DNA of 64,000 bases from Acinetobacter nectaris CIP 110549 (GTDB taxonomy: Bacteria > Pseudomonadota > Gammaproteobacteria > Pseudomonadales > Moraxellaceae): NCBI RefSeq assembly GCF_000488215.1, contig NZ_KI530723.1, forward strand, positions 1 through 64,000, read 5' to 3'. Below, piece by piece: positions 1 to 64,000 of this stretch. Position 1 is the first letter of the stretch. Each line of letters starts with the position of its first letter. The translations under genes were made by a program, and so were the position numbers. A model generated the notes under the pieces. It did no database searches and had not been told where the DNA came from. It saw only the letters and a list, made by a program, of their open reading frames with translations.

Positions 1-2003
<2,003 letters not shown>

Positions 2004-2375
2004 TATACAACCCCAAACAGTCGCTTACGCGAACTTCAAGGTGTACAGCTTCAATCTCATACCAAAACGCTTGATTCAGTTAATTTGCTAGTTCTCATCT
2101 CATTTCAAGTTGCTTTAATGTGAAATTAATTAAAATTTCAATTAAAACGCTTCAAAATGTATGAGTGAACAATTTTATTTCAGACTCAAATTGAATAATC
2201 TGTTAATGATTTAACATGCCTTCGTCAGGTCATGTACTGTGATTACTCACAGAGGTTAATATCAAGGTGGCGTAGTATACGCAATCTTTCTACTAAACTC
2301 TATAAGCAAATAAGCTGTTTGCTTATTTATTAGCTTAACTTTAATTAAATTGAAATATCAATCTGATTAAAATCA
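2004..2375 (-). other. rRNA internal transcribed spacer (tRNA-Ala to 23S)
   Basis: This AT-rich 372-base stretch separates tRNA-Ala from 23S and is transcribed as part of the rRNA precursor. It should contain the 5' half of the 23S processing stem and an antitermination boxA; I could not identify a convincing boxA by eye. No protein-coding potential is apparent. Confidence 0.8.
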
Positions 2376-2451
2376 TGGTGGAGACTAGGAGAGTCGAACT
2401 CCTGACCTCCTGCGTGCAAAGCAGGCGCTCTACCAACTAAGCTAAGTCCCC
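2376..2451 (-). tRNA. tRNA-Ala (anticodon TGC)
   Basis: The reverse strand starts GGGGACTTAGCTTAGTTGG, has anticodon loop CTTTGCACG (anticodon TGC), T-arm GTTCGACTC and an encoded CCA end. Its length is 76 nt. It sits in the 16S-23S spacer, the usual place for tRNA-Ala, downstream of tRNA-Ile. Confidence 0.98.
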
Positions 2452-2492
2452 AGCTTAAAATCATTTCGAATTGTACATTATCTTCTAGTCTT

Positions 2493-2569
<77 letters not shown>

Positions 2570-2583
2570 TCAGATAATATACC

Positions 2584-2609
2584 GAAGAACAACTTGTTGT
2601 GGATTCTTA
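2584..2609 (-). other. 16S precursor processing stem, 3' arm
   Basis: Just past the 16S 3' end, this segment is the near-perfect reverse complement of the leader segment at 4297-4321. In the rRNA precursor the two would pair to form the long stem enclosing 16S that RNase III cleaves. The match covers about 25 bases with one extra base and one or two mismatches, so pairing is visible directly in the sequence. Confidence 0.85.
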
Positions 2610-2628
2610 CCAAGTCTCACCTTTTCGT

Positions 2629-4166
<1,538 letters not shown>

Positions 4167-4296
4167 AATCATTAATTCCTTAAGGGAATCAATCTGGCTC
4201 ATTAATCACTAGCAAAAATATTCGCTCTCAAATAAATTTTCGAGTAAATTTCTACTTTTAATCAATGAATCTTAAATATATTCAGTGATCACTCAG

Positions 4297-4321
4297 TAAA
4301 AATCCACACAAGTTGTTCTTC
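4297..4321 (-). other. 16S precursor processing stem, 5' arm
   Basis: This leader segment lies about 130 bases upstream of mature 16S on the reverse strand (RNA core GAAGAACAACTTGTGTGG). It is complementary to 2584-2609 behind the 16S gene. Bacterial 16S rRNA is released from such a stem by RNase III; the pairing is seen here and the processing is inferred from the family. Confidence 0.85.
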
Positions 4322-4374
4322 AATTCTATTAATGATTCGCATCACTGATTCGTCATCAGCAAGCTAGGTCGGCT

Positions 4375-4402
4375 ATATTACTCTCTTTTTAAAGAAAGTC
4401 AA
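4375..4402 (-). promoter_or_regulatory. rRNA operon promoter
   Basis: The reverse strand reads TTGACT (4402-4397), a 16-base spacer, then TAATAT (4380-4375), a near-consensus sigma-70 promoter with the short spacer common in rRNA P1 promoters. AT-rich sequence upstream could act as an UP element. The start point would be near 4368, giving a leader of about 200 bases to 16S. Confidence 0.8.
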
Positions 4403-4724
4403 CTGTAATCTGAAAGATTTTTATCTTCTTAATCAAACCTAACTTTAATCAATCTAAGAACTAAATCTTAAACCAATCAACTAAGTTACTGTTTACTAAG
4501 AAGTTTCTTTCAACATCACCGCCGATGGATACGCATTATAGACCAATACATTCCAAACACAACCCCTATTTCCAATTTATTTCCAATTTATTTATCAATA
4601 GAATAAAATATAGACAGAATTCTATTTTTCAGCTTATTTAATATGCTATTTTATGTTTTTACCCACATCTTGTTTTGCTTGTTATACACTACCTGTATGT
4701 TTATAACGTCTTTCAGGAATTTAC
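4403..4724. other. Divergent intergenic region between rrn and mlaA
   Basis: This AT-rich gap is shared by the leftward rRNA promoter and the rightward mlaA gene. A short direct repeat (TTTCCAATTTA twice) lies near 4570-4594. A TGT-TATACA extended -10 at 4680-4688 is a weak candidate mlaA promoter. No gene is seen in it. Confidence 0.6.
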
Positions 4725-5606
4725 ATGCATCATAAATCTTATAAATTGTGGGCGTCCTTACTTATATCTATAACAGCATCTTCAACTTTATATGCACAGA
4801 CCAATGCTGAACAATCACAAAGTTTAACTAAAGATAATAGTAGTACATATTCATCAGAAAGTGACTTCTTCGGTTTTAAGAACCATTTACATCATTTTTC
4901 TAAAGATTTGAGAGTTGATGCAAATGCTAATCAACCTGATAGTATTAAAGATCCATTCCAAGGGTTTAATAGAAAGGTTTATGTATTTAATGATTTCCTA
5001 GATACACATTTTTTACGCCCGATTGCTGTGCAATACAGTTTAAAAGTACCTGAAACTGTACGTGGATCATATTCGCAGTTTAGAAGTAATTTAAATGAGC
5101 CTTGGAATGCTGTTAATCAAACAATTCAGTGGAAACCTATGGTTGCACTAAAAACTCTAGGTCGTTTTGCTTTCAACTCTTTAACGACTTTAGGTCTTGC
5201 AGATCCAGCTAGACGAATTAATTTAAATAATAATGAAGAAAGTTTAGGAACTACTTTAGGTTATTATGGCGTACCATCTGGGCCTTATTTAATGTTGCCA
5301 TTTTTTGGTCCAAGTACTTTGCGAGATGGTGTTGGACTCATTGCAGATAGTCAAGCAAAGTTACAACAATATCTTTTTAAAGATTCAGATCAGTTATTTT
5401 GGTCTGATGCTGCACTGGGCGCAATTAATACAAGAAGTAGCTTATTAGACTTAGATAGTACCTTGCAAGGCGATAAATATGCCGCAATTCGTGATTTATA
5501 TTTACAACGCAAGAAATTTGTCATTGCAGAAAAACAAGGCAAAGCTGATCAAGATGTTTCTTTTGTAAGTGATGATAGCGATTCAAGTACAAATTCAGCG
5601 CAATAG
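4725..5606 (+). CDS. mlaA: MlaA/VacJ-family outer-membrane lipid-asymmetry protein, without lipobox
   Basis: MlaA removes misplaced phospholipids from the outer leaflet of the outer membrane and passes them to the periplasmic MlaC shuttle. After a signal peptide (about residues 1-24, ending LYA) and a low-complexity Ser/Asn-rich stretch, the MlaA domain runs from DPFQGFNRKVY (residue 76) to about 270, including LADPA and the Pro/Gly-rich YYGVPSGPYLMLPFFGP segment. Length (293 aa) is slightly above the family norm. The oddity is that the protein has no cysteine at all, so it cannot be lipidated as most MlaA proteins are; signal peptidase I cleavage is the likely route. It stands alone, divergent from the rRNA operon, and is closed by its own terminator at 5641-5684. 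Confidence 0.9.
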   Translation: MHHKSYKLWASLLISITASSTLYAQTNAEQSQSLTKDNSSTYSSESDFFGFKNHLHHFSKDLRVDANANQPDSIKDPFQGFNRKVYVFNDFLDTHFLRPIAVQYSLKVPETVRGSYSQFRSNLNEPWNAVNQTIQWKPMVALKTLGRFAFNSLTTLGLADPARRINLNNNEESLGTTLGYYGVPSGPYLMLPFFGPSTLRDGVGLIADSQAKLQQYLFKDSDQLFWSDAALGAINTRSSLLDLDSTLQGDKYAAIRDLYLQRKKFVIAEKQGKADQDVSFVSDDSDSSTNSAQ

Positions 5607-5640
5607 TTAATGTAAGTTTCCTATATAGTCAGAGTGATAG

Positions 5641-5684
5641 GTGTAACATATACTATGTCATGTTGCACCTTTCTTTCCTTTTTA
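5641..5684 (+). terminator. Rho-independent terminator of mlaA
   Basis: GGTGTAACAT pairs with ATGTTGCACC (10 bp, one G-U) around a 10-base loop, followed by a T-rich tail (TTTCTTTCCTTTTT). Confidence 0.75.
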
Positions 5685-5712
5685 TCATTTAGGCATATAA
5701 TCTTTATTTATT

Positions 5713-6681
5713 ATGTACTTTATTCAACCCACTCGCACTGTATCTCATCTAGAGAGTGTAATTCAGGCATTGCCAGATATACATATGATTCAGGTAGATG
5801 AGCTTTCTCAGTATGACGAAAATATTCTTGCCATTGCAGATGTGCAAGATTTTTTAACATATAAATGGAGCTTTCCTACAATTGTTCTTGCCTATGAGCA
5901 TGAAGGTTCTGCTTTAGCAGAAGCATGGCAAGCTGGTGCTTTAGCCGGTTGGGTATGGCATAAAATACCTAAAGATCCATTAAAACAATTGGGTAAAATT
6001 GATGCTCAATATAAAAGGAACCAAGATAGTAGAGACCTCCCCTCCGCAGCTGTTTTACAAAAGAAACTTTTACCTGATGATATTGATGTTCCAAATTATA
6101 AAATAGAGTCATTTTTTCAGCCATCCGCATACTTATCTGGTGATTGGTATGATTATTGGAAAATTAATGACCAAGAAATAATGTTTTATCTTGCAGATGT
6201 TTCAGGTCATGGTGTTGCAAGTAGTCTATTAACATCATGGATGGCAGCGTTTCATGGGCGCTCTAAAAAACCCCGATCATTAATTAAAAAATTAAATGGG
6301 ATGCTTGTTCAAGAGAATATTGAAAAACATATTACAATGATTACAGGTATTTTAAATTTTGAAACGCATCAATTGCGTTGGTCTAGTGCAGGACACTACC
6401 CACCTGCAATTTTGTTTAATGAAAATGAGCCACCTATCATTTTAAATACAAGTAGCTTTCCACTAGGTTTAACTGAAGATTTAGAAGTTGAAGAGTTCGA
6501 ATGTACTTTATCTAAAAATGCAAGATTTATGGTTTGCTCTGATGGTGCACTCGAACCATTTGAGGGAGGATTAAATGATCAACTTCAACAACTTATTCAA
6601 CATCTACAGAATCAAACCTTTGAAGCACCTGAACATGTGGCAGATGATATTGCTATTTTAACATTGCGTAGGAAGAAATAA
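5713..6681 (+). CDS. gigA: PP2C/SpoIIE-type phosphatase of the RsbU kind, GigA-like
   Basis: This is a serine phosphatase predicted to dephosphorylate the STAS-domain partner encoded next to it. Residues 1-95 look like a degenerate receiver domain without a clear phospho-acceptor. The SpoIIE/PP2C domain follows, with metal-binding motifs SGDWYDYW (142-149), ADVSGHG (161-167), SAGHYPP (225-231), CSDGALEP (275-282) and a C-terminal DD (311-312). From memory, the A. baumannii GigA/GigB pair controls stress, antibiotic and virulence responses together with the nitrogen phosphotransferase system. The start is uncertain: there is no Shine-Dalgarno, and a TATAAT box at 5697-5702 lies only 11 bases upstream, so the mRNA may be nearly leaderless or the start may lie further in. 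Confidence 0.8.
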   Translation: MYFIQPTRTVSHLESVIQALPDIHMIQVDELSQYDENILAIADVQDFLTYKWSFPTIVLAYEHEGSALAEAWQAGALAGWVWHKIPKDPLKQLGKIDAQYKRNQDSRDLPSAAVLQKKLLPDDIDVPNYKIESFFQPSAYLSGDWYDYWKINDQEIMFYLADVSGHGVASSLLTSWMAAFHGRSKKPRSLIKKLNGMLVQENIEKHITMITGILNFETHQLRWSSAGHYPPAILFNENEPPIILNTSSFPLGLTEDLEVEEFECTLSKNARFMVCSDGALEPFEGGLNDQLQQLIQHLQNQTFEAPEHVADDIAILTLRRKK

Positions 6682-6738
6682 ATTTATTATAAATCAGTAG
6701 TATATATTTATAGAATTTTACTTTAGTCGACCTCCCTA

Positions 6739-6767
6739 TTGAGTATCCTTATATGCTATGGGATAAT
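6739..6767 (+). promoter_or_regulatory. Candidate promoter of gigB
   Basis: TTGAGT (6739-6744), a 17-base spacer and GATAAT (6762-6767) match the sigma-70 pattern. The predicted start near 6774 leaves a short leader before the gigB ATG at 6799, so gigB may be transcribed independently of gigA. Confidence 0.5.
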
Positions 6768-6798
6768 TGGCTAATCCTTCTCAAGAAATGGCATATAT

Positions 6799-7302
6799 AT
6801 GTCAACAGGTCATGTTGAATATGCAAGTTTGAATGGCACACACTTTTTTAAAATCATTGGTGAAGTGCGCGCGCAATCTTGCATAAGTCTAGACAAACTA
6901 TTGGGTAAGATTGAAAAACAGTCTACTAATATCGTCAGTGCAGTTGTAGATTTAACCCAAACTACGTTTATCGATAGTACTGTTCTTGGTATTTTAGCAA
7001 AGTTAGGGTTAAAGCTTAAACAGATGCATAATATTCAAAGTGTTATGCTATCTACAAACCCAGATATTACAACCCTAGCAAATAGTATGGGGTTAGGTCA
7101 GGTATTTGCAATTTTAACATGCAGCGAAGAAACAAAGGTATGTACCAAAGCATTGCCTGATGAAGATGCAAATCAAAAATCAATGTTAACAACTGTATTA
7201 GATGCGCATAAAACGCTTTGTAAACTTAACCAAAGTAACCACAATATTTTTGAACCACTCGTAAAACAGCTTGAAAAAGAAAAAGAGCAAGAAAAAGTTT
7301 AA
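6799..7302 (+). CDS. gigB: STAS-domain anti-sigma-factor antagonist, GigB-like
   Basis: The protein (167 aa) has a STAS domain over about residues 5-105. The phospho-acceptor region reads DLTQTTFIDSTVLG, with Ser60 in the position used by SpoIIAA/RsbV-type proteins. The C-terminal ~50 residues are charged and probably flexible (KQLEKEKEQEKV). It lies 117 bases behind the phosphatase gene and has its own likely promoter. By analogy with the described A. baumannii pair, GigA would remove phosphate from this serine and the free form would bind a partner. I see the domain and serine directly; the partner is not visible here. Confidence 0.82.
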   Translation: MSTGHVEYASLNGTHFFKIIGEVRAQSCISLDKLLGKIEKQSTNIVSAVVDLTQTTFIDSTVLGILAKLGLKLKQMHNIQSVMLSTNPDITTLANSMGLGQVFAILTCSEETKVCTKALPDEDANQKSMLTTVLDAHKTLCKLNQSNHNIFEPLVKQLEKEKEQEKV

Positions 7303-7324
7303 GTGCTTTACTAAAAAATCTAAA

Positions 7325-7370
7325 CTAAACCCTATAATTCAACAAAATAATATATTTTTGTAGGGTTTAG
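7325..7370 (+). repeat. Inverted repeat behind gigB
   Basis: CTAAACCCTA (7325-7334) is matched by TAGGGTTTAG (7361-7370), with an inner ACAAAA/TTTTGT pair. There is no T-run, so it is a weak terminator candidate at best; it might act as an RNA 3'-end stabiliser. Confidence 0.4.
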
Positions 7371-7546
7371 CTAAATAAAATCATGAATATCTAAATATAA
7401 AACATACAATATTGTTAAATTTAAATAACTGTTCTTTGTAAAGAAATACCATTCTTTTTGACTCATGTTATGCAACAATATCTACTCTTCTAAAATATAT
7501 TTTCATGATCAAATAAATGGGCTTCAAAAAATTAAAAGGAAATCTT

Positions 7547-8368
7547 GTGCCAGCCATTTTAGATGAAGCAGAAATCCTTACCCCTGATATCCACTGGTGG
7601 GGAGAGTATCAATTTGAGCTTAACCAAGCACGAACATGGCAATTTGGATCATTACTTCTGCGAATTACACGTCATGCACAAGAATGGCGTATGGAATATC
7701 ACCGACCTATTCGCCAGCAAGATGATGAGCAAACTTGGGGAGAAATTACAGACCCAACATTTTTATTGCCTGAGCCAATACATATAGAACGTTATATGTT
7801 TAGAAAAACTCAGGATAAATTTCAGCTCATGCCACGTTTAGCTGATCATTCTGTTGTTATTCGCCCTATAGAACCAATTTATATTCCAGCAGGACAAAAG
7901 GGCCTTCTTTATATTAGTACCCCTCTATGGATTGTTGGTTTTGCTGAAGGGCATAAAGAGCCTTTATTTGATATTCCTGTCATTCAACCCAAAGAAACTT
8001 GGTTTGGGCCTGATACAAGAACAGGCGAATTATGTTATGCAACAGAAGTGAATGGTCGAACTGAGCTAGAAAGACTACAACCAAAAGCTTTTCGAGCTGT
8101 TACTCCTATTGTTTTTCATAATACGAGTCATGAACAATTACGCCTTGATCGTATGAATGTACCTATTGTCGCCTTACCATTATTTTTCAGCGAAAGTACC
8201 AATCGACTATGGACATCTCATATCAAAGTTGTTCATGACTCATCAGATCGACCACCACGTATAAAAATAGAAAATAGAACCCCTCCTCGCGCAGGTGAAG
8301 TAACTTATATGCATGCACCAAGGTCACCCGGTGGTGTTTTATTTAATATGTTCGACTCATTTTTCTAG
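7547..8368 (+). CDS. DUF432-like conserved protein of unknown function
   Basis: The product is a soluble-looking, mostly beta-rich protein of about 273 aa with many aromatic and proline residues and no signal peptide or membrane segment. From memory it resembles the DUF432 family, which has been noted next to mechanosensitive channels, but I cannot confirm this without a search. The start chosen is GTG at 7547, because AAAGGA sits 6 bases upstream; an ATG at 7517 adds ten residues but has no ribosome-binding site. It ends 8 bases before the MscS gene, so the two almost certainly form an operon, suggesting a role linked to the channel. No catalytic motif is apparent. Confidence 0.65.
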   Translation: MPAILDEAEILTPDIHWWGEYQFELNQARTWQFGSLLLRITRHAQEWRMEYHRPIRQQDDEQTWGEITDPTFLLPEPIHIERYMFRKTQDKFQLMPRLADHSVVIRPIEPIYIPAGQKGLLYISTPLWIVGFAEGHKEPLFDIPVIQPKETWFGPDTRTGELCYATEVNGRTELERLQPKAFRAVTPIVFHNTSHEQLRLDRMNVPIVALPLFFSESTNRLWTSHIKVVHDSSDRPPRIKIENRTPPRAGEVTYMHAPRSPGGVLFNMFDSFF

Positions 8369-8376
8369 GATACCTC

Positions 8377-9255
8377 ATGGATAAGACACAAATTCCTCAG
8401 GATATTATTTTAAGTCTTAAAGCAATTTTTACTGCAATTAATCTAGATAGAATTGGCGAACTCTTTATTGCTGCTATTCTTGGACTCATTGGCTTTATTA
8501 CAGCACGTTTAATATCGAATACGTTTATTCGTACGATTGGTTTACGTTTCAATGCGCATCAAAGAATGGTATGGCGACGCGGTATTTTTTATACAATCTT
8601 TATTTTCTTTATTATTGCTGCTTTAAAAGAAGCGGGTTTCAAGGTGAGTATATTTTTAGGTGCAGCAGGCATTTTAACTGTTGCATTAGGTTTTGCATCA
8701 CAAACATCTGCAACAAACTTAATTAGTGGCTTATTTTTAATTGGTGAAGGTTCATTTGAAATTGGTGATGTGATTCAAATGTCTTTAATACGTGGTCAAA
8801 TTATTGAAGGTGAAGTCATTTCTATTGATTTACTTTCAGTAAAATTACTGACTATGGATAATACTTATATTCGCGTCCCAAATGAACAACTTATTCGAAC
8901 ACCTGTATATAACCTTTCCAAATATCCTATTCGAAGAATTCCTGTCACACTGCCTGTTACATTCCACGAAGACTTATCCAAAGTTAGAAAAGTGCTAACT
9001 CAGACAGCGCAGTATCATACACTTATTTTAGATGACCCTAAACCACATGTCGCTGTAACAGAGTTTGCAGAGTCATCCATTGAACTTACTTTTACAGTTT
9101 GGTGTCATCAATCTCACTATGTTCAAGTAAAAGATGAAATCTTAGAACGGATTCGTAATAGCTTCATTGAGCACCAAATTGAAATTCCTGTGCCTAAAAT
9201 GGGCTTTGTTAATGAAGCTGAATTAGCAGCTACAAATTTACGCGCCGACCTTTAA
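8377..9255 (+). CDS. MscS-family mechanosensitive ion channel
   Basis: This small-conductance mechanosensitive channel opens under membrane tension to release solutes on osmotic downshift. Three membrane segments are visible: about residues 27-47, 68-88 and the pore helix at about 92-130, with the Gly/Ala-rich FLGAAGILTVALGFASQ pattern typical of MscS TM3. The beta domain follows (FEIGDVIQM, then IRVPNEQLI) and an alpha/beta C-terminal domain. At 292 aa it matches E. coli MscS (286 aa). The ATG follows AGGATACCTC. It is coupled to the DUF432-like gene 8 bases upstream. Confidence 0.9.
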   Translation: MDKTQIPQDIILSLKAIFTAINLDRIGELFIAAILGLIGFITARLISNTFIRTIGLRFNAHQRMVWRRGIFYTIFIFFIIAALKEAGFKVSIFLGAAGILTVALGFASQTSATNLISGLFLIGEGSFEIGDVIQMSLIRGQIIEGEVISIDLLSVKLLTMDNTYIRVPNEQLIRTPVYNLSKYPIRRIPVTLPVTFHEDLSKVRKVLTQTAQYHTLILDDPKPHVAVTEFAESSIELTFTVWCHQSHYVQVKDEILERIRNSFIEHQIEIPVPKMGFVNEAELAATNLRADL

Positions 9256-9329
9256 GTATTAATTCGAGATATCCCCTGCATCATTAAACTTTTTCACGTA
9301 AAATATAATGAGATTTTATTGAGGAAGTT

Positions 9330-12095
9330 ATGATGCCACCTTTTGTTTTGGTTGATGGGTCTTATTTTTTATTTCGAGCATATCATGCTATTCCTCCTCT
9401 TACGACATCGACAGGACTGCACACCAATGCGATTCGAGGAGCGATTGCTGCGATTCAAAAATTAATGCGCCGCATTGAGCCAACGCATATGGCTGTCATT
9501 TTTGATACTCCTGAACCAACATTTCGCCATCAACTTTCTCCTATTTATAAAGGTGATCGTCCTGCAATGCCTGATGACTTATCAGAGCAAATTCCATATT
9601 TACATGCGCTCATTCGTGCTTTAGGTATTCCTTTATATTCTCTTGCAGGTGCAGAAGCCGATGATGTCATTGGAACCCTAACCAAACATGCTGAAAAAGA
9701 AGGTCATAATGTGCTTATCTCTACAGGAGATAAAGATATGGCACAGCTTGTCAATGAACGTGTTAAACTTGAAGACAGTTTTAAAGAGCGTGTTCTTGAT
9801 GTAGACGGCGTATTTGAAAAATTTGGCGTATGGCCACATCAAATCATCGATTATTTAACGCTTATGGGTGATGCATCTGATGGGATTTTGGGTGTGCCTG
9901 GTGTTGGCGCAAAAACCGCTGCGAAGCTACTCAATGAATACGAATGCTTAGGACGTATTTTAGAAAATGTAGATAATATTAAAGGTCGAGTTGGAAAAAA
10001 TCTAAAAGAGCATGTAGAAACAATTGCTATTGACCATCAACTCGCAAGCATTGTTTGCGATTTAGATTTATCATTAGAATGGAATGACTTAGAACTTCAG
10101 AACCCAAATACCAATGAGTTACGTAAGCTTTATACCGAATTAGAGTTTCGTAATCAGCTGCAATCTTTAGATCATCCCAACAATCCAAATAGCAAAACCT
10201 ATAAACAAAATACTCAAGCCATTGTAAAACAAGATGCAGTCACAACTCAGAATGATATAGACCAAGCAACTGCAACAAGTCAAGATGACCAACTAGGGCA
10301 ATCAACTTACCATACAGTGCTGACCCAAGATGACTGGAACCCCCTACTCACACGCATGCAAAATGCTGAGAAGTTCGCAATTGATACAGAAACGACTCAT
10401 CTAGATTATCGTTTTGCAGAAATGGTTGGTTTTTCAATCGCATTTGATTCAAAAGATGCCTACTATGTTCCTTTTGTACATGATTACGAAAATGCACCGA
10501 TGCAGTTAGACCGAGATCGGATACTGCAAGAAATTAAACCGATTATTGAAAACCCAAACATTAAAAAAATTGGTCATCACCTAAAATATGATGCTCATAT
10601 ATTTTCTAACCATGGTATCCATTTACAAGGTTGGTATTTTGATACCATGCTTGCATCTTATGTGTTTAATTCAACAGCAACACGTCATGGTATGGATGAC
10701 GTTGCTCGTTTGTACTTGAGTCACTTAAATACAACTTTTGAGCAAATTGCAGGTAAAGGTGCAAAGCAAAAAACATTTAATCAAATCGAATTAAGTATTG
10801 CTGGACACTATGCAGCTGAAGATGCACACGTAACATGGCGTTTATATGAAGTGCTCAATGAAAAGCTAAAGGACTCTCCCGAACTTCTGAATATTTTACA
10901 CAATGTAGAAATGCCTGTTGCTTCAATACTTACGCAAATGGAAGAAGTAGGTATTCAACTTGACCCTGATTTTCTAAGTAAATTAAGTGGTGAGTTTTCC
11001 ATTACCATGCAGTCTCTAGAAGAAAAAGCCATAGAAATTGCTGGAGAAAGCTTCAATATTTCCTCACCAAAACAAGTTGGAGAGGTCATCTTCGATAAGC
11101 TTGGTGTAAAAGGTGGGAAAAAAACAGCGTCAGGGCAATATAGTACAAGTGAAAGTGTTTTAGAAAAATTAGAGCACCCTATCGCAGAAATTATATTAGA
11201 GCATCGGGGATTAGCCAAACTCAAAAGTACTTATACAGATCGTTTAGTTGAACAAGCAAATAAAGATACCATGCGTGTTCATACAAGCTATCACCAAGCG
11301 AATACAGCAACTGGTCGCCTTTCATCATCAGATCCTAACTTACAAAATATTCCCATTCGTGGAGAAATTGGTCGACAAATCCGTAAAGCATTCATTGCAC
11401 CTCAAGGAAAAGTCATTCTTGCTGCCGATTATTCACAAATAGAATTACGTCTAATGGCTCATTTTTCACAAGATGAAGCACTGATAGATGCTTTTAACAA
11501 TGGACAGGATATTCACCAACGTACTGCGGCCGAAGTTTTAGGTATTGCTCTAGATGAGGTTACATCTGATCAGCGCCGTCAAGCTAAAGCTGTTAATTTT
11601 GGACTTCTCTACGGCATGTCAGAATTTGGGTTGACACGTCAACTCGGCTTTACGCGTGAAGAATCCCGCGCATATATCAAACAATACTTTCACCGCTATC
11701 CAGGTATTTATGAATATATGCAAAGTACAAGACAAGTCGCTTTAGAACAAGGCTTTGTTGAAACTGTACTGGGACGTAGACTCTATACACCTGATATTAA
11801 TGCTAGAAATGTCATGGTGCGAAAAGGGGCTGAACGTGCTGCCATTAATGCACCATTACAAGGAAGCGCTGCCGACATCATCAAACTTGCAATGATTGAA
11901 GTAGATAAAAACATTCCTAAAGAACAAGCAACGCTACTTTTACAAGTACACGATGAACTCGTATTTGAAGCAGACCCTGCATATGTCGATCAGCTTATCC
12001 CACAAATTAAAGAAGTCATGTCGTCTGTACTAAAACTTTCTGTACCTCTAGATGTAGAGGTTGGCTTGGGCAATAACTGGGATGAAGCACATTAA
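9330..12095 (+). CDS. polA: DNA polymerase I
   Basis: This full-length enzyme (921 aa) fills gaps and removes primers in replication and repair. Domains in order are the 5'-3' nuclease (about 1-300, with DGSYFLFRAYHAIPP at the start and GVPGVGAKTA in the helix-hairpin-helix), the 3'-5' exonuclease (about 340-510, with intact DTETT near residue 353) and the polymerase domain (about 520-921, with DYSQIELR, the O-helix region RRQAKAVNFGLLYG and motif C VHDELVFE near 873). The exonuclease acidic residues are present, so proofreading should be active. GAGGA precedes the ATG pair by about 6 bases. It is transcribed alone; a likely small RNA gene follows it. Confidence 0.98.
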   Translation: MMPPFVLVDGSYFLFRAYHAIPPLTTSTGLHTNAIRGAIAAIQKLMRRIEPTHMAVIFDTPEPTFRHQLSPIYKGDRPAMPDDLSEQIPYLHALIRALGIPLYSLAGAEADDVIGTLTKHAEKEGHNVLISTGDKDMAQLVNERVKLEDSFKERVLDVDGVFEKFGVWPHQIIDYLTLMGDASDGILGVPGVGAKTAAKLLNEYECLGRILENVDNIKGRVGKNLKEHVETIAIDHQLASIVCDLDLSLEWNDLELQNPNTNELRKLYTELEFRNQLQSLDHPNNPNSKTYKQNTQAIVKQDAVTTQNDIDQATATSQDDQLGQSTYHTVLTQDDWNPLLTRMQNAEKFAIDTETTHLDYRFAEMVGFSIAFDSKDAYYVPFVHDYENAPMQLDRDRILQEIKPIIENPNIKKIGHHLKYDAHIFSNHGIHLQGWYFDTMLASYVFNSTATRHGMDDVARLYLSHLNTTFEQIAGKGAKQKTFNQIELSIAGHYAAEDAHVTWRLYEVLNEKLKDSPELLNILHNVEMPVASILTQMEEVGIQLDPDFLSKLSGEFSITMQSLEEKAIEIAGESFNISSPKQVGEVIFDKLGVKGGKKTASGQYSTSESVLEKLEHPIAEIILEHRGLAKLKSTYTDRLVEQANKDTMRVHTSYHQANTATGRLSSSDPNLQNIPIRGEIGRQIRKAFIAPQGKVILAADYSQIELRLMAHFSQDEALIDAFNNGQDIHQRTAAEVLGIALDEVTSDQRRQAKAVNFGLLYGMSEFGLTRQLGFTREESRAYIKQYFHRYPGIYEYMQSTRQVALEQGFVETVLGRRLYTPDINARNVMVRKGAERAAINAPLQGSAADIIKLAMIEVDKNIPKEQATLLLQVHDELVFEADPAYVDQLIPQIKEVMSSVLKLSVPLDVEVGLGNNWDEAH

Positions 12096-12159
12096 GCAGA
12101 TTTTAATGCAACAAAACATTGCACAAATAATCAGCTTATCTATTCCTATGTTAGGATAA

Positions 12160-12281
12160 ATGATATAGCACAGTTGCTGTGCTATATCTCAGCCTTGAGT
12201 GAAACAGCTTATTGAGTAAATCTCCAGTCAATAAGTTTATACTGTATGGTCTTTCTTCTTTCTGAAGTTAGACCTTTTTTT
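12160..12281 (+). ncRNA. Putative small RNA downstream of polA
   Basis: The 188-base gap behind polA has no reading frame but has a clear RNA layout. A perfect 12-bp inverted repeat with a 3-base loop lies at 12162-12188 (GATATAGCACAG / CTGTGCTATATC), followed by about 60 unpaired-looking bases and a strong terminator at 12248-12281. The position directly behind polA is where Spot 42 (spf) lies in enterics and ErsA in Pseudomonas, so a small RNA would be syntenic. Only a weak -10 (TAGGAT, 12152-12157) is visible, so it could be an independent transcript or be processed from the polA 3' UTR. The 5' end is a guess. Confidence 0.5.
12248..12281 (+). terminator. Rho-independent terminator (polA / small RNA)
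   Basis: GGTCT pairs with AGACC, with an inner CTTC/GAAG stem separated by a TT/TT internal loop, followed by seven T residues. On the reverse strand no T-run follows, so it serves rightward transcription. Confidence 0.85.
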
Positions 12282-12283
12282 AT

Positions 12284-13300
12284 TTATACAAGCTGAATAA
12301 TATCGATCGTTGGTCTTACACGAAAACGGAATGGTACACCAACCATACCCGTACCCACAGTCACATAAACATCTGCATTTCTATGCCGATACAAACCACG
12401 CTTATGTCCTAAAATAGATGCCTTCTTCATCATATAATTCGTAAACCATGGCAATTCGACTTGCCCACCATGTGTATGCCCTGCAAGCATTAATGGCTTT
12501 ATCGGAAGCTGAGGTACCATTTCTACAGTATCAGGGTTATGTGAAAGAATAATCCATGGTTTATCTTGTGGTAAATCTGGCATGAAGCGCATCTCTGATT
12601 TACCAGCCCATAAATCACCAATACCAATGAGTCTAAACTGATCAAACTCAATGATTTTTCCTTCAATATCCATCACCTCATTATGATAAAGTGCATGACT
12701 TAGAAGCTGTTGAATTGGTGGCCCTGGGTATTCCTCATCATGATTGCCACAAACAGAGTAAACAGGTGCCTCAATATTTTTAAGAATATTTAACTCTTCT
12801 TTTAAACTACTTTCAGGCTCATATGTCCAATCGCCTGCAACAACAACAATGTCAGGTTTTTCAATATTAATTTTTTGAACAATTTTACGTAGCTGTGCCT
12901 CATGACCTGAAAATAACCCTATATGTAAATCTGCAATCAATGCAATTTTAAAAGGCTTCTTTTCATGTTTATCGTTATCGTCATTAAAAGCATACGTTGT
13001 ATGCTTAACACACAACCAGTTTGGCTCAATAAAGCGTGCATAAATTAATATACCAATTAGCACTATAGATATTAAAGCCGTTGCAATTGAAATACTACCT
13101 AGATAAAAAGTAGAAAACACCCATAATAGGAGTGGAAAAAGTAAATATGACTGATAAAAAACTGATAAATGTATAAAAGCTTTAAATGGATGAATTGTTT
13201 CTGTTTTTGCTTGGCTTCTCCAAGCCTGAATCACTGCCCATACAGCAACAATCACAAAAATAATATTCAAAAAATCATGAATTGAATTAGAATTCCACAT
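12284..13300 (-). CDS. Membrane-anchored calcineurin-like metallophosphoesterase
   Basis: The N-terminal third carries two to three membrane segments (about residues 8-26, 45-65, 70-90). The metallophosphoesterase domain follows from about 115, with all signature motifs: ADLHIG, GDWTYEP, GNHDEEYPG, SHNPD and AGHTHGGQ. This arrangement matches YkuE/UDP-2,3-diacylglucosamine-hydrolase-like membrane phosphoesterases, but the substrate cannot be told from sequence. At 338 aa it is complete. It is transcribed leftward, converging on the terminator behind polA, and divergent from the PLD lipoprotein gene 81 bases away. Confidence 0.85.
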   Translation of the reverse strand: MWNSNSIHDFLNIIFVIVAVWAVIQAWRSQAKTETIHPFKAFIHLSVFYQSYLLFPLLLWVFSTFYLGSISIATALISIVLIGILIYARFIEPNWLCVKHTTYAFNDDNDKHEKKPFKIALIADLHIGLFSGHEAQLRKIVQKINIEKPDIVVVAGDWTYEPESSLKEELNILKNIEAPVYSVCGNHDEEYPGPPIQQLLSHALYHNEVMDIEGKIIEFDQFRLIGIGDLWAGKSEMRFMPDLPQDKPWIILSHNPDTVEMVPQLPIKPLMLAGHTHGGQVELPWFTNYMMKKASILGHKRGLYRHRNADVYVTVGTGMVGVPFRFRVRPTIDIIQLV

Positions 13301-13381
13301 ATATACTCTCAGATCAGCTCACTTTAAGTGCTTTTCGCTATAATGAACAGACCCACTGATTAATAACTACTTACTGATATC

Positions 13382-15001
13382 ATGCCCAAACAAATAAAAA
13401 AATACTCAACCCATATCTGCCTATTCAAATCAAATCATATAAAAACAATGATTATGGGTTTAAGTATCTTATTTGGTCTCAATGCATGTAGCACCTTACC
13501 ACCACTCAAAGCAACACAGCCAACATATAGTCGTAGCTTTGATACATCAAATACCGCGTTGGCAAAACTTATAACACCACTACGTCAAGAAAACCCTGGT
13601 CTCACAGGCTATCATGTTTTATTTGACCCACTAGAAGCAATTGCTGCACGTTTAAGCCTCATCAATAAAGCACAGAAAACTTTAGATATTCAGTACTATA
13701 TTTGGGACAATGATAAAATAGGTGCACTCGCATTATACGATATTATTAAAGCTGCCGACCGCGGTGTTAAAGTTCGCTTACTCATAGATGACAATAATGC
13801 AAAAAAAATGGAAGGTATTTTTCTTGCGCTAGATCAGCACGTAAATATTCAAGTCAAACTTTATAATCCATATAAATACCGTAATTTTCGCCCTTTAGAT
13901 ATGCTACTCGATTTAAAAAGAATTAATCGTCGCATGCATATTAAAAGTTTCGTCGTAGATAACCAAATTGCTTTAATTGGTGGGCGAAACATGAGTAATC
14001 AATATTATTTTACAAGTGATACTTATCAGTTTTCAGATATTGATGTCATGCTTGTCGGACAATCGGTTGATAATATTTCTCATACTTTTGATGAATATTG
14101 GAATGATTCATATGCCTACCCTGTTCGGCAATTAGTTAATCCCCAACAACATAGCCTCAGGTATGACAGTTTAAAAAGTCAACTTACCAATTACTACAAA
14201 CAAGTCTCGGTACAAAACTATTTAAACCTTGCCAACCATTCTGATGATTTTGACTATTGGCTGCATAATGAATTAAATTTTGATTGGGTAAAGGCAGAGG
14301 TTGTAAGCGATGCGCCAAGTAAAATTCATGGTACAGCACAGCCCAATGAATATTTACAAACTCAACTTAGCCACTACCTCAAACAACCCAAAAAACATTT
14401 AGATATTGTATCTGCCTACTTTGTTCCTGAACAAAAAGGAACAGATATGCTAAGTAAAATGTCTAAAGAAGGCGTACAGGTACGTGTACTCACAAACTCA
14501 TTTAAAGCTAATGATGTTTGGCTTGTTCATGCTTTTTACTCTAAATATAGACAAGAACTACTCAAAAATGGTGTTCAACTCTATGAGTTTCTTCCTGTTC
14601 TAAACTATAAAGACCTTAAACCATATACAAGAAGCTTATCTAGAGAAGCAAAAATTAGTTTAAAAAGCTTAAGCCGTTCTAGCCTACATGCAAAGATGAT
14701 GGCAGTTGATGACCAAGTCTTTATAGGCTCATTTAATTTAGACCCTCGATCTGCCAAATTAAATTCTGAAATAGGGGTATTACTCAATAGCCCAACACTT
14801 GCAAATGAAATTCATGAAACCCTATCACAAAATATTGATGCCTATAGCTATCAACTCAAACTTACACCTGATAATAAAATTACATGGACAAAGCAAATAC
14901 CAACAGGTTCAATCATATTTACCAAAGAACCTAAAATGTCTTGGTGGCAGCATGATGGGCTTCAAATGATTTCATGGCTGCCAATAGAAGGCATGATGTA
15001 A
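13382..15001 (+). CDS. Phospholipase D-family lipoprotein (cardiolipin-synthase-like)
   Basis: The product (539 aa) has a signal sequence ending in the lipobox LNAC (Cys36) and two HKD-type motifs. The first reads HIKSFVVDNQIALIGGRN and the second HAKMMAVDDQVFIGSFNLDPRS, so both half-sites of a PLD fold are intact. Proteins of this type catalyse phosphatidyl transfer or hydrolysis, and many are annotated as cardiolipin synthases; a lipid anchor places this one outside the inner membrane. The ATG at 13382 has no obvious ribosome-binding site. A later ATG at 13448 would leave a very short signal sequence without basic residues, so I keep the first. It converges with the PlsC gene 8 bases away. 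Confidence 0.85.
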   Translation: MPKQIKKYSTHICLFKSNHIKTMIMGLSILFGLNACSTLPPLKATQPTYSRSFDTSNTALAKLITPLRQENPGLTGYHVLFDPLEAIAARLSLINKAQKTLDIQYYIWDNDKIGALALYDIIKAADRGVKVRLLIDDNNAKKMEGIFLALDQHVNIQVKLYNPYKYRNFRPLDMLLDLKRINRRMHIKSFVVDNQIALIGGRNMSNQYYFTSDTYQFSDIDVMLVGQSVDNISHTFDEYWNDSYAYPVRQLVNPQQHSLRYDSLKSQLTNYYKQVSVQNYLNLANHSDDFDYWLHNELNFDWVKAEVVSDAPSKIHGTAQPNEYLQTQLSHYLKQPKKHLDIVSAYFVPEQKGTDMLSKMSKEGVQVRVLTNSFKANDVWLVHAFYSKYRQELLKNGVQLYEFLPVLNYKDLKPYTRSLSREAKISLKSLSRSSLHAKMMAVDDQVFIGSFNLDPRSAKLNSEIGVLLNSPTLANEIHETLSQNIDAYSYQLKLTPDNKITWTKQIPTGSIIFTKEPKMSWWQHDGLQMISWLPIEGMM

Positions 15002-15008
15002 CATAGAA

Positions 15009-15821
15009 TTACTTTTTTAAGACCTGTTGATGTAAGTGTAAAAGTCCCTCTTTCATCACAACCTGCACTTTCTTTGTAAGCGTTTCAACAGTATGGCCTG
15101 CTACATCAATTTCAGGTAAAAACATCACATGTGCAGTAACTTTAGGCATTTCAACAACTTTTTTGAGATGCTCTGCAAGTGAAATTTTACCAACATAAGG
15201 TGTCGTTTTGTCTAGTGTTCCATCCTGATTCACATAACAAATAAGAGCAACTTGAATAGGTTTCTGCGCATCAACTGCTGCACCTAAAATACGACCATGA
15301 ATACGCTGAATATGTGTACCATCTGATGTCGTTGCTTCAGGAAAGAATAAAACAGGAACATCATTTTTTAAGAAATCGGTAATTTGCTCTTTAATTTTAG
15401 ATGAATCTCCAGAGCCTCTCTTAATAAAAAGTGTTCCTCCACTTTTCGCCAACTTTCCAAAAATTGGCCATTGTTCAATCTCTGCTTTTGCAAGAAAAAA
15501 TACGCGTGCACTTGAGCCTAAAACAGGAATATCTAACCAAGAAACATGATTACTTGCCCATAGTGCTGCATGATGCTGTTGTTCACCATGTACTTGTACA
15601 TCAACATTAAATACTTTGCACATTCTGCGACAGAACCATTGCACATACTGTGTATTTTCTGGGTTATTCGGTGACTTATAAAGCTGATTTTTATAAACAA
15701 CATAAAAGCCTTCACCGATTGCAGATACACCACTACCTATTTTTTTTGCATAATGGAATGCTTGCCCTAAACGTGACTTACTAGACTTTATTACTGTATT
15801 AATCTTTTGTTCCATAATCAT
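15009..15821 (-). CDS. 1-acyl-sn-glycerol-3-phosphate acyltransferase-like protein (PlsC family)
   Basis: PlsC-type enzymes transfer an acyl chain to lysophosphatidic acid or related lipids at the inner membrane. The HX4D motif is present (NHVSWLDIP), as are the FIKRG and FFPEATTSDG acceptor-binding motifs. Length is 270 aa. Several PlsC paralogues occur in Acinetobacter, so this may not be the main PlsC; some act on ornithine lipids or lysophospholipids. The neighbouring convergent PLD lipoprotein also acts on phospholipids, but the genes do not share a transcript. Confidence 0.85.
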   Translation of the reverse strand: MIMEQKINTVIKSSKSRLGQAFHYAKKIGSGVSAIGEGFYVVYKNQLYKSPNNPENTQYVQWFCRRMCKVFNVDVQVHGEQQHHAALWASNHVSWLDIPVLGSSARVFFLAKAEIEQWPIFGKLAKSGGTLFIKRGSGDSSKIKEQITDFLKNDVPVLFFPEATTSDGTHIQRIHGRILGAAVDAQKPIQVALICYVNQDGTLDKTTPYVGKISLAEHLKKVVEMPKVTAHVMFLPEIDVAGHTVETLTKKVQVVMKEGLLHLHQQVLKK

Positions 15822-16206
15822 CGTTAACTATTCATAAAATCTAAGCCATTATAAAGTACAGATGGTCTACACTGTAAAAAACTTAGTCCTGTCATCTAAG
15901 AAATCGAATAAAGCTATTATATTTTACAATTTCATTTATTTTACCAATTGAAATAAAATTATCCTATAAAATTCAGGAGACATGGGCAATGAATACAATC
16001 AATCAAGCAGAGTTTAAAACTAAACCTAAACAAGCATTTTATCAACTTAGAATTATTGCAGGCTGTTCAATCTTATATTTTGGTTCATTTCTACTGGTAT
16101 GTAAGTTTTTTTCATCAGTCTTGTAAGTACGTTCTGAATGATGCTAATGTTACATTCACATGTCAAAAACATTGTCATTAAACTCATTTCGTAGGTAATT
16201 ATATAA
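15822..16206. other. Divergent gap between plsC-like gene and hflX
   Basis: This AT-rich 385-base stretch contains a plausible 45-codon reading frame at 15989-16126 and a TATAAA box at 15964-15969. No RNA gene or repeat is evident. hfq, often found upstream of hflX in other proteobacteria, is not here. Confidence 0.6.
15989..16126 (+). CDS. Small putative membrane protein, 45 aa
   Basis: This short frame begins with ATG preceded by CAGGAGAC about 10 bases upstream, a good ribosome-binding site, although an 11-codon frame starting at 15982 competes for the same site. The product has a basic N-terminal third (KTKPKQAFYQ) and one hydrophobic segment at about residues 21-43. It lies 80 bases upstream of hflX in the same direction and may be co-transcribed with it. 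I do not recognise the family. Confidence 0.45.
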   Translation: MNTINQAEFKTKPKQAFYQLRIIAGCSILYFGSFLLVCKFFSSVL

Positions 16207-17541
16207 GTGGAATATTTTGATCGTCATCAAGGCGGTGAGCGCGCCATACTCGTCCATGTAACAGTACAAATGCTTAGAGATCTTGATGCCGAGGAATTTC
16301 AGTTACTTGCCAAGTCAGCAGGTGCTGACATTCTAGAAAATGTGACTGCCCAACGTCAAAGACCCGACCCCAAGCTATTTATTGGCTCAGGTAAAGCTGA
16401 AGAATTGGCAGCACTTGTTGAAGAGCGAGAAGCTGAGCTTGTCATTTTCGATCATTCACTTTCACCGGGACAAGAACGCAACCTAGAAAAAATCTTGAAA
16501 TGCCGTGTCATTGACCGCACAGGACTTATTCTAGACATCTTTGCACAGCGTGCACGTACCCATGAAGGTAAATTACAAGTTGAACTCGCTCAACTTGAGC
16601 ACCTCTCTACCCGTTTAGTACGTGGTTGGACTCACTTAGAACGTCAAAAAGGTGGTATTGGTTTACGTGGTCCGGGTGAATCACAACTTGAAACCGATAG
16701 ACGGCTGTTACGTGTAAGAATGGGACAGCTTAAAGATAAACTTGAAAAAGTAAGACAAACTCGTATTCAAGGTCGAGCTGCACGCCAGAAAGCGGCTATC
16801 CCAACTGTATCGTTAGTGGGTTATACCAATGCAGGAAAGTCGACACTGTTTAATATTCTTGCAAACAGCGAGGTTTATGCAGCCGACCAACTCTTTGCAA
16901 CCTTAGACCCAACACTACGCCGTTTAAACTGGGATGGTATTGGCTCATTGGTTCTTGCAGATACCGTTGGATTTGTAAGAGACCTTCCCCATTCATTGGT
17001 TGAATCATTTAAAGCAACATTAGAAGAAACGCTAGAAGCTACACTTTTACTCCATGTTATCGACAGCAGTAGTCCTGACATGATGGAGCAAATTGATGCG
17101 GTAGAAGATGTTTTAAAAGAGATTGGTGCAGATGTACCTATTCTTAGGGTATATAACAAAATTGACCAATCTGGTGAAGAGGCAAAAATTATTTATGCTT
17201 CACCAAATATACCAGAGCGTGTCTATGTCTCTGCACATACACAACAAGGCTTAGACTTGTTAAAACAAGCTGTGCAAGAAAGCCTTTTAGGACAAATTCA
17301 AAGCTTTGAACTCATTCTAAAGCCCGCTTACGGTAAGCTACGTACAGCACTCTATAACTTAAATGTTATACAATCTGAAGACTACAACGACAGTGGTGAT
17401 TTACTGCTTAAAGTCATCATTGCGCCCAATAAGCTTGAGCAGACCATTAAACAATTGCACTTACCTATTGATGAAATCTTAGGTCAAGCTGCACAACAGT
17501 TTAAACGTCCATTAGAAGCTTTTGAGCTTGAACATCATTAA
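16207..17541 (+). CDS. hflX: Ribosome-associated GTPase HflX
   Basis: HflX splits stalled or stress-arrested 70S ribosomes. The N-terminal HflX domain and linker (about residues 1-195, including IGSGKAEEL and the glycine-rich GGIGLRGPGESQLETDRR) precede the GTPase domain, with P-loop GYTNAGKST (about 205-213), FATLDPT, DTVGFVRDLP and NKID. Length (444 aa) is close to E. coli HflX (426). The start is GTG at 16207; its ribosome-binding site is weak. It ends at a bidirectional terminator shared with apaH. Confidence 0.97.
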   Translation: MEYFDRHQGGERAILVHVTVQMLRDLDAEEFQLLAKSAGADILENVTAQRQRPDPKLFIGSGKAEELAALVEEREAELVIFDHSLSPGQERNLEKILKCRVIDRTGLILDIFAQRARTHEGKLQVELAQLEHLSTRLVRGWTHLERQKGGIGLRGPGESQLETDRRLLRVRMGQLKDKLEKVRQTRIQGRAARQKAAIPTVSLVGYTNAGKSTLFNILANSEVYAADQLFATLDPTLRRLNWDGIGSLVLADTVGFVRDLPHSLVESFKATLEETLEATLLLHVIDSSSPDMMEQIDAVEDVLKEIGADVPILRVYNKIDQSGEEAKIIYASPNIPERVYVSAHTQQGLDLLKQAVQESLLGQIQSFELILKPAYGKLRTALYNLNVIQSEDYNDSGDLLLKVIIAPNKLEQTIKQLHLPIDEILGQAAQQFKRPLEAFELEHH

Positions 17542-17542
17542 T

Positions 17543-17571
17543 AAAAAAGAGGAGTAATCTCCTCTTTTTTA
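17543..17571. terminator. Bidirectional terminator between hflX and apaH
   Basis: AGAGGAG pairs with CTCCTCT around a TAAT loop, flanked by A-run and T-run so it can work in both directions. It overlaps the apaH stop codon at 17569. Confidence 0.9.
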
Positions 17572-18414
17572 TTCTATAGGATTATCTACTTTAAATTTTT
17601 TCTGATCTTCTAAACGATAAGCAATCATTTGCCCACCCCATACACAACCACCATCTACATTATGAACCATCTTATGATGGGTCTTACCCTCTAATGCAGC
17701 CCAATGACCAAAGAAAATTTGATGCGTTTTTTCTACTTTCCCTTGAATATGAAACCATGGGGCAAAACCTTTAGGCATTGGGTCTGTTAAACCCTCTTTA
17801 AAATGAAACTCTAACTGCCCATCAGTTCCAATCAAACGCATTCGGGTAAGGTAGTTCACAATCACTCTTAAACGTGCATAGCCTGTTAATTCATCTGACC
17901 ATGTATCTGGCTGATTCGAATACATTTCTTTTAAAAATAAATCTAATTTATTCAAATCTTTATGATGAAGTAATTGTTCAACTTCCAAAGCATATTTTTG
18001 TACTTGTTCTATATCCCAAATATGTGGAATACCTGCATGTGTCATTACTGACTTGTTATTCAGCACTAAATACAAAGGCTGATTCCTCAACCAATCAATC
18101 AACTCAGCACAATCATCTGCTGCTAAAATAGCATCGATATAGTCTTTGCTTTTTGCTTTTTTAATACCGCGTGCACATGCAATTAATGTTAAGTCATGGT
18201 TACCTAGTACTGTTGCTGCACAGCCTGTTTCAACCATTTTTTTTATAAAACGAAGCGTCTCTAGAGAGTTTTCACCACGTGCAACAAGATCACCTGCAAA
18301 CCAAATGAAATCTTTTTTTTCATCAAATTGAATCGTTTGCAATAAGTTCTTTAATGCACTAAAACACCCTTGAACATCACCAATAACATAATGAAAACGC
18401 TTCGTTTTACTCAT
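17569..18414 (-). CDS. apaH: Symmetrical bis(5'-nucleosyl)-tetraphosphatase (Ap4A hydrolase)
   Basis: ApaH splits diadenosine tetraphosphate to two ADP and also removes Np4 caps from RNA. Metallophosphoesterase motifs are present: IGDVQGC, FAGDLVARGENS, LGNHDL, MTHAGIP and FFGHWAALEG. The start was set at ATG 18414 (MSKTKRFHY), giving 281 aa against 280 in E. coli; the open frame extends 14 codons upstream into ksgA without family support. It begins one base after the ksgA stop, so ksgA and apaH form an operon with the order also seen in enterics. Confidence 0.95.
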   Translation of the reverse strand: MSKTKRFHYVIGDVQGCFSALKNLLQTIQFDEKKDFIWFAGDLVARGENSLETLRFIKKMVETGCAATVLGNHDLTLIACARGIKKAKSKDYIDAILAADDCAELIDWLRNQPLYLVLNNKSVMTHAGIPHIWDIEQVQKYALEVEQLLHHKDLNKLDLFLKEMYSNQPDTWSDELTGYARLRVIVNYLTRMRLIGTDGQLEFHFKEGLTDPMPKGFAPWFHIQGKVEKTHQIFFGHWAALEGKTHHKMVHNVDGGCVWGGQMIAYRLEDQKKFKVDNPIE

Positions 18415-18415
18415 C

Positions 18416-19228
18416 TTATGCCACCGTGTGATCAGCCAATGCAACAAACTCTGCAAGAGTCAAAGTTTCAGGACGCGCCATAGGATTAATACCTACTTTT
18501 TCAAAAGCATCATCACTTAACATGCCTTTTAAACTATTTCGCAAAGTTTTACGACGTTGCGTAAATACATGGCTCACCAGTCTTGAAAGCGCTTTTTCAT
18601 CTTTTGCAATAATGGGTTTCTGAGCATAAGGCTCTAAACGAAATACAGCACTTGTTACTTTTGGCGGTGGGTTAAATGAACCCGCAGGCACTTCAAACAA
18701 AAAAGTTGCTGAACAATAATACTGAATCATCACAGACAAACGACCATACTCTTTTGTATTTGGTTTTGCTGTAATACGATCAACCACTTCCTTCTGCAGC
18801 ATAAAGTGCATATCTTTGACTTTACCACCGAACTCCAAGAGGTGGAAAAGTAGTGGTGTAGAAATATTATATGGAAGGTTACCTACAATACGTAATGGCT
18901 TATCATCTTTTAAAAGTTGATTAAAATCATATTTCAAAGCATCTGCTTCTACTATTGTTAAGCGTTCAGGATATGGAACACGCTCAGGCAATCCAGCAGC
19001 CAAATCTCTGTCTAATTCAACAACAGTCAGTGCATCACACTCACCAATAAGTGGCGAGGTAAGCGCAGCTAAACCAGGACCAATTTCTACAAGGTTATCG
19101 CCTGTTCGTGGGTTCACGGCACGAACAATTTTCGCAATTACACGTTGATCATGTAAGAAGTTTTGCCCAAAACGCTTACGTGCCTTATGCCCCTCTTCTT
19201 TTGGGTTTAAGGCATTAATTTGATACAT
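18416..19228 (-). CDS. rsmA: 16S rRNA (adenine1518/1519-N6)-dimethyltransferase
   Basis: RsmA (KsgA) dimethylates two adjacent adenines in the 3'-terminal hairpin of 16S rRNA late in 30S assembly. The SAM-binding core reads FGQNFLHD, VEIGPGLAALT and VELDRDL, and the catalytic motif is NLPYNIS. The C-terminal helical domain with VFTQRRKTLRNSLKG completes 270 aa, the usual length. It sits 17 bases behind pdxA and one base before apaH, the conserved pdxA-ksgA-apaH arrangement. Confidence 0.97.
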   Translation of the reverse strand: MYQINALNPKEEGHKARKRFGQNFLHDQRVIAKIVRAVNPRTGDNLVEIGPGLAALTSPLIGECDALTVVELDRDLAAGLPERVPYPERLTIVEADALKYDFNQLLKDDKPLRIVGNLPYNISTPLLFHLLEFGGKVKDMHFMLQKEVVDRITAKPNTKEYGRLSVMIQYYCSATFLFEVPAGSFNPPPKVTSAVFRLEPYAQKPIIAKDEKALSRLVSHVFTQRRKTLRNSLKGMLSDDAFEKVGINPMARPETLTLAEFVALADHTVA

Positions 19229-19245
19229 ACACTCATTCCGACAAA

Positions 19246-20229
19246 TTATTTTGAAGATGCTAACTGTAAAGCAAGGTCTACAGCTACATGTAAACTCGAA
19301 GCTTTTGCCTGACCTGTGCCTGCCAATGTCAGTGCAGTACCATGGTCAACAGAAGTACGAATAAAAGGAAGCCCTAACGTAATATTAATCGCTTCACCAA
19401 AACCTTGTGATTTTAACACAGGTAAGCCTTGATCATGGTACATTGCCAAAACAGCATCTGCATTTTTTAAGTGTGATGGTGTAAATAATGTATCTGCAGG
19501 CAAAGTTAAGCTAATTTTTTCACCTTTTTCTTGATAGCTTTTTAATACAGGATCAATCACCTCAATTTCTTCTGTACCCAGATATCCTCCCTCTCCTGCA
19601 TGTGGATTTAAGCCACAAACCAAAATACGAGGCGCATTAATTTTGAATTTTTCTTTTAAATCTTGAATTAAAATATCAATTACTTGCGTTAAACGTGTGG
19701 CTGTAATGGCACTTGCAACATCTTTTAAAGGTAAGTGTGTCGTCACCAATGCCACTCTAAGTTGTTTAGTTGCAAGCATCATCACAACACGCTCAACACC
19801 TGCTATTTCTTGGTAGTATTCCGTATGCCCACTAAACACAATACCTGCATCATTAATCACAGATTTTTGAACTGGGGCTGTTGCAACACCAACACTCTTT
19901 TTCTCTAGTGCATATACTGCTGAGCGTTTCAGTTGCTCTATGACATATGCCGCATTCTTAGGATTTAACTGTCCATCAACCACAGGCTCTGTGAGTGCGA
20001 TATGTTCAACATATAGTTCATTTTCTTCAGATGGGCTTGTTTGACCCACATATAAAGTGAGTTTGACATTTATATTGAGTTTTTCAGCACGCGCTTCTAA
20101 CAAGAAAATATCTGCAAATACAACCACTGGTCGCTCATCTATACGTTTTGCTAACGTAAGGCAAATATCAGGGCCTATTCCCGCAGGCTCACCACTCGTG
20201 ACATATAATGGTTTTAGATGATTATTCAC
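19246..20229 (-). CDS. pdxA: 4-hydroxythreonine-4-phosphate dehydrogenase
   Basis: PdxA oxidises 4-phosphohydroxy-L-threonine in the DXP-dependent pyridoxal phosphate pathway, which also uses the product of dxs found downstream in this window. The family start motif TSGEPAGIGPD is present, with metal-binding histidines in SGHTEYYQE, THLPLKDV and MYHDQGLPVLK. I chose GTG at 20229 (327 aa; E. coli 329) because GGGAG lies about 10 bases upstream and a TATAAT box at 20267-20272 would start the RNA at about 20260, leaving no room to translate from the ATG at 20259. Confidence 0.95.
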   Translation of the reverse strand: MNNHLKPLYVTSGEPAGIGPDICLTLAKRIDERPVVVFADIFLLEARAEKLNINVKLTLYVGQTSPSEENELYVEHIALTEPVVDGQLNPKNAAYVIEQLKRSAVYALEKKSVGVATAPVQKSVINDAGIVFSGHTEYYQEIAGVERVVMMLATKQLRVALVTTHLPLKDVASAITATRLTQVIDILIQDLKEKFKINAPRILVCGLNPHAGEGGYLGTEEIEVIDPVLKSYQEKGEKISLTLPADTLFTPSHLKNADAVLAMYHDQGLPVLKSQGFGEAINITLGLPFIRTSVDHGTALTLAGTGQAKASSLHVAVDLALQLASSK

Positions 20230-20266
20230 CTGCTTCGAACTCCCAATATTGATATACATTTACCAT

Positions 20267-20272
20267 ATTATA
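20267..20272 (-). promoter_or_regulatory. -10 box of pdxA-ksgA-apaH operon
   Basis: A perfect TATAAT lies on the reverse strand with no good -35 at the usual spacing. Its position decides between two possible pdxA starts. Confidence 0.5.
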
Positions 20273-20344
20273 CGAAGATATTATTTTCAATAAATTGACC
20301 TATGAATTTATATAAATAAAACTCAAGTTTTTTGTTCAAATAAC

Positions 20345-20373
20345 TTTCTAAAAAACTTTACTTCGGGTAGAAT
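20345..20373 (+). promoter_or_regulatory. Candidate promoter of rplM-rpsI
   Basis: TTTCTA (20345-20350), a 17-base spacer and TAGAAT (20368-20373) form a plausible sigma-70 promoter. The start near 20380 leaves a leader of about 110 bases before rplM; L13 operons often have regulated leaders. Confidence 0.4.
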
Positions 20374-20489
20374 ATGCGCTCAATTTTATATTGATGATGT
20401 TGTCGATCTAGACTGTTTCATATAGAATCGCGACTCTTTTTCGTTTGGACACTTTCACGTTCAAACCAACTATAATAGGTATGTAGTAG

Positions 20490-20918
20490 ATGAAAACTCT
20501 CAGCGCAAAGCCTGCTGAAACGCAACACGACTGGTTCGTTGTTGATGCTTCTGGCAAAACTCTTGGTCGTTTAGCGACTGAAATCGCTCGTCGTTTACGC
20601 GGTAAGCACAAAACTTCTTATACTCCTCACGTTGACACAGGCGATTACATCGTTGTAATTAACGCTGAACAAGTTCAAGTAACTGGTAAGAAGTCTTTAA
20701 ACAAGAAATACTATCGCCACACTGAATTCCCAGGCGGTTTAAAAGAAACTAATTTTGAAAAATTAGTTGCTCACAAACCTGAAGAAATCTTCCAACGCGC
20801 TGTTAAAGGCATGTTGCCAAAAGGCCCTCTTGGTTATGCAATGATCAAGAAGATGAAAGTGTACGCTGGTAGCGAGCATCCTCATACTGCTCAACAGCCA
20901 CAAGTTTTGGACATCTAA
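20490..20918 (+). CDS. rplM: 50S ribosomal protein L13
   Basis: This 142-aa protein matches L13 throughout ([50 protein letters not shown]). E. coli L13 is also 142 aa. L13 binds early to domain II of 23S rRNA during 50S assembly. It is followed after 12 bases by rpsI, the universal pair. Codon use is strongly biased to favoured codons (CGT, GGT, AAC), as expected for a highly expressed gene. Confidence 0.99.
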
Positions 20919-20930
20919 GGGATACAGCAC

Positions 20931-21317
20931 ATGGCTACAAACTATGGTACAGGTCGCCGTAAGACCGCAACTTCACGTGTTTTCCTATCTGCTGGTACAG
21001 GGAAAATCGTTATTAACAACCGTTCAATCGAACAGTATTTCGGTCGCGAAACAGCACGTATGGTTGTTCGTCAACCATTAGAGCTTTTAGAAGCTACTGA
21101 GAAATATGACCTTTACATCACTGTTAAAGGTGGTGGTATTGGTGGTCAAGCTGGTGCGATCCGTCACGGTATCACTCGCGCACTTATCGCTTCTGACGAA
21201 TCTTTAAAATCTGCTCTTCGTCAAGCTGGTTTCGTTACTCGTGATGCTCGTGAAGTTGAACGTAAGAAACTTGGCTTACGTAAAGCTCGTAAGCGTCCTC
21301 AATTCTCTAAACGTTAA
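20931..21317 (+). CDS. rpsI: 30S ribosomal protein S9
   Basis: This 128-aa protein is S9, with the N-terminal [14 protein letters not shown] and the basic C-terminal tail ending [11 protein letters not shown]; the terminal KR reaches the P-site tRNA. It is the second gene of the rplM operon and is followed by a strong terminator at 21341-21367. Confidence 0.99.
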
Positions 21318-21340
21318 TTCGTTTACGAATTGGACAAAAA

Positions 21341-21367
21341 ACCTCGGATTTTCCGAGGTTTTTTTAT
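21341..21367 (+). terminator. Rho-independent terminator of rplM-rpsI
   Basis: ACCTCGG pairs with CCGAGGT around a short loop, followed by seven T residues. Confidence 0.93.
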
Positions 21368-21478
21368 GCTATATCAAATATCGTCTTTTATATCTTAAAA
21401 CGCTTCAGCCAACTTCTTCGTGCGCTTGAAACATATTTTTAGTATGCTAGTTTATTCATTTGAGGTTACATCTTTTTC

Positions 21479-22150
21479 ATGGCATTAGAAATCTCTGAAA
21501 ATCAAGGAATCACGTTACTCAGTCATGCCGATGACTTCCGTTCACACTGGATTCGCTTTATTCTTACAGAAAAAGAAATTAAACACCAGTTGGTGTTAAC
21601 AGACTATGAAGATGAAGATCTTGCATCACTCAACCCTTATAACACTCTCCCTATTTTATTAGATCAAGGTTTAAAGTTATTTAATCCAATGATTATTTCA
21701 GAATATCTAGATGATCGTTATCGACAGAATAAACTATTTATGGATAACCCAATTCAACGTGCTGAACAACGTCAGTACCTTTGGAGGTTTGAAAAAGACT
21801 GGTTTAAACTGGCAGATATCATGCTATTACACCCTGATAGCTTAAACGAAAAAGATAAGAAACGTGCTCAAGTAGAACTTCGCAATACGCTTATTTCTCT
21901 TACACCACTCTTTCAACATTTTCCTTTTTTTATGTCTGAGACCTTCTCAATACTTGATTGCATGATTGCGCCGATGCTATTACGATTAAATAGCATGGGA
22001 ATAAGTTTACCCACACAACAATGTCGGGCGATTTTTCTATATTGTCAACGCATCTTTAATCGTACTGGTTTTATTAAATCAATGACTTTACAAGAGAAAA
22101 ACCGCTACAATCATCTTTTGAAAAATTTTGAGAGTCAATCACATGTCTGA
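21479..22150 (+). CDS. sspA: Stringent starvation protein A (glutathione-transferase fold, RNA polymerase-associated)
   Basis: SspA binds RNA polymerase and affects stationary-phase and acid-stress transcription in gamma-proteobacteria. The thioredoxin-like N-terminal domain has LNPYNTLPILLDQGLKLFNP and a GST-type helical C-terminal domain follows, total 223 aa (E. coli 212). It lies behind rpsI and overlaps sspB by 8 bases, as in enterics. In Pseudomonas the petABC (cytochrome bc1) genes lie between rpsI and sspA; they are absent here, consistent with Acinetobacter lacking that complex (from memory). Confidence 0.93.
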   Translation: MALEISENQGITLLSHADDFRSHWIRFILTEKEIKHQLVLTDYEDEDLASLNPYNTLPILLDQGLKLFNPMIISEYLDDRYRQNKLFMDNPIQRAEQRQYLWRFEKDWFKLADIMLLHPDSLNEKDKKRAQVELRNTLISLTPLFQHFPFFMSETFSILDCMIAPMLLRLNSMGISLPTQQCRAIFLYCQRIFNRTGFIKSMTLQEKNRYNHLLKNFESQSHV

Positions 22151-22571
22151 ACAAGAGCCTCAACTCACACCCACTCGTCCATACTTAGCACGTGGTATCT
22201 ATGAGTGGATTTGTGATAATAACCTCACACCATACCTTCTTGTAGATGCAACTCAACCTAATACTGATGTACCTTTACAATTTGTTAAAGATGGACAGAT
22301 TGTACTAAATACTGCACCACATGCAGTGCATCAACTTTATATGAGTAACGATGCGATTACCTTCTCTGCACGATTTGGCGGTGTTTCTAAAAATATATTT
22401 GTGCCTTTTTATGCATTAATTGGCATTTATGCAAAAGAAAATGGTCAAGGACTTTTCTTTGATCCAAATGAATATGACAATATAAATTTAGACCAAACAC
22501 ATAAACCTAAAGAAGTAGAAGAAAAACCTGAACCACAAAAGAAAAAGCCAAGTCTAAAAATAGTTGAATAA
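22143..22571 (+). CDS. sspB: ClpXP protease specificity-enhancing factor SspB
   Basis: SspB is the adaptor that delivers ssrA-tagged proteins to ClpXP. The N-terminal dimer/substrate domain includes RPYLARGIYEWICDNN and APHAVHQL, FSARFGGVS. A flexible acidic and basic linker follows, and the ClpX-binding tail ends in PSLKIVE, close to the LRVVK-type peptide of E. coli. The start was set at ATG 22143 (MSEQEPQL, GAGAG upstream); a TTG five codons earlier has no support. Length is 142 aa. Translation is probably coupled to sspA. Confidence 0.94.
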   Translation: MSEQEPQLTPTRPYLARGIYEWICDNNLTPYLLVDATQPNTDVPLQFVKDGQIVLNTAPHAVHQLYMSNDAITFSARFGGVSKNIFVPFYALIGIYAKENGQGLFFDPNEYDNINLDQTHKPKEVEEKPEPQKKKPSLKIVE

Positions 22572-22620
22572 TTTGAGAAATTTAGGGTATTACTCTCAAA
22601 TTATTCCTACTCACCCATAT

Positions 22621-22652
22621 AAAAAAAGCCAGTATAAATACTGGCTTTTTTT
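22621..22652. terminator. Bidirectional terminator between sspB and the helicase gene
   Basis: AGCCAGTAT pairs with ATACTGGCT around two A residues, with an A-run before and a T-run after, so it can serve both convergent genes. Confidence 0.92.
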
Positions 22653-22664
22653 ATAAATATTTAA

Positions 22665-24482
22665 TTAGTCGTTAAATTTACGACGACGATCTGATGAACG
22701 TCCACGATCATCTGAACCGCGCTCACTGTTTCCACGGAATGAACGTGGTTTGTAATCTGCACGATTACCACGATTGTCATCATTCATGTCGAAACGTGGC
22801 TTATCGTTAAAACCTTCACGCTTTGGACGGTCTGAATTAAATTCACGACGTGGGCGATCAGAGTTAAACTCGCGCTTTGGACGGTCTGAACCAAACTCAC
22901 GCTTTGGACGGTCTGAACCAAACTCACGCTTTGGACGGTCTGAATTAAATTCACGACGTGGGCTATCTGAGTTAAATTCACGTTTTGGACGATCTGAACC
23001 AAATTCACGCTTTGAACGATCTGAACCAAACTCACGTTTTGGACGATCTGAGTTAAATTCGCGACGTGGACGGTCAGAACCAAATTCACGTTTTGGACGA
23101 TCTGAATTAAATTCGCGACGTGGACGGTCTTCAAAGCTACCTTCTTTACGCGGTTTATCATCAAAACGACGACGATCACCACCATCACGGTCATTGTTAC
23201 GCTTGAATCGGCCTTCGCCTTCAAAACGACGACCGCCACCGAAGCCACCGCCACCACGACGACCATCACGCTTACCATTACCACGACCACCATCGCGACC
23301 TGAACGTGCAGGAGGTGGAGATGGCTCTAGACCTTCAATTTCAGAAACATTTAAACGCGCTTCTAAATAATCTTCTAATGCACGGATTTTGCCACGTTCA
23401 CGGTAAGTTGCAAGTGTAACTGCTTGACCAGTACGACCAGCACGACCAGTACGACCTACACGGTGTACATAATCTTCATGTTTCATTGGTAAACCAAAGT
23501 TAATTACATGAGAGATTGTCGGAACATCTAGACCACGTGCAGCAACATCTGTTGCAACCAAGATACGTGCACGACCTTCACGAATACTACGTAAACGACG
23601 GTTACGTACTGTTTGTGGCATTGCACCATGTAATGCAACAACAGAGTGACCCGCTTCAGCTAGCTCTTCAGCCAACATATCAGTGTCTTCTTGTGTGCTT
23701 GCAAATACAACAGCTTGATCTAATTTTTCATCACTTAACCAATGTGTAAGCAATTTTTTCTTATGCTCAAAACCATCAGTCCAATGAAGTGTTTGTGTAA
23801 CATCTGTATTTGTTGAATGACCAGTTTCAATCGCGATACGCTGTGGATCATTCATCATGCGTTCAGCTAAGCTGATAATACGACCTGCAAATGTTGCAGA
23901 GAACATAAGTGTTTGCTTACGGTTTGCAGCAAAATCACTGATTGCTTCTAAGTCCTCAGAGAAACCAAGGTCAAGCATACGGTCAGCTTCATCAACAATT
24001 AAAGCATCAACTTGATCTAATTTAATTTGACGACGGTTAACCAAGTCAAGTAAACGACCTGGTGTTGCCACAACAACCTGAGCGCCTTTAAGTTGTTGAA
24101 TTTGCTTACCAAAAGGCATACCACCCATAACCGCAGCAATACGTACACCTTTCATATGGCGAACGAATGCAATCGCGTCTTGGCTTACTTGCTGAGCAAG
24201 TTCACGCGTTGGGCATAATACAAGAATATTTGGTTGTGTAACTGCACGCATACGTTCTTTGAAAGGAACAAATACATCACTTTCAGCAAGTGTATTTAAT
24301 GTTGGCAATAAGAATGCCGCTGTTTTACCAGAACCTGTCTGGCTAGAAACTAGTAAATCTTTTCCTTCTAACGCTGCTGGAATTGCTTGCTCTTGAACCG
24401 GTGTTGGGCTTGTAAAATTTAACGCCTCTAATGCTTGTGTAAGAGACTCATGTAATGAAAAATCGGCAAAAGTTTTGCTCAT
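22665..24482 (-). CDS. DEAD-box RNA helicase with repetitive Arg/Asp-rich tail (RhlE/DeaD-like)
   Basis: The helicase core spans about residues 1-380, with Q motif PTPVQEQAIP, Walker A SQTGSGKT, PTRELA, DEAD box, SAT, and HRVGRTGRAGR. The tail is Gly/Arg/Asp-rich and includes eleven full copies plus one partial copy of a nine-residue unit of the form REF(N/G)SDRPK, encoded by a 27-bp tandem repeat at about 22818-23126. Such tails usually bind RNA nonspecifically. The start was set at ATG 24482 (MSKTFADFSL); ten upstream codons have no family support and run through a hairpin. It is likely involved in ribosome assembly or RNA turnover, perhaps in cold. A promoter at 24754-24781 gives a leader of about 265 bases. 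Confidence 0.93.
   Translation of the reverse strand: MSKTFADFSLHESLTQALEALNFTSPTPVQEQAIPAALEGKDLLVSSQTGSGKTAAFLLPTLNTLAESDVFVPFKERMRAVTQPNILVLCPTRELAQQVSQDAIAFVRHMKGVRIAAVMGGMPFGKQIQQLKGAQVVVATPGRLLDLVNRRQIKLDQVDALIVDEADRMLDLGFSEDLEAISDFAANRKQTLMFSATFAGRIISLAERMMNDPQRIAIETGHSTNTDVTQTLHWTDGFEHKKKLLTHWLSDEKLDQAVVFASTQEDTDMLAEELAEAGHSVVALHGAMPQTVRNRRLRSIREGRARILVATDVAARGLDVPTISHVINFGLPMKHEDYVHRVGRTGRAGRTGQAVTLATYRERGKIRALEDYLEARLNVSEIEGLEPSPPPARSGRDGGRGNGKRDGRRGGGGFGGGRRFEGEGRFKRNNDRDGGDRRRFDDKPRKEGSFEDRPRREFNSDRPKREFGSDRPRREFNSDRPKREFGSDRSKREFGSDRPKREFNSDSPRREFNSDRPKREFGSDRPKREFGSDRPKREFNSDRPRREFNSDRPKREGFNDKPRFDMNDDNRGNRADYKPRSFRGNSERGSDDRGRSSDRRRKFND
22818..23126 (-). repeat. 27-bp tandem repeat in the helicase tail
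   Basis: About eleven in-frame copies of a 27-bp unit alternate Asn/Gly and Lys/Arg variants. Copy number can change by slippage without breaking the frame. The opposite strand is also open over the repeat but this is a compositional effect. Confidence 0.93.
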
Positions 24483-24491
24483 AGAGAATTC

Positions 24492-24506
24492 CACCCCAAT
24501 AGGGTG
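24492..24506 (-). promoter_or_regulatory. Hairpin at the helicase ribosome-binding site
   Basis: In the mRNA, CACCC pairs with GGGTG around a TATTG loop, and the GGGTGGA that could act as ribosome-binding site is in the 3' arm, about 9 bases before the start at 24482. This could limit translation until melted or unwound. Confidence 0.45.
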
Positions 24507-24753
24507 CTCCATTTAATAATAAAAAATAACATCGGCAAAAGCGGCAAGGCAACAAAAGCTGAAATCTAAAGTTCAGCAGCGATCCGAAATATAACGATGT
24601 GAATATTACGCACGCATGAGTACGGTAGTAACCTGAAGAATCGCTTTTAGCGATTGGGGGCGCGAGAATTCGTCCTCTATGGACCGCACGCGCATACACA
24701 ATAATAAGAGAGAAATGTTCAGGTAATGAACGGAAATGAAGTGCGTTTTCGCA
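24507..24753 (-). other. Long 5' leader of the helicase mRNA
   Basis: This stretch of about 250 bases between the promoter and the helicase gene has no convincing gene on either strand. It is less AT-rich than typical gaps here and contains several short inverted repeats. Helicase genes such as deaD are often regulated through long leaders, which is an inference for this one. Confidence 0.5.
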
Positions 24754-24781
24754 ATTATATCAGGTTAATTTAAAAAGTCAC
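24754..24781 (-). promoter_or_regulatory. Promoter of the DEAD-box helicase gene
   Basis: The reverse strand reads GTGACT (24781-24776), 16 bases, then TATAAT (24759-24754) with a TG extension (TGATATAAT). The start near 24747 leaves a 265-base leader, long for this genome. The leader also contains an AATCGC/GCGATT hairpin near 24635-24655. Confidence 0.7.
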
Positions 24782-24830
24782 TCTCTTTTTATAAAATTCT
24801 TTATCTATTTTCATATTACTGAAATAAAAA

Positions 24831-24855
24831 CAAAAAAGAGTGACTTTTGTCACTC
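24831..24855 (-). terminator. Rho-independent terminator of suhB
   Basis: On the reverse strand GAGTGAC pairs with GTCACTC around AAAA, followed by six T residues. It lies about 20 bases behind the suhB stop and upstream of the helicase promoter. Confidence 0.9.
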
Positions 24856-24874
24856 TTCTCGCTTTTTCTACTAA

Positions 24875-25705
24875 TTATTTAATTGCATTTGCCCAAGCAG
24901 GAATCACCGCTTGCATAAATGGTTTTAACATTTTCATTGAACATGCAATGACTTGTCCATTTTCCATAGACTCTGAACCACCACGGCCATCTACAACAAT
25001 ACCGCCTGCTTCTTTTACAATCAGTTCACCTGCTGCAATATCCCATGGTTTTAAGCCTAGCTCAAAGAAACCATCAAAACGACCTGCTGCAACATATGCA
25101 AGGTCAAGTGCAGCCGATCCACCACGGCGGAATTGAGAACCTGCTTCTGTAATTGCAAGCATTGCATCAAAGTGTTGTTTTGCATATGACACTATTTCAC
25201 CGTTACGTTTTGCACGGTAAGCATGTCCTACAGAGATAAATGTATTCTCTAAACTATCACGCGTATTTACACGAATACGGCGCTGGTTCATCATTGCACC
25301 ACGACCACGACTCGCAGAAAAAAGCTCATCACGCACAGGGTCATAAATCACACCATGCTGTGTAACACCTTTATGCTGTACTGCGATAGAAATACAAAAA
25401 TGAGGTAGGCCATTTACAAAGTTTAATGTGCCATCTAAAGGGTCAATAATCCAACACCAATCAGCATCATGACCTGTACCTTCTTGTAGGCCAAACTCTT
25501 CGCCTAAGAAGCTATGATTTTTATAACTTTTACGTAATGTATCAATTGCAAGTTGCTCTAAGTAACGATCTACACGTGTTACAGGGCCATCTATACCTTT
25601 TTCTTCAACTTGTAGGTCCAACTTATGACGATTTTTATGTGCCTTTAAAAGCTCTTGACCAACTAATTGTGCTGCACGCGCAGCCATCACCACCATAGGT
25701 TCCAT
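24875..25705 (-). CDS. suhB: Inositol-1-monophosphatase family protein SuhB
   Basis: SuhB hydrolyses inositol phosphates and in enterics also binds the rRNA antitermination complex. Metal-binding motifs are present: GEEFG, DPLDGTLNFVNG and WDIAAGELIVKEAGG. Length is 276 aa (E. coli 267). It is a single-gene unit, between the dxs gene upstream and its own terminator. Confidence 0.95.
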   Translation of the reverse strand: MEPMVVMAARAAQLVGQELLKAHKNRHKLDLQVEEKGIDGPVTRVDRYLEQLAIDTLRKSYKNHSFLGEEFGLQEGTGHDADWCWIIDPLDGTLNFVNGLPHFCISIAVQHKGVTQHGVIYDPVRDELFSASRGRGAMMNQRRIRVNTRDSLENTFISVGHAYRAKRNGEIVSYAKQHFDAMLAITEAGSQFRRGGSAALDLAYVAAGRFDGFFELGLKPWDIAAGELIVKEAGGIVVDGRGGSESMENGQVIACSMKMLKPFMQAVIPAWANAIK

Positions 25706-25821
25706 TGAACACCCACACTAAAATATTGAAGATTTTGACAAAGAATAATGCATAAAAGCATGGCTATTCTAACAAATAGACATGCTTTTTAATAGAATTT
25801 ATTAAAAATAATTAAATCTGT

Positions 25822-27741
25822 TTAACAAAGTACCAAGCTTTTTTTCCATGCCCGTACAATTGAATCAGAGATGCCCTCTGCATCTAATCCACAATCATGT
25901 AGCATTTGTTTATGATCTGCTTGTGGTAAAAACTCATCTGGTAAACCAATATTTAATATAGGTTTTAAAATCTGAGCTTGTGCCAAATATTCATTCACAC
26001 TACTGCCTGCTCCTGCCATAACAGCATGCTCTTCAACAGTCACAAACATGGTTGTCTTCAGATTCAGCTCATGAATCATTTGCGTATCAAGTGGTTTAAT
26101 AAAACGCATATTTACAACACAAATGCCAACATCTAACTGCTGTGAAAGCTTTTTTGCAGCTTGTATAGCAGGCGCCACACGGCTACCGAAAGCTAAAATT
26201 GTAATATGCTCATCATATTGAGCATCTACTGGTAGTACAATCTCAGACTTACCTATTTCAAGTGCCGTCAGCTCTTGGGTAACATCAACTCCCTCACCTA
26301 CACCACGTGGGTAACGTACCGCTGCAGGGCCTGAATACTGATATGCTGTATGTAGCATTTGACGACATTCATTTTCATCTTTAGGTGCCATCAATACCAA
26401 GTTCGGAATTGTACGCATATATGCGTAATCATAAGCACCTGCATGTGTTGGCCCATCTTCACCAACTAGTCCGGCACGATCAATACCAAAAGTGACATCT
26501 AGGTTCTGTAGTGCAACATCATGAACAAGTTGATCATAGCCTCTTTGTAAAAATGTCGAGTAAATTGCAACAACCGGTTTTAAACCTTCACATGCCATTC
26601 CTGCTGCAAGCGTTACAGCATGTTGTTCTGCAATTGCAACATCGAAGAAACGGTCTGGGTATTTTTGTGCAAACTCTACCATTCCTGAGCCTTCACACAT
26701 TGCAGGTGTAATTGCTAGTAAACGAGAATCTCTCTCCGCTTCATCACATAACCATTGACCAAAAATTGCAGAGTATTTTGGTGCAGATTTTTTAGAACTT
26801 AATGTTTGAGGAACAATTGATGGTATTTTTGCAATCGCGTGGTATTTAATAGGATCTTTTTCGGCAGGAGAAAAACCCTTACCTTTTTTTGTATAAATGT
26901 GAATTAAACGTGGCCCGCTACGTTTTTTTAGAGATTCAAAAACATGCACAAGCTGATCGATATCATGCCCATCAAATGGCCCATAATATTCAAAACCAAT
27001 CGCCTTAAATAAATTATCTGCTTCATTGGTTGCAGCTTCATGCAACCGCGATGTGTAAGACCAATTTGGATAAGGTTCTACAATAGCATCGCCCGTTTCA
27101 GTAATATTTACAAAATGGCCCTTTTCCCAAATAGCTGCCAAGTGCTTTGCAAAACCACCTGTACTGCAAGAAATAGACATATCATTGTCATTGAGTACAA
27201 CCATTAAATCTGCTTGATGTGCAACGGCATCATTCATCGCTTCAAATGCCATACCTGCAGTCATTGCACCATCACCTACAATTGCAACAACCTCACATGG
27301 GTCTTTTTGATAACGACGTGCCAAAGACATGCCTAAACCTGCTGAAATAGCAGTAGATGAATGCCCAACACCAAATGTATCGAATTCCGACTCTTCTCTT
27401 GCAGGAAAAGCTGCTAAGCCATTCTTAGCACGGATTGTTGTAATTTGCTCGCGTCGTCCTGTTAAAATCTTATGCGGATAGGCCTGATGCCCTACATCCC
27501 AGATTAAACGATCACGTGGTGTATTGAAACAATAGTGTAATGCTACCGTTAACTCCACGACACCAAGGTTCGCACCAAAGTGCCCACCACTTACGCCTGC
27601 GGCATACAAAATGTATTGACGCAACTCATCTGCCACTTGTAAAAGTTGGTTTGAATCAAGTTGACGTAATTGTTTTGGATGATCAATTTCATCTAACAAT
27701 GGCGTAACAGGACGCTGAGTTGGTATTTTTGTATACAACAT
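25822..27741 (-). CDS. dxs: 1-deoxy-D-xylulose-5-phosphate synthase
   Basis: Dxs condenses pyruvate with glyceraldehyde 3-phosphate, the first step of the MEP isoprenoid route and a branch to thiamine and pyridoxal phosphate. The thiamine-diphosphate motif reads [16 protein letters not shown], and the catalytic region [16 protein letters not shown] and the transketolase C-terminal domain ([17 protein letters not shown]) are intact. Length is 639 aa, slightly above E. coli (620). It is transcribed alone, divergent from ribA. Confidence 0.98.
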
Positions 27742-27998
27742 ATGTGGCAGAGCCTTCTAGAGCCTGGCTAATCCGAAGCTGAGTGATAGTGCGTTAAACC
27801 GATAATTTTAACCTATCGGTACTTATTTTCAATGCGCCACATCAAAGATCTGTAGTTTTACATTGTTTGTCTCAGACAAGCATGGAATTATCTAAAAAAA
27901 TGCTATGAATGATCAACCCTTATCTGCATGTTTCCACAAAAATAAATAGTTTGGCTTAAATTTTGTATATTTAAGCAACTTACAACACATCATTGGGC

Positions 27999-28004
27999 TA
28001 TAAT
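27999..28004 (+). promoter_or_regulatory. -10 box of ribA
   Basis: A perfect TATAAT lies 35 bases before the ribA start codon. No convincing -35 is present at 16-18 bases. The 297-base gap between dxs and ribA shows nothing else I can name. Confidence 0.45.
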
Positions 28005-28038
28005 TTTACTATTTCTTTTTATATAAACGAGCTCGATT

Positions 28039-28647
28039 GTGCCGATACAATTTGTCGCAACTTCAAAACTACCCACTGCCTTTGGCGATTTTAACATTAG
28101 TGTGTTTCAAGACCCTGAAACAAAAGAGGAGCATGTTGCACTCTCAAAAGGTTTAGACACTCAACCTACCGCACCTGTTTTAGTTCGTATTCATTCTGAA
28201 TGTTTAACAGGAGATGCTTTTGCCTCACTCAAATGTGACTGTGGGCCACAGTTAAAAGCCACTCAAGAACTTATTAATGAAGCTGGGCAAGGTATCATTC
28301 TATATTTGCGCCAAGAAGGTCGTGGTATTGGCTTAACCAATAAAATTCGGGCTTATGCACTACAAGACCAAGGACATGACACTGTAGATGCAAACTTATT
28401 ACTTAATCTACCTGCGGATGCACGCCGTTATGATATGTGTAAAATCATGCTAGACCATTTTAATGTTCAAGAAATTAAGCTGATTACCAATAACCCATTA
28501 AAAGTGAAAGCATTAGAAGCATTGAATATTAATATCGTAGATCGCGTTCCGCTGACAGTTGGATTGAATCCATTCAATGCCTCATATCTAAAAACCAAAG
28601 TCAGTCGTATGTCACATCTATATAAAGAAGATGATTTTTCTAAATAA
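28039..28647 (+). CDS. ribA: GTP cyclohydrolase II
   Basis: RibA opens the GTP ring to give the first committed intermediate of riboflavin synthesis. Zinc-binding cysteines lie in [15 protein letters not shown], and the catalytic region reads [18 protein letters not shown]. At 202 aa it is a stand-alone RibA, not the RibBA fusion. The start is GTG at 28039, with a GAG-containing weak site upstream. A second RibA-like domain fused to RibB elsewhere in the genome is possible and cannot be judged here. Confidence 0.97.
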
Positions 28648-28750
28648 AAAAATCAATCACATTTAGGGATTTTCCCCATACAAAATCCCTTACTTTTTTT
28701 ATGGTTTTATGTTTTTATAACATTACTTTTATTTTATGTATGAGGCTTTC

Positions 28751-29689
28751 ATGCAGAACCCATCAACAATAGATATTGAACGTGTTAGAAATTTTTTACT
28801 CGATTTACAAGCACGTATTTGTACAGCACTTGAACAACAAGAAATAATAGGCGGTGGTCACGAAAAATTTATTATTGATGATTGGGAACGCCCTGAAGGT
28901 GGTGGTGGCAGATCAAGAGTCTTACAAAATGGTGAAGTTATTGAGAAAGGGGGCGTTATGTTCTCTCATATCAATATTCGTCAGCTTCCTGCATCAGCAA
29001 CTGCTCGACACCCTGAAATTGCTGGCGCAAAAGCTCAAGCATTGGGTCTTTCATTAGTTATTCATCCTAAAAACCCAAATGTACCTACGTCCCATGCCAA
29101 TATCCGATTGTTCGTCGCGGAACCTGAAGGAAAAGATCCAATTTGGTGGTTTGGCGGAGGCTTCGATTTAACACCGTTTTACCCAAATGACGAAGATATT
29201 AAACATTGGCATCAAAATGCCTTTGATCTTTGCCAACCTTTTGGCGATGAAGTTTATAAAGAACATAAACAATGGTGTGATGACTATTTTTACTTGAAAC
29301 ATCGTGATGAGCAGCGTGGTGTTGGCGGATTATTTTTCGATGACTTAAATCGTTGGGGCTTTGAAAAGTGCTTTGAATATATGCAAGCTGTGGGTAATGG
29401 CTATCTTGATGCGATGCTTCCAATTTTTGAAAGAAATAGAGAAAAACCATATACTCAAGCTCAAAGAGATTTTCAACTCTATCGACGTGGTCGTTACGTC
29501 GAATTCAATCTTGTATATGACAGAGGTACAATCTTTGGATTACAAACAGGCGGACGTATAGAATCTATTTTAGTTAGTTTACCAAATCTTGTAAGTTGGT
29601 CATACCGCCCAGAGTGGAATGAGAACTCAATTGAGAAGCGACTTACAGACTATTACTTAAAACCAAGAGATTGGCTATCTGAGTTATAA
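28751..29689 (+). CDS. hemF: Oxygen-dependent coproporphyrinogen III oxidase
   Basis: HemF converts coproporphyrinogen III to protoporphyrinogen IX using oxygen, in haem synthesis. Signature stretches include [29 protein letters not shown] and [16 protein letters not shown]. The start was set at ATG 28751 (MQNPSTIDI), because GAGG lies six bases upstream; an ATG at 28736 adds five residues. Length is 312 aa (E. coli 299). The HemW-like radical SAM gene in this window is not its anaerobic counterpart but a haem chaperone. Confidence 0.97.
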
Positions 29690-29700
29690 ATGATAACTAA

Positions 29701-29730
29701 TATACAAAAGGGCAAATGCTCTTTTGTATA
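29701..29730 (+). terminator. Probable terminator of hemF
   Basis: TATACAAAAGGGC pairs with GCTCTTTTGTATA around AAAT; the T-run is part of the stem base, a common arrangement for terminators that work in both directions. Confidence 0.6.
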
Positions 29731-29867
29731 AAAATACATCCCGTTACGTTTCTCAATAAAAAATCTCATATCTTAAGAAAGATTTCATATTATATTGTTA
29801 ATTACCCTTTACAATACTTGTTGTTTCTTTAATCAACCCAGTAAAGAAAATAGCAGGCTTATACTTT

Positions 29868-30080
29868 ATGTTTAGATTTTTTTTCGAATACAAATGGCTA
29901 TTTATTATTAGCCTTCTCTCCATCCTTATGTTTAGCTCCATTAGTGTAACCATCAACTACAACAATATACTTTCTGACAGTATCTCTATTGTGACAAGTG
30001 TACTGCTCGGTATTTCACTCTTTTTTACTCTCTCATCTTGCCTCGTTGAAAAAGTTCGCGATATTTGCAATCCTTCTTAA
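29868..30080 (+). CDS. Small putative membrane protein, 70 aa
   Basis: The predicted product has two hydrophobic segments (about residues 9-27 and 38-58) and a short charged C-terminal tail. No family is recognised. The ribosome-binding site is weak (AGCAGG 12 bases upstream). A bidirectional terminator 50 bases downstream supports a real transcription unit. Base composition matches the neighbours. Confidence 0.5.
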   Translation: MFRFFFEYKWLFIISLLSILMFSSISVTINYNNILSDSISIVTSVLLGISLFFTLSSCLVEKVRDICNPS

Positions 30081-30125
30081 ACATTCATCATAGACAAGTA
30101 AAATGACACACTTATTTTTACCAAT

Positions 30126-30159
30126 AAAAAGCAGCCTATAAAATAGACTGCTTTTTTTA
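30126..30159. terminator. Bidirectional terminator before the OmpA-domain gene
   Basis: AGCAG and CTAT pair with ATAG and CTGCT with a single C/A mismatch, flanked by A-run and T-run. Confidence 0.8.
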
Positions 30160-30172
30160 TATCAATCGGGCT

Positions 30173-31672
30173 TTATTGTGTTGTTACATTATGCTGTCCA
30201 TCAACTACAGTTGTTGCACCATTTGCTGTATTTACAACTTTAAACTCAATACGACGATTACGGAATTTACCTTGTTCAGTCACATTGTCAGCAATTGGGT
30301 TTTCTGCACCATACCCTACAGCTGTAAGCTGATCTCTATTTACACCTTGTTCAACTAAGTAATCTAAAACAGATTGTGCACGGCGTTTAGACAATGCTTT
30401 ATTTGCTTCAGGATTTCCTGTTGAATCTGTATAACCTTCAACAATTAATTTTACATTTGGAACACTTTTAATTAATTTTGCTGCTTCATCTAAAATTTCT
30501 TTATTTTTTTGCGGTAGAACTTTAGATGCTGTTGGGAAATTAATAATTTGAAGGTTTAAAGCATGTGCAATATCTTCAGGTCGTGCATTTGCTCCCAAAG
30601 ATGAAAGTGCTTGTTTGCTTTGGTCAATACTATTGCTTACCGATTGATCTTCATTTAAAGGTGCTGCTGTAGAAACTTCTAAGTCAGGTGCCACTGCCTT
30701 AATTTTTGTAACTAACTCAGCTGCTGCTTTCGCATCAGGTGCATTTACAGTAACCTGATTCCCTTTCCAATCAATGCTCGCATTCGGTACTGCTTTAATA
30801 TACTCCAAAATTTCTGAAATTTTCTCAGCTCCAGGCAATGATGTTGCATAACCTTGATCTGTCGTCACATCACACTTTACATTTGTACCAAATACTTTGC
30901 TTAAAGCAACTTTCACAGACTCAGTTAATGTTTGATTACCTAGGTTTGCATGACATGCTTGAACATGATTTCCTGTTCCTGAAACAAGATTAAGTTCAGC
31001 TTGTGCTGTATTTTTTTGCTCAGAAGATACATCAGAAGCTGCTTGTGGTGCAGGCGTATCTGCACTTTTTGGAACTGGTGTCTCAACTTTATGCTGACAT
31101 GACTTCCAAAAGAAAATAACCAACAAAGCCAAAATAATCAGTGCAATGATAGGTAAAATCTTTCCAAAGAATCCTGCTTTTTTTTCAGGCTCTTTACTAT
31201 AAATATGCTGTGAAGATGCCTGAGCACCTAATGCACTGCTTAAACCAAGTGCAGATACTAGACCTGCGCCCCATGCTGGAAAACTGGTTGCAATATCTTT
31301 AATATGCGTGGCCAAATATGCCCCAATTTTACCTTCTCCTGCCTCATCTTTCAAAGCTTTCACACTCAGTGGAATCGCTTGGTCAAATAACGAAGTTACT
31401 GTATTTTCAGGCAAACTGTGGTGTGCTGAAAAACCTTCAACAAGCTGACGAATTGCTGATGCTTGATTACCAAAAACAGTATTTAAACCATTATTTTCCA
31501 AATTAGTACCAGACTGAATACGTTCAGGAAACTTATGAAAAATAGACAATAAAATTGGATAAAACTGTGCTAGCAATGATGCTTTTTTATCTGCATCAAT
31601 CGCTAATTGTTGTTGACTAATAATTGCTGGTGTGACTTTTTCTTTCAGCAATTCGACAGGGTTTATTGACAT
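30173..31672 (-). CDS. Inner-membrane OmpA-domain protein with DUF937-like cytoplasmic domain
   Basis: Residues 1-160 form an Ala/Leu-rich helical cytoplasmic domain resembling DUF937. A single membrane helix follows at about 171-189 (KILPIIALIILALLVIFFW). After a Pro/Ala linker come a BON-like alpha/beta region (about 230-340) and a C-terminal OmpA-like peptidoglycan-binding domain (about 375-490) with VEGYTDSTGNPEANKALSKRR. This suggests a protein that reaches from cytoplasm to cell wall. The start was set at ATG 31672 (MSINPVELL), with GAGGAG 8 bases upstream. No operon partner is present. Function is unknown; the OmpA domain is certain, the DUF937 match is from memory. Confidence 0.85.
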   Translation of the reverse strand: MSINPVELLKEKVTPAIISQQQLAIDADKKASLLAQFYPILLSIFHKFPERIQSGTNLENNGLNTVFGNQASAIRQLVEGFSAHHSLPENTVTSLFDQAIPLSVKALKDEAGEGKIGAYLATHIKDIATSFPAWGAGLVSALGLSSALGAQASSQHIYSKEPEKKAGFFGKILPIIALIILALLVIFFWKSCQHKVETPVPKSADTPAPQAASDVSSEQKNTAQAELNLVSGTGNHVQACHANLGNQTLTESVKVALSKVFGTNVKCDVTTDQGYATSLPGAEKISEILEYIKAVPNASIDWKGNQVTVNAPDAKAAAELVTKIKAVAPDLEVSTAAPLNEDQSVSNSIDQSKQALSSLGANARPEDIAHALNLQIINFPTASKVLPQKNKEILDEAAKLIKSVPNVKLIVEGYTDSTGNPEANKALSKRRAQSVLDYLVEQGVNRDQLTAVGYGAENPIADNVTEQGKFRNRRIEFKVVNTANGATTVVDGQHNVTTQ

Positions 31673-31943
31673 GATTAAGCTCCTCATGGGAAATCGTCAT
31701 TGTTGTTATATCTTTTTAGCGCCACATACATGCTTGTATCGATCTACATTGTTATTTGCTGTGACTATTTTAATGTTTTTGCTAAAAAACTTGGTTCATT
31801 TTACTTTTTTTCCCAATATCTTCATATGTTTTTCTGTAAACACACTCCCATGTGTAGTCATACAAAGCTGTATTTCACCATGATATTTCTTGTATATTGC
31901 CTATAAGTGCAATCATCATTATAGATAAATATAGAGACGTTCC

Positions 31944-32741
31944 ATGCAACCATCTAAAAATTTTGCAGTCATTGGCAATCCCATTGAACACTCACGCTCG
32001 CCTGAACTACATGAAGCATTTGCTCAGAAGACAGGTATCTCTTTAACGTATCGTAGAAGATTGGCTGATATTGGTCAGTTTGAAACAAGTATCAATGCTT
32101 TTTTTAACCAAAATGGTGATGGTTTAAATGTGACTGTTCCATTTAAAGAAGATGCGTTTAAATCTTGTGATGTACTCACTGAGCGAGCGAAAATTGCAAA
32201 AGCAGTCAATACCTTATGGAAAGAAGATGGCAAACTATATGGTGACAATACCGATGGTCAAGGTCTTGTTAATGCGATAGAGGCAATGGGTTGGTCATTG
32301 TCTCATACTAAAATTCTTATTTTAGGCGCAGGTGGTGCAACAAGAGGAGTCATTTACCCTCTTTCACAAGCAGGAGCTCAGGAGATTGTTGTTGCCAACC
32401 GTACACATACTCGTGCAACACAACTTGTAAATGATCTTGCTCCTCATATTACAAACCATACTCAACTAAGTACGCTTGCATTAGAGAAACTTACTGGTCA
32501 CTTCGATATTATTATTAATGCAACATCTGCATCGCTTTCAGGTGATCACTTTTCACTTCCCAAAGAACTCACATTTGACCATGCATATGAAATGGCATAT
32601 GGGAAGCCCTCTCATTTTCTAGACGAGGCAAAAAAACGTGGTGTTCCTTATGCCGATGGATTTGGCATGTTAGTTGGGCAAGCGATTGAATCTTTTTATA
32701 TTTGGAATGGTATTAAACCAAACCTAAAAGATTTTTTATAA
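31944..32741 (+). CDS. aroE: Shikimate dehydrogenase
   Basis: AroE reduces 3-dehydroshikimate to shikimate with NADPH in aromatic amino acid synthesis. It opens with FAVIGNPIEHSRSPELHEAF, carries NVTVPFKE with the catalytic lysine, NTDGQGLVNA, and the nucleotide-binding loop GAGGATRG. Length is 265 aa (E. coli 272). It is transcribed alone and converges with the DyP peroxidase gene. Confidence 0.97.
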   Translation: MQPSKNFAVIGNPIEHSRSPELHEAFAQKTGISLTYRRRLADIGQFETSINAFFNQNGDGLNVTVPFKEDAFKSCDVLTERAKIAKAVNTLWKEDGKLYGDNTDGQGLVNAIEAMGWSLSHTKILILGAGGATRGVIYPLSQAGAQEIVVANRTHTRATQLVNDLAPHITNHTQLSTLALEKLTGHFDIIINATSASLSGDHFSLPKELTFDHAYEMAYGKPSHFLDEAKKRGVPYADGFGMLVGQAIESFYIWNGIKPNLKDFL

Positions 32742-32748
32742 AATATCT

Positions 32749-32782
32749 TTCCCCATAAACCAACATAAGCTTATGGGGGAAC
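32749..32782. terminator. Weak hairpin between aroE and DyP peroxidase
   Basis: TTCCCCATAA pairs with TTATGGGGGAA around about 12 bases, without a clear T-run on either strand. It is in the right place for a terminator shared by the convergent genes. Confidence 0.45.
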
Positions 32783-32789
32783 TCTCTAC

Positions 32790-33707
32790 TTAATCTAATA
32801 CAGTTTCTAATAGCTCTTCTGATGGTGCAAAATAGTACGCACCATCTACAGGCGTTACAAAGTGCAATAAGCGATCGTGTATACCATCGCCACTTGTACC
32901 AAACATACGCTTGAGCATAGCATCTATACGGCTAAGTTCTTTTGTATATGCCACAAAGTACAGTCCTTGTTCACCATGACCATCACCATATGGCAAGCTA
33001 TGGCGTAAAATTTCTAGCTCTTCACCCTCTTCATCTTCCACAACTGTTCTAGCAATATGTGCATTTTCGGGTTTTATGTCATCATCAAGTTCTATAGACT
33101 CTAACTTCGTACGCCCAATTACACGCTCTTGCGCATCTACTTTAAGCTTATGCCATTTTTTTAAGTCATGTACATAACGCTGAGCAAAAATAAATGTGCC
33201 ATCTGCAAAGATACCGTTATCTTCCGATAACAAAGTGGTTTCTGCACGATCTTCTTTAAACTGAGGGTTTTCCGTACCATCTATAAAACCTGTTAAATCA
33301 CGACCATCTAGATAACGGAAACATGCTCTTTCTTCTAATACTTCAACCTTCTCATCTACACCACGGAAGAAAGCTTGGCTGAGTGCAAAACAGATATCTG
33401 TACGTTGGCTTGCGATATGTATAAAAACATCTCCCGGTACAACAGGCATTTCAAAGTTACCTTGTTGTGCTTCGAGTTGTTTAAAATTTTTAGGCGAACT
33501 GTCGTATAGTTTTGTCCACATTTCAGGTCCAAATGCGATACCTATTTTTATTTGATCATTTGGATGTTGCGTCATCAGACGATTTCTTTCAGAAATAAGA
33601 CTTTTGATTTGATGTTTTAATTCGTCCACAGATAACGTTTTTAGGCGTATTACAATAAAACGCGCATGATCTGATGGAAGTGGCAAAATCACGGATTGAG
33701 CAGTCAT
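32790..33707 (-). CDS. DyP-type haem peroxidase
   Basis: DyP peroxidases use hydrogen peroxide and haem b to oxidise dyes and other substrates. The family motif GFIDGTENP (GXXDG with catalytic Asp) is present, together with the proximal-histidine region PENAHIARTVVEDE and the conserved RHSLPYGDG and GLYFVAYTKE. At 305 aa without signal peptide it fits the cytoplasmic YfeX-like class. It is a single-gene unit. Natural substrate unknown. Confidence 0.93.
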   Translation of the reverse strand: MTAQSVILPLPSDHARFIVIRLKTLSVDELKHQIKSLISERNRLMTQHPNDQIKIGIAFGPEMWTKLYDSSPKNFKQLEAQQGNFEMPVVPGDVFIHIASQRTDICFALSQAFFRGVDEKVEVLEERACFRYLDGRDLTGFIDGTENPQFKEDRAETTLLSEDNGIFADGTFIFAQRYVHDLKKWHKLKVDAQERVIGRTKLESIELDDDIKPENAHIARTVVEDEEGEELEILRHSLPYGDGHGEQGLYFVAYTKELSRIDAMLKRMFGTSGDGIHDRLLHFVTPVDGAYYFAPSEELLETVLD

Positions 33708-33885
33708 TCATAACTCCGAAATGCTGTGTAATTTATGGCTAGTTCCTATGTTTAGTTTACATTCAAATGATATAAACTAAATAATTTTATGCAAAATAAA
33801 TAAGGGTGATTTGATAGGTCACCTAAGATTTTGCTCTAAAATATAAATATATTTTTAGAGCTTACTTTTAGATCATGATAATTTT

Positions 33886-35067
33886 CTAAAGAAATTTTTC
33901 TAAAACGGCATTTAAAAAACGATAACCTTGCTCTGTAGATACCAGTTGTTTTTCATCTTTTAGCAATAACCCTTGCTGACGTAATTGTAATAATGATGGT
34001 TGAAGAGCTTCAATGTCTAAACCTGTTCTTTGGGAGTAATAAGGCATAGGTGCACCCTCTTTTAGACGCAATGCATTCATCATGAATTCAAATGGTAATT
34101 CATCTTCAGCAACTTTTTCGAAGTTCACCATAGGTGCAGGCGTTTTTTCTAAGTAGTCTTTTGGCAAACGTGTTTTCTGAAAACGATAAACACCATCTTC
34201 TTTAGTCACTTTACCATGTGCACCAGCACCAATTGCTAAATAATCGCCAAATTGCCAATAGTTTACATTATGCATAGATGGCTTTTCTTTACGCCATGCG
34301 GAAACTTCATAATTGATAAATCCTGCATCAATTAAGTACTGCTCGCCTTGCTCTTGAATATCAGACAAAATATTATCTGATGGTAAAACAGGCTTCGTTC
34401 TGAAAAATACAGTATTAGGCTCAATCGTCAGTTGATACCAAGAAATGTGCGTTGCACCCTGTTCAACAGCCAATTTTAAGTCATATAAAGCTTGCTCTAA
34501 AGTCTGTTCAGGAAGTCCATGCATAAGGTCAACATTAACCCGTTGAAACCCTGCACTTTTTGCTTGTTGTATTGCCAACATTGCATTGTCTACACTATGA
34601 ATACGCCCTAATTTTTTTAAATGTTCTGTATTAAATGTTTGTACACCAATGGATAAACGGTTAATCCCTGCTTGTAAATAGTCTTCAAAAGGTTGATGTT
34701 CAAGCGTACCCGGATTTGCTTCTAGTGTGATTTCACAATCTTCAATAAATTCGATGTGCTGTTTAAGTTGATGAAATAACCACTGATAGCCTTTAGCTGA
34801 AATAAGCGAAGGTGTTCCACCACCAATAAATACACTCGAAATTTTACGTCCTTGGGCCAGATCTATTTGGGTTTTAAAATCTTCAACCAGTGCATATAAA
34901 TATTCATTTTCAAGTTCTAATGAAAGTTGCTTACCACCCGGTACAGTATGTGAATTAAAGTCACAATATGGGCATTTTCGCACACACCAAGGCATATGAA
35001 CATATAGCGATAAGGGTATACTTTGTGGCACTAAATCACTCAAGAAATTACTCAACTTTAACATCAA
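33886..35067 (-). CDS. hemW: Radical SAM haem chaperone HemW-like protein
   Basis: The radical SAM cluster motif is CX3CX2C (Cys28, Cys32, Cys35) in CVRKCPYCDFNSH; the CDF in place of HemN's CXC pattern marks HemW rather than a true anaerobic coproporphyrinogen oxidase. Further motifs are IGGGTPSLIS, EANPGTLE and DLMHGLPEQT, with a C-terminal HemN-type domain. Length is 393 aa (E. coli HemW 378). HemW-type proteins carry haem to respiratory enzymes. The gene is often annotated as hemN; that name would be wrong here. Confidence 0.93.
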   Translation of the reverse strand: MMLKLSNFLSDLVPQSIPLSLYVHMPWCVRKCPYCDFNSHTVPGGKQLSLELENEYLYALVEDFKTQIDLAQGRKISSVFIGGGTPSLISAKGYQWLFHQLKQHIEFIEDCEITLEANPGTLEHQPFEDYLQAGINRLSIGVQTFNTEHLKKLGRIHSVDNAMLAIQQAKSAGFQRVNVDLMHGLPEQTLEQALYDLKLAVEQGATHISWYQLTIEPNTVFFRTKPVLPSDNILSDIQEQGEQYLIDAGFINYEVSAWRKEKPSMHNVNYWQFGDYLAIGAGAHGKVTKEDGVYRFQKTRLPKDYLEKTPAPMVNFEKVAEDELPFEFMMNALRLKEGAPMPYYSQRTGLDIEALQPSLLQLRQQGLLLKDEKQLVSTEQGYRFLNAVLEKFL

Positions 35068-35289
35068 ACCGAAGACGCTAATTTTAACACGACTTTGAAA
35101 TAAAGCTTAAAATTGCAATGCACTTAAATGGTGATTTTAAGTATTTTTCTGCTTTTATTTATTGTACTATCTGATCAAATTTCAATAACTTTATTTTCTA
35201 AAAAATGCAGTAAAAAAGGACGTTTCTAAATACATATGGCAACGCTGTCTTATTCATTTTTATAGCACAAATTCTCCGAGTAGTTTTTT

Positions 35290-36642
35290 ATGACAACTGT
35301 TGTTTCTTCACGCATTGAGCTTAAACGCTTATTGTCACTTATGATTCCTATACTTATTACGCAGTTTGCTCAAGCAGGTTTAGGACTCATAGATACTATT
35401 ATGGCTGGACGATTTTCTGCTGTAGATTTGGCTGCTATTGCTGTAGGTGTAGGTATTTGGATACCTGTAATGCTCCTATTTACAGGTATTTTACTTGCAA
35501 CAACGCCCTTAGTTGCTGAAGCAGTGGGTGCACATAACCGTAATCAGGTTGGACATATTGTACGCCAATCATTATGGATGGCAGCTATATTGGGCATATT
35601 CGCTTTAATACTATTACAGTTTATGCCTTACTTACTGCCACTTTTTAAAGTTCCTGCCGACCTACAACCCAAAGCTGCTTTATTTTTGCATGCTATTGGT
35701 CTAGGTATGCCTGCAGTTTGTCTCTATACCTCTCTACGTTGCTACTCTGAGGCCATTGGTAATCCAAGACCTGTTACTGTCATTAGTTTACTGTCTTTAC
35801 TTGTACTCATTCCATTAAACTACTTATTTATGTATGGCTATGGTCCTATTCCACGTATGGGAAGTGCAGGATGTGGTTTTGCCACAGCAACACTACAATG
35901 GCTCATGCTTTTTAGTCTCATTTTTTATATTTCTAAAGCCAAAATTTATAAGAAAGATCTTTTGTTTTCAGGTTTTGAAAAGTTAAACACTCAACTTGCT
36001 AAAAAGTTACTGCTCTTAGGTTTTCCTATTGGTTTAGCAATATTCTTTGAAGTAAGTGTTTTTTCAACAGCCGCCATTATTTTAAGTACTTTAGGTGATA
36101 CCGTTGTTGCCGCACATCAGGTTGCTATATCTGTTACCTCACAGCTTTTTATGTTGCCAATGTCTTTAGCCATTGCTCTCACTATACGTGTAGGCACCTA
36201 TTACGGCGAAAAAAACTGGGAAGCTATGCGAAAAGTGCAGAAAGTTGGTCTAATGACTGCAACTGTAATGGCATGCTTAACCATGGCATTCATTGCTCTT
36301 TTTCGTCAAGACATTATTGGATTTTATACTCAAGATCCACATGTTGCTCAAATTGCAACTTACTTATTACAGTTTTGTATTGCTTACCAACTGATGGATG
36401 CATGGCAAGTCAGTGCAGCAGGCTGTTTACGAGGTATGCAAGATACTCAAGCACCAATGTGGGCAACTATGCTTGCCTATTGGGCAATTACCCTACCGCT
36501 GAGTATTTACTGGATACGCTATGCGTCAATGGGGCCTCAAGCCATTTGGATTAGCTTAATTATTGGACTGAGTGTTGCATGTACCTTATTGCTCTCTAGG
36601 CTTTACCTAAATAATAAAAGACTCGCTAAAAACTCTTATTAA
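35290..36642 (+). CDS. abeM: MATE-family multidrug efflux pump, AbeM-like
   Basis: This 450-aa protein has twelve hydrophobic segments typical of MATE exporters and closely follows AbeM of A. baumannii by memory (PILITQFAQAGLGLIDTIMAG near the N-terminus, AAHQVAISVTSQLFMLPMSLA and YQLMDAWQVSAAGCLRG in the C-terminal half). AbeM exports fluoroquinolones, dyes and other cations using a proton gradient. Divergence from A. baumannii AbeM seems substantial, fitting another species. The gene is transcribed alone and closed by a bidirectional terminator. Confidence 0.9.
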   Translation: MTTVVSSRIELKRLLSLMIPILITQFAQAGLGLIDTIMAGRFSAVDLAAIAVGVGIWIPVMLLFTGILLATTPLVAEAVGAHNRNQVGHIVRQSLWMAAILGIFALILLQFMPYLLPLFKVPADLQPKAALFLHAIGLGMPAVCLYTSLRCYSEAIGNPRPVTVISLLSLLVLIPLNYLFMYGYGPIPRMGSAGCGFATATLQWLMLFSLIFYISKAKIYKKDLLFSGFEKLNTQLAKKLLLLGFPIGLAIFFEVSVFSTAAIILSTLGDTVVAAHQVAISVTSQLFMLPMSLAIALTIRVGTYYGEKNWEAMRKVQKVGLMTATVMACLTMAFIALFRQDIIGFYTQDPHVAQIATYLLQFCIAYQLMDAWQVSAAGCLRGMQDTQAPMWATMLAYWAITLPLSIYWIRYASMGPQAIWISLIIGLSVACTLLLSRLYLNNKRLAKNSY

Positions 36643-36645
36643 ATT

Positions 36646-36673
36646 AAAAAAGGGAGCGATGCTCCCTTTTTTA
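36646..36673. terminator. Bidirectional terminator between abeM and coaBC
   Basis: GGGAGC pairs with GCTCCC around GAT, flanked by A-run and T-run. It reaches the coaBC stop codon at 36671. Confidence 0.92.
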
Positions 36674-37927
36674 ATTTTTAGTACTTAAAGCATCAGACAT
36701 TGCTTCAACCAACTGTTCACCAATTTTAAGTTTTGATGCTTTTTCTAAATCACGTTGGTTAAACCCATATTTTTTGGCAAAAAATACCGTCATTGCATTT
36801 TCATCTGCCCCAAAACCGATGTCTTGTCTCGATACATCATTACAAGCAATCATATCTAGTTTTTTAGCAATAAGTTTTCCATTTGCATATTCTTCAACAT
36901 TTTGAGTTTCAGCAGCAAACCCCACCATAAACGGTCTTTTTTCTTGCTGTGCAATTGTTGCTACAATATCAGGATTCTTAACCAATGCTATTTCTAACTC
37001 ATCACCTGCTTTCTTAATTTTATGTGGTGCAATCTCAGCCACTCTATAATCTGCTACCGCTGCTGTTGCAATAAAAATATCACAACCATCTGCAAGCATT
37101 TGCATACTTTCATCAAGCATTTGCTGTGCAGAAGTTACATTACGACGTGCAACACCATACGGCGTGGCAAGGCTTACAGGACCTGAAATGAGCGTAACCT
37201 CAGCCCCAGCCGCATAGCATGCACTCGCTAAAGCAAAGCCCATTTTTCCTGTACTGTGGTTAGAAATATAACGCACAGGATCTATTGCCTCACGTGTTGG
37301 CCCTGCGGTAATCGTGACTTTTTTTCCTGCAAGTAAACCGAACTGCTGCGTTTGTATACGCTCTTGTGTTTTAAAAAACTCAAATACTTGCGCTGCCAAT
37401 GCTTCAGGCTCAGGCATACGACCTCGCCCAACATCGCCACATGCTTGTTCACCTGAGTCAGGAATGATGACATGTACACCATCATCTATCAGCGTTTGTA
37501 AATTACGCTGAGTTGCTTTTGCTGCCCACATTTGCTGATTCATGGCAGGTGCTACCCACACAGGTGCTTTTGTTGCAAGGTATATTGTACTTAGCAAATC
37601 GTCTGCTAGACCTTGTGCAAATTTTGCTAAAACATCACAACTCGCAGGTGCAACTAAAAGTAAGTCTGCCCAACGTGCCAACTCAATATGCCCCATACCT
37701 GCTTCTGCTTCAGGGTCTAACAATGTGGTATGTACAGCATTTGATGATAAAGCTTGAAAAGTGAGTGGCGTAATAAAAGCTTGCGCCCCTTTTGTCATCA
37801 CAACACGCACATGAAAACCATAGTCTTTTAGGCGACGGACTAAAACGGCACTTTTATATGCTGCAATTCCTCCTGTTACCGCCAAGATAATGTTTTTATT
37901 TAAATTTATATTGACATTCGAACTCAC
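36671..37927 (-). CDS. coaBC: Bifunctional phosphopantothenoylcysteine decarboxylase / phosphopantothenate-cysteine ligase
   Basis: This enzyme performs two steps of coenzyme A synthesis. The N-terminal CoaC flavoprotein domain (about 1-190) shows VTGGIAAYK, SHIELARWADLLLVAPAS-type sequence (GHIELARWAD), PAMNQQMW and ACGDVGRGRMPE with the catalytic Cys. The C-terminal CoaB domain starts at KVTITAGPTREAIDP and includes NHSTGKMG. At 418 aa it is complete. It is divergent from radC. Confidence 0.97.
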   Translation of the reverse strand: MSSNVNINLNKNIILAVTGGIAAYKSAVLVRRLKDYGFHVRVVMTKGAQAFITPLTFQALSSNAVHTTLLDPEAEAGMGHIELARWADLLLVAPASCDVLAKFAQGLADDLLSTIYLATKAPVWVAPAMNQQMWAAKATQRNLQTLIDDGVHVIIPDSGEQACGDVGRGRMPEPEALAAQVFEFFKTQERIQTQQFGLLAGKKVTITAGPTREAIDPVRYISNHSTGKMGFALASACYAAGAEVTLISGPVSLATPYGVARRNVTSAQQMLDESMQMLADGCDIFIATAAVADYRVAEIAPHKIKKAGDELEIALVKNPDIVATIAQQEKRPFMVGFAAETQNVEEYANGKLIAKKLDMIACNDVSRQDIGFGADENAMTVFFAKKYGFNQRDLEKASKLKIGEQLVEAMSDALSTKN

Positions 37928-38003
37928 AGATAGAACACTCTTTACCTTGCAGTGATGCTCACAATAGCACTAAACCTATATTCTCCCAAACTTAAATCTC
38001 TAC

Positions 38004-38696
38004 ATGAAAGAAGACCATTTATCTATTAAGTCTTGGCCTACTCAAGAACGCCCACGCGAACGCCTCATCCAACAAGGTGCAAAAAGCCTATCAGATGCAG
38101 AACTATTGGCAATTTTTCTAAGATCAGGTTCAAAACAATATTCTGCTGTCGAGCTATCACGCCGTCTAATTTTACACTTTGGCGGTCTTACTCCCATTTT
38201 TGATTGTTCACTTGAAGAATTAACTGCTTTTCATGGCATTGGTGAAACTAAATATGCACAATTGATGGCAGTGAAAGAACTAGGTAGACGCTATGTCGAC
38301 AACTCTTACCTACAACAGCAAAATGCTTTCGACAGCTCAAAAAAAGTCATTGATTTCTTACGCTACCAGTTGCAAGGTGAAAGACAAGAAGTCTTTGCAG
38401 TGCTATGTTTAGATACAGATTTATGCAAACTTAATTTTAAAAAACTATTTTTTGGCTCAATAAATACATGCACCATTTCTATTAATCAAATGATACGCCA
38501 TGTCATTCAACAGCATGCTTCTCAAATTATTATTTGTCATACGCACCCTTTTGGGCAAGCAATACCTTCCTCAGCAGATCATATCCTTACCGAAAAAGTT
38601 AAACAGGCCTGTGAACTGATTGAAGTCAAGCTCATTGATCATTGCATTATTTCCCCAACAGGTTCATTCTCTTTTGCAGAGAACCACTTTATATAA
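38004..38696 (+). CDS. radC: RadC-family JAB/MPN-domain protein
   Basis: The N-terminal helix-hairpin-helix part (about 1-95, RPRERLIQQGAKSLSDAELLAIFLR and FHGIGETKYAQL) is followed by the JAB metallo-domain. The usual HNHPSG is HTHPFG here; metal ligands His179, His181 and Asp192 and the upstream Glu129 are kept. The true function of RadC is unsettled; early links to DNA repair were questioned. Length is 230 aa, normal for the family. It lies divergent from coaBC, as dfp and radC do in many gamma-proteobacteria. Confidence 0.93.
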   Translation: MKEDHLSIKSWPTQERPRERLIQQGAKSLSDAELLAIFLRSGSKQYSAVELSRRLILHFGGLTPIFDCSLEELTAFHGIGETKYAQLMAVKELGRRYVDNSYLQQQNAFDSSKKVIDFLRYQLQGERQEVFAVLCLDTDLCKLNFKKLFFGSINTCTISINQMIRHVIQQHASQIIICHTHPFGQAIPSSADHILTEKVKQACELIEVKLIDHCIISPTGSFSFAENHFI

Positions 38697-38759
38697 ATTG
38701 TTAAGCCACTTTCCTAAATACCTATGGCTTCATTATTAAATTAATAAGATATAACAGTT

Positions 38760-39671
38760 ATGATTATTCGAGATAAAAGTAATATTTTTCAAATTTTATT
38801 CGCATGGCGAGGTACAGTTTTACCAAGAGTCTTACCTGAGCTCATTGCACTTATTTTTATTTCTACCCTCATTAGCTTTCTCGCCTATCATCATATTGTC
38901 TATATCCCTCAAGTCCCTGCAATAGGGTTTACAATTTTCGGGGTCATTCTGTCTATTTTCTTAGGCTTTAGAAACAATACCTGCTATGCGCGTTGGTGGG
39001 AAGGGCGGAAACTATGGGGTGCACTTATTGCAAGCTCTAGACACATAGATCGGGACAGTAGAGTACTTTCAAATGCACGCCGAGAACGAGTATTAAACCA
39101 TGTTATGGTCTTTACAAGTACACTGCGTGATCGTTTACGTCACCAAACTGCCAATCTGGAACAGTTTATAGATACTGTCGATTTAGATGAGCAGTCTGTA
39201 CAACACTTAAATAATCAGCTCAATGCCCCACAGTACATGCTTAGTTTAATTCAATGGGAGTTACTACAAGCATATAAAGAAAAAGAAATTACAGACATTT
39301 TATATACTCAAGTCAATAACCATACAATTGAGCTAGGTGCAGTACAAGCAGGTTGTGACCGTATTGCAAGCACACCACTACCTTATGCGTATTCTGTCTT
39401 ACTCAACCGTGCTGTCTATTGCTTTTGCTTTTTACTGCCTTTTAGTCTAGGTTCTACGCTTGGGCTTTGGACACCTTTTCTTGTTGGCCTAATTGCCTAC
39501 ATGTTTTTAGGCTTAGATAAATTGAGTGCTGAACTTGAAGAACCTTTTGGTACACAAAATAATGATTTACCGCTCGACTCTATTGTACGTCTCATAGAGC
39601 GTGAACTTCTCAGCTCACTTGGTAAACCACTTCCACCTGCAATTGCAATAAAGAACCATAACTTATCTTAA
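38760..39671 (+). CDS. Bestrophin-like (YneE/UPF0187) anion channel protein
   Basis: The protein (303 aa) has hydrophobic segments near residues 22-45, 52-72, and about 218-256, with family motifs FRNNTCYARWWEGRKLWGAL and FLGLDKLSAELEEPFGTQNNDLPLD. Bacterial bestrophins form pentameric ion channels. It follows radC by 63 bases and converges with the PHP-domain gene. Ion selectivity cannot be read from the sequence. Confidence 0.9.
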   Translation: MIIRDKSNIFQILFAWRGTVLPRVLPELIALIFISTLISFLAYHHIVYIPQVPAIGFTIFGVILSIFLGFRNNTCYARWWEGRKLWGALIASSRHIDRDSRVLSNARRERVLNHVMVFTSTLRDRLRHQTANLEQFIDTVDLDEQSVQHLNNQLNAPQYMLSLIQWELLQAYKEKEITDILYTQVNNHTIELGAVQAGCDRIASTPLPYAYSVLLNRAVYCFCFLLPFSLGSTLGLWTPFLVGLIAYMFLGLDKLSAELEEPFGTQNNDLPLDSIVRLIERELLSSLGKPLPPAIAIKNHNLS

Positions 39672-39676
39672 AGTTG

Positions 39677-40528
39677 CTAAATAAAGCTTTCCCATACGCC
39701 CTGCTGTCCTTCTTTTACAGCAGGCACACGCCCTAAATGTAACCATGGCATATGCTCACCATGAAAGTCACTACCTATAGACACTTTTAGCCCATGCTCT
39801 GCAATTAAACGATCAATCATTTGACGGGTAGATGCAGTCTCAGATGGCGGTGGCAACTCAACTGCATCTCCACCATACTTTGCAAAAATTTCAATTAAAT
39901 AACGCGTATTTGTCGCTGACAAATCATATTTCGTCGGATGAGCAAGAACAGCAATGCCTTGCGCATCTTGAATAGCTTGAATTGTTTTTTCGAGAGATAA
40001 CCACTCAAAAGAAACAAACGCAGGCTTGCCTGTCTTTAAAAAGCGGTCAAAAGCTTGCTGTAAACGGGTTACCACACGTTTTTCAAGCAAAACTTGTGCA
40101 ATATGGCTACGTGTCACTCTGTCAGCTACACCATCTACTTTTGCAAGTACATCAGGATAAAAATCCTGCTTGAGTATCTTTTCAAGCTTATGACAAATTT
40201 CTATTGCACGTTGTGCCCTCACTTGCTTTTGTTCAACCAATACTTGCTCTAAACGGTCACGATCTTTTATATTCAAACCGACAATATGTACACCATAACT
40301 TTTTTTTGTCGATGGTCTTGACCACTGACTTGATATCTCTACCCCAGAAATAAGTCTTATCTGCTTTTCATCTGCAACTATTTCAGCTCTTTTTAAGCCA
40401 TCCATTGAATCATGGTCAGTTAATGCTAAAGTATGGATACCTGACTCAACTGCCTTGTGCACTAAATCCTCTGGTGTTAACGCACCATCAGAAATATTGC
40501 TATGTGTATGTAAATCTATACCCTGCAT
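39677..40528 (-). CDS. rnm: PHP-domain phosphoesterase, RNase AM (YciV)-like
   Basis: The PHP metal-site motifs are present: DLHTHSNISDG, LTDHDSMDGL, HIVGL, AHPTKY and GSDFHGEH. E. coli YciV/RNase AM trims the 5' ends of ribosomal RNAs and also hydrolyses nucleoside 3',5'-bisphosphate. Length (283 aa) agrees. The gene is divergent from yciB; a yciV-yciB-yciI grouping is common in this genus by memory. Confidence 0.88.
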   Translation of the reverse strand: MQGIDLHTHSNISDGALTPEDLVHKAVESGIHTLALTDHDSMDGLKRAEIVADEKQIRLISGVEISSQWSRPSTKKSYGVHIVGLNIKDRDRLEQVLVEQKQVRAQRAIEICHKLEKILKQDFYPDVLAKVDGVADRVTRSHIAQVLLEKRVVTRLQQAFDRFLKTGKPAFVSFEWLSLEKTIQAIQDAQGIAVLAHPTKYDLSATNTRYLIEIFAKYGGDAVELPPPSETASTRQMIDRLIAEHGLKVSIGSDFHGEHMPWLHLGRVPAVKEGQQGVWESFI

Positions 40529-40572
40529 ATTTTATAATGAACCATTCGCGAGATAGGATTAAACACTTTAAC

Positions 40573-41184
40573 ATGAAAGCACTTTTGGACTTTATCCCTC
40601 TTATCATCTTTTTCTATTTTTATAAAACAGTTGATCCTACAAATAATCATCATCCGATCTTAAACCTTATTGGTTCTTCTGGTGGTGTAGATAACAATAA
40701 TACTCTTGTTGCAACTGCAGCACTTATTATTTCAATGATTGTTGTTTATGGTGCAATCTTTGTCTTTCAAAAGTTTCGTTTAGACAAACAACAATGGTTA
40801 ATTTTATTTATGACTGTTGTTTTTGGTGGTATTACACTGCTACTACACGATGACTTTTATATTAAACTCAAAGCCGCTCTCTTAAACTTTCTTTTTGCTA
40901 TAGCTTTCTTGCTCTCACCTATTTTTACTAAAGACAAAAGCCCTCTTATTAAAAAAATGTTTGGCACAGTACTCGAACTTACTCCAAAAGGCTGGCTTAA
41001 TTTAAACATTGCATGGGTAGGTATGTTCATGCTGATGTCATTCCTACATGTGTTCTTTGCATTTTTATTTATGCATGGCAAATACTGGGGAGAATTTACA
41101 TTATTTGGTGACATGATCATCATGTTCTCATTTATTATTATCCAATTTGTTATTCTAAGAAAACATTTTAAAGCTTCTGAATAA
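40573..41184 (+). CDS. yciB: Inner-membrane septation protein A (YciB/IspZ family)
   Basis: YciB is an inner-membrane protein affecting cell envelope synthesis and division. The start MKALLDFIPLIIFFYFYK is the family hallmark, and the conserved GWLNLNIAWVGMF segment is present with about five to six membrane helices. The start was set at ATG 40573; the frame is open for 56 more codons upstream, but that part overlaps the divergent PHP gene. At 203 aa it is a little longer than E. coli (179), with extra residues after helix 1. Confidence 0.95.
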   Translation: MKALLDFIPLIIFFYFYKTVDPTNNHHPILNLIGSSGGVDNNNTLVATAALIISMIVVYGAIFVFQKFRLDKQQWLILFMTVVFGGITLLLHDDFYIKLKAALLNFLFAIAFLLSPIFTKDKSPLIKKMFGTVLELTPKGWLNLNIAWVGMFMLMSFLHVFFAFLFMHGKYWGEFTLFGDMIIMFSFIIIQFVILRKHFKASE

Positions 41185-41219
41185 CAAGAATATTTTTTTA
41201 TATAAAACAAGAGTAGACT

Positions 41220-41522
41220 ATGGCTTTATTTATTATTACTTGCACAGATAAAGAAGGAACTTTAGCGGCAAGACTTGCTGCCCGTCCCGCTCATTTAGCA
41301 CGCCTTGAGAAATTAGATGCCGAGGGCCGTTTAATTACTGCAGGCCCTATGCCAAAAGAACAAGGAAACCCCGAAGCAGGTTTTTATGGAAGTACCATAA
41401 TCGCTGACTTCGATACACGAGCAGCATTAGATGCATGGCTATCAGATGAGCCTTATCTTGCAGCAGGTGTATATAGCCATATTGATGTAAAGCCATTTAT
41501 TAAAGCTTTTCCTAAAGGATAA
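41220..41522 (+). CDS. yciI: YciI-family protein
   Basis: A 100-aa ferredoxin-like-fold protein of the YciI family, with the conserved RPAHLARLEKLDAEGRLITAGPMP and a His/Asp pair typical of the family. Its role is unknown; some members act as small dehalogenase-like enzymes. It sits 35 bases behind yciB and 6 bases before the next gene, so yciB, yciI, the coiled-coil membrane protein and mnmC probably form one operon. Confidence 0.92.
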   Translation: MALFIITCTDKEGTLAARLAARPAHLARLEKLDAEGRLITAGPMPKEQGNPEAGFYGSTIIADFDTRAALDAWLSDEPYLAAGVYSHIDVKPFIKAFPKG

Positions 41523-41528
41523 AAGATT

Positions 41529-42023
41529 ATGCAACGTGTTGTATCTCGTACATTTGGCTTGATTTTAGTGTTGTCATCACCTGCATGGGCGGTTGAACCG
41601 ACTTCACAGATAACACCAATACCTCAGACACAGCCTGTTGCAAACTCAATAAAACCTGCCCCCAATAGTTCAACAACACCAACACCGCAAGCAATAAAAA
41701 CAAATGAAAGTGCGCCGTTGGTAGAACCCAACTCGCCTGCTCAGCTTGCACAAAAGAAAGCAGAAGATGATTTAAAAATGAAAACATTGGTAAAGAACCA
41801 AGAAGTTCGAATGCAGCAACTCGAAAAAGCAAACTTAGATGCTTTGGCACATAATCAAGCATTACAGCTTAAAAATGATAATTTGGGTGTCCAAGTTCAA
41901 GTTCTTCAAAGTGAACGCACAGCACAGCTCTTTATGTATGGTGCAGCAACACTTGCAATTGGTGTCATCTTAGGCTTTGTACTTGCTGGATACATTTATA
42001 CAAAACGTCGTCGTCAGTGGTAA
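41529..42023 (+). CDS. Bitopic membrane protein with periplasmic coiled coil
   Basis: A signal-like N-terminus (about residues 1-22, ending AWA) is followed by a Pro/Thr/Ser-rich stretch (23-75), a heptad-like coiled coil (about 76-135), one membrane helix (about 138-158) and a short basic tail KRRRQW. The coiled-coil plus C-terminal helix resembles the end of YgiM/TIGR04211-type proteins but the SH3 domain is missing. Location between yciI and mnmC, 6 and 15 bases apart, indicates an operon. No function can be assigned. Confidence 0.75.
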   Translation: MQRVVSRTFGLILVLSSPAWAVEPTSQITPIPQTQPVANSIKPAPNSSTTPTPQAIKTNESAPLVEPNSPAQLAQKKAEDDLKMKTLVKNQEVRMQQLEKANLDALAHNQALQLKNDNLGVQVQVLQSERTAQLFMYGAATLAIGVILGFVLAGYIYTKRRRQW

Positions 42024-42038
42024 ATAAAGGGTTAAAGA

Positions 42039-43895
42039 TTGTTTGGTAAAATTCAAACGGCCGAGCTTACATGGCAACAGGTCGATGGTATTGATATTCC
42101 TGTTTCAACACAGTTTGGAGATGTCTACTTTTCTAAAGACAATGGCTTGCTCGAAACACGCCATGTCTTTTTAAATGGAAATGATTTATCGACCAGACTC
42201 TCTAAACTTAAAAGTTATGAATACTTTTGTGTAGGTGAAACAGGCTTTGGTACGGGTTTAAATATTTTAGCGTTGTGGCAACTTTGGCAAGATGTGCAAC
42301 CTCAAAACCAGAGCCACTTACATGTTGTGACTGTTGAGAAATTCCCTCTCTCAAAAGAAGATTTAGTGCGTGCCTTAAAAGCATGGCCTGAGCTTCAACC
42401 TTTGGCAGAACAGCTAATTTCACAATATCCTGCCCCTATTTCAGGCTGTCATAGACTGAATTTTCCAAATGCACGCTTTAGTATAGATTTATGGCTAGGT
42501 GATGCTGAAGATATTTTTCCTATCATTCCTAAAACAGGTGTTGTAAATGCTTGGTTTTTAGATGGGTTTGCGCCATCTTGCAACCCTGAACTATGGCAAC
42601 AAAATGTCCTTGAACATATTGTTCGACTCTCTGCACCTAGCACAACTTTTGCATCATTTAGTGTCGCAGGAATAATTAAACGTGGGCTTAAAGCACATGG
42701 TATCGAAATTTCAAGACCCAAAGGCTTTGGCCATAAACGAGAAATGCTCAAAGCAATTTGGCCAACTTTAGAGACTGAGCATACAAAACACCTTCATACA
42801 CCACTTAATATTGCTATTATTGGCGCAGGAATTGCGGGGTTAAGCCATGCTTGGGCATTTGCAAACCGTGGGCACCACATTAAAGTTTACGACCGTATAG
42901 GCGTAGTTTCAGGGGCTTCAGGCAATCCACTTGCATTACTTAACCCGAAACTTTGTCCTGCCACACAAAACCATGAACATTTAATGAGTTTAAGTTGGCA
43001 ATATGCATGCTCATATTATCGGCAGTTCAAAGCATTTCATAAAATCGCTGTCCAACAAACCGATATTAAAAAAAATGGGGAACTTGAAAAACTCATAAAC
43101 GATTACCCTGAAGGTGAAATCAGTCAGACCACGTCTTCTTTTCTAAAATCGGAATATGAGTCTATACAATTAAAAAATGCAGGTGCTGTTATTCCTCAGA
43201 CACTGGCTGAAGAAATCTTAAGCCATCCGCTTATTCAGCTCATTGCAACTGAAATTACCCATATTGAAGAAGATGCTGAACAGGTTTACCTTACCGACAT
43301 ATCTCAACAAAAGTTTTCTGCTGACCTCGTCATTGTATGTACAGCCAAAGATAGTCATCTGCTTATTCCTAATTTACCTAAGCTGAAACCTATTCGTGGA
43401 CAAGTCAGTTGGTTCAACAACGAAAATAGCCCTTTACCACAAAATCTCGCATTGAGTTATGGTGGCTATGCCATGCAGCTCAATACGACACATCTTATTT
43501 TAGGTGCATCTTTTCACCCACAAAGAGATGATGATGACGTTCTTAAAGAAGATCATGTGCATAACCTTGCGCTCATGCAAAAAATCTATCCTGAATACGC
43601 CAACACATTAGAAAACCTAGAGGCTTGGGAAGGTCGTGCATCTATACGTGCACAAAGCGCCGATTACTTTCCACTCCTTGGAGCATGTAAAGAAGAAACA
43701 AAAATATATACCTGTTCAGGATTAGGCTCTAAGGGCTTCTTATTTGCACCACTATGTAGTGAAATTGTAGCAGCTCAAGTACTTCATGAGGTTTGCCCTG
43801 TACCTATGAGTGTTTTAGATAAACTCAGTCCCCAAAGGTTTATTAAAAAAGTTAAACCTAAAAAACCTTATTATCAGAATAAAAAAGCGCCCTAA
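42039..43895 (+). CDS. mnmC: Bifunctional tRNA 5-methylaminomethyl-2-thiouridine synthesis enzyme MnmC
   Basis: MnmC finishes the mnm5s2U34 modification in tRNAs that read purine-ending codons. The N-terminal methyltransferase domain (about 1-245) has GETGFGTGLNIL and WFLDGFAPSCNPELW; the C-terminal FAD-dependent oxidase domain starts with IAIIGAGIAGLSHAWAF (about 258). Length is 618 aa (E. coli 668). The start is TTG at 42039, supported by AAAGGG seven bases upstream. The stop codon lies in the loop of its own terminator. Confidence 0.96.
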   Translation: MFGKIQTAELTWQQVDGIDIPVSTQFGDVYFSKDNGLLETRHVFLNGNDLSTRLSKLKSYEYFCVGETGFGTGLNILALWQLWQDVQPQNQSHLHVVTVEKFPLSKEDLVRALKAWPELQPLAEQLISQYPAPISGCHRLNFPNARFSIDLWLGDAEDIFPIIPKTGVVNAWFLDGFAPSCNPELWQQNVLEHIVRLSAPSTTFASFSVAGIIKRGLKAHGIEISRPKGFGHKREMLKAIWPTLETEHTKHLHTPLNIAIIGAGIAGLSHAWAFANRGHHIKVYDRIGVVSGASGNPLALLNPKLCPATQNHEHLMSLSWQYACSYYRQFKAFHKIAVQQTDIKKNGELEKLINDYPEGEISQTTSSFLKSEYESIQLKNAGAVIPQTLAEEILSHPLIQLIATEITHIEEDAEQVYLTDISQQKFSADLVIVCTAKDSHLLIPNLPKLKPIRGQVSWFNNENSPLPQNLALSYGGYAMQLNTTHLILGASFHPQRDDDDVLKEDHVHNLALMQKIYPEYANTLENLEAWEGRASIRAQSADYFPLLGACKEETKIYTCSGLGSKGFLFAPLCSEIVAAQVLHEVCPVPMSVLDKLSPQRFIKKVKPKKPYYQNKKAP

Positions 43896-43907
43896 GGCGC
43901 TTTTTTA
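43880..43907. terminator. Bidirectional terminator overlapping mnmC and rhodanese stop codons
   Basis: AGCGCC pairs with GGCGCT around CTAA, with flanking A-run and T-run. The mnmC stop (43893-43895) is in the loop and the rhodanese stop (43905-43907) is at the other edge. Confidence 0.9.
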
Positions 43908-44210
43908 TTCTATTGGTAATCCTGCTGTTTTCGCTGCACGCGTGCCTCCCATAAGCACCACGTACTCTCTACTACTATCAAAACCTTCTAGTTTCTCAGC
44001 AGCTCTAGGTGCTTTACTGCCACCACCACATAAAATATAAATCGGTTGATCTGCCGCAACTTCTGCTAATGCATTTTCATTGATATGGTCAATCGGCTGA
44101 TTGACCGCACCTTTTAAATGTGCCTCTGCATAGGCATTTTCATCTCTAACATCCCAAATAACAGCATTATCTGGGAATTCAAATGTTGTAATTTCTTGTT
44201 TACGGATCAT
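43905..44210 (-). CDS. Single-domain rhodanese-like sulfurtransferase
   Basis: The 101-aa product is one rhodanese domain. VIWDVRDENAYAEAHLKGAVN is the CH2A-type motif and the active-site loop reads CGGGSKAPR with the catalytic cysteine. It resembles GlpE/PspE-like proteins that move sulfur from thiosulfate or persulfides. It is divergent from yajQ. Confidence 0.9.
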   Translation of the reverse strand: MIRKQEITTFEFPDNAVIWDVRDENAYAEAHLKGAVNQPIDHINENALAEVAADQPIYILCGGGSKAPRAAEKLEGFDSSREYVVLMGGTRAAKTAGLPIE

Positions 44211-44301
44211 TGTGTCCTCCTTTTATATAAACAACACTTGGCAAATCAAGAAAACCCTCTTAGCATCTCAGATATTTCATCCACTTGTAAAGGTGCTAGA
44301 T

Positions 44302-44790
44302 ATGCCTTCTTTTGATATCGTTTCCGAACTTGAGACTTTTGAAGTCAACCACGCTGTACAAAATACACAGAAAGAGATCGCAACACGTTTTGATTTTCGT
44401 GGTCAAGATGTAACTGTTGAACTCAACGAGAAATCAAAAGAGATTAAAATCTCTACAGAAAATGATTTCCAATGTGAACAAGTTTACAGCATGCTCGAAA
44501 ATCATTTCTTTAAACGTAAAATTGATATTCAAGCAATGGACCCACAAAAAGCATCTGCTTCAGGTAAACACTTTGTTCAGGTCATTAAACTCAAAGATGG
44601 TTTAGATGCCGACACTGCTAAAAAAGTAAATAAAGCCATTAAAGAAAGTGGTATCAAAGTTCAATCCTCTATTCAAGGGGATAAAATTCGTGTCAGCGAT
44701 AAAAAGCGCGATACCCTACAAAAACTGATGGCTTTCTTACGTGAAGAACAGTTTGGTATTCCATTACAGTTTAATAACTTCAAAGACTAA
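44302..44790 (+). CDS. yajQ: YajQ-family nucleotide-binding protein
   Basis: YajQ proteins have two ferredoxin-like domains; some bind cyclic di-GMP and act with transcription factors (XC_3703 in Xanthomonas). The start MPSFDIVSELE and the stretches ATRFDFRG, KVQSSIQGDKIRVSDKKRDTLQ and EEQFGIPLQFNNFKD are characteristic. I set the start at ATG 44302 (162 aa; E. coli 163); the frame is open for 30 more codons without support. It ends at a strong terminator. Confidence 0.96.
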   Translation: MPSFDIVSELETFEVNHAVQNTQKEIATRFDFRGQDVTVELNEKSKEIKISTENDFQCEQVYSMLENHFFKRKIDIQAMDPQKASASGKHFVQVIKLKDGLDADTAKKVNKAIKESGIKVQSSIQGDKIRVSDKKRDTLQKLMAFLREEQFGIPLQFNNFKD

Positions 44791-44806
44791 GCAAGAATCA
44801 GACCAT

Positions 44807-44836
44807 AAAAAAGGCGCATAAGATGCGCCTTTTTTA
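44807..44836. terminator. Bidirectional terminator between yajQ and trpB
   Basis: GGCGCAT pairs with ATGCGCC around AAG, with A-run and T-run on either side. Confidence 0.93.
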
Positions 44837-44848
44837 TAATGCTATTCT

Positions 44849-46075
44849 TTACATATCAACCATTTCTATGCCATCTAAACGTGCGACAGTCATCAAATCT
44901 TTATCGCCACGTCCTGAAACTGTTGCAATAAGTATTTGATCTTTCGACATCGTTGGTGCAAGTTTAGAAACATATGCCATTGCATGCGCACTTTCTAGTG
45001 CAGGAATAATCCCTTCGATTTTCGTTAAATCACGAAAACCTTGTAATGCTTCGTCATCTGTAATTGGAACATATTGAACACGTTTCATATCTTTTAAGAA
45101 ACTATGCTCAGGGCCTACACCCGGATAATCTAATCCCGCAGAAATACTATGTGTTTCAATAATCTGACCTTGTGGATCACTCATTAAATAAGTTCTATTG
45201 CCATGTAGCACACCCACATGACCTGCATTAAGCGGTGCCGAATGTTTACCAGTTTCCACACCTAAACCTGCTGCTTCAACACCATACATTGCAACATCGG
45301 TATCATTTAAGAATGGATAAAATAAGCCCATTGCATTTGACCCACCACCAACACATGCTACTAACGCATCAGGCAAACGACCTGCTTGGTCTTGAATTTG
45401 CTGACGAGCCTCACGACCAATAATCGACTGAAAGTCACGTACCAACTGTGGATATGGATGTGGGCCTGCAACCGTTCCAATCACATAGTAAGTACTGTCT
45501 ACATTACTTACCCAGTCACGCATGGCTTCATTCATGGCATCTTTTAGCGTACGAGAACCACTTGTCACAGGAACAACTTTTGCACCGAGTAATCGCATAC
45601 GGTATACATTCATTGCCTGACGTTTTACATCGTCTGCACCCATATATACAACGCATTCAATGCCCAAACGAGCTGCAATTGTTGCTGTTGCTACGCCATG
45701 CTGACCTGCACCTGTTTCAGCAATAATCCGTTTTTTGCCTGAAAGCTTGGCTAAAAGCGCTTGCCCAATCGTATTGTTTACTTTATGCGAGCCTGTATGG
45801 TTTAAGTCTTCACGCTTTAAATAAATTTGTGCGCCACCAAGATGTTTCGACCATCGCTCAGCATAATAAAGAGGACTTGGACGGCCAACGTAATAGGCCA
45901 AATCACGGTCGAATTCTGCAAGAAACTGGGCATCATTTTTCATTCTCTCATAAAGAGATTCTAAGTCTTCTAATGCTGCCATTAATGTTTCTGACACAAA
46001 TCGTCCGCCATGAATACCAAAATGCCCTTTTGCATCTGGATATTGTGTGTAGTCAATCTTATTTTGCTGATCCAC
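44849..46075 (-). CDS. trpB: Tryptophan synthase beta subunit
   Basis: TrpB condenses indole with serine to tryptophan using pyridoxal phosphate. [11 protein letters not shown] carries the catalytic lysine, and [20 protein letters not shown] and SGRGDKD are in place. Length is 408 aa (E. coli 397). Its start overlaps the trpF end by 17 bases, so the two are translationally coupled. trpA is not in the rest of the visible transcript, which ends at the terminator; it must lie elsewhere. Confidence 0.98.
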
Positions 46076-46700
46076 AATGGACTCCTTGCATAAATTTTTC
46101 TATCAGTTGATGGTCTTTTATTCCTTTACTTACTTCTACTCCACCACTTACATCAACTGCAAATGTCTGAGTAGTTTCAATTGCCTCTGTAACATTCTCA
46201 GGTGTTAAACCACCTGCCAATATCAAAGGAATATCTAAGCGAGGAAATTGAGACCAGTCAAATTGCAACCCTGTTCCCCCTTTGAGTTCAGGATGCCAAG
46301 CATCAAGTAAAATAGCACTTGCGCCTGCTTTTTGATAACGCTTTATTTCAGCAATTAAGTCTAGCTCAGGCTTAACTTGAATTGCTTTATACCACCGTTT
46401 ACCAAATTGTTGAGCAATAGATACACATTGCTCTGGTGTTTCATGACCATGAAACTGCAAAACATCTAAAGTAACATGATGAAGTATGTTTCTTATTTCA
46501 TCAATTTCTGCATTTACAAATAATCCCACAATTTGTACATAAGGTGGAATCATTTTTGCGATTTTTTCAGCTTGAGATACAGCAACATACCGTGGACTTG
46601 GTTCATAAAATACCAAGCCAATTGCATCTGCACCTGCATTTACCACCGCTTGAGCATCTTCTAAACGCGTAATTCCACAAATCTTCGCACGAGTTCGCAT
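46059..46700 (-). CDS. trpF: Phosphoribosylanthranilate isomerase
   Basis: TrpF catalyses the Amadori rearrangement in tryptophan synthesis. The start [17 protein letters not shown] carries the catalytic Cys, [11 protein letters not shown] and [10 protein letters not shown] follow, and the catalytic Asp is in VDVSGGVE. The frame opens 12 codons earlier (46736), but MRTRAKICG at 46700 fits the family. This gives 213 aa as a single-domain enzyme, not fused to TrpC as in E. coli. Confidence 0.95.
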
Positions 46701-46852
46701 AAGTTCTTTTTCTTGCCCCAAATGATGATTGATCAAGCATAATACAAAAATGTTTCTATTGTTATTTTTAGCAAAACAATACCGAATTGCAAACGTTTTG
46801 ACACCTCAAGCTCATATAATCTTTTTATCTTTGTTTTTAGACGACTCTAACA

Positions 46853-47566
46853 ATGCAAATTATTGGTCATCGTGGTGCAAGAAACGAAGCACCTGAAAAT
46901 ACACTTGGTGGGTTTCGGTACTTAAAAGAAATTGGTATTACAGCTGTTGAATTTGATGTTAGACAGCTTAACGATGGGACATTGGTTGTCATTCATGATG
47001 AAAGTTTAGAACGAACTTCGGGTCAAACCCAGTCTATTTATACATCGACTTTGGCTGATTTAAAATCGCATGACCATCGCTTGAAATGGAAAGATTGGCA
47101 ACAGGCTGAACCCACGCCAACGCTCGCTGAAACACTCCAAATTATTCAAGAATTCACACATATTGAAGTTGAAGTCAAAGCAGTTAGTTCCATTAATGAA
47201 GCAGAACGACTGTGCCAAAGCCTACTTAAATTACTCAATGGTTTTGAACAGCAAGTCACTATTACCAGTTTTGATGAAAAAATTCTTCGAGTACTACAAC
47301 AAGAAAAATGTCATTTTAAGCGTGGATTGCTTATTGAAGAAGACACTAAAAAAGAAGCTATTGAAAAAGCACTATCTTTAAAATGTAATCGTATTGGATG
47401 GATGGATGCTCTCACAACCCAAGACATCATTGAACAAACGCATCAAGCTGGACTAAATGTCAGTGTTTGGACAGTTAATAATATTCAACGTGCACAAGAA
47501 TTGAAACAATTTGGTATAGAAGGACTCATTACAGATATTCCAATGCGGATGAAAAGTGCGCTATAG
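46853..47566 (+). CDS. Glycerophosphodiester phosphodiesterase
   Basis: GDPD enzymes hydrolyse glycerophosphodiesters from phospholipid breakdown to glycerol-3-phosphate. Catalytic motifs are GHRGARNEAPENT, EFDVRQLNDGTLVVIHDESLERTSG and EVEVK near the middle, ending with VWTVNN. At 237 aa without a signal peptide it is the cytoplasmic UgpQ-like type. It is divergent from trpF by 152 bases and appears monocistronic. Confidence 0.94.
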   Translation: MQIIGHRGARNEAPENTLGGFRYLKEIGITAVEFDVRQLNDGTLVVIHDESLERTSGQTQSIYTSTLADLKSHDHRLKWKDWQQAEPTPTLAETLQIIQEFTHIEVEVKAVSSINEAERLCQSLLKLLNGFEQQVTITSFDEKILRVLQQEKCHFKRGLLIEEDTKKEAIEKALSLKCNRIGWMDALTTQDIIEQTHQAGLNVSVWTVNNIQRAQELKQFGIEGLITDIPMRMKSAL

Positions 47567-47734
47567 TATTCGAAGCATAAATATTTAAATTAAAAGATTT
47601 TTATATTTATATTTGCCCTAATATACAAGTGTATTCTATTATATATACTCATATTTGGCGTTTAACCTTTGCGCACTGTATTTTCAAAGGAATGCTTTGG
47701 AATTTACCATCTTCTCACTTTGGGAGCGTCTCTT

Positions 47735-48910
47735 ATGACTCCTTCGTCCCAAACGCTTAAAGCTCCGATCAATTGGACAGCCGCAATTACATTGCTCGGT
47801 ACACCGATTCTGTCTATGATTGCCATACCGCTTTATGCGTATCATCATGATTTTTCATTGTCAGCATGGATTAGCCTTTTCTTCTTATTGGCTTTTAGCA
47901 GTTTAAGTATTACAGCAGGTTATCACCGCTTATGGGCACACCGTGCTTATGAAGCATCTTTACCATTAAAAATTATTTTAATGATTGGCGGTACATTTGC
48001 TATTCAAAATAGTATTTTATATTGGGCATCAGGTCATAGAACACACCATCGTCACGTAGATGATGTTGAAAAAGACCCCTACTCTATTAAAAAAGGTTTT
48101 TGGTACGCACATTTAGGTTGGATGATTCGTGATTATCCAGCAGCAGAAGCTAACTATAAAAATGCGCCTGACCTTATGAATGATAAATTGGTGATGTTTC
48201 AGCATAAATACTATGTTCCGCTTGTCATTGCTGTACACAGTATCATTTTACTGAGTGTTGGTTGGGCAGTGGGTGACATTTGGGGCGTCATTCTACTTGG
48301 TGGTTTATTGCGGCTTGTTCTTAGCCATCATGTTACCTTTTTCATTAATTCACTCTGCCATATGTTTGGTAAACGTCCTTATACCGATGAAAATACAGCA
48401 CGCGATAACTTTTGGTTAGCAATTGCTACATGGGGTGAGGGATATCATAACTACCATCATATTTTCCAGTATGACTATCGCAACGGCGTAAAATGGTGGC
48501 AATATGACCCAACAAAATGGCTCATTTGGACATGTTCAAGATTTGGACTCGCGAGAAATCTCAGAAGAATTCCAAGCTTAAATATTAAAAAAGCTGAACT
48601 TGCCATGAAATTTAAATATGCCGAACAAGATCTTGCAATTTATGGACATCATGTCAGCGAAGACTTCCATAATATGAAGCACCGTATTGCACAAGAGTAT
48701 GAAGCATTTACACATACACTCAATGATATGGCAAAGCTAAAAGAGCAAGAAATGCTTGCTAAAAAGCAACGTATGACTGAAAAATTGCACCAGATGGATG
48801 ATAAATTAAAACTTGAGTTTCAACTCATAGAACAGCGTTTACAGCACCATAGAGCACGTTTAGAGATTATGGTAAAGAGCTTACCAAAAGCCACCCCGCC
48901 TTCAGCATAA
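47735..48910 (+). CDS. Membrane acyl-CoA/fatty-acid desaturase (delta-9 type) with coiled-coil tail
   Basis: Three histidine boxes of the membrane di-iron desaturases are present: HRLWAH, HRTHHRHVDD and HNYHH, with four hydrophobic segments between. Such enzymes place a double bond in saturated acyl chains and help adapt membrane fluidity. After about residue 285 a long charged helical tail (Glu/Lys/Gln-rich, heptad-like) runs to residue 391; most relatives are shorter. The start was set at ATG 47735, with GGGAG about 9 bases upstream; 22 earlier codons have no support. It is monocistronic with its own terminator. Confidence 0.93.
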   Translation: MTPSSQTLKAPINWTAAITLLGTPILSMIAIPLYAYHHDFSLSAWISLFFLLAFSSLSITAGYHRLWAHRAYEASLPLKIILMIGGTFAIQNSILYWASGHRTHHRHVDDVEKDPYSIKKGFWYAHLGWMIRDYPAAEANYKNAPDLMNDKLVMFQHKYYVPLVIAVHSIILLSVGWAVGDIWGVILLGGLLRLVLSHHVTFFINSLCHMFGKRPYTDENTARDNFWLAIATWGEGYHNYHHIFQYDYRNGVKWWQYDPTKWLIWTCSRFGLARNLRRIPSLNIKKAELAMKFKYAEQDLAIYGHHVSEDFHNMKHRIAQEYEAFTHTLNDMAKLKEQEMLAKKQRMTEKLHQMDDKLKLEFQLIEQRLQHHRARLEIMVKSLPKATPPSA

Positions 48911-48912
48911 AT

Positions 48913-48946
48913 AAAAAGGCTGAACTTTTATAAGTTCAGCCTTTTT
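48913..48946 (+). terminator. Rho-independent terminator of the desaturase gene
   Basis: GGCTGAACTT pairs perfectly with AAGTTCAGCC around TTAT, followed by a T-run; an A-run on the other side may allow leftward action too. Confidence 0.93.
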
Positions 48947-48952
48947 ACATCG

Positions 48953-48974
48953 GCATATAAATATATTTATATGC
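48953..48974. repeat. 22-bp perfect palindrome
   Basis: An uninterrupted AT-rich palindrome with outer arms GCATATAAATA and TATTTATATGC sits between the desaturase terminator and the 3' end of the small 37-codon gene. It has no T-run. It could be a protein-binding site or a weak 3' hairpin. Confidence 0.6.
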
Positions 48975-48993
48975 TTAACAAAAATAATTTAAA

Positions 48994-49107
48994 TTATTTT
49001 TGTTTTTTAAGTTCTTTTTGCAATTTTTTTACTTTGCTTTCGTGTTTAGCAATTTTTGCAAGACGTGCTTTAAGTTCTTTTTTCAAAGTTTTAACTTGTT
49101 TAGACAT
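48994..49107 (-). CDS. Lysine-rich 37-residue coiled-coil peptide
   Basis: This short frame starts with ATG after a strong ribosome-binding site (GAGGAG, 7 bases upstream) located over the stop codon of the upstream RHH gene, so translation is likely coupled. The product has 14 lysines in 37 residues and a heptad-like helix (KTLKKELKARLAKIAKH). It may bind nucleic acid or pair with the RHH protein. I do not know a named family. Too short for most gene finders; the ribosome-binding site and operon position are the support. Confidence 0.65.
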   Translation of the reverse strand: MSKQVKTLKKELKARLAKIAKHESKVKKLQKELKKQK

Positions 49108-49110
49108 AAG

Positions 49111-49305
49111 TTACTCCTCGTTATGCATATCCGTTGACTGATGTTTTTTAATAAAACTACGGATAAATTTTCTCAATTCGCGTGCTGCACTTGTATCCAA
49201 CTCATCGCATAAATCAATAAATTGATCTCGTTCAGCACTATTAATACGAATTAAAAGCTGACTGTCTTTTTTACTAGCTTTTTTTCGTTGGGGTTGATCA
49301 GTCAT
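49111..49305 (-). CDS. Ribbon-helix-helix DNA-binding protein, 64 aa
   Basis: The predicted fold is beta (SQLLIRIN, residues 15-22), helix (SAERDQFIDLCDEL, 23-36) and helix (TSAARELRKFIRSFIKKH, 38-55), the Arc/CopG pattern with a basic N-terminal arm. The start was set at ATG 49305 because a consensus promoter starts the RNA near 49338, which excludes the longer frame beginning at 49368; AGGGG lies 10 bases upstream. A palindrome overlaps the promoter -10, suggesting self-repression. It forms a two-gene operon with a 37-residue peptide. Confidence 0.75.
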   Translation of the reverse strand: MTDQPQRKKASKKDSQLLIRINSAERDQFIDLCDELDTSAARELRKFIRSFIKKHQSTDMHNEE

Positions 49306-49336
49306 TGCGTATTTACCCCTAAAGCCAACAAAAAAC

Positions 49337-49355
49337 GTATATACAATATATATAC
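49337..49355 (-). promoter_or_regulatory. Likely operator of the RHH operon
   Basis: GTATATA and TATATAC form an inverted repeat separated by 5 bases, covering the -10 box (49345-49350). Position and symmetry fit binding of an RHH dimer pair, as in autoregulated toxin-antitoxin or plasmid-type operons; binding is inferred. Confidence 0.5.
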
Positions 49356-49373
49356 TCTGTCTATGCATGTCAA
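49345..49373 (-). promoter_or_regulatory. Promoter of the RHH operon
   Basis: The reverse strand has TTGACA (49373-49368), exactly 17 bases, then TATATT (49350-49345), an excellent sigma-70 match. The start is expected near 49338. Confidence 0.8.
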
Positions 49374-49556
49374 GCCTAGCATATTTTCACCTAGTCTCAC
49401 GCACAACCACTCCACTATAAACAAGTGGGGTATATTAATCGATTATTACAAAAAGACGTTAGCAAATATGCTTTCTTTTATTCAGTATAAAACCTAAGAA
49501 ATCGCATGAATGTGACACTTTTGTTATAGTAATAAAATGACCTAAAGGATAATTCC

Positions 49557-50999
49557 ATGCACCTGAATTCACGTTACCCACAGCTCAATAGCAAGCTGTA
49601 TCATCACCAAATGCCATCTCCCTTAAAAGGTGCGAAAGCAGGACATTTCAATGAAACTCTTGCAGATGAATTACAGTGGAGTAACGAAGAAAAACAAAAT
49701 TGGGTTGCACTATGTAGTGGACAGCAAACATTTTCATCATTCCAACCACTTGCTATGGCATATGCAGGACACCAATTTGGGCATTGGGCAGGTGCTCTTG
49801 GCGATGGACGTGGCTTGCTCATTGCACAAGTTTTTAATACAAAAAAGCAGACTATAGACTTACATTTAAAAGGTGCAGGAGAAACACCTTACTCGCGTAT
49901 GGGAGATGGTCGCGCAGTATTACGTTCTGTTATTCGAGAATATTTAGCAGGACATGCACTCAATGCTTTAGGAGTTCCCTCAAGTAACGCTGTCGGTTTT
50001 ACAAGCTCACTTCAAGGTGTACAACGTGAAAAATTAGAACCGGGCGCAATGTTACTGCGCAGTGCCGATAGCCATATTCGTTTGGGTCACTTTGAATGGA
50101 TCAATCAATATGCACCTGATTTACTTTCAGACTTTACTCAACACTGTATTTCTTGGCACTACCCTGAATGTTTAGAGGAAAGTACTCCAATTCTCGCATT
50201 TGCAAAAGCAGTCATTCAAAAAACTGCAACCCTTGTTGCACATTGGCAATTGGTTGGCTTTGCACATGGAGTGATGAATACCGACAACCTCAATATTACG
50301 GGCTCTACATTAGATTTCGGCCCTTATGGTTTCTTAGAAAGATTTCGCCCTAATTGGATTAACAACCATTCAGACCATCAAGGACGCTATACCTATGAAA
50401 AACAACCAAGTATTGCGCATTGGAATTTATGGGTATGGCTCAATCAGCTGATTCCTCTTGCCCCTGAAGGAAATAAAGAAAAATTTAAAGCTGAGTTAGC
50501 AGAATGTCTAAAAATATTTGAACCCACATTTTTAGAGGCATATAAAAAAGGCTTGGCACACAAAATGGGCTTACCTACATTTCATAAAGACAGCTTTGAA
50601 TGTAGTTTAGATTTTTTAAGAATATTACAACAAGCACAGCTCGACTACACACAGAGCTTTATTGCATTACAAGAGCACAGATATAGAGATATCCGCGATG
50701 AATGCATAGATATTACAAGTTTTGACCTGTTCTTAAATAAATATCATCAGATTCGTGAACATCAAGATACTGAGCTACTCGACCAAACGATGCAACAACA
50801 TAACCCTCACTACATCTTGCGCAACCATATGGCACAAGATGCAATTGAAGCCGCAGAGCGTGATGATTTTTCAGAAGTAGATCGTTTATTTAAGCTGCTT
50901 GCAAAACCTTTTACAAAGCAGCCTCATCTTGAAAAAACGTCAGACCTCACACCACCTGCAAGTGATGCACCTGAAATTTCAATCAGTTGTTCATCTTAA
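49557..50999 (+). CDS. selO: Protein adenylyltransferase SelO (YdiU family pseudokinase)
   Basis: SelO proteins bind ATP in a flipped orientation and transfer AMP to serine, threonine or tyrosine of target proteins, with a role in redox stress. The N-terminal stretch SFQPLAMAYAGHQFGHWAGALGDGRG, the KGAGETPYSRMGDGRAVLRS loop and the GVMNTDNLNITG metal-site region are diagnostic. The C-terminus ends SCSS, the place where the vertebrate protein has selenocysteine. Length is 480 aa (E. coli 478). It ends one base before the convergent baeR stop. Confidence 0.95.
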   Translation: MHLNSRYPQLNSKLYHHQMPSPLKGAKAGHFNETLADELQWSNEEKQNWVALCSGQQTFSSFQPLAMAYAGHQFGHWAGALGDGRGLLIAQVFNTKKQTIDLHLKGAGETPYSRMGDGRAVLRSVIREYLAGHALNALGVPSSNAVGFTSSLQGVQREKLEPGAMLLRSADSHIRLGHFEWINQYAPDLLSDFTQHCISWHYPECLEESTPILAFAKAVIQKTATLVAHWQLVGFAHGVMNTDNLNITGSTLDFGPYGFLERFRPNWINNHSDHQGRYTYEKQPSIAHWNLWVWLNQLIPLAPEGNKEKFKAELAECLKIFEPTFLEAYKKGLAHKMGLPTFHKDSFECSLDFLRILQQAQLDYTQSFIALQEHRYRDIRDECIDITSFDLFLNKYHQIREHQDTELLDQTMQQHNPHYILRNHMAQDAIEAAERDDFSEVDRLFKLLAKPFTKQPHLEKTSDLTPPASDAPEISISCSS

Positions 51000-51000
51000 A

Positions 51001-51690
51001 CTACATCTTTTCAGGATATTCAAAACGGTAGCCCACACCATACACAGCTTGAATCCATTCATGCTGTGTATCCACTTGTGTGACATCAGTGATCTTACGG
51101 CGTAAGTTTTTAATATGACTGTCAATTACTCGGTCAGCAACATCAAAACTATCAGGATTAATATGATCGAGTAACTGAGAACGAGAATATACTTGTCCCA
51201 AATGCTCTAAAAAGAGTTCAAATAAACGAAACTCTGTCGGCGTTAAATTAAGTGCTTTTTGCTTATACCAAATCCGTTGCTGTGAGGCATCTATGGTAAA
51301 AAGACCATTATCTTCAGGCTCATCTTTACGTGCTAAACGACGTAGTACCGCTTGAACACGCGCAACCAACTCTTTCGGACTAAATGGTTTACAAACATAG
51401 TCATCTGCACCCATGTTTAAACCTAAAACACGATCAATTTCTTCTGTGCGCGCAGTTACCATAATAATTGGTAAATCGGACTGTTCACGTACTTTACGAC
51501 AAATGGTTAAACCATCCATCTTCGGTACCATTAAATCAAGAATCATTAAACTAGGTTTTCTTTGTAAAAAGCTTTGATAAGCCTCTTGCCCATCATGGAA
51601 AACGCTTACCTCAAAACCTGCTGCTTCTAAATAGTCTTTAACTAAACTTGCGAGTTCTACTTCATCTTCAACTAAAAAAATATGTCTCAT
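51001..51690 (-). CDS. baeR: OmpR-family response regulator BaeR
   Basis: The receiver domain (about 1-118) has the acidic pair at 9-10, phospho-acceptor Asp52 (LDLMVPKMDG), Thr/Ser at VTARTEE and lysine at CKPFSP. A winged-helix DNA-binding domain follows, ending RHEWIQAVYGVGYRFEYP-like sequence. It is very similar to A. baumannii BaeR by memory, which activates the adeABC and other efflux operons under envelope stress. It lies 12 bases behind the kinase gene, with kinase first. Confidence 0.95.
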   Translation of the reverse strand: MRHIFLVEDEVELASLVKDYLEAAGFEVSVFHDGQEAYQSFLQRKPSLMILDLMVPKMDGLTICRKVREQSDLPIIMVTARTEEIDRVLGLNMGADDYVCKPFSPKELVARVQAVLRRLARKDEPEDNGLFTIDASQQRIWYKQKALNLTPTEFRLFELFLEHLGQVYSRSQLLDHINPDSFDVADRVIDSHIKNLRRKITDVTQVDTQHEWIQAVYGVGYRFEYPEKM

Positions 51691-51702
51691 TTATATCTTT
51701 TC

Positions 51703-53448
51703 CTAATCTAACTTTTTATTTAAAAAGGTTAAGGTACAGCGTAAACCTCCTAGGGGAGAATGATCAAAAGAAAGCTCACCACCAAGGGCTTGTATAATTT
51801 TTGCAGAGAGTGCTAGTCCTAAGCCAGTCCCCCCTGTTGCCCGAGTTCGCGAATCATCTACACGATAAAACCGCTCACCTAACCGTTTTAATTGATCATC
51901 TGTTAATCCTAATGGGCTATCATCTACAATCACACTCCAATATGTATCTGTCTGATGTGTATGTATATATATTTCTCCATATTGTTCGGTATAACGCACA
52001 CTATTACTTAATAAGTTCACAATGACTTGCTTAAACCGATCATGATCAAGCATTAAAACTGTATGCATACCTTCAGTACGAATACGTAGATTTGCTTGCT
52101 CAAACTTGGGTCTAAAACTTTCGATCTCTTGTAATATAATTTTCCACGGATCAACTTCAGAGAAATAGCACTTCAACTGCTGTGCCTCAACTTGCGCTAA
52201 ATCCGATAAATCTTGGGTAAGTTTCTTTAAACTTGAAACCTGACTCATCATGGCAGTTAAATGTGTTGGTGTGGCTTGACGAATACCATCTTGCATTGCC
52301 TCAATCTGCGCTTGTAGTACAGCAAGTGGCGTTTTTAACTCATGTGAGGTATCTGCAACCCACTGTTTTCTAGAGTTCTCATGCTGATTTAAAATAGAAG
52401 CTAAACGATTAATTTGAGTTGATAAATCTCCTAGCTCATCATTTCGTTGTACTTTTACTTTATGCTGATAATTGCCTTTGGTAAGTTCTCGAGTCGCTTG
52501 TAAAAGCTGTTGAATTGGTTTTTTAAAATAGGTCGCAAGCAATAAAGCCAACAACAAGCTAGCAAAGAAAGTGACAGCATAAATTAAAAGAAGAACTCTT
52601 TTTTGTGTACTAAAAAAACTTAAACTTAAAATATCATCCTGATCAAGTACAGGTCGTAATCCAAGATAGCCAACAATGACATCATTCACATAGATTGGTC
52701 GATATGACACAGGACCTTGTGGTGGCTGTCCAACAACAAATCTTTTTTTAGCATCGTATAAAGATAATCGAGAACTTAAACCAAAGCGGTCAGGCATTGG
52801 AATAAATTTCTTAGTCATTGGCTCATCATTGAGTAAATCTTCTTTTGTATCTGGAGTTTGGTCTTGAATACCACGATCGCCACTATCATCTACATTTGGT
52901 GGGACATACTTCGGTCGACTAAACAGGGCAAAATTGTCTTGTAAAGGAAATTTTAACCCCTCAAAAGGTTGATATTCCGAGGGAAGATTTTCTTGCATTT
53001 GTCGAATTTCACTTTCAGTTAATGCCTGTTTTTTTATATGCGGGGCTTTTTGCTCTAATCCTGTTGGAATATTTAAAATTGTATTTTCTTTAAAGTAACG
53101 TTGCTGAAAAGCAATATCATACTGCCTTCTTAGCCATGTACGTGATAGCCGATCAAAGTCATCTGGCGCAGGGTGTCCCTCAACTTGTAAAATCTGTGCT
53201 TGTATTGCATTTCCCCAGTCATGATAAATGCTATAAATACCTGCTAAATTTTCAATTAAGTGATCAAGTTTCTGCATTTCTACGTCAGCAACGTACTTGG
53301 CAAAGTTCTGCTTCATTGTCCACTGAAAGACACCTAAACTTACAGTCGTTATAATCACTGTTGTTAGCAGTACCGTTGAAAACAAACGTAAAGCTATTGG
53401 AATACGTCTATTTCTTAACGATTTTTTAGTATTTTCTTTCTTTACCAT
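51703..53448 (-). CDS. baeS: Envelope-stress sensor histidine kinase BaeS
   Basis: The layout is a first membrane helix (about 21-43), a large periplasmic sensor region (about 44-284), a second membrane helix (285-307), HAMP (308-355), and a kinase core with phospho-acceptor His369 in DTSHELKTPLAVL, N box NLLSNSVRYTEQ, and G boxes VDDSPLGL and GGTGLGLAL. At 581 aa it is longer than E. coli BaeS (467), mostly through the periplasmic region, which includes an acidic Asp-rich stretch near 186-210. It pairs with BaeR downstream. Confidence 0.94.
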   Translation of the reverse strand: MVKKENTKKSLRNRRIPIALRLFSTVLLTTVIITTVSLGVFQWTMKQNFAKYVADVEMQKLDHLIENLAGIYSIYHDWGNAIQAQILQVEGHPAPDDFDRLSRTWLRRQYDIAFQQRYFKENTILNIPTGLEQKAPHIKKQALTESEIRQMQENLPSEYQPFEGLKFPLQDNFALFSRPKYVPPNVDDSGDRGIQDQTPDTKEDLLNDEPMTKKFIPMPDRFGLSSRLSLYDAKKRFVVGQPPQGPVSYRPIYVNDVIVGYLGLRPVLDQDDILSLSFFSTQKRVLLLIYAVTFFASLLLALLLATYFKKPIQQLLQATRELTKGNYQHKVKVQRNDELGDLSTQINRLASILNQHENSRKQWVADTSHELKTPLAVLQAQIEAMQDGIRQATPTHLTAMMSQVSSLKKLTQDLSDLAQVEAQQLKCYFSEVDPWKIILQEIESFRPKFEQANLRIRTEGMHTVLMLDHDRFKQVIVNLLSNSVRYTEQYGEIYIHTHQTDTYWSVIVDDSPLGLTDDQLKRLGERFYRVDDSRTRATGGTGLGLALSAKIIQALGGELSFDHSPLGGLRCTLTFLNKKLD

Positions 53449-53643
53449 GACTATGCGCGAACACCTACATCAACAGTCTTTATCTTATTAATATCTTAAT
53501 TATAACTTATAAAATTGCGCTTAATATGAAGCTCATCTGCTATTTCACCAAGATAGCAAATAAATTAATATTTTAAATATTAGGCAAGTGTAAAAAATTT
53601 ACTTATGCTATAGCCAGAAAGATCAAAATGAGAGAATTCACCC

Positions 53644-54126
53644 ATGAGTGATCAAATACCTAATCGGCATCGTATAGAAACAAAGTTAGATAAAATTGGA
53701 AATTTTGCAGTTGAGTTATTTCATTATCTTGCCTTATTTATTATCGGCTGCCTTATCGCATGGTCAGCCGTACATACAACCATTAATATATTTACAGAAA
53801 AGCCATATGCATCTATAGATGATATATTGTTACTTTTCATATACTTAGAGCTAGGGGCAATGGTGGGAATTTACTTTAAAACCAACCATATGCCAGTACG
53901 TTTTCTTATTTATATTGCAATTACCGCACTCACTCGATTACTCATTTCCGTTATTCAACATGACCATCAGGCAGATTTCGGATTGCTCATCGTTTCAGGT
54001 GCTATTCTCATTTTGGCAATTGCCATATTTATTGTGCGCTACGCATCTTGGCACTATCCTTCTATCATTAAAGAGAAAAACTCTGCACCACGCCATTTAA
54101 ATCCTGAAGACGATGAACTTGCATAA
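53644..54126 (+). CDS. psiE: PsiE-family phosphate-starvation-inducible membrane protein
   Basis: This 160-aa protein has four hydrophobic helices (about 25-45, 60-78, 88-106, 114-134) and the family features YLELGAMVGIYFKTNHMPVRFLIYIAITALTR. PsiE is induced by phosphate lack in E. coli; its activity is unknown. It is divergent from baeS, 195 bases apart; no clear Pho box was found by eye. It ends at a bidirectional terminator. Confidence 0.88.
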   Translation: MSDQIPNRHRIETKLDKIGNFAVELFHYLALFIIGCLIAWSAVHTTINIFTEKPYASIDDILLLFIYLELGAMVGIYFKTNHMPVRFLIYIAITALTRLLISVIQHDHQADFGLLIVSGAILILAIAIFIVRYASWHYPSIIKEKNSAPRHLNPEDDELA

Positions 54127-54139
54127 AATCAGACAAATC

Positions 54140-54167
54140 AAAAAAGCGGTAAAAATACCGCTTTTTT
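54140..54167. terminator. Bidirectional terminator between psiE and the PLD gene
   Basis: GCGGTA pairs with TACCGC around AAAA, with A-run and T-run on either side. Confidence 0.92.
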
Positions 54168-54172
54168 ATGCT

Positions 54173-55636
54173 TTAAAATGTAGAAATACCTGACCACTCT
54201 AAGAAACGATATAGCCAATACTTCAACTTCGATGAGTCTTGATAGGTTTCATAGCCAACACTCATTTGTTGACCATTTAGATTTGACCACTCAGTATTAA
54301 AGTAGTTTTCCGCATCTTTAAAAACTTGAAGCTCATTTGAACCAACGACTCTTAAATCAGTTTCTAAATTATAGTTCTTTAAATTACGTGCTGTGAAATT
54401 TGCCGACCCTAAAATCATTTCACTTTGCGTCGTACCTTGTTTAATAATGAGCTTACTATGACATTGCTCGCCATGCGTATCACACCATCGAATATCAATA
54501 CCTGCATCATGCAATTCCATTGCGACTTGACGGTTTGGCATTCCCGCTTTTTGATGTCCAAAAGCATCTTTATTCGGATCTAATAAAATACTTAAATGAA
54601 CACCGCGCTGATGCGCTGCCTTCAATGCATCAATTACCTGACGTTCAGATAAATAGAACATTGCCATTTGAATCGTATCGCCCCGTTGGCTTTCATTAAT
54701 AAGATGAAGAACAGCATCGTAGATTGCTTTTTCTGTAAGCACTTGCGCCTGAGGTAAATTAGGATTGTTATTTTCACCACCTATAAGCACAGCAGGTAAT
54801 GTACCACCAGACATTTGTGCAACTGGCTGCTCTGTATTTAATACATCCACAGCACTTGCTCCTTTAACAACAAGTGCAACATTATCATGTCTTGAACTTC
54901 CCGCATGAATATTTTGCGATGTTACCAAAGCCTGCCATCCTTCTGGCGTATCTACAACTAAGGTTTTTCGATGATTTGCCTTAAAGTTAAATAGATCAAG
55001 GTAACTACGTACAGTCACCTTTTCTTGAGTGAAGGGGCTAGACAACCACCCTTTTTGATTATTATTTCCTAAATTCTGACAACATAGATACCAAAGTCCC
55101 GACCAAGCAGGATTAGAAGCCCGTAAAGGTGTCAAATTTGTTTCAATTAAATCGACTCCTGCACGGCGTAACTTTACATATTGTTCTGGTAAAAAACCGC
55201 CATACATCGAGTTAATTGGATCTGTCAGTATCGTAATTGAACTATTTGGTTGTAAAGCTCGCTTCCTCACCAAAGCATCAACCAGTTCTTGCGTAAGCGC
55301 TCGTTGCTTCTCTTTAGACTCACCAACCTCATCATTCAACAAAAACATATCAAGGACAATTGTTGTTTTTGCACTATTAATCATTTTTAACATTTCATCA
55401 AAAACTTGATGCTTTTGTTCTTGCTTCCCCTGTGCATTTATATATGTCTGATCAGATAAGAACTGTACGTCGGTATGGCGTAAAGCCCCTGTATAATCTA
55501 ATCCATTAGGCATCGGTTTTACAGTATGATAAACAGCAGATAAGACATAACCCACCAATAAAATACCTGCAATCAATAATGTATACTGCTTTTTAGAAAA
55601 ATGAAGTTTATGATGAATTCTTTGTAAAATACGCAT
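54173..55636 (-). CDS. Membrane-anchored phospholipase D-family protein
   Basis: A basic N-terminus and a membrane helix (about residues 20-38) precede two PLD half-sites. The first reads NHRKTLVVDTPEGW and the second HSKLIIKQGTTQSEMILGSANFTARN. The spacing fits a single-chain PLD enzyme of 487 aa facing the periplasm. Function could be cardiolipin synthesis, phosphodiesterase or secreted PLD; A. baumannii has several such PLD proteins. It follows the terminator of the TonB-dependent receptor gene, so it is probably independently transcribed. Confidence 0.85.
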   Translation of the reverse strand: MRILQRIHHKLHFSKKQYTLLIAGILLVGYVLSAVYHTVKPMPNGLDYTGALRHTDVQFLSDQTYINAQGKQEQKHQVFDEMLKMINSAKTTIVLDMFLLNDEVGESKEKQRALTQELVDALVRKRALQPNSSITILTDPINSMYGGFLPEQYVKLRRAGVDLIETNLTPLRASNPAWSGLWYLCCQNLGNNNQKGWLSSPFTQEKVTVRSYLDLFNFKANHRKTLVVDTPEGWQALVTSQNIHAGSSRHDNVALVVKGASAVDVLNTEQPVAQMSGGTLPAVLIGGENNNPNLPQAQVLTEKAIYDAVLHLINESQRGDTIQMAMFYLSERQVIDALKAAHQRGVHLSILLDPNKDAFGHQKAGMPNRQVAMELHDAGIDIRWCDTHGEQCHSKLIIKQGTTQSEMILGSANFTARNLKNYNLETDLRVVGSNELQVFKDAENYFNTEWSNLNGQQMSVGYETYQDSSKLKYWLYRFLEWSGISTF

Positions 55637-55637
55637 A

Positions 55638-55672
55638 TTAAAAAACCTAACCTTATGTTTTTAGGCTAGGTT
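55638..55672 (-). terminator. Rho-independent terminator of the znuD-like gene
   Basis: On the reverse strand AACCTAGCCT pairs with AGGTTAGGTT around about 10 bases (one mismatch), followed by a T-run. It stands just before the PLD gene start. Confidence 0.8.
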
Positions 55673-55709
55673 TTCTAATCATTTTTTTCAAGCTTATTTT
55701 CGTGAAATT

Positions 55710-57761
55710 TTAGAAGCTAAAATCTACACCAACTGTAAAGTTGCGGCCAATTTGAGGTACATTCGCAATAAATGACTCATGTTGGTAAATTTTGCTATCT
55801 AACAAGTTGTTTGCTTTAGCATATAATCGATACCCTGTATTTTTTGGTAACGCGCCACTGTATGCAAAACCTAAATTAAGCATATTATAGCTTTGCCCAT
55901 CTGTTTCATAGCTTGCAATATCATCTTGCTTAAACACATGGTAGTACTCCGCCGAACCTGTATATCCATCGCCAAAGTCTGCATTTACACGTGCGCCCAA
56001 ACGACCACCAGGTATACGTGGTGCATTACCTGCATCATCTAACTTACCACGTACATAATCCCCAAACAAACCAACAGTATAACGAGGTGAAAGCATATAA
56101 CTAATATCACCATCTACACCATAGAAGCGTGCTTGTGACTGTGTATATTGAATTAAGCGAAAATCTTGATAACGATCTAACGTATTGGCATAAATAAAGT
56201 TATCGAACCAATTATGGAATACACTTACATTATATTTTAAACGGTCATTGTCAAAGTGAAAACCAAGCTCAACATTATTTGATTTTTCTGTGTCTAAATT
56301 ATCACTACCTAGCTCATAGGTATTGGTCGCCATATGTTTACCATTAGAGTATAACTCTTGTGCCATAGGTAAACGTTCTTGATGCGATGCTGTTAAAGAC
56401 AATTTATAGTTTGGAATAAACTCCCAATCTGTTGAACCTGCAACCGAATATGCAGTCCCTTCAAAGTTTTTTGCATCAGGATTAATACTTGCACGCTTCA
56501 CATCAATATTCTGATGGTCTATGCGAGAAGAAACTTGGAAATGAAGTTCATTCCATTGCTTTTGCTGTAGCGCAAATAAGCTATAACGTTTGGTATTGGT
56601 CGGATCCATTAACGCTTCATCACCACCAATCGTGAGCTTTTGCTGCGTATACTGTGTACCAAACTGCCCTTTCCAACCTGCCCATGCTTCATTGTCTAAT
56701 GTTATGCGCGCATCCGTACCACGGCTTTTAAATGTGGTATCAGGTGTATCACCATCCATTTCTTGATGTTGGTAATCTGTATAAGTCGCTTGTGCTGCAA
56801 GTTTAGAAAAGCCTGCAAATGGGTTATTAAGTTCTGTCTTAAAGCTATAACGTTTCTCTTTTAAGTTAATCCATGACAATGCACCATCATCATCTTCAGC
56901 AGCATGCCCACAAGAGTCTGCTGTAAAGCCTGTTTTAGCTGCATTTATCTCGCATGCACCATATGCTGCATTATCCCCCGGAATGCCATAGCGGTCATGA
57001 CGCTCACTATAAGAAATACCTGTAAAGCCACGATCATAAATCCAAGATAACCCCGCATTATAATCATGTGATTTTGCAAATGTACTGTCTTCGCGGCGGT
57101 CTGTACTTTGTAAATCTTGCGGTAAAATATAGTTATTCGCATTGCGTGTTAAACCGCCCACACGTAATGCAACTTGGCTCCCCAAGCCAATTGTTGCATT
57201 ACCTGAGTACAGCATATCGTCACTTCCTGTGTTATAACGTGCCCCCACACGCCCCTCATATCCTTTTTCAGGCATTTGTGTTGGTATTTTATTATCTACA
57301 ACATTAATCAAACCGCCCACAGAGCCTGCACCATACAATAATGCTTCTGGGCCTTTTAGAATTTGAATTTCCTGAGCTGAATTTGGATCGACAGTAACAG
57401 CATGGTCTGGAGAAACTGAAGATACATCTAAAGCATCACCACCATTTTCTGTAATTTTTACACGTGCACCATCTAATCCACGAATTACAGGACGGCTTAC
57501 GCCTCCCGTATACTGTGCAGAATAAACACCTGATTGACCATTAAGTGCATTACCAATAGTAGTCGCACCTTCTAAAAGCTGTTTTTGCTGAACGATATGG
57601 TCACCCGCAGTCGTATCTAAAAGTGAACTAGGTGTTTTTTCAGCTTTTAACTCAATAGATGGCAGTTTATCTACCGCAGCATTATTAATTTGTTCTGCCA
57701 TAACAGTTTGTACTGCAATAGACAAAAAGGAAAATACAAATAGACGACCTTTTAAATACAT
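55710..57761 (-). CDS. znuD: TonB-dependent outer-membrane receptor, ZnuD-like zinc receptor
   Basis: A signal peptide (residues 1-22, ending VMA) is followed by a plug domain (about 40-155, with RPVIRGLDGARVKI and ILKGPEALLYGAGSVGGLINVVDN) and a 22-strand barrel ending in a C-terminal Phe. Extracellular loops rich in His, Asp and a Cys pair (CGHAAEDDDG, YQHQEMDGDTPD) match the zinc-binding loops of ZnuD. A Zur-like palindrome at 57787-57800 supports zinc control. The start is ATG 57761; a GTG two codons earlier is less likely. Complete at about 683 aa. Confidence 0.88.
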   Translation of the reverse strand: MYLKGRLFVFSFLSIAVQTVMAEQINNAAVDKLPSIELKAEKTPSSLLDTTAGDHIVQQKQLLEGATTIGNALNGQSGVYSAQYTGGVSRPVIRGLDGARVKITENGGDALDVSSVSPDHAVTVDPNSAQEIQILKGPEALLYGAGSVGGLINVVDNKIPTQMPEKGYEGRVGARYNTGSDDMLYSGNATIGLGSQVALRVGGLTRNANNYILPQDLQSTDRREDSTFAKSHDYNAGLSWIYDRGFTGISYSERHDRYGIPGDNAAYGACEINAAKTGFTADSCGHAAEDDDGALSWINLKEKRYSFKTELNNPFAGFSKLAAQATYTDYQHQEMDGDTPDTTFKSRGTDARITLDNEAWAGWKGQFGTQYTQQKLTIGGDEALMDPTNTKRYSLFALQQKQWNELHFQVSSRIDHQNIDVKRASINPDAKNFEGTAYSVAGSTDWEFIPNYKLSLTASHQERLPMAQELYSNGKHMATNTYELGSDNLDTEKSNNVELGFHFDNDRLKYNVSVFHNWFDNFIYANTLDRYQDFRLIQYTQSQARFYGVDGDISYMLSPRYTVGLFGDYVRGKLDDAGNAPRIPGGRLGARVNADFGDGYTGSAEYYHVFKQDDIASYETDGQSYNMLNLGFAYSGALPKNTGYRLYAKANNLLDSKIYQHESFIANVPQIGRNFTVGVDFSF

Positions 57762-57786
57762 AACCACTATCCAGTTTATTTTCTGT

Positions 57787-57800
57787 TATGTTATAACATA
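57787..57800 (-). promoter_or_regulatory. Zur-like operator upstream of znuD
   Basis: TATGTTATAACATA is a perfect 14-bp palindrome with the core of gamma-proteobacterial Zur boxes (TGTTATA-N-TATAACA type). It overlaps a TATAAC -10 candidate and lies 26 bases before the znuD start, so zinc-loaded Zur could block transcription. Confidence 0.65.
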
Positions 57801-58146
57801 TTTTAGCAATTACAAGGTATTTTTCACGGAAGTTTTTGTTTTTACTGAAATAATATATTTTTAAATAAAATATATATAATAAATATAATGTGAATTGTTT
57901 ATTATCTGAAACATGATTAAATCTCTATTGAGTTTGATTTTTTTAAAGAATATACTTTTAGATATATTCAAAAGATAAACACCAATCAAAAAATTAAATT
58001 ATCTTTTTTTTAAAAAAATGTGACATATATCAATATACCATTCAATTACAACAATAAAATTCCAATTCGTAAAAGAAAAAACCTATAAAATTACTATTGT
58101 TTTATCGGCTATTTCATTGTAAAAATAGAGAGCAATAAGTAACACT
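57801..58146. other. Very AT-rich gap between znuD and the 58147 ORF
   Basis: This 346-base stretch is markedly AT-rich, with runs such as TTTTTTTAAAAAAA. It presumably holds the promoters of znuD and the small rightward ORF, but no consensus promoter stands out and no gene is seen. Confidence 0.5.
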
Positions 58147-58419
58147 TTGATGTCTAAAACAAACACAAAAAGGCATAGTGATAATATGAAAACGATAGCT
58201 ATACACTTAAGTACAAATCCGACTTTTGTTACCGACGAGGTTGCTTATATTCAAGCAGTTGGTGGAGAGTTTCTATTTGTATTTTCTGAAAAAAGACCCA
58301 CGAACTTAAACCCTAAAGATGCTCACTTAGATACCAAGGTATATGTAGATGGCAAACTTGGAAAATTATGGGCATGGAAAAAATACTCATGGAAAACGAA
58401 ACTCATTGTCTCCACATAA
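58147..58419 (+). CDS. Small hypothetical protein, up to 90 aa
   Basis: The frame could start at ATG 58150, or at ATG 58186 (MKTIAIHL, 78 aa); neither has a strong ribosome-binding site. The product is soluble-looking, with a central hydrophobic stretch GGEFLFVFSE and a basic C-terminus (LWAWKKYSWKTKLIVST). I do not recognise it. It stands alone between AT-rich gaps, next to the conserved aspS gene, where accessory genes may insert. Confidence 0.4.
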   Translation: MMSKTNTKRHSDNMKTIAIHLSTNPTFVTDEVAYIQAVGGEFLFVFSEKRPTNLNPKDAHLDTKVYVDGKLGKLWAWKKYSWKTKLIVST

Positions 58420-58739
58420 AAATTTACAGTGCAAATATTATTGAATTATTTTAATAATTATAACCAACATAAAGCATTTAAAACGATTTATAAACTGATT
58501 AACTTAAATTGTACTCTTTACAGACGGTCACATATGAAGTACATCATAAATTATTACTAGCAACACATAAATGTATAACCAAATAACTTGTGCTGATGAA
58601 ACTAACATGAGGTTTTTTGCCTACCCCCTTGAGCCAACGGCTTGAAGTGGGCATAATTGAGTGTTTCCAAGTAGTAAGTGTTAACTTACTTAAATAATTT
58701 TCACAAGTTTTAAATAATAGAAGTTGGACTAAGTACGCC
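58420..58739 (+). other. Leader region of aspS with imperfect hairpins
   Basis: No convincing gene lies here. From 58613 a T-run is followed by TGCCTACCCCC, then GAGCC-AAC-GGCTT and GTGGGCA, which can fold into an imperfect hairpin of about 35 bases. A second stem AGTAAG/CTTACT follows near 58673-58692. The region may be the aspS 5' leader or contain a short RNA. A leftward open frame covering it has no support. Confidence 0.45.
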
Positions 58740-60518
58740 ATGATGCGAACTCATTACTGCGGCTCACTCACAGAAGCCCAAATTGATCAAACAGTTACAC
58801 TATGCGGTTGGGTACACCGTCGCCGCGATCATGGCGGTGTCATCTTTCTTGATATGCGAGATCGTGATGGTCTTGTACAAGTTGTTATTGACCCTGATAC
58901 CCCAGAAGCATTTGCCACAGCAGATAAAGCACGTTCAGAATTTGTATTAAAAATTACAGGTCGTGTTCGCCGTCGCTATGAAGGTACAGAAAATGCCAAT
59001 ATGGTGAGTGGTCAAATTGAAGTTTTAGGTAAAGAGATTGAAGTTTTATCTGCTTCTGAAACACCTCCATTCCCATTAAATGATGAAAACATCACTGTTT
59101 CAGAAGATGTTCGTCTAAAATACCGTTTCTTAGATATTCGTCGTCCTGAAATGCTTGAACGATTACGTTTCCGTTCAAAAGTGACGAACCTCATTCGTAA
59201 CTATCTAGATAACCATGGCTTTTTAGATGTAGAAACACCAATTCTAACTAAAGCAACACCTGAAGGTGCACGTGACTACCTCGTTCCAAGTCGTGTATCT
59301 AATGGTAGTTTCTATGCCTTGCCACAATCACCTCAGCTATTTAAGCAATTACTCATGGTTGGTGGTATAGACCGCTACTATCAAATTGCTAAATGCTTCC
59401 GTGATGAAGACTTACGTGCAGACCGTCAGCCTGAATTTACCCAAATCGATGTTGAAACATCATTCTTAAATGATGATGAGATCATGGATTTAATGGAAGG
59501 CATGACTGTTAAAATGTTTAAAGAGCTACTAAATGTTGAATTTAGTAAGTTCCAACGCATGCCATACAGCGAAGCAATGCGCGATTATGCTTCAGATAAA
59601 CCAGATTTACGTATTCCGTTAAAACTGGTTGATGTTGCTGACTTAATGCAAGAAGTAGAATTCAAAGTATTTGCAGGGCCTGCAAAAGACCCTAAAGGTC
59701 GTGTTGTTGCACTACGTGTACCAAATGCAGGCTCACTCTCTCGTAGCCAAATCGATGAATACACGAAATTCGTTGGTATTTATGGTGCAAGAGGTCTTGC
59801 GTACATTAAAGTTAATGAAATTGAGAAAGGCATTGATGGTCTTCAATCTCCTATCGTTAAATTCATTGAACCAATTGTAATGCAACTTCTAGAACGCGTT
59901 GGCGCAGAGAATGGTGATATCGTATTCTTTGGTGCAGATAAGGCAAAAGTTGTAAATGATGCAATGGGTGCGTTACGTGTTAAAATTGGTCATGATCTAA
60001 ATCTTAAAACATGTGAATGGGCACCTCTTTGGGTGGTTGACTTCCCTATGTTTGAAGAAACTGATGATGGTAAATGGACATCTGTTCACCACCCATTTAC
60101 ATTGCCAAAAAGCAGTGTAGAAGACGTTAAAAATAACCCAGGTGAAGCATTATCTGTTGCTTACGATATGGTTCTAAACGGTACAGAAATTGGTGGTGGA
60201 TCTTTACGTATTCACACTCTAGAAATGCAAAAAGCTATCTTTGAAGCATTAGGCATTTCTGATGAAGAAGCAGAAGATAAATTCAGCTTCTTATTAAATG
60301 CGCTTAAATTTGGTGCGCCTCCACATGGTGGTTTAGCATTTGGTTTAGACCGTCTTGTTATGCTAATGACAGGTGCAAGTTCTATCCGCGATGTCATCGC
60401 ATTCCCTAAAACAAAAACAGCTGAATGTCCACTAACAGAAGCACCTGCTCCTGTTGAAGCAACACAGCTTCGAGACTTAGGTATTCGCTTACGTGAACAA
60501 CCTAAAAAAGAGTCTTAA
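58740..60518 (+). CDS. aspS: Aspartyl-tRNA synthetase
   Basis: AspS charges tRNA-Asp. The N-terminal OB-fold anticodon domain ([21 protein letters not shown]) is followed by the class II catalytic core with motif 2 [18 protein letters not shown], the bacterial GAD insertion, and motif 3 [15 protein letters not shown]. Length (592 aa) matches E. coli (590). It starts ATG-ATG at 58740/58743. aspS is the usual left border of the Acinetobacter outer-core (OC) locus, whose right border is ilvE (known for A. baumannii). Confidence 0.98.
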
Positions 60519-60527
60519 AAAGTAAAT

Positions 60528-60554
60528 AAAAAACCCTGCTTTGCAGGGTTTTTT
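60528..60554 (+). terminator. Rho-independent terminator of aspS
   Basis: AACCCTGC pairs with GCAGGGTT around TTT, followed by a T-run; the A-run before it may allow leftward use. Confidence 0.93.
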
Positions 60555-60618
60555 ATTAATTGTGCTTCATCTTTCTGAGTGGCATAATATCTAACTCAAT
60601 TAATAGGGAGCTCATTCT

Positions 60619-60843
60619 ATGGCTATGCGCCCAGCAGTACGTCGTCGTGCATTGGTCATCATTGTATTTTCTCTAGTACAGTGGTGTATTATGAACTATA
60701 TTATTCATAATGAATTATTCAATATGACCACTTACCAACGCATTCTATATTTCTGTGTAAGTAGCTTATCGGCAGCTTTACTCATTTTTGTTTCCTTTAT
60801 CTATATGGTATTAAAAGGAAATGCAGATATCCATAAAAACTAA
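60619..60843 (+). CDS. Small putative inner-membrane protein, 74 aa
   Basis: A basic N-terminus (RPAVRRRALV) and two membrane helices (about residues 11-31 and 43-66) are evident; the ends are positively charged. GGGAG lies about 10 bases before the ATG. It stands between the aspS terminator and the acyltransferase gene. Family not recognised, but the good ribosome-binding site supports a real gene. Confidence 0.65.
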   Translation: MAMRPAVRRRALVIIVFSLVQWCIMNYIIHNELFNMTTYQRILYFCVSSLSAALLIFVSFIYMVLKGNADIHKN

Positions 60844-60946
60844 ATAGATGTCATATCTGTATTAAAAGTAATTTCTAAAAGCAACTATCAAATAAATCCT
60901 TTTATTCACATAGTTTGCTTTTCTACTTTATAGACTATCAACCTGC

Positions 60947-61813
60947 ATGCAACCACTAAAAATCTTTCGTTACCTCCCACTTTCATTACTACAAAGTGTT
61001 GCACGTGCTTGTGCATGGTGGATTAATAAAACACCTGAAAAGGGAATGCTTCGTAAAGTTCTCATTAATTTAAAACTTGCATATCCACAACTCAGTGAGG
61101 GTGAGCGCGAACAGCTTGCAAAAAGAAGTGTCATTAAACAATGCTTATCTTATGCTGAGTTTATGAAGTGCTGGGCAATGCCTCCTCAGTGGAGTGTCGA
61201 CCAAGTAAAAAAAGTTCATCATTCAGATGTACTAAAAAAGGCGCTTGCCGACCCAAGAGGAGCTCTGATTATTACTCCTCATTTAGGAACATGGGAAATC
61301 ATGAATGCATGGGTACACCAATATGGTGAACCTACTATTATGTACAAGCCAATTAAAGAAAAAATAATGAATGACTTTGTGCTTCATTCACGAGAAGCAT
61401 TAAAGTCCAAACTTGTACCCACGGATGCAACAGGGGTAAAGCTTCTTTTTAAAAACCTGAAACAAGGCGGATTTAGTGTCATTCTACCAGATCATGTCCC
61501 TCATCCTTCTGGTGGTGTCATTGTTCCATTTTTTGGCATACATACACTCACAAGTACACTCGCAAGTAAAATGGCACAAAAAACACAATGCCGTTTGGTT
61601 GGACTAAGTTGTTTTCGTATGGATAATGAAGAAGGATTTGAAGTATATTGCGATGCGCTTGACGCTCCTGATCTTTATAATAAAAATATTGATATCGCAA
61701 CAACAGCAATGAATACAGCTATTGAGGAAATGATTAACCGCTCACCGAGTGATTATATGTGGGGTTATAAGCGTTTTCGCCATGTGCCTGATATTAAGGA
61801 TGTTTACAAGTAG
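60947..61813 (+). CDS. Lipid A biosynthesis acyltransferase-like protein (LpxL/HtrB family)
   Basis: The LpxL/LpxM-type HX4(D/E) motif appears as HLGTWE near residue 105, preceded by ALIITPHLGTW and followed by PDHVPHPSGGVIVPFFG. Enzymes of this family add secondary acyl chains to lipid A at the inner membrane. At 288 aa it is slightly short for the family. It lies just behind aspS with outer-core glycosyltransferase genes following, so a role in lipooligosaccharide or a related lipid is likely. It lacks a strong N-terminal membrane helix, so it might instead acylate another glycolipid. Confidence 0.85.
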   Translation: MQPLKIFRYLPLSLLQSVARACAWWINKTPEKGMLRKVLINLKLAYPQLSEGEREQLAKRSVIKQCLSYAEFMKCWAMPPQWSVDQVKKVHHSDVLKKALADPRGALIITPHLGTWEIMNAWVHQYGEPTIMYKPIKEKIMNDFVLHSREALKSKLVPTDATGVKLLFKNLKQGGFSVILPDHVPHPSGGVIVPFFGIHTLTSTLASKMAQKTQCRLVGLSCFRMDNEEGFEVYCDALDAPDLYNKNIDIATTAMNTAIEEMINRSPSDYMWGYKRFRHVPDIKDVYK

Positions 61814-61913
61814 ATAAAAGCAAAGCTTGATTACCCATTCACTATATACAATAATAATATATTTAAAGCACTATTTAGCTTTATTTTATGTCAGTGATAT
61901 GGGGAATCCAACT

Positions 61914-62633
61914 GTGGATACATCGAACATTACCTTATGCTTAACTATAGGCAGGCGACCAGAGCTACTACAGCAAACTTTGGTAAGTCTTTTTAAACAT
62001 GCGTATTTCAAACATATTATTGCAATTAATGACTTTGGCGATAGAGAAACAAATGATGTTTTTAAAGCATTATGCCCTCATGGCCAGCTTATCTGTTTAG
62101 AAAAGCAATTAGGTCATCATAAAGCCGTAGACTATATGTACAGTCATGTAAAAACTGATTATATTTTTCATTGTGAAGATGATTGGCATTTCAATCAGCT
62201 CCCCGATTTATCTAAAATTTTAAATACCTTAGATATCTATTCAGATATGGCAGGCATCTGTTTACGTCATTATAATGATATGTATATTCCTTCCGAACGA
62301 AAACATCTTATCAACTATAGAGAAAATTTTGGTGTAAAACTCTGTACTTTAAAAAATGTCCATCCAAAATGGTATGGTTATAGTTTTAACCCACACCTTG
62401 TTAAAACCAGTTTATGGCAAGATATTGCTGGCAAGTTTCAAAAATTTAGAAAAGAAAGAAATATTTCAGTTTATTTAAGAAAAAAAAATCGGTTTATGTT
62501 TTACCTTACAGAAGGTGGATGTCATCATATTGGACATGATCATAGTCTTGTAAATCCAAAAACAAAACAGAATAAATTTAGTTGGCTATTGAAATTGAAG
62601 TTTAAAAAACTATCCTTCGACAATTCACTCTAA
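61914..62633 (+). CDS. Glycosyltransferase (family 2-like), probable LOS outer core
   Basis: The N-terminus LTIGRRPELLQQTLVSLFKH resembles family 2 glycosyltransferases, and HCEDDWHF carries a DXD-like metal-binding motif. A C-terminal basic segment (LKLKFKKLSF) follows. I set the start at GTG 61914, preceded by GGGGA 8 bases upstream; ATG 61899 and a longer frame from 61827 are possible. Length is about 240 aa. It lies in a group of sugar-transfer genes behind aspS and is probably part of the outer-core locus. Confidence 0.75.
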   Translation: MDTSNITLCLTIGRRPELLQQTLVSLFKHAYFKHIIAINDFGDRETNDVFKALCPHGQLICLEKQLGHHKAVDYMYSHVKTDYIFHCEDDWHFNQLPDLSKILNTLDIYSDMAGICLRHYNDMYIPSERKHLINYRENFGVKLCTLKNVHPKWYGYSFNPHLVKTSLWQDIAGKFQKFRKERNISVYLRKKNRFMFYLTEGGCHHIGHDHSLVNPKTKQNKFSWLLKLKFKKLSFDNSL

Positions 62634-62720
62634 GCTATAAACAACACTCAACTTTATAGCACATTCAAAATAATGTAAGATCAGCTCAGGCATAACATGA
62701 TCTAAATAACTGCTAGTTAT

Positions 62721-63482
62721 ATGAAAAAGTACTTAATTACCATTGAAGAAACCAACAGTCCTCGTTTAAAACAATTTTTTGCTCAATCATGTTTTAATCA
62801 ACTACAAAATGATTTTTCTTCATTTGGTATTATTGGAAACAACTTAACTGTTAAAGAGTATTTTAGTCGTGCCGTTAGCAATCGCATTTGTCCTCTCACT
62901 CCTGGTGAACTTGGCTGTGCTCTTTCTCATCTGTCCGCACTACAAGACTTCTTAGAGTCAGATGATGAGTATGCTGTCATATTTGAAGATGATGTAATTG
63001 AGACCCTGACACTAAATTTGGATGAACTTGAAAAGAAAGTTAAAGCATTAGATTTAAGCTCAGGCTTTTTACTCAGCTTGGGTGGTATACAAATGGGTAT
63101 TTGTTATAAAGTTAGAGGAAAGCTACTTCAAAAGAAGCTATACGAAAAAAATATATTAAAAGTTGATCCTGACTTTTTACAGTATTTGGTTTATGCCTAT
63201 GCTTATATTGTTGATAAAAAAATGGCTCAACTGCTGCTCCAACATCATGGTGAACAACCCAAAATTTATGACCACTGGTATCCTATTTTAAAATTAGATC
63301 CAACCGTAAATTTCTATGGTACATTCTTATTCGATCATCCTAAAATGTCTGATGATATTATTTCTAAAAGTTACCTTGAGCAAGAACGCCTACAAGTCTA
63401 TAAAAGAAAAAGGCCTCGTCAAAAGTTTTTTCAATACATCCGTAGAAAACTCAAACGCTATACCCTAGATAAGTTTAAATAA
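62721..63482 (+). CDS. Family 25 glycosyltransferase (LOS biosynthesis)
   Basis: GT25 enzymes such as Neisseria LgtB/LgtE and Haemophilus Lex1 transfer galactose or glucose in lipooligosaccharide. Here LTPGELGCALSHLSALQDFLES and the metal-site motif FEDDV match the family well, and the KRKRPRQKFFQYIRRKLKR tail is basic for membrane contact. Length is 253 aa. It follows the preceding glycosyltransferase by 87 bases in the same direction. Confidence 0.88.
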   Translation: MKKYLITIEETNSPRLKQFFAQSCFNQLQNDFSSFGIIGNNLTVKEYFSRAVSNRICPLTPGELGCALSHLSALQDFLESDDEYAVIFEDDVIETLTLNLDELEKKVKALDLSSGFLLSLGGIQMGICYKVRGKLLQKKLYEKNILKVDPDFLQYLVYAYAYIVDKKMAQLLLQHHGEQPKIYDHWYPILKLDPTVNFYGTFLFDHPKMSDDIISKSYLEQERLQVYKRKRPRQKFFQYIRRKLKRYTLDKFK

Positions 63483-63580
63483 ACCTACTGAAATCAGGAT
63501 AAATTCATACTATGACGTTTATGACGCAGTGCAAATATAAACCCTAAAAAATCATATGTATGAATCCTTCACAGTATCAC

Positions 63581-64000
63581 TCAGCTTACTTTAGACTTTC
63601 TTAGTAGATATATAAAAAACCACTTTATAGCTCCGATTGGGTGATGTGTTTTCCATAAAATACGTGCATATTTTCTTGCTGGCTTATATCCTAAGGAAGG
63701 TTTCAAATTTAGATCTGCCCATGGAGAAGCCCAAAGATATTTTATATAATTTATATTAAAATCATGCGCTAAATGCCATGGCTTTACAGCACCCGTATAG
63801 TGAATAAAAACCTTCCCTTCATCTTCAGCATTTACATAGTTAAACTTATTATTTAAAAATAAGACTTTGTTATTAAAAATAATATTTAAAACATCCTGAT
63901 CAGGATATTTATAATCATCCTTATAAATTAACTGCATAAATTGCTTAAATGTATTTTCTTTTTGCCAATTTCTTATATTTATGAGCATAACACCAGAGTC
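63581..64000 (-). CDS. Family 8 glycosyltransferase, C-terminal part (cut by window end)
   Basis: The frame continues beyond the window; the last visible N-terminal residues (DSGVMLINIRNW) are the mid-protein motif of GT8 galactosyl/glucosyltransferases. DQDVLN and HYTGAVKPWH are also characteristic GT8 signatures. The C-terminal tail is basic (RKYARILWKTHH). This resembles WaaI/GspA-type lipopolysaccharide glycosyltransferases. It is transcribed leftward, converging with the GT25 gene. Confidence 0.85.
   Translation of the reverse strand, partial: DSGVMLINIRNWQKENTFKQFMQLIYKDDYKYPDQDVLNIIFNNKVLFLNNKFNYVNAEDEGKVFIHYTGAVKPWHLAHDFNINYIKYLWASPWADLNLKPSLGYKPARKYARILWKTHHPIGAIKWFFIYLLRKSKVS

Follow-up and report, generated by a model that had tools for sequence, protein, structure and literature searches.

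The window, the 64,000 nucleotides that open contig NZ_KI530723.1 of Acinetobacter nectaris CIP 110549, carries polA and, convergent to it, a gene for a calcineurin-like metallophosphoesterase, the two being separated by a gap at positions 12096-12283 (Table 1). Upstream of the polA region, on the minus strand, positions 1-4165 hold a partial rRNA operon (16S, two tRNAs and a 23S cut at the window edge), and a search of the whole window against Rfam at the gathering threshold returned rRNA and tRNA only. The gap contains no open reading frame of at least 60 aa, in agreement with a preliminary description of this DNA, which had placed a probable small RNA gene at 12160-12281. Arranged in order along the gap are a 17-bp box (TGCAACAAAAYATTGCA), an extended -10 element, a 12-bp hairpin, a second, 10-bp hairpin and a terminator that ends in seven T. 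The extent first given covers the RNA part; the feature as a whole begins further upstream, at the box. A peptide encoded by the RNA was considered and rejected: the longest frame within the window's RNA (starts ATG, GTG or TTG) has 17 codons, the longest frames across the carriers described below range from 15 to 26 codons, and likeness between them is seen only for A. rathckeae versus A. boissieri.

Table 1. Features in and around the gap behind polA (positions in the window)
Feature	Position	Strand	Details	Basis
polA	9330-12095	+		Pfam DNA_pol_A
Upstream box	12107-12123	+	TGCAACAAAACATTGCA, inverted repeat TGCAA-N7-TTGCA, 17 bp	Conservation behind polA
Extended -10	12149-12157	+	TGTTAGGAT, without a -35	Kept in position across six species
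5' hairpin	12162-12188	+	12162-12173 pairs with 12177-12188; perfect 12 bp, 3-nt loop	
Predicted small RNA	12163-12281	+	About 119 nt	Start inferred from the -10
Second hairpin	12206-12237	+	12206-12215 pairs with 12228-12237; 10 bp, CUCC in loop	CUCC and covariation
Intrinsic terminator	12248-12281	+	Stem 12248-12274, seven T at 12275-12281	
Calcineurin-like metallophosphoesterase gene	12284-13300	-	Convergent to polA, stop at 12284	

The predicted RNA folds far better than expected by chance. A 124-nt segment reaches -40.5 kcal/mol, against -22.1 ± 3.3 kcal/mol in dinucleotide shuffles (z -5.5, none of 200 as low), the RNA taken from 12163 gives a z of -5.3 (again 0/200), and the full RNAs of the six core species introduced below range from -3.4 to -7.9, with 0 of 200 shuffles as low in each case. 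The 12-bp hairpin is as perfect as had been described, and in all six species a 5' hairpin starts 4-6 nt past the -10, with sequences that differ between them. This hairpin is the least conserved part of the element: it beats shuffles clearly only in some species (shuffles as low, out of 200: 1 in the window, 7 in A. pollinis, 24 in A. rathckeae, 1 in A. boissieri, 20 in A. apis and 53 in the genome G005) and is absent from a seventh carrier, the genome G144. The linker of about 60 bases noted behind it does have that length (59 nt, 12189-12247) but is not unstructured, as it holds the second hairpin, whose loop reads GUAAAUCUCCAG and presents a CUCC at 12222-12225 that is kept in all seven species. 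As for the terminator, said to be strong, its run of seven T stands and its strength does not: the stem is modest (5 bp, an internal loop, 4 bp), and a simple terminator scan left it unflagged, the single match of that scan being the 12-bp palindrome, on the minus strand.

The arrangement is shared by a small number of relatives. Among 20 named Acinetobacter loci read behind polA, it is present in four (A. pollinis, A. rathckeae, A. boissieri and A. apis) and lacking in 16, many of which have little beyond a terminator; G005 is a fifth relative that has it. Over 390 nt, four genome copies (G069, G079, G009 and G003) show no difference from the four named species, so that six distinct species can be counted, window included, the closest to the window among the genomes compared being A. 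pollinis (PolA C-terminus 91% identical over 119 aa). In all six, the box, the -10 at fixed spacing, the CUCC hairpin and the terminator follow polA in the same order. Judging from abstracts and from the habitat of some of the species, these six are a nectar- and bee-associated lineage of Acinetobacter, and the organism of the window would presumably share this habitat.

A BLAST search with a 201-bp segment against 175 genus genomes produced hits in five of them, the own genome included, and three of the four hits outside it span little beyond the box; the family would therefore be missed by sequence search alone. Among plasmid records, five from A. baumannii, apparently chromosomes, were matched by the polA coding end only. 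In the last 590 codons of polA, any two of the seven carriers agree at 34-46% of the fourfold-degenerate sites, and the core six share the same base in only 9 of 164 columns of this kind. Synonymous sites in these six species are nearly random, yet behind polA their boxes are identical except for one C/T position (16 of 17 columns invariant), and CUCC is invariant as well.

A covariance model (R1) of the second hairpin plus the terminator was built from the six core species and run against 173 genus genomes. The six training genomes obtained E-values of 1e-10 to 2e-14; the next best was G144, at 0.0017 for that genome, followed by 0.005 and weaker. G144 had been held out of the training, and its match (C3:36680-36780), directly behind polA (polA match C3:36841-37197), reads GGCTTATTGG-ATATACCCTCCAA-CCAATAAGCC followed by a terminator; its box is degenerate rather than canonical. 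It is the position that makes this a convincing case of a real copy, the E-value alone being unremarkable across 173 genomes. Matches at E ≤1 occur in 73 of the 173 genomes and seven were taken as real, which sets the carriers by R1 at 7/173 under strict filters that may miss weak copies. Beyond these seven, no R1 match lies behind polA where the place of polA is listed (compared by eye; G136, G070, G129, G147 and G029 are not listed), and 20 of the other matches, once folded, resemble ordinary terminators by eye and were set aside. In a family-wide sample of 149 genomes, in which G079 was presumably not drawn, eight matches at E ≤0.01 correspond to six carriers and two hits in other genera (E 0.004 and 0.007); the latter have no CUCC and no polA seen beside them, and were rejected.

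The stems of the element also covary. In the seven-sequence alignment, which was fitted to R1, 87.8% of cells pair and both-side changes affect 14 of the 19 pairs, against 7.1 in shuffles (0/500 as high) and 2-5 in slid controls, while further pair types stay within the shuffle range (231/500 as high). These both-side changes concern 5 of 9 modelled pairs in the second hairpin (95% of cells paired) and, across the seven species, 9 of 10 in the terminator (81% paired). RNAalifold folds the six core sequences into two helices; 11 of their 19 pairs carry changes on both sides in one sequence or more, and the covariation term is small (-0.36 kcal/mol). Compensatory changes across Acinetobacter had been proposed as a check in the preliminary description. 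They are seen in the terminator and the second hairpin; at the place of the 12-bp hairpin, the five core relatives have a hairpin of unrelated sequence. A PolA tree of 51 rows groups the six core carriers in a single clade (95/92) and puts G144 close to the base of the genus, in an order relative to the brisouii group that is not fixed. The RNA takes two changes on the best tree and one change in 46% of bootstrap trees, figures with which a single origin in the core clade plus G144 is still compatible. Given the conservation of box and promoter despite random synonymous sites, the held-out seventh copy and the covarying stems, a small RNA gene behind polA in the seven carriers is a well-supported prediction; together with the fold z-scores, these data uphold what had first been suspected from the window.

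Such a gene probably has its own promoter. The promoter had been called weak by eye, and a simple scan indeed finds no -35/-10 pair of the sigma-70 type (0, against 2.8 in shuffles), but the extended -10 kept in six species had been overlooked: the motif TGnTAnnAT follows the box after 24 bp in five species and after 25 bp in the window. An extended -10 without a -35, combined with a conserved inverted repeat near -48, would indicate an activated promoter, and the box, centred near that position, is a probable activator site. No DNA in the gap is better conserved than the box and the extended -10 at its fixed distance, which makes an own promoter likelier than the processing alternative raised at the outset, in which an sRNA devoid of promoter would be cut from the 3' UTR of the polA mRNA by cleavage of the RNase E type, with hairpins that protect it and a U7 tail that loads Hfq. 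A processed RNA would have no need of these elements, and the box folded as RNA forms a weak 5-bp hairpin only (-2.7 kcal/mol; z of -0.8 in one species and -0.7 in another). The missing -35 would suit processing, as would, weakly, the fact that no plus-strand terminator is flagged from the polA stop to 12248, the same scan missing the terminator at 12248 itself. Since none is flagged before that point, polA transcripts should read through the element and share its terminator, which probably ends the polA mRNA too. Weighed against the conserved promoter region, processing appears unlikely.

Exact copies of the 17-bp box number seven in the 173 genus genomes, six of them behind polA; the seventh (G112) precedes another gene, whose frame, as cut, has no family match. 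At up to one mismatch, a match is found in 57/173 genomes. When six genomes were searched with a degenerate form of the palindrome, the own genome gave 15 sites, and the reversed pattern, a control not matched in composition, gave 2 there. The notion of a regulon governed by the box was abandoned, none being visible: 13 of the 14 other TGCAA-N7-TTGCA sites of the own genome lie inside frames of at least 80 aa. One other palindrome site of this genome is flanked by a LysR-type gene on one side and a short-chain dehydrogenase on the other (named by eye). Comparison of the box with the sigma-54 consensus led to rejection of such a reading by eye, as the GG is absent and the spacing is off by one. 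In the brisouii group (L262, L265, L266, L267 and L269), a conserved TGCAACAAA(A/T)AG upstream of the sRNA Aar, discussed below, resembles the first ten bases of the box and agrees with it at 10/17 positions at best.

The A. brisouii group bears on two further explanations. In L026-L028, a bare terminator stands between polA and the like neighbour gene (by DNA likeness), a state from which one could argue that the element of the carriers is a mere stabiliser and terminator of the polA 3' UTR, with no trans-acting role, stem-loops that precede a terminator being common protectors of 3' ends. This view leaves the invariant CUCC loop, the box and the promoter element unexplained and is considered quite improbable. 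The bare terminator with a like neighbour points to an origin of the RNA ahead of an old polA terminator. The neighbour itself could be the object of a cis element, acting on the convergent metallophosphoesterase gene either through antisense overlap or through interference between transcripts. A convergent gene of similar length does follow the element in four relatives and G144, and in G005 by DNA likeness, and on the minus strand the 12-bp palindrome registers in the scan as a terminator-like sequence. The T-run, however, ends before the gene and does not reach into its coding part, the minus-strand tail of the palindrome is poor in T, and in the brisouii group the neighbour (by DNA likeness) exists without the element, all of which renders a cis function very hard to credit.

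Small RNAs behind polA are known from other bacteria. Spot 42 (spf) of Enterobacteria and Vibrionaceae, also located directly behind polA, resembles the polA RNA by its length of about 110 nt and its intrinsic terminator; its promoter is repressed by CRP and its downstream neighbour is engB (yihA), in place of the convergent metallophosphoesterase gene found here. ErsA, with a promoter that depends on sigma-22, is likewise an RNA with stem-loops behind polA. In Pseudomonas it sits in the polA-engB gap, according to passages of PMC8575079, and it is by the downstream neighbour, not by sequence, that the polA RNA is set apart from it. The extreme conservation of Spot 42, of which 91 of 109 nt are invariable in the set described in passages of PMC3295665, is not seen in the polA RNA. 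Over 12090-12300, Rfam at E ≤10 gave 12 sub-threshold matches, none of them Spot 42 (RF00021), and kinship with Spot 42 or another Rfam family was rejected for lack of a match; with no such match and with another neighbour, the polA RNA is not Spot 42. The initial idea that Acinetobacter keeps a counterpart of Spot 42 or ErsA is not supported at the level of the genus, considering the 7/173 genomes detected by R1, the 16 of 20 named loci that lack the RNA, and the absence of an Rfam match and of engB. The place behind polA can thus host an RNA without evident Spot 42 kinship. A literature search combining 'Acinetobacter nectaris' and 'small RNA' found nothing. An Acinetobacter RNA behind polA is unmentioned in the literature searched, and specifically in passages of PMC5538643, PMC12455925, PMC11617691, PMC11796373, PMC12153292, PMC11472050, PMC12802169, PMC5320573 and PMC11774029.

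The explanation judged likely is a clade-specific gene in the polA 3' region for a trans-acting sRNA of the repressor type. General attributes of such RNAs, namely an own promoter, a conserved unpaired seed and a U-tailed intrinsic terminator, are all present in the sequence and its predicted structure. Conserved directly are the box, the promoter element, the CUCC loop and the stems, as well as their order and position; from these we infer transcription, an activator, Hfq binding, targets and repression. In the mechanism proposed, a putative activator would bind the TGCAA-N7-TTGCA box near -48 and recruit RNA polymerase to the extended -10 promoter that lacks a -35. The transcript of about 119 nt would start at the foot of the 5' hairpin, end at the U7 terminator and probably be bound by Hfq. 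The CUCC in the loop of the second hairpin, proposed as an anti-Shine-Dalgarno seed, would then pair with GGAG in the Shine-Dalgarno sequences of target mRNAs and block their translation.

Trans-acting repression is proposed because a CUCC seed is proven in Aar and because C-rich loops directed against ribosome-binding sites are an established mode. Passages of PMC11472050 and PMC12802169 describe CUCC as the proven seed with which Aar, an Acinetobacter sRNA, sequesters ribosome-binding sites, those of carO and further mRNAs; in A. baumannii, Aar is about 100 nt long, with a 5' hairpin, 3' hairpins and a U tail. C-rich loops acting on G-rich ribosome-binding sites are described for the hairpins of S. 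aureus RNAIII, OxyS and Listeria LhrC in passages of PMC8383071; the polA RNA would follow the same working principle, with no claim of common ancestry. A search of the own genome for the target pattern TGGAGATT-N(1-9)-ATG gave 8 hits against 10 for the reversed control, i.e. no enrichment, and 4 of the 8 are at gene starts (proC, purD, rplS and nadC). At nadC (L356, G000:C24:76031-76045, minus strand), 11 bases over the Shine-Dalgarno sequence are perfectly complementary to the loop of the sRNA; with 10 hits in the reversed control, nadC as a target is a lead only. The RNA offers a candidate regulator in nectar and bee Acinetobacter whose seed, promoter and terminator are defined for direct tests.

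The likeness to Aar, as far as the passages on Aar go, comprises the same genus, a CUCC seed against ribosome-binding sites (in all seven species of the polA RNA), a 5' hairpin and 3' hairpins with a U tail. Differences exist too: the CUCC of Aar is described there as single-stranded near the 5' end, whereas that of the polA RNA occupies an internal hairpin loop. The CUCC match, being of four bases only, is no proof of kinship. The loci are distinct, Aar lying behind trpS in A. baylyi and A. baumannii; the trpS of the window genome, at G000:C1:882991, is followed by a truncated Aar. In genomes for which an R1 match and a trpS place are both listed, the two never coincide (compared by eye), the conserved Aar 3' half (CGTTGTT-TACGCA plus terminator) is not in the polA element by reading, and upstream of Aar no box is seen, except for the partial likeness in the brisouii group. 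Derivation of the polA RNA from Aar by duplication was rejected, no likeness being apparent by eye.

Aar was located through its place behind trpS and the sequence common to A. baylyi and A. lactucae, and was surveyed in 91 of the 172 genomes with a trpS match (172/173), made up of the 30 best matches, 60 genomes hand-picked from further down the ranking, and G005. In the Aar seed region, CUCC occurs in 0/7 carriers of the polA RNA: three copies are truncated, the Aar 3' half alone remaining (G000, G069 and G144), in three the 5' part is rewritten and contains a GCCCCC loop (G009, G079 and G005), and in G003 the locus is lost. Among non-carriers, CUCC is found upstream of the Aar core in 72/84 (69 by script within 70 nt and 3 by reading, a few being off the usual place); the remaining 12 divide into six with an Aar-like terminator without CUCC and six with no Aar in the stretch read. 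One scenario for these facts is a seed takeover, in which the nectar and bee lineage would have lost the Aar CUCC and the unrelated polA RNA, with the same anti-Shine-Dalgarno CUCC in a hairpin loop, would have taken over part of the Aar targets under a new activator. It is regarded as doubtful, as the carriers are essentially one clade plus G144 and 12 non-carriers are also without CUCC or Aar; moreover, four bases can coincide. If true, it would be a traceable case of sRNA replacement through a re-evolved seed of four bases, within a lineage whose habitat shifted to flowers.

Several details of the trpS locus deserve mention. Behind trpS in the window genome (G000:C1; L250 and L264), the Aar seed part is gone and a CUCC is present in the Aar terminator loop, which reads GGCTCCCC. 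At the same place, A. rathckeae, A. boissieri and G005 (L254, L255 and L257) have a rewritten Aar-like RNA with the hairpin GATAGGTCGCCCCCTATC, possibly a new C-rich loop. Six genomes in which the polA RNA is absent (G027, G071, G029, G153, G084 and G100) have Aar-like loci without CUCC behind trpS.

A side observation concerns metabolism. The succinyl-CoA synthetase alpha family TIGR01019 (sucD) is present in both A. lactucae and A. baylyi, and a gene resembling it by eye neighbours trpS in G012, a member of the brisouii group. This family has no match in the four carrier genomes searched (G000, G144, G009 and G069), and the carrier lineage may have lost this step of the TCA cycle.
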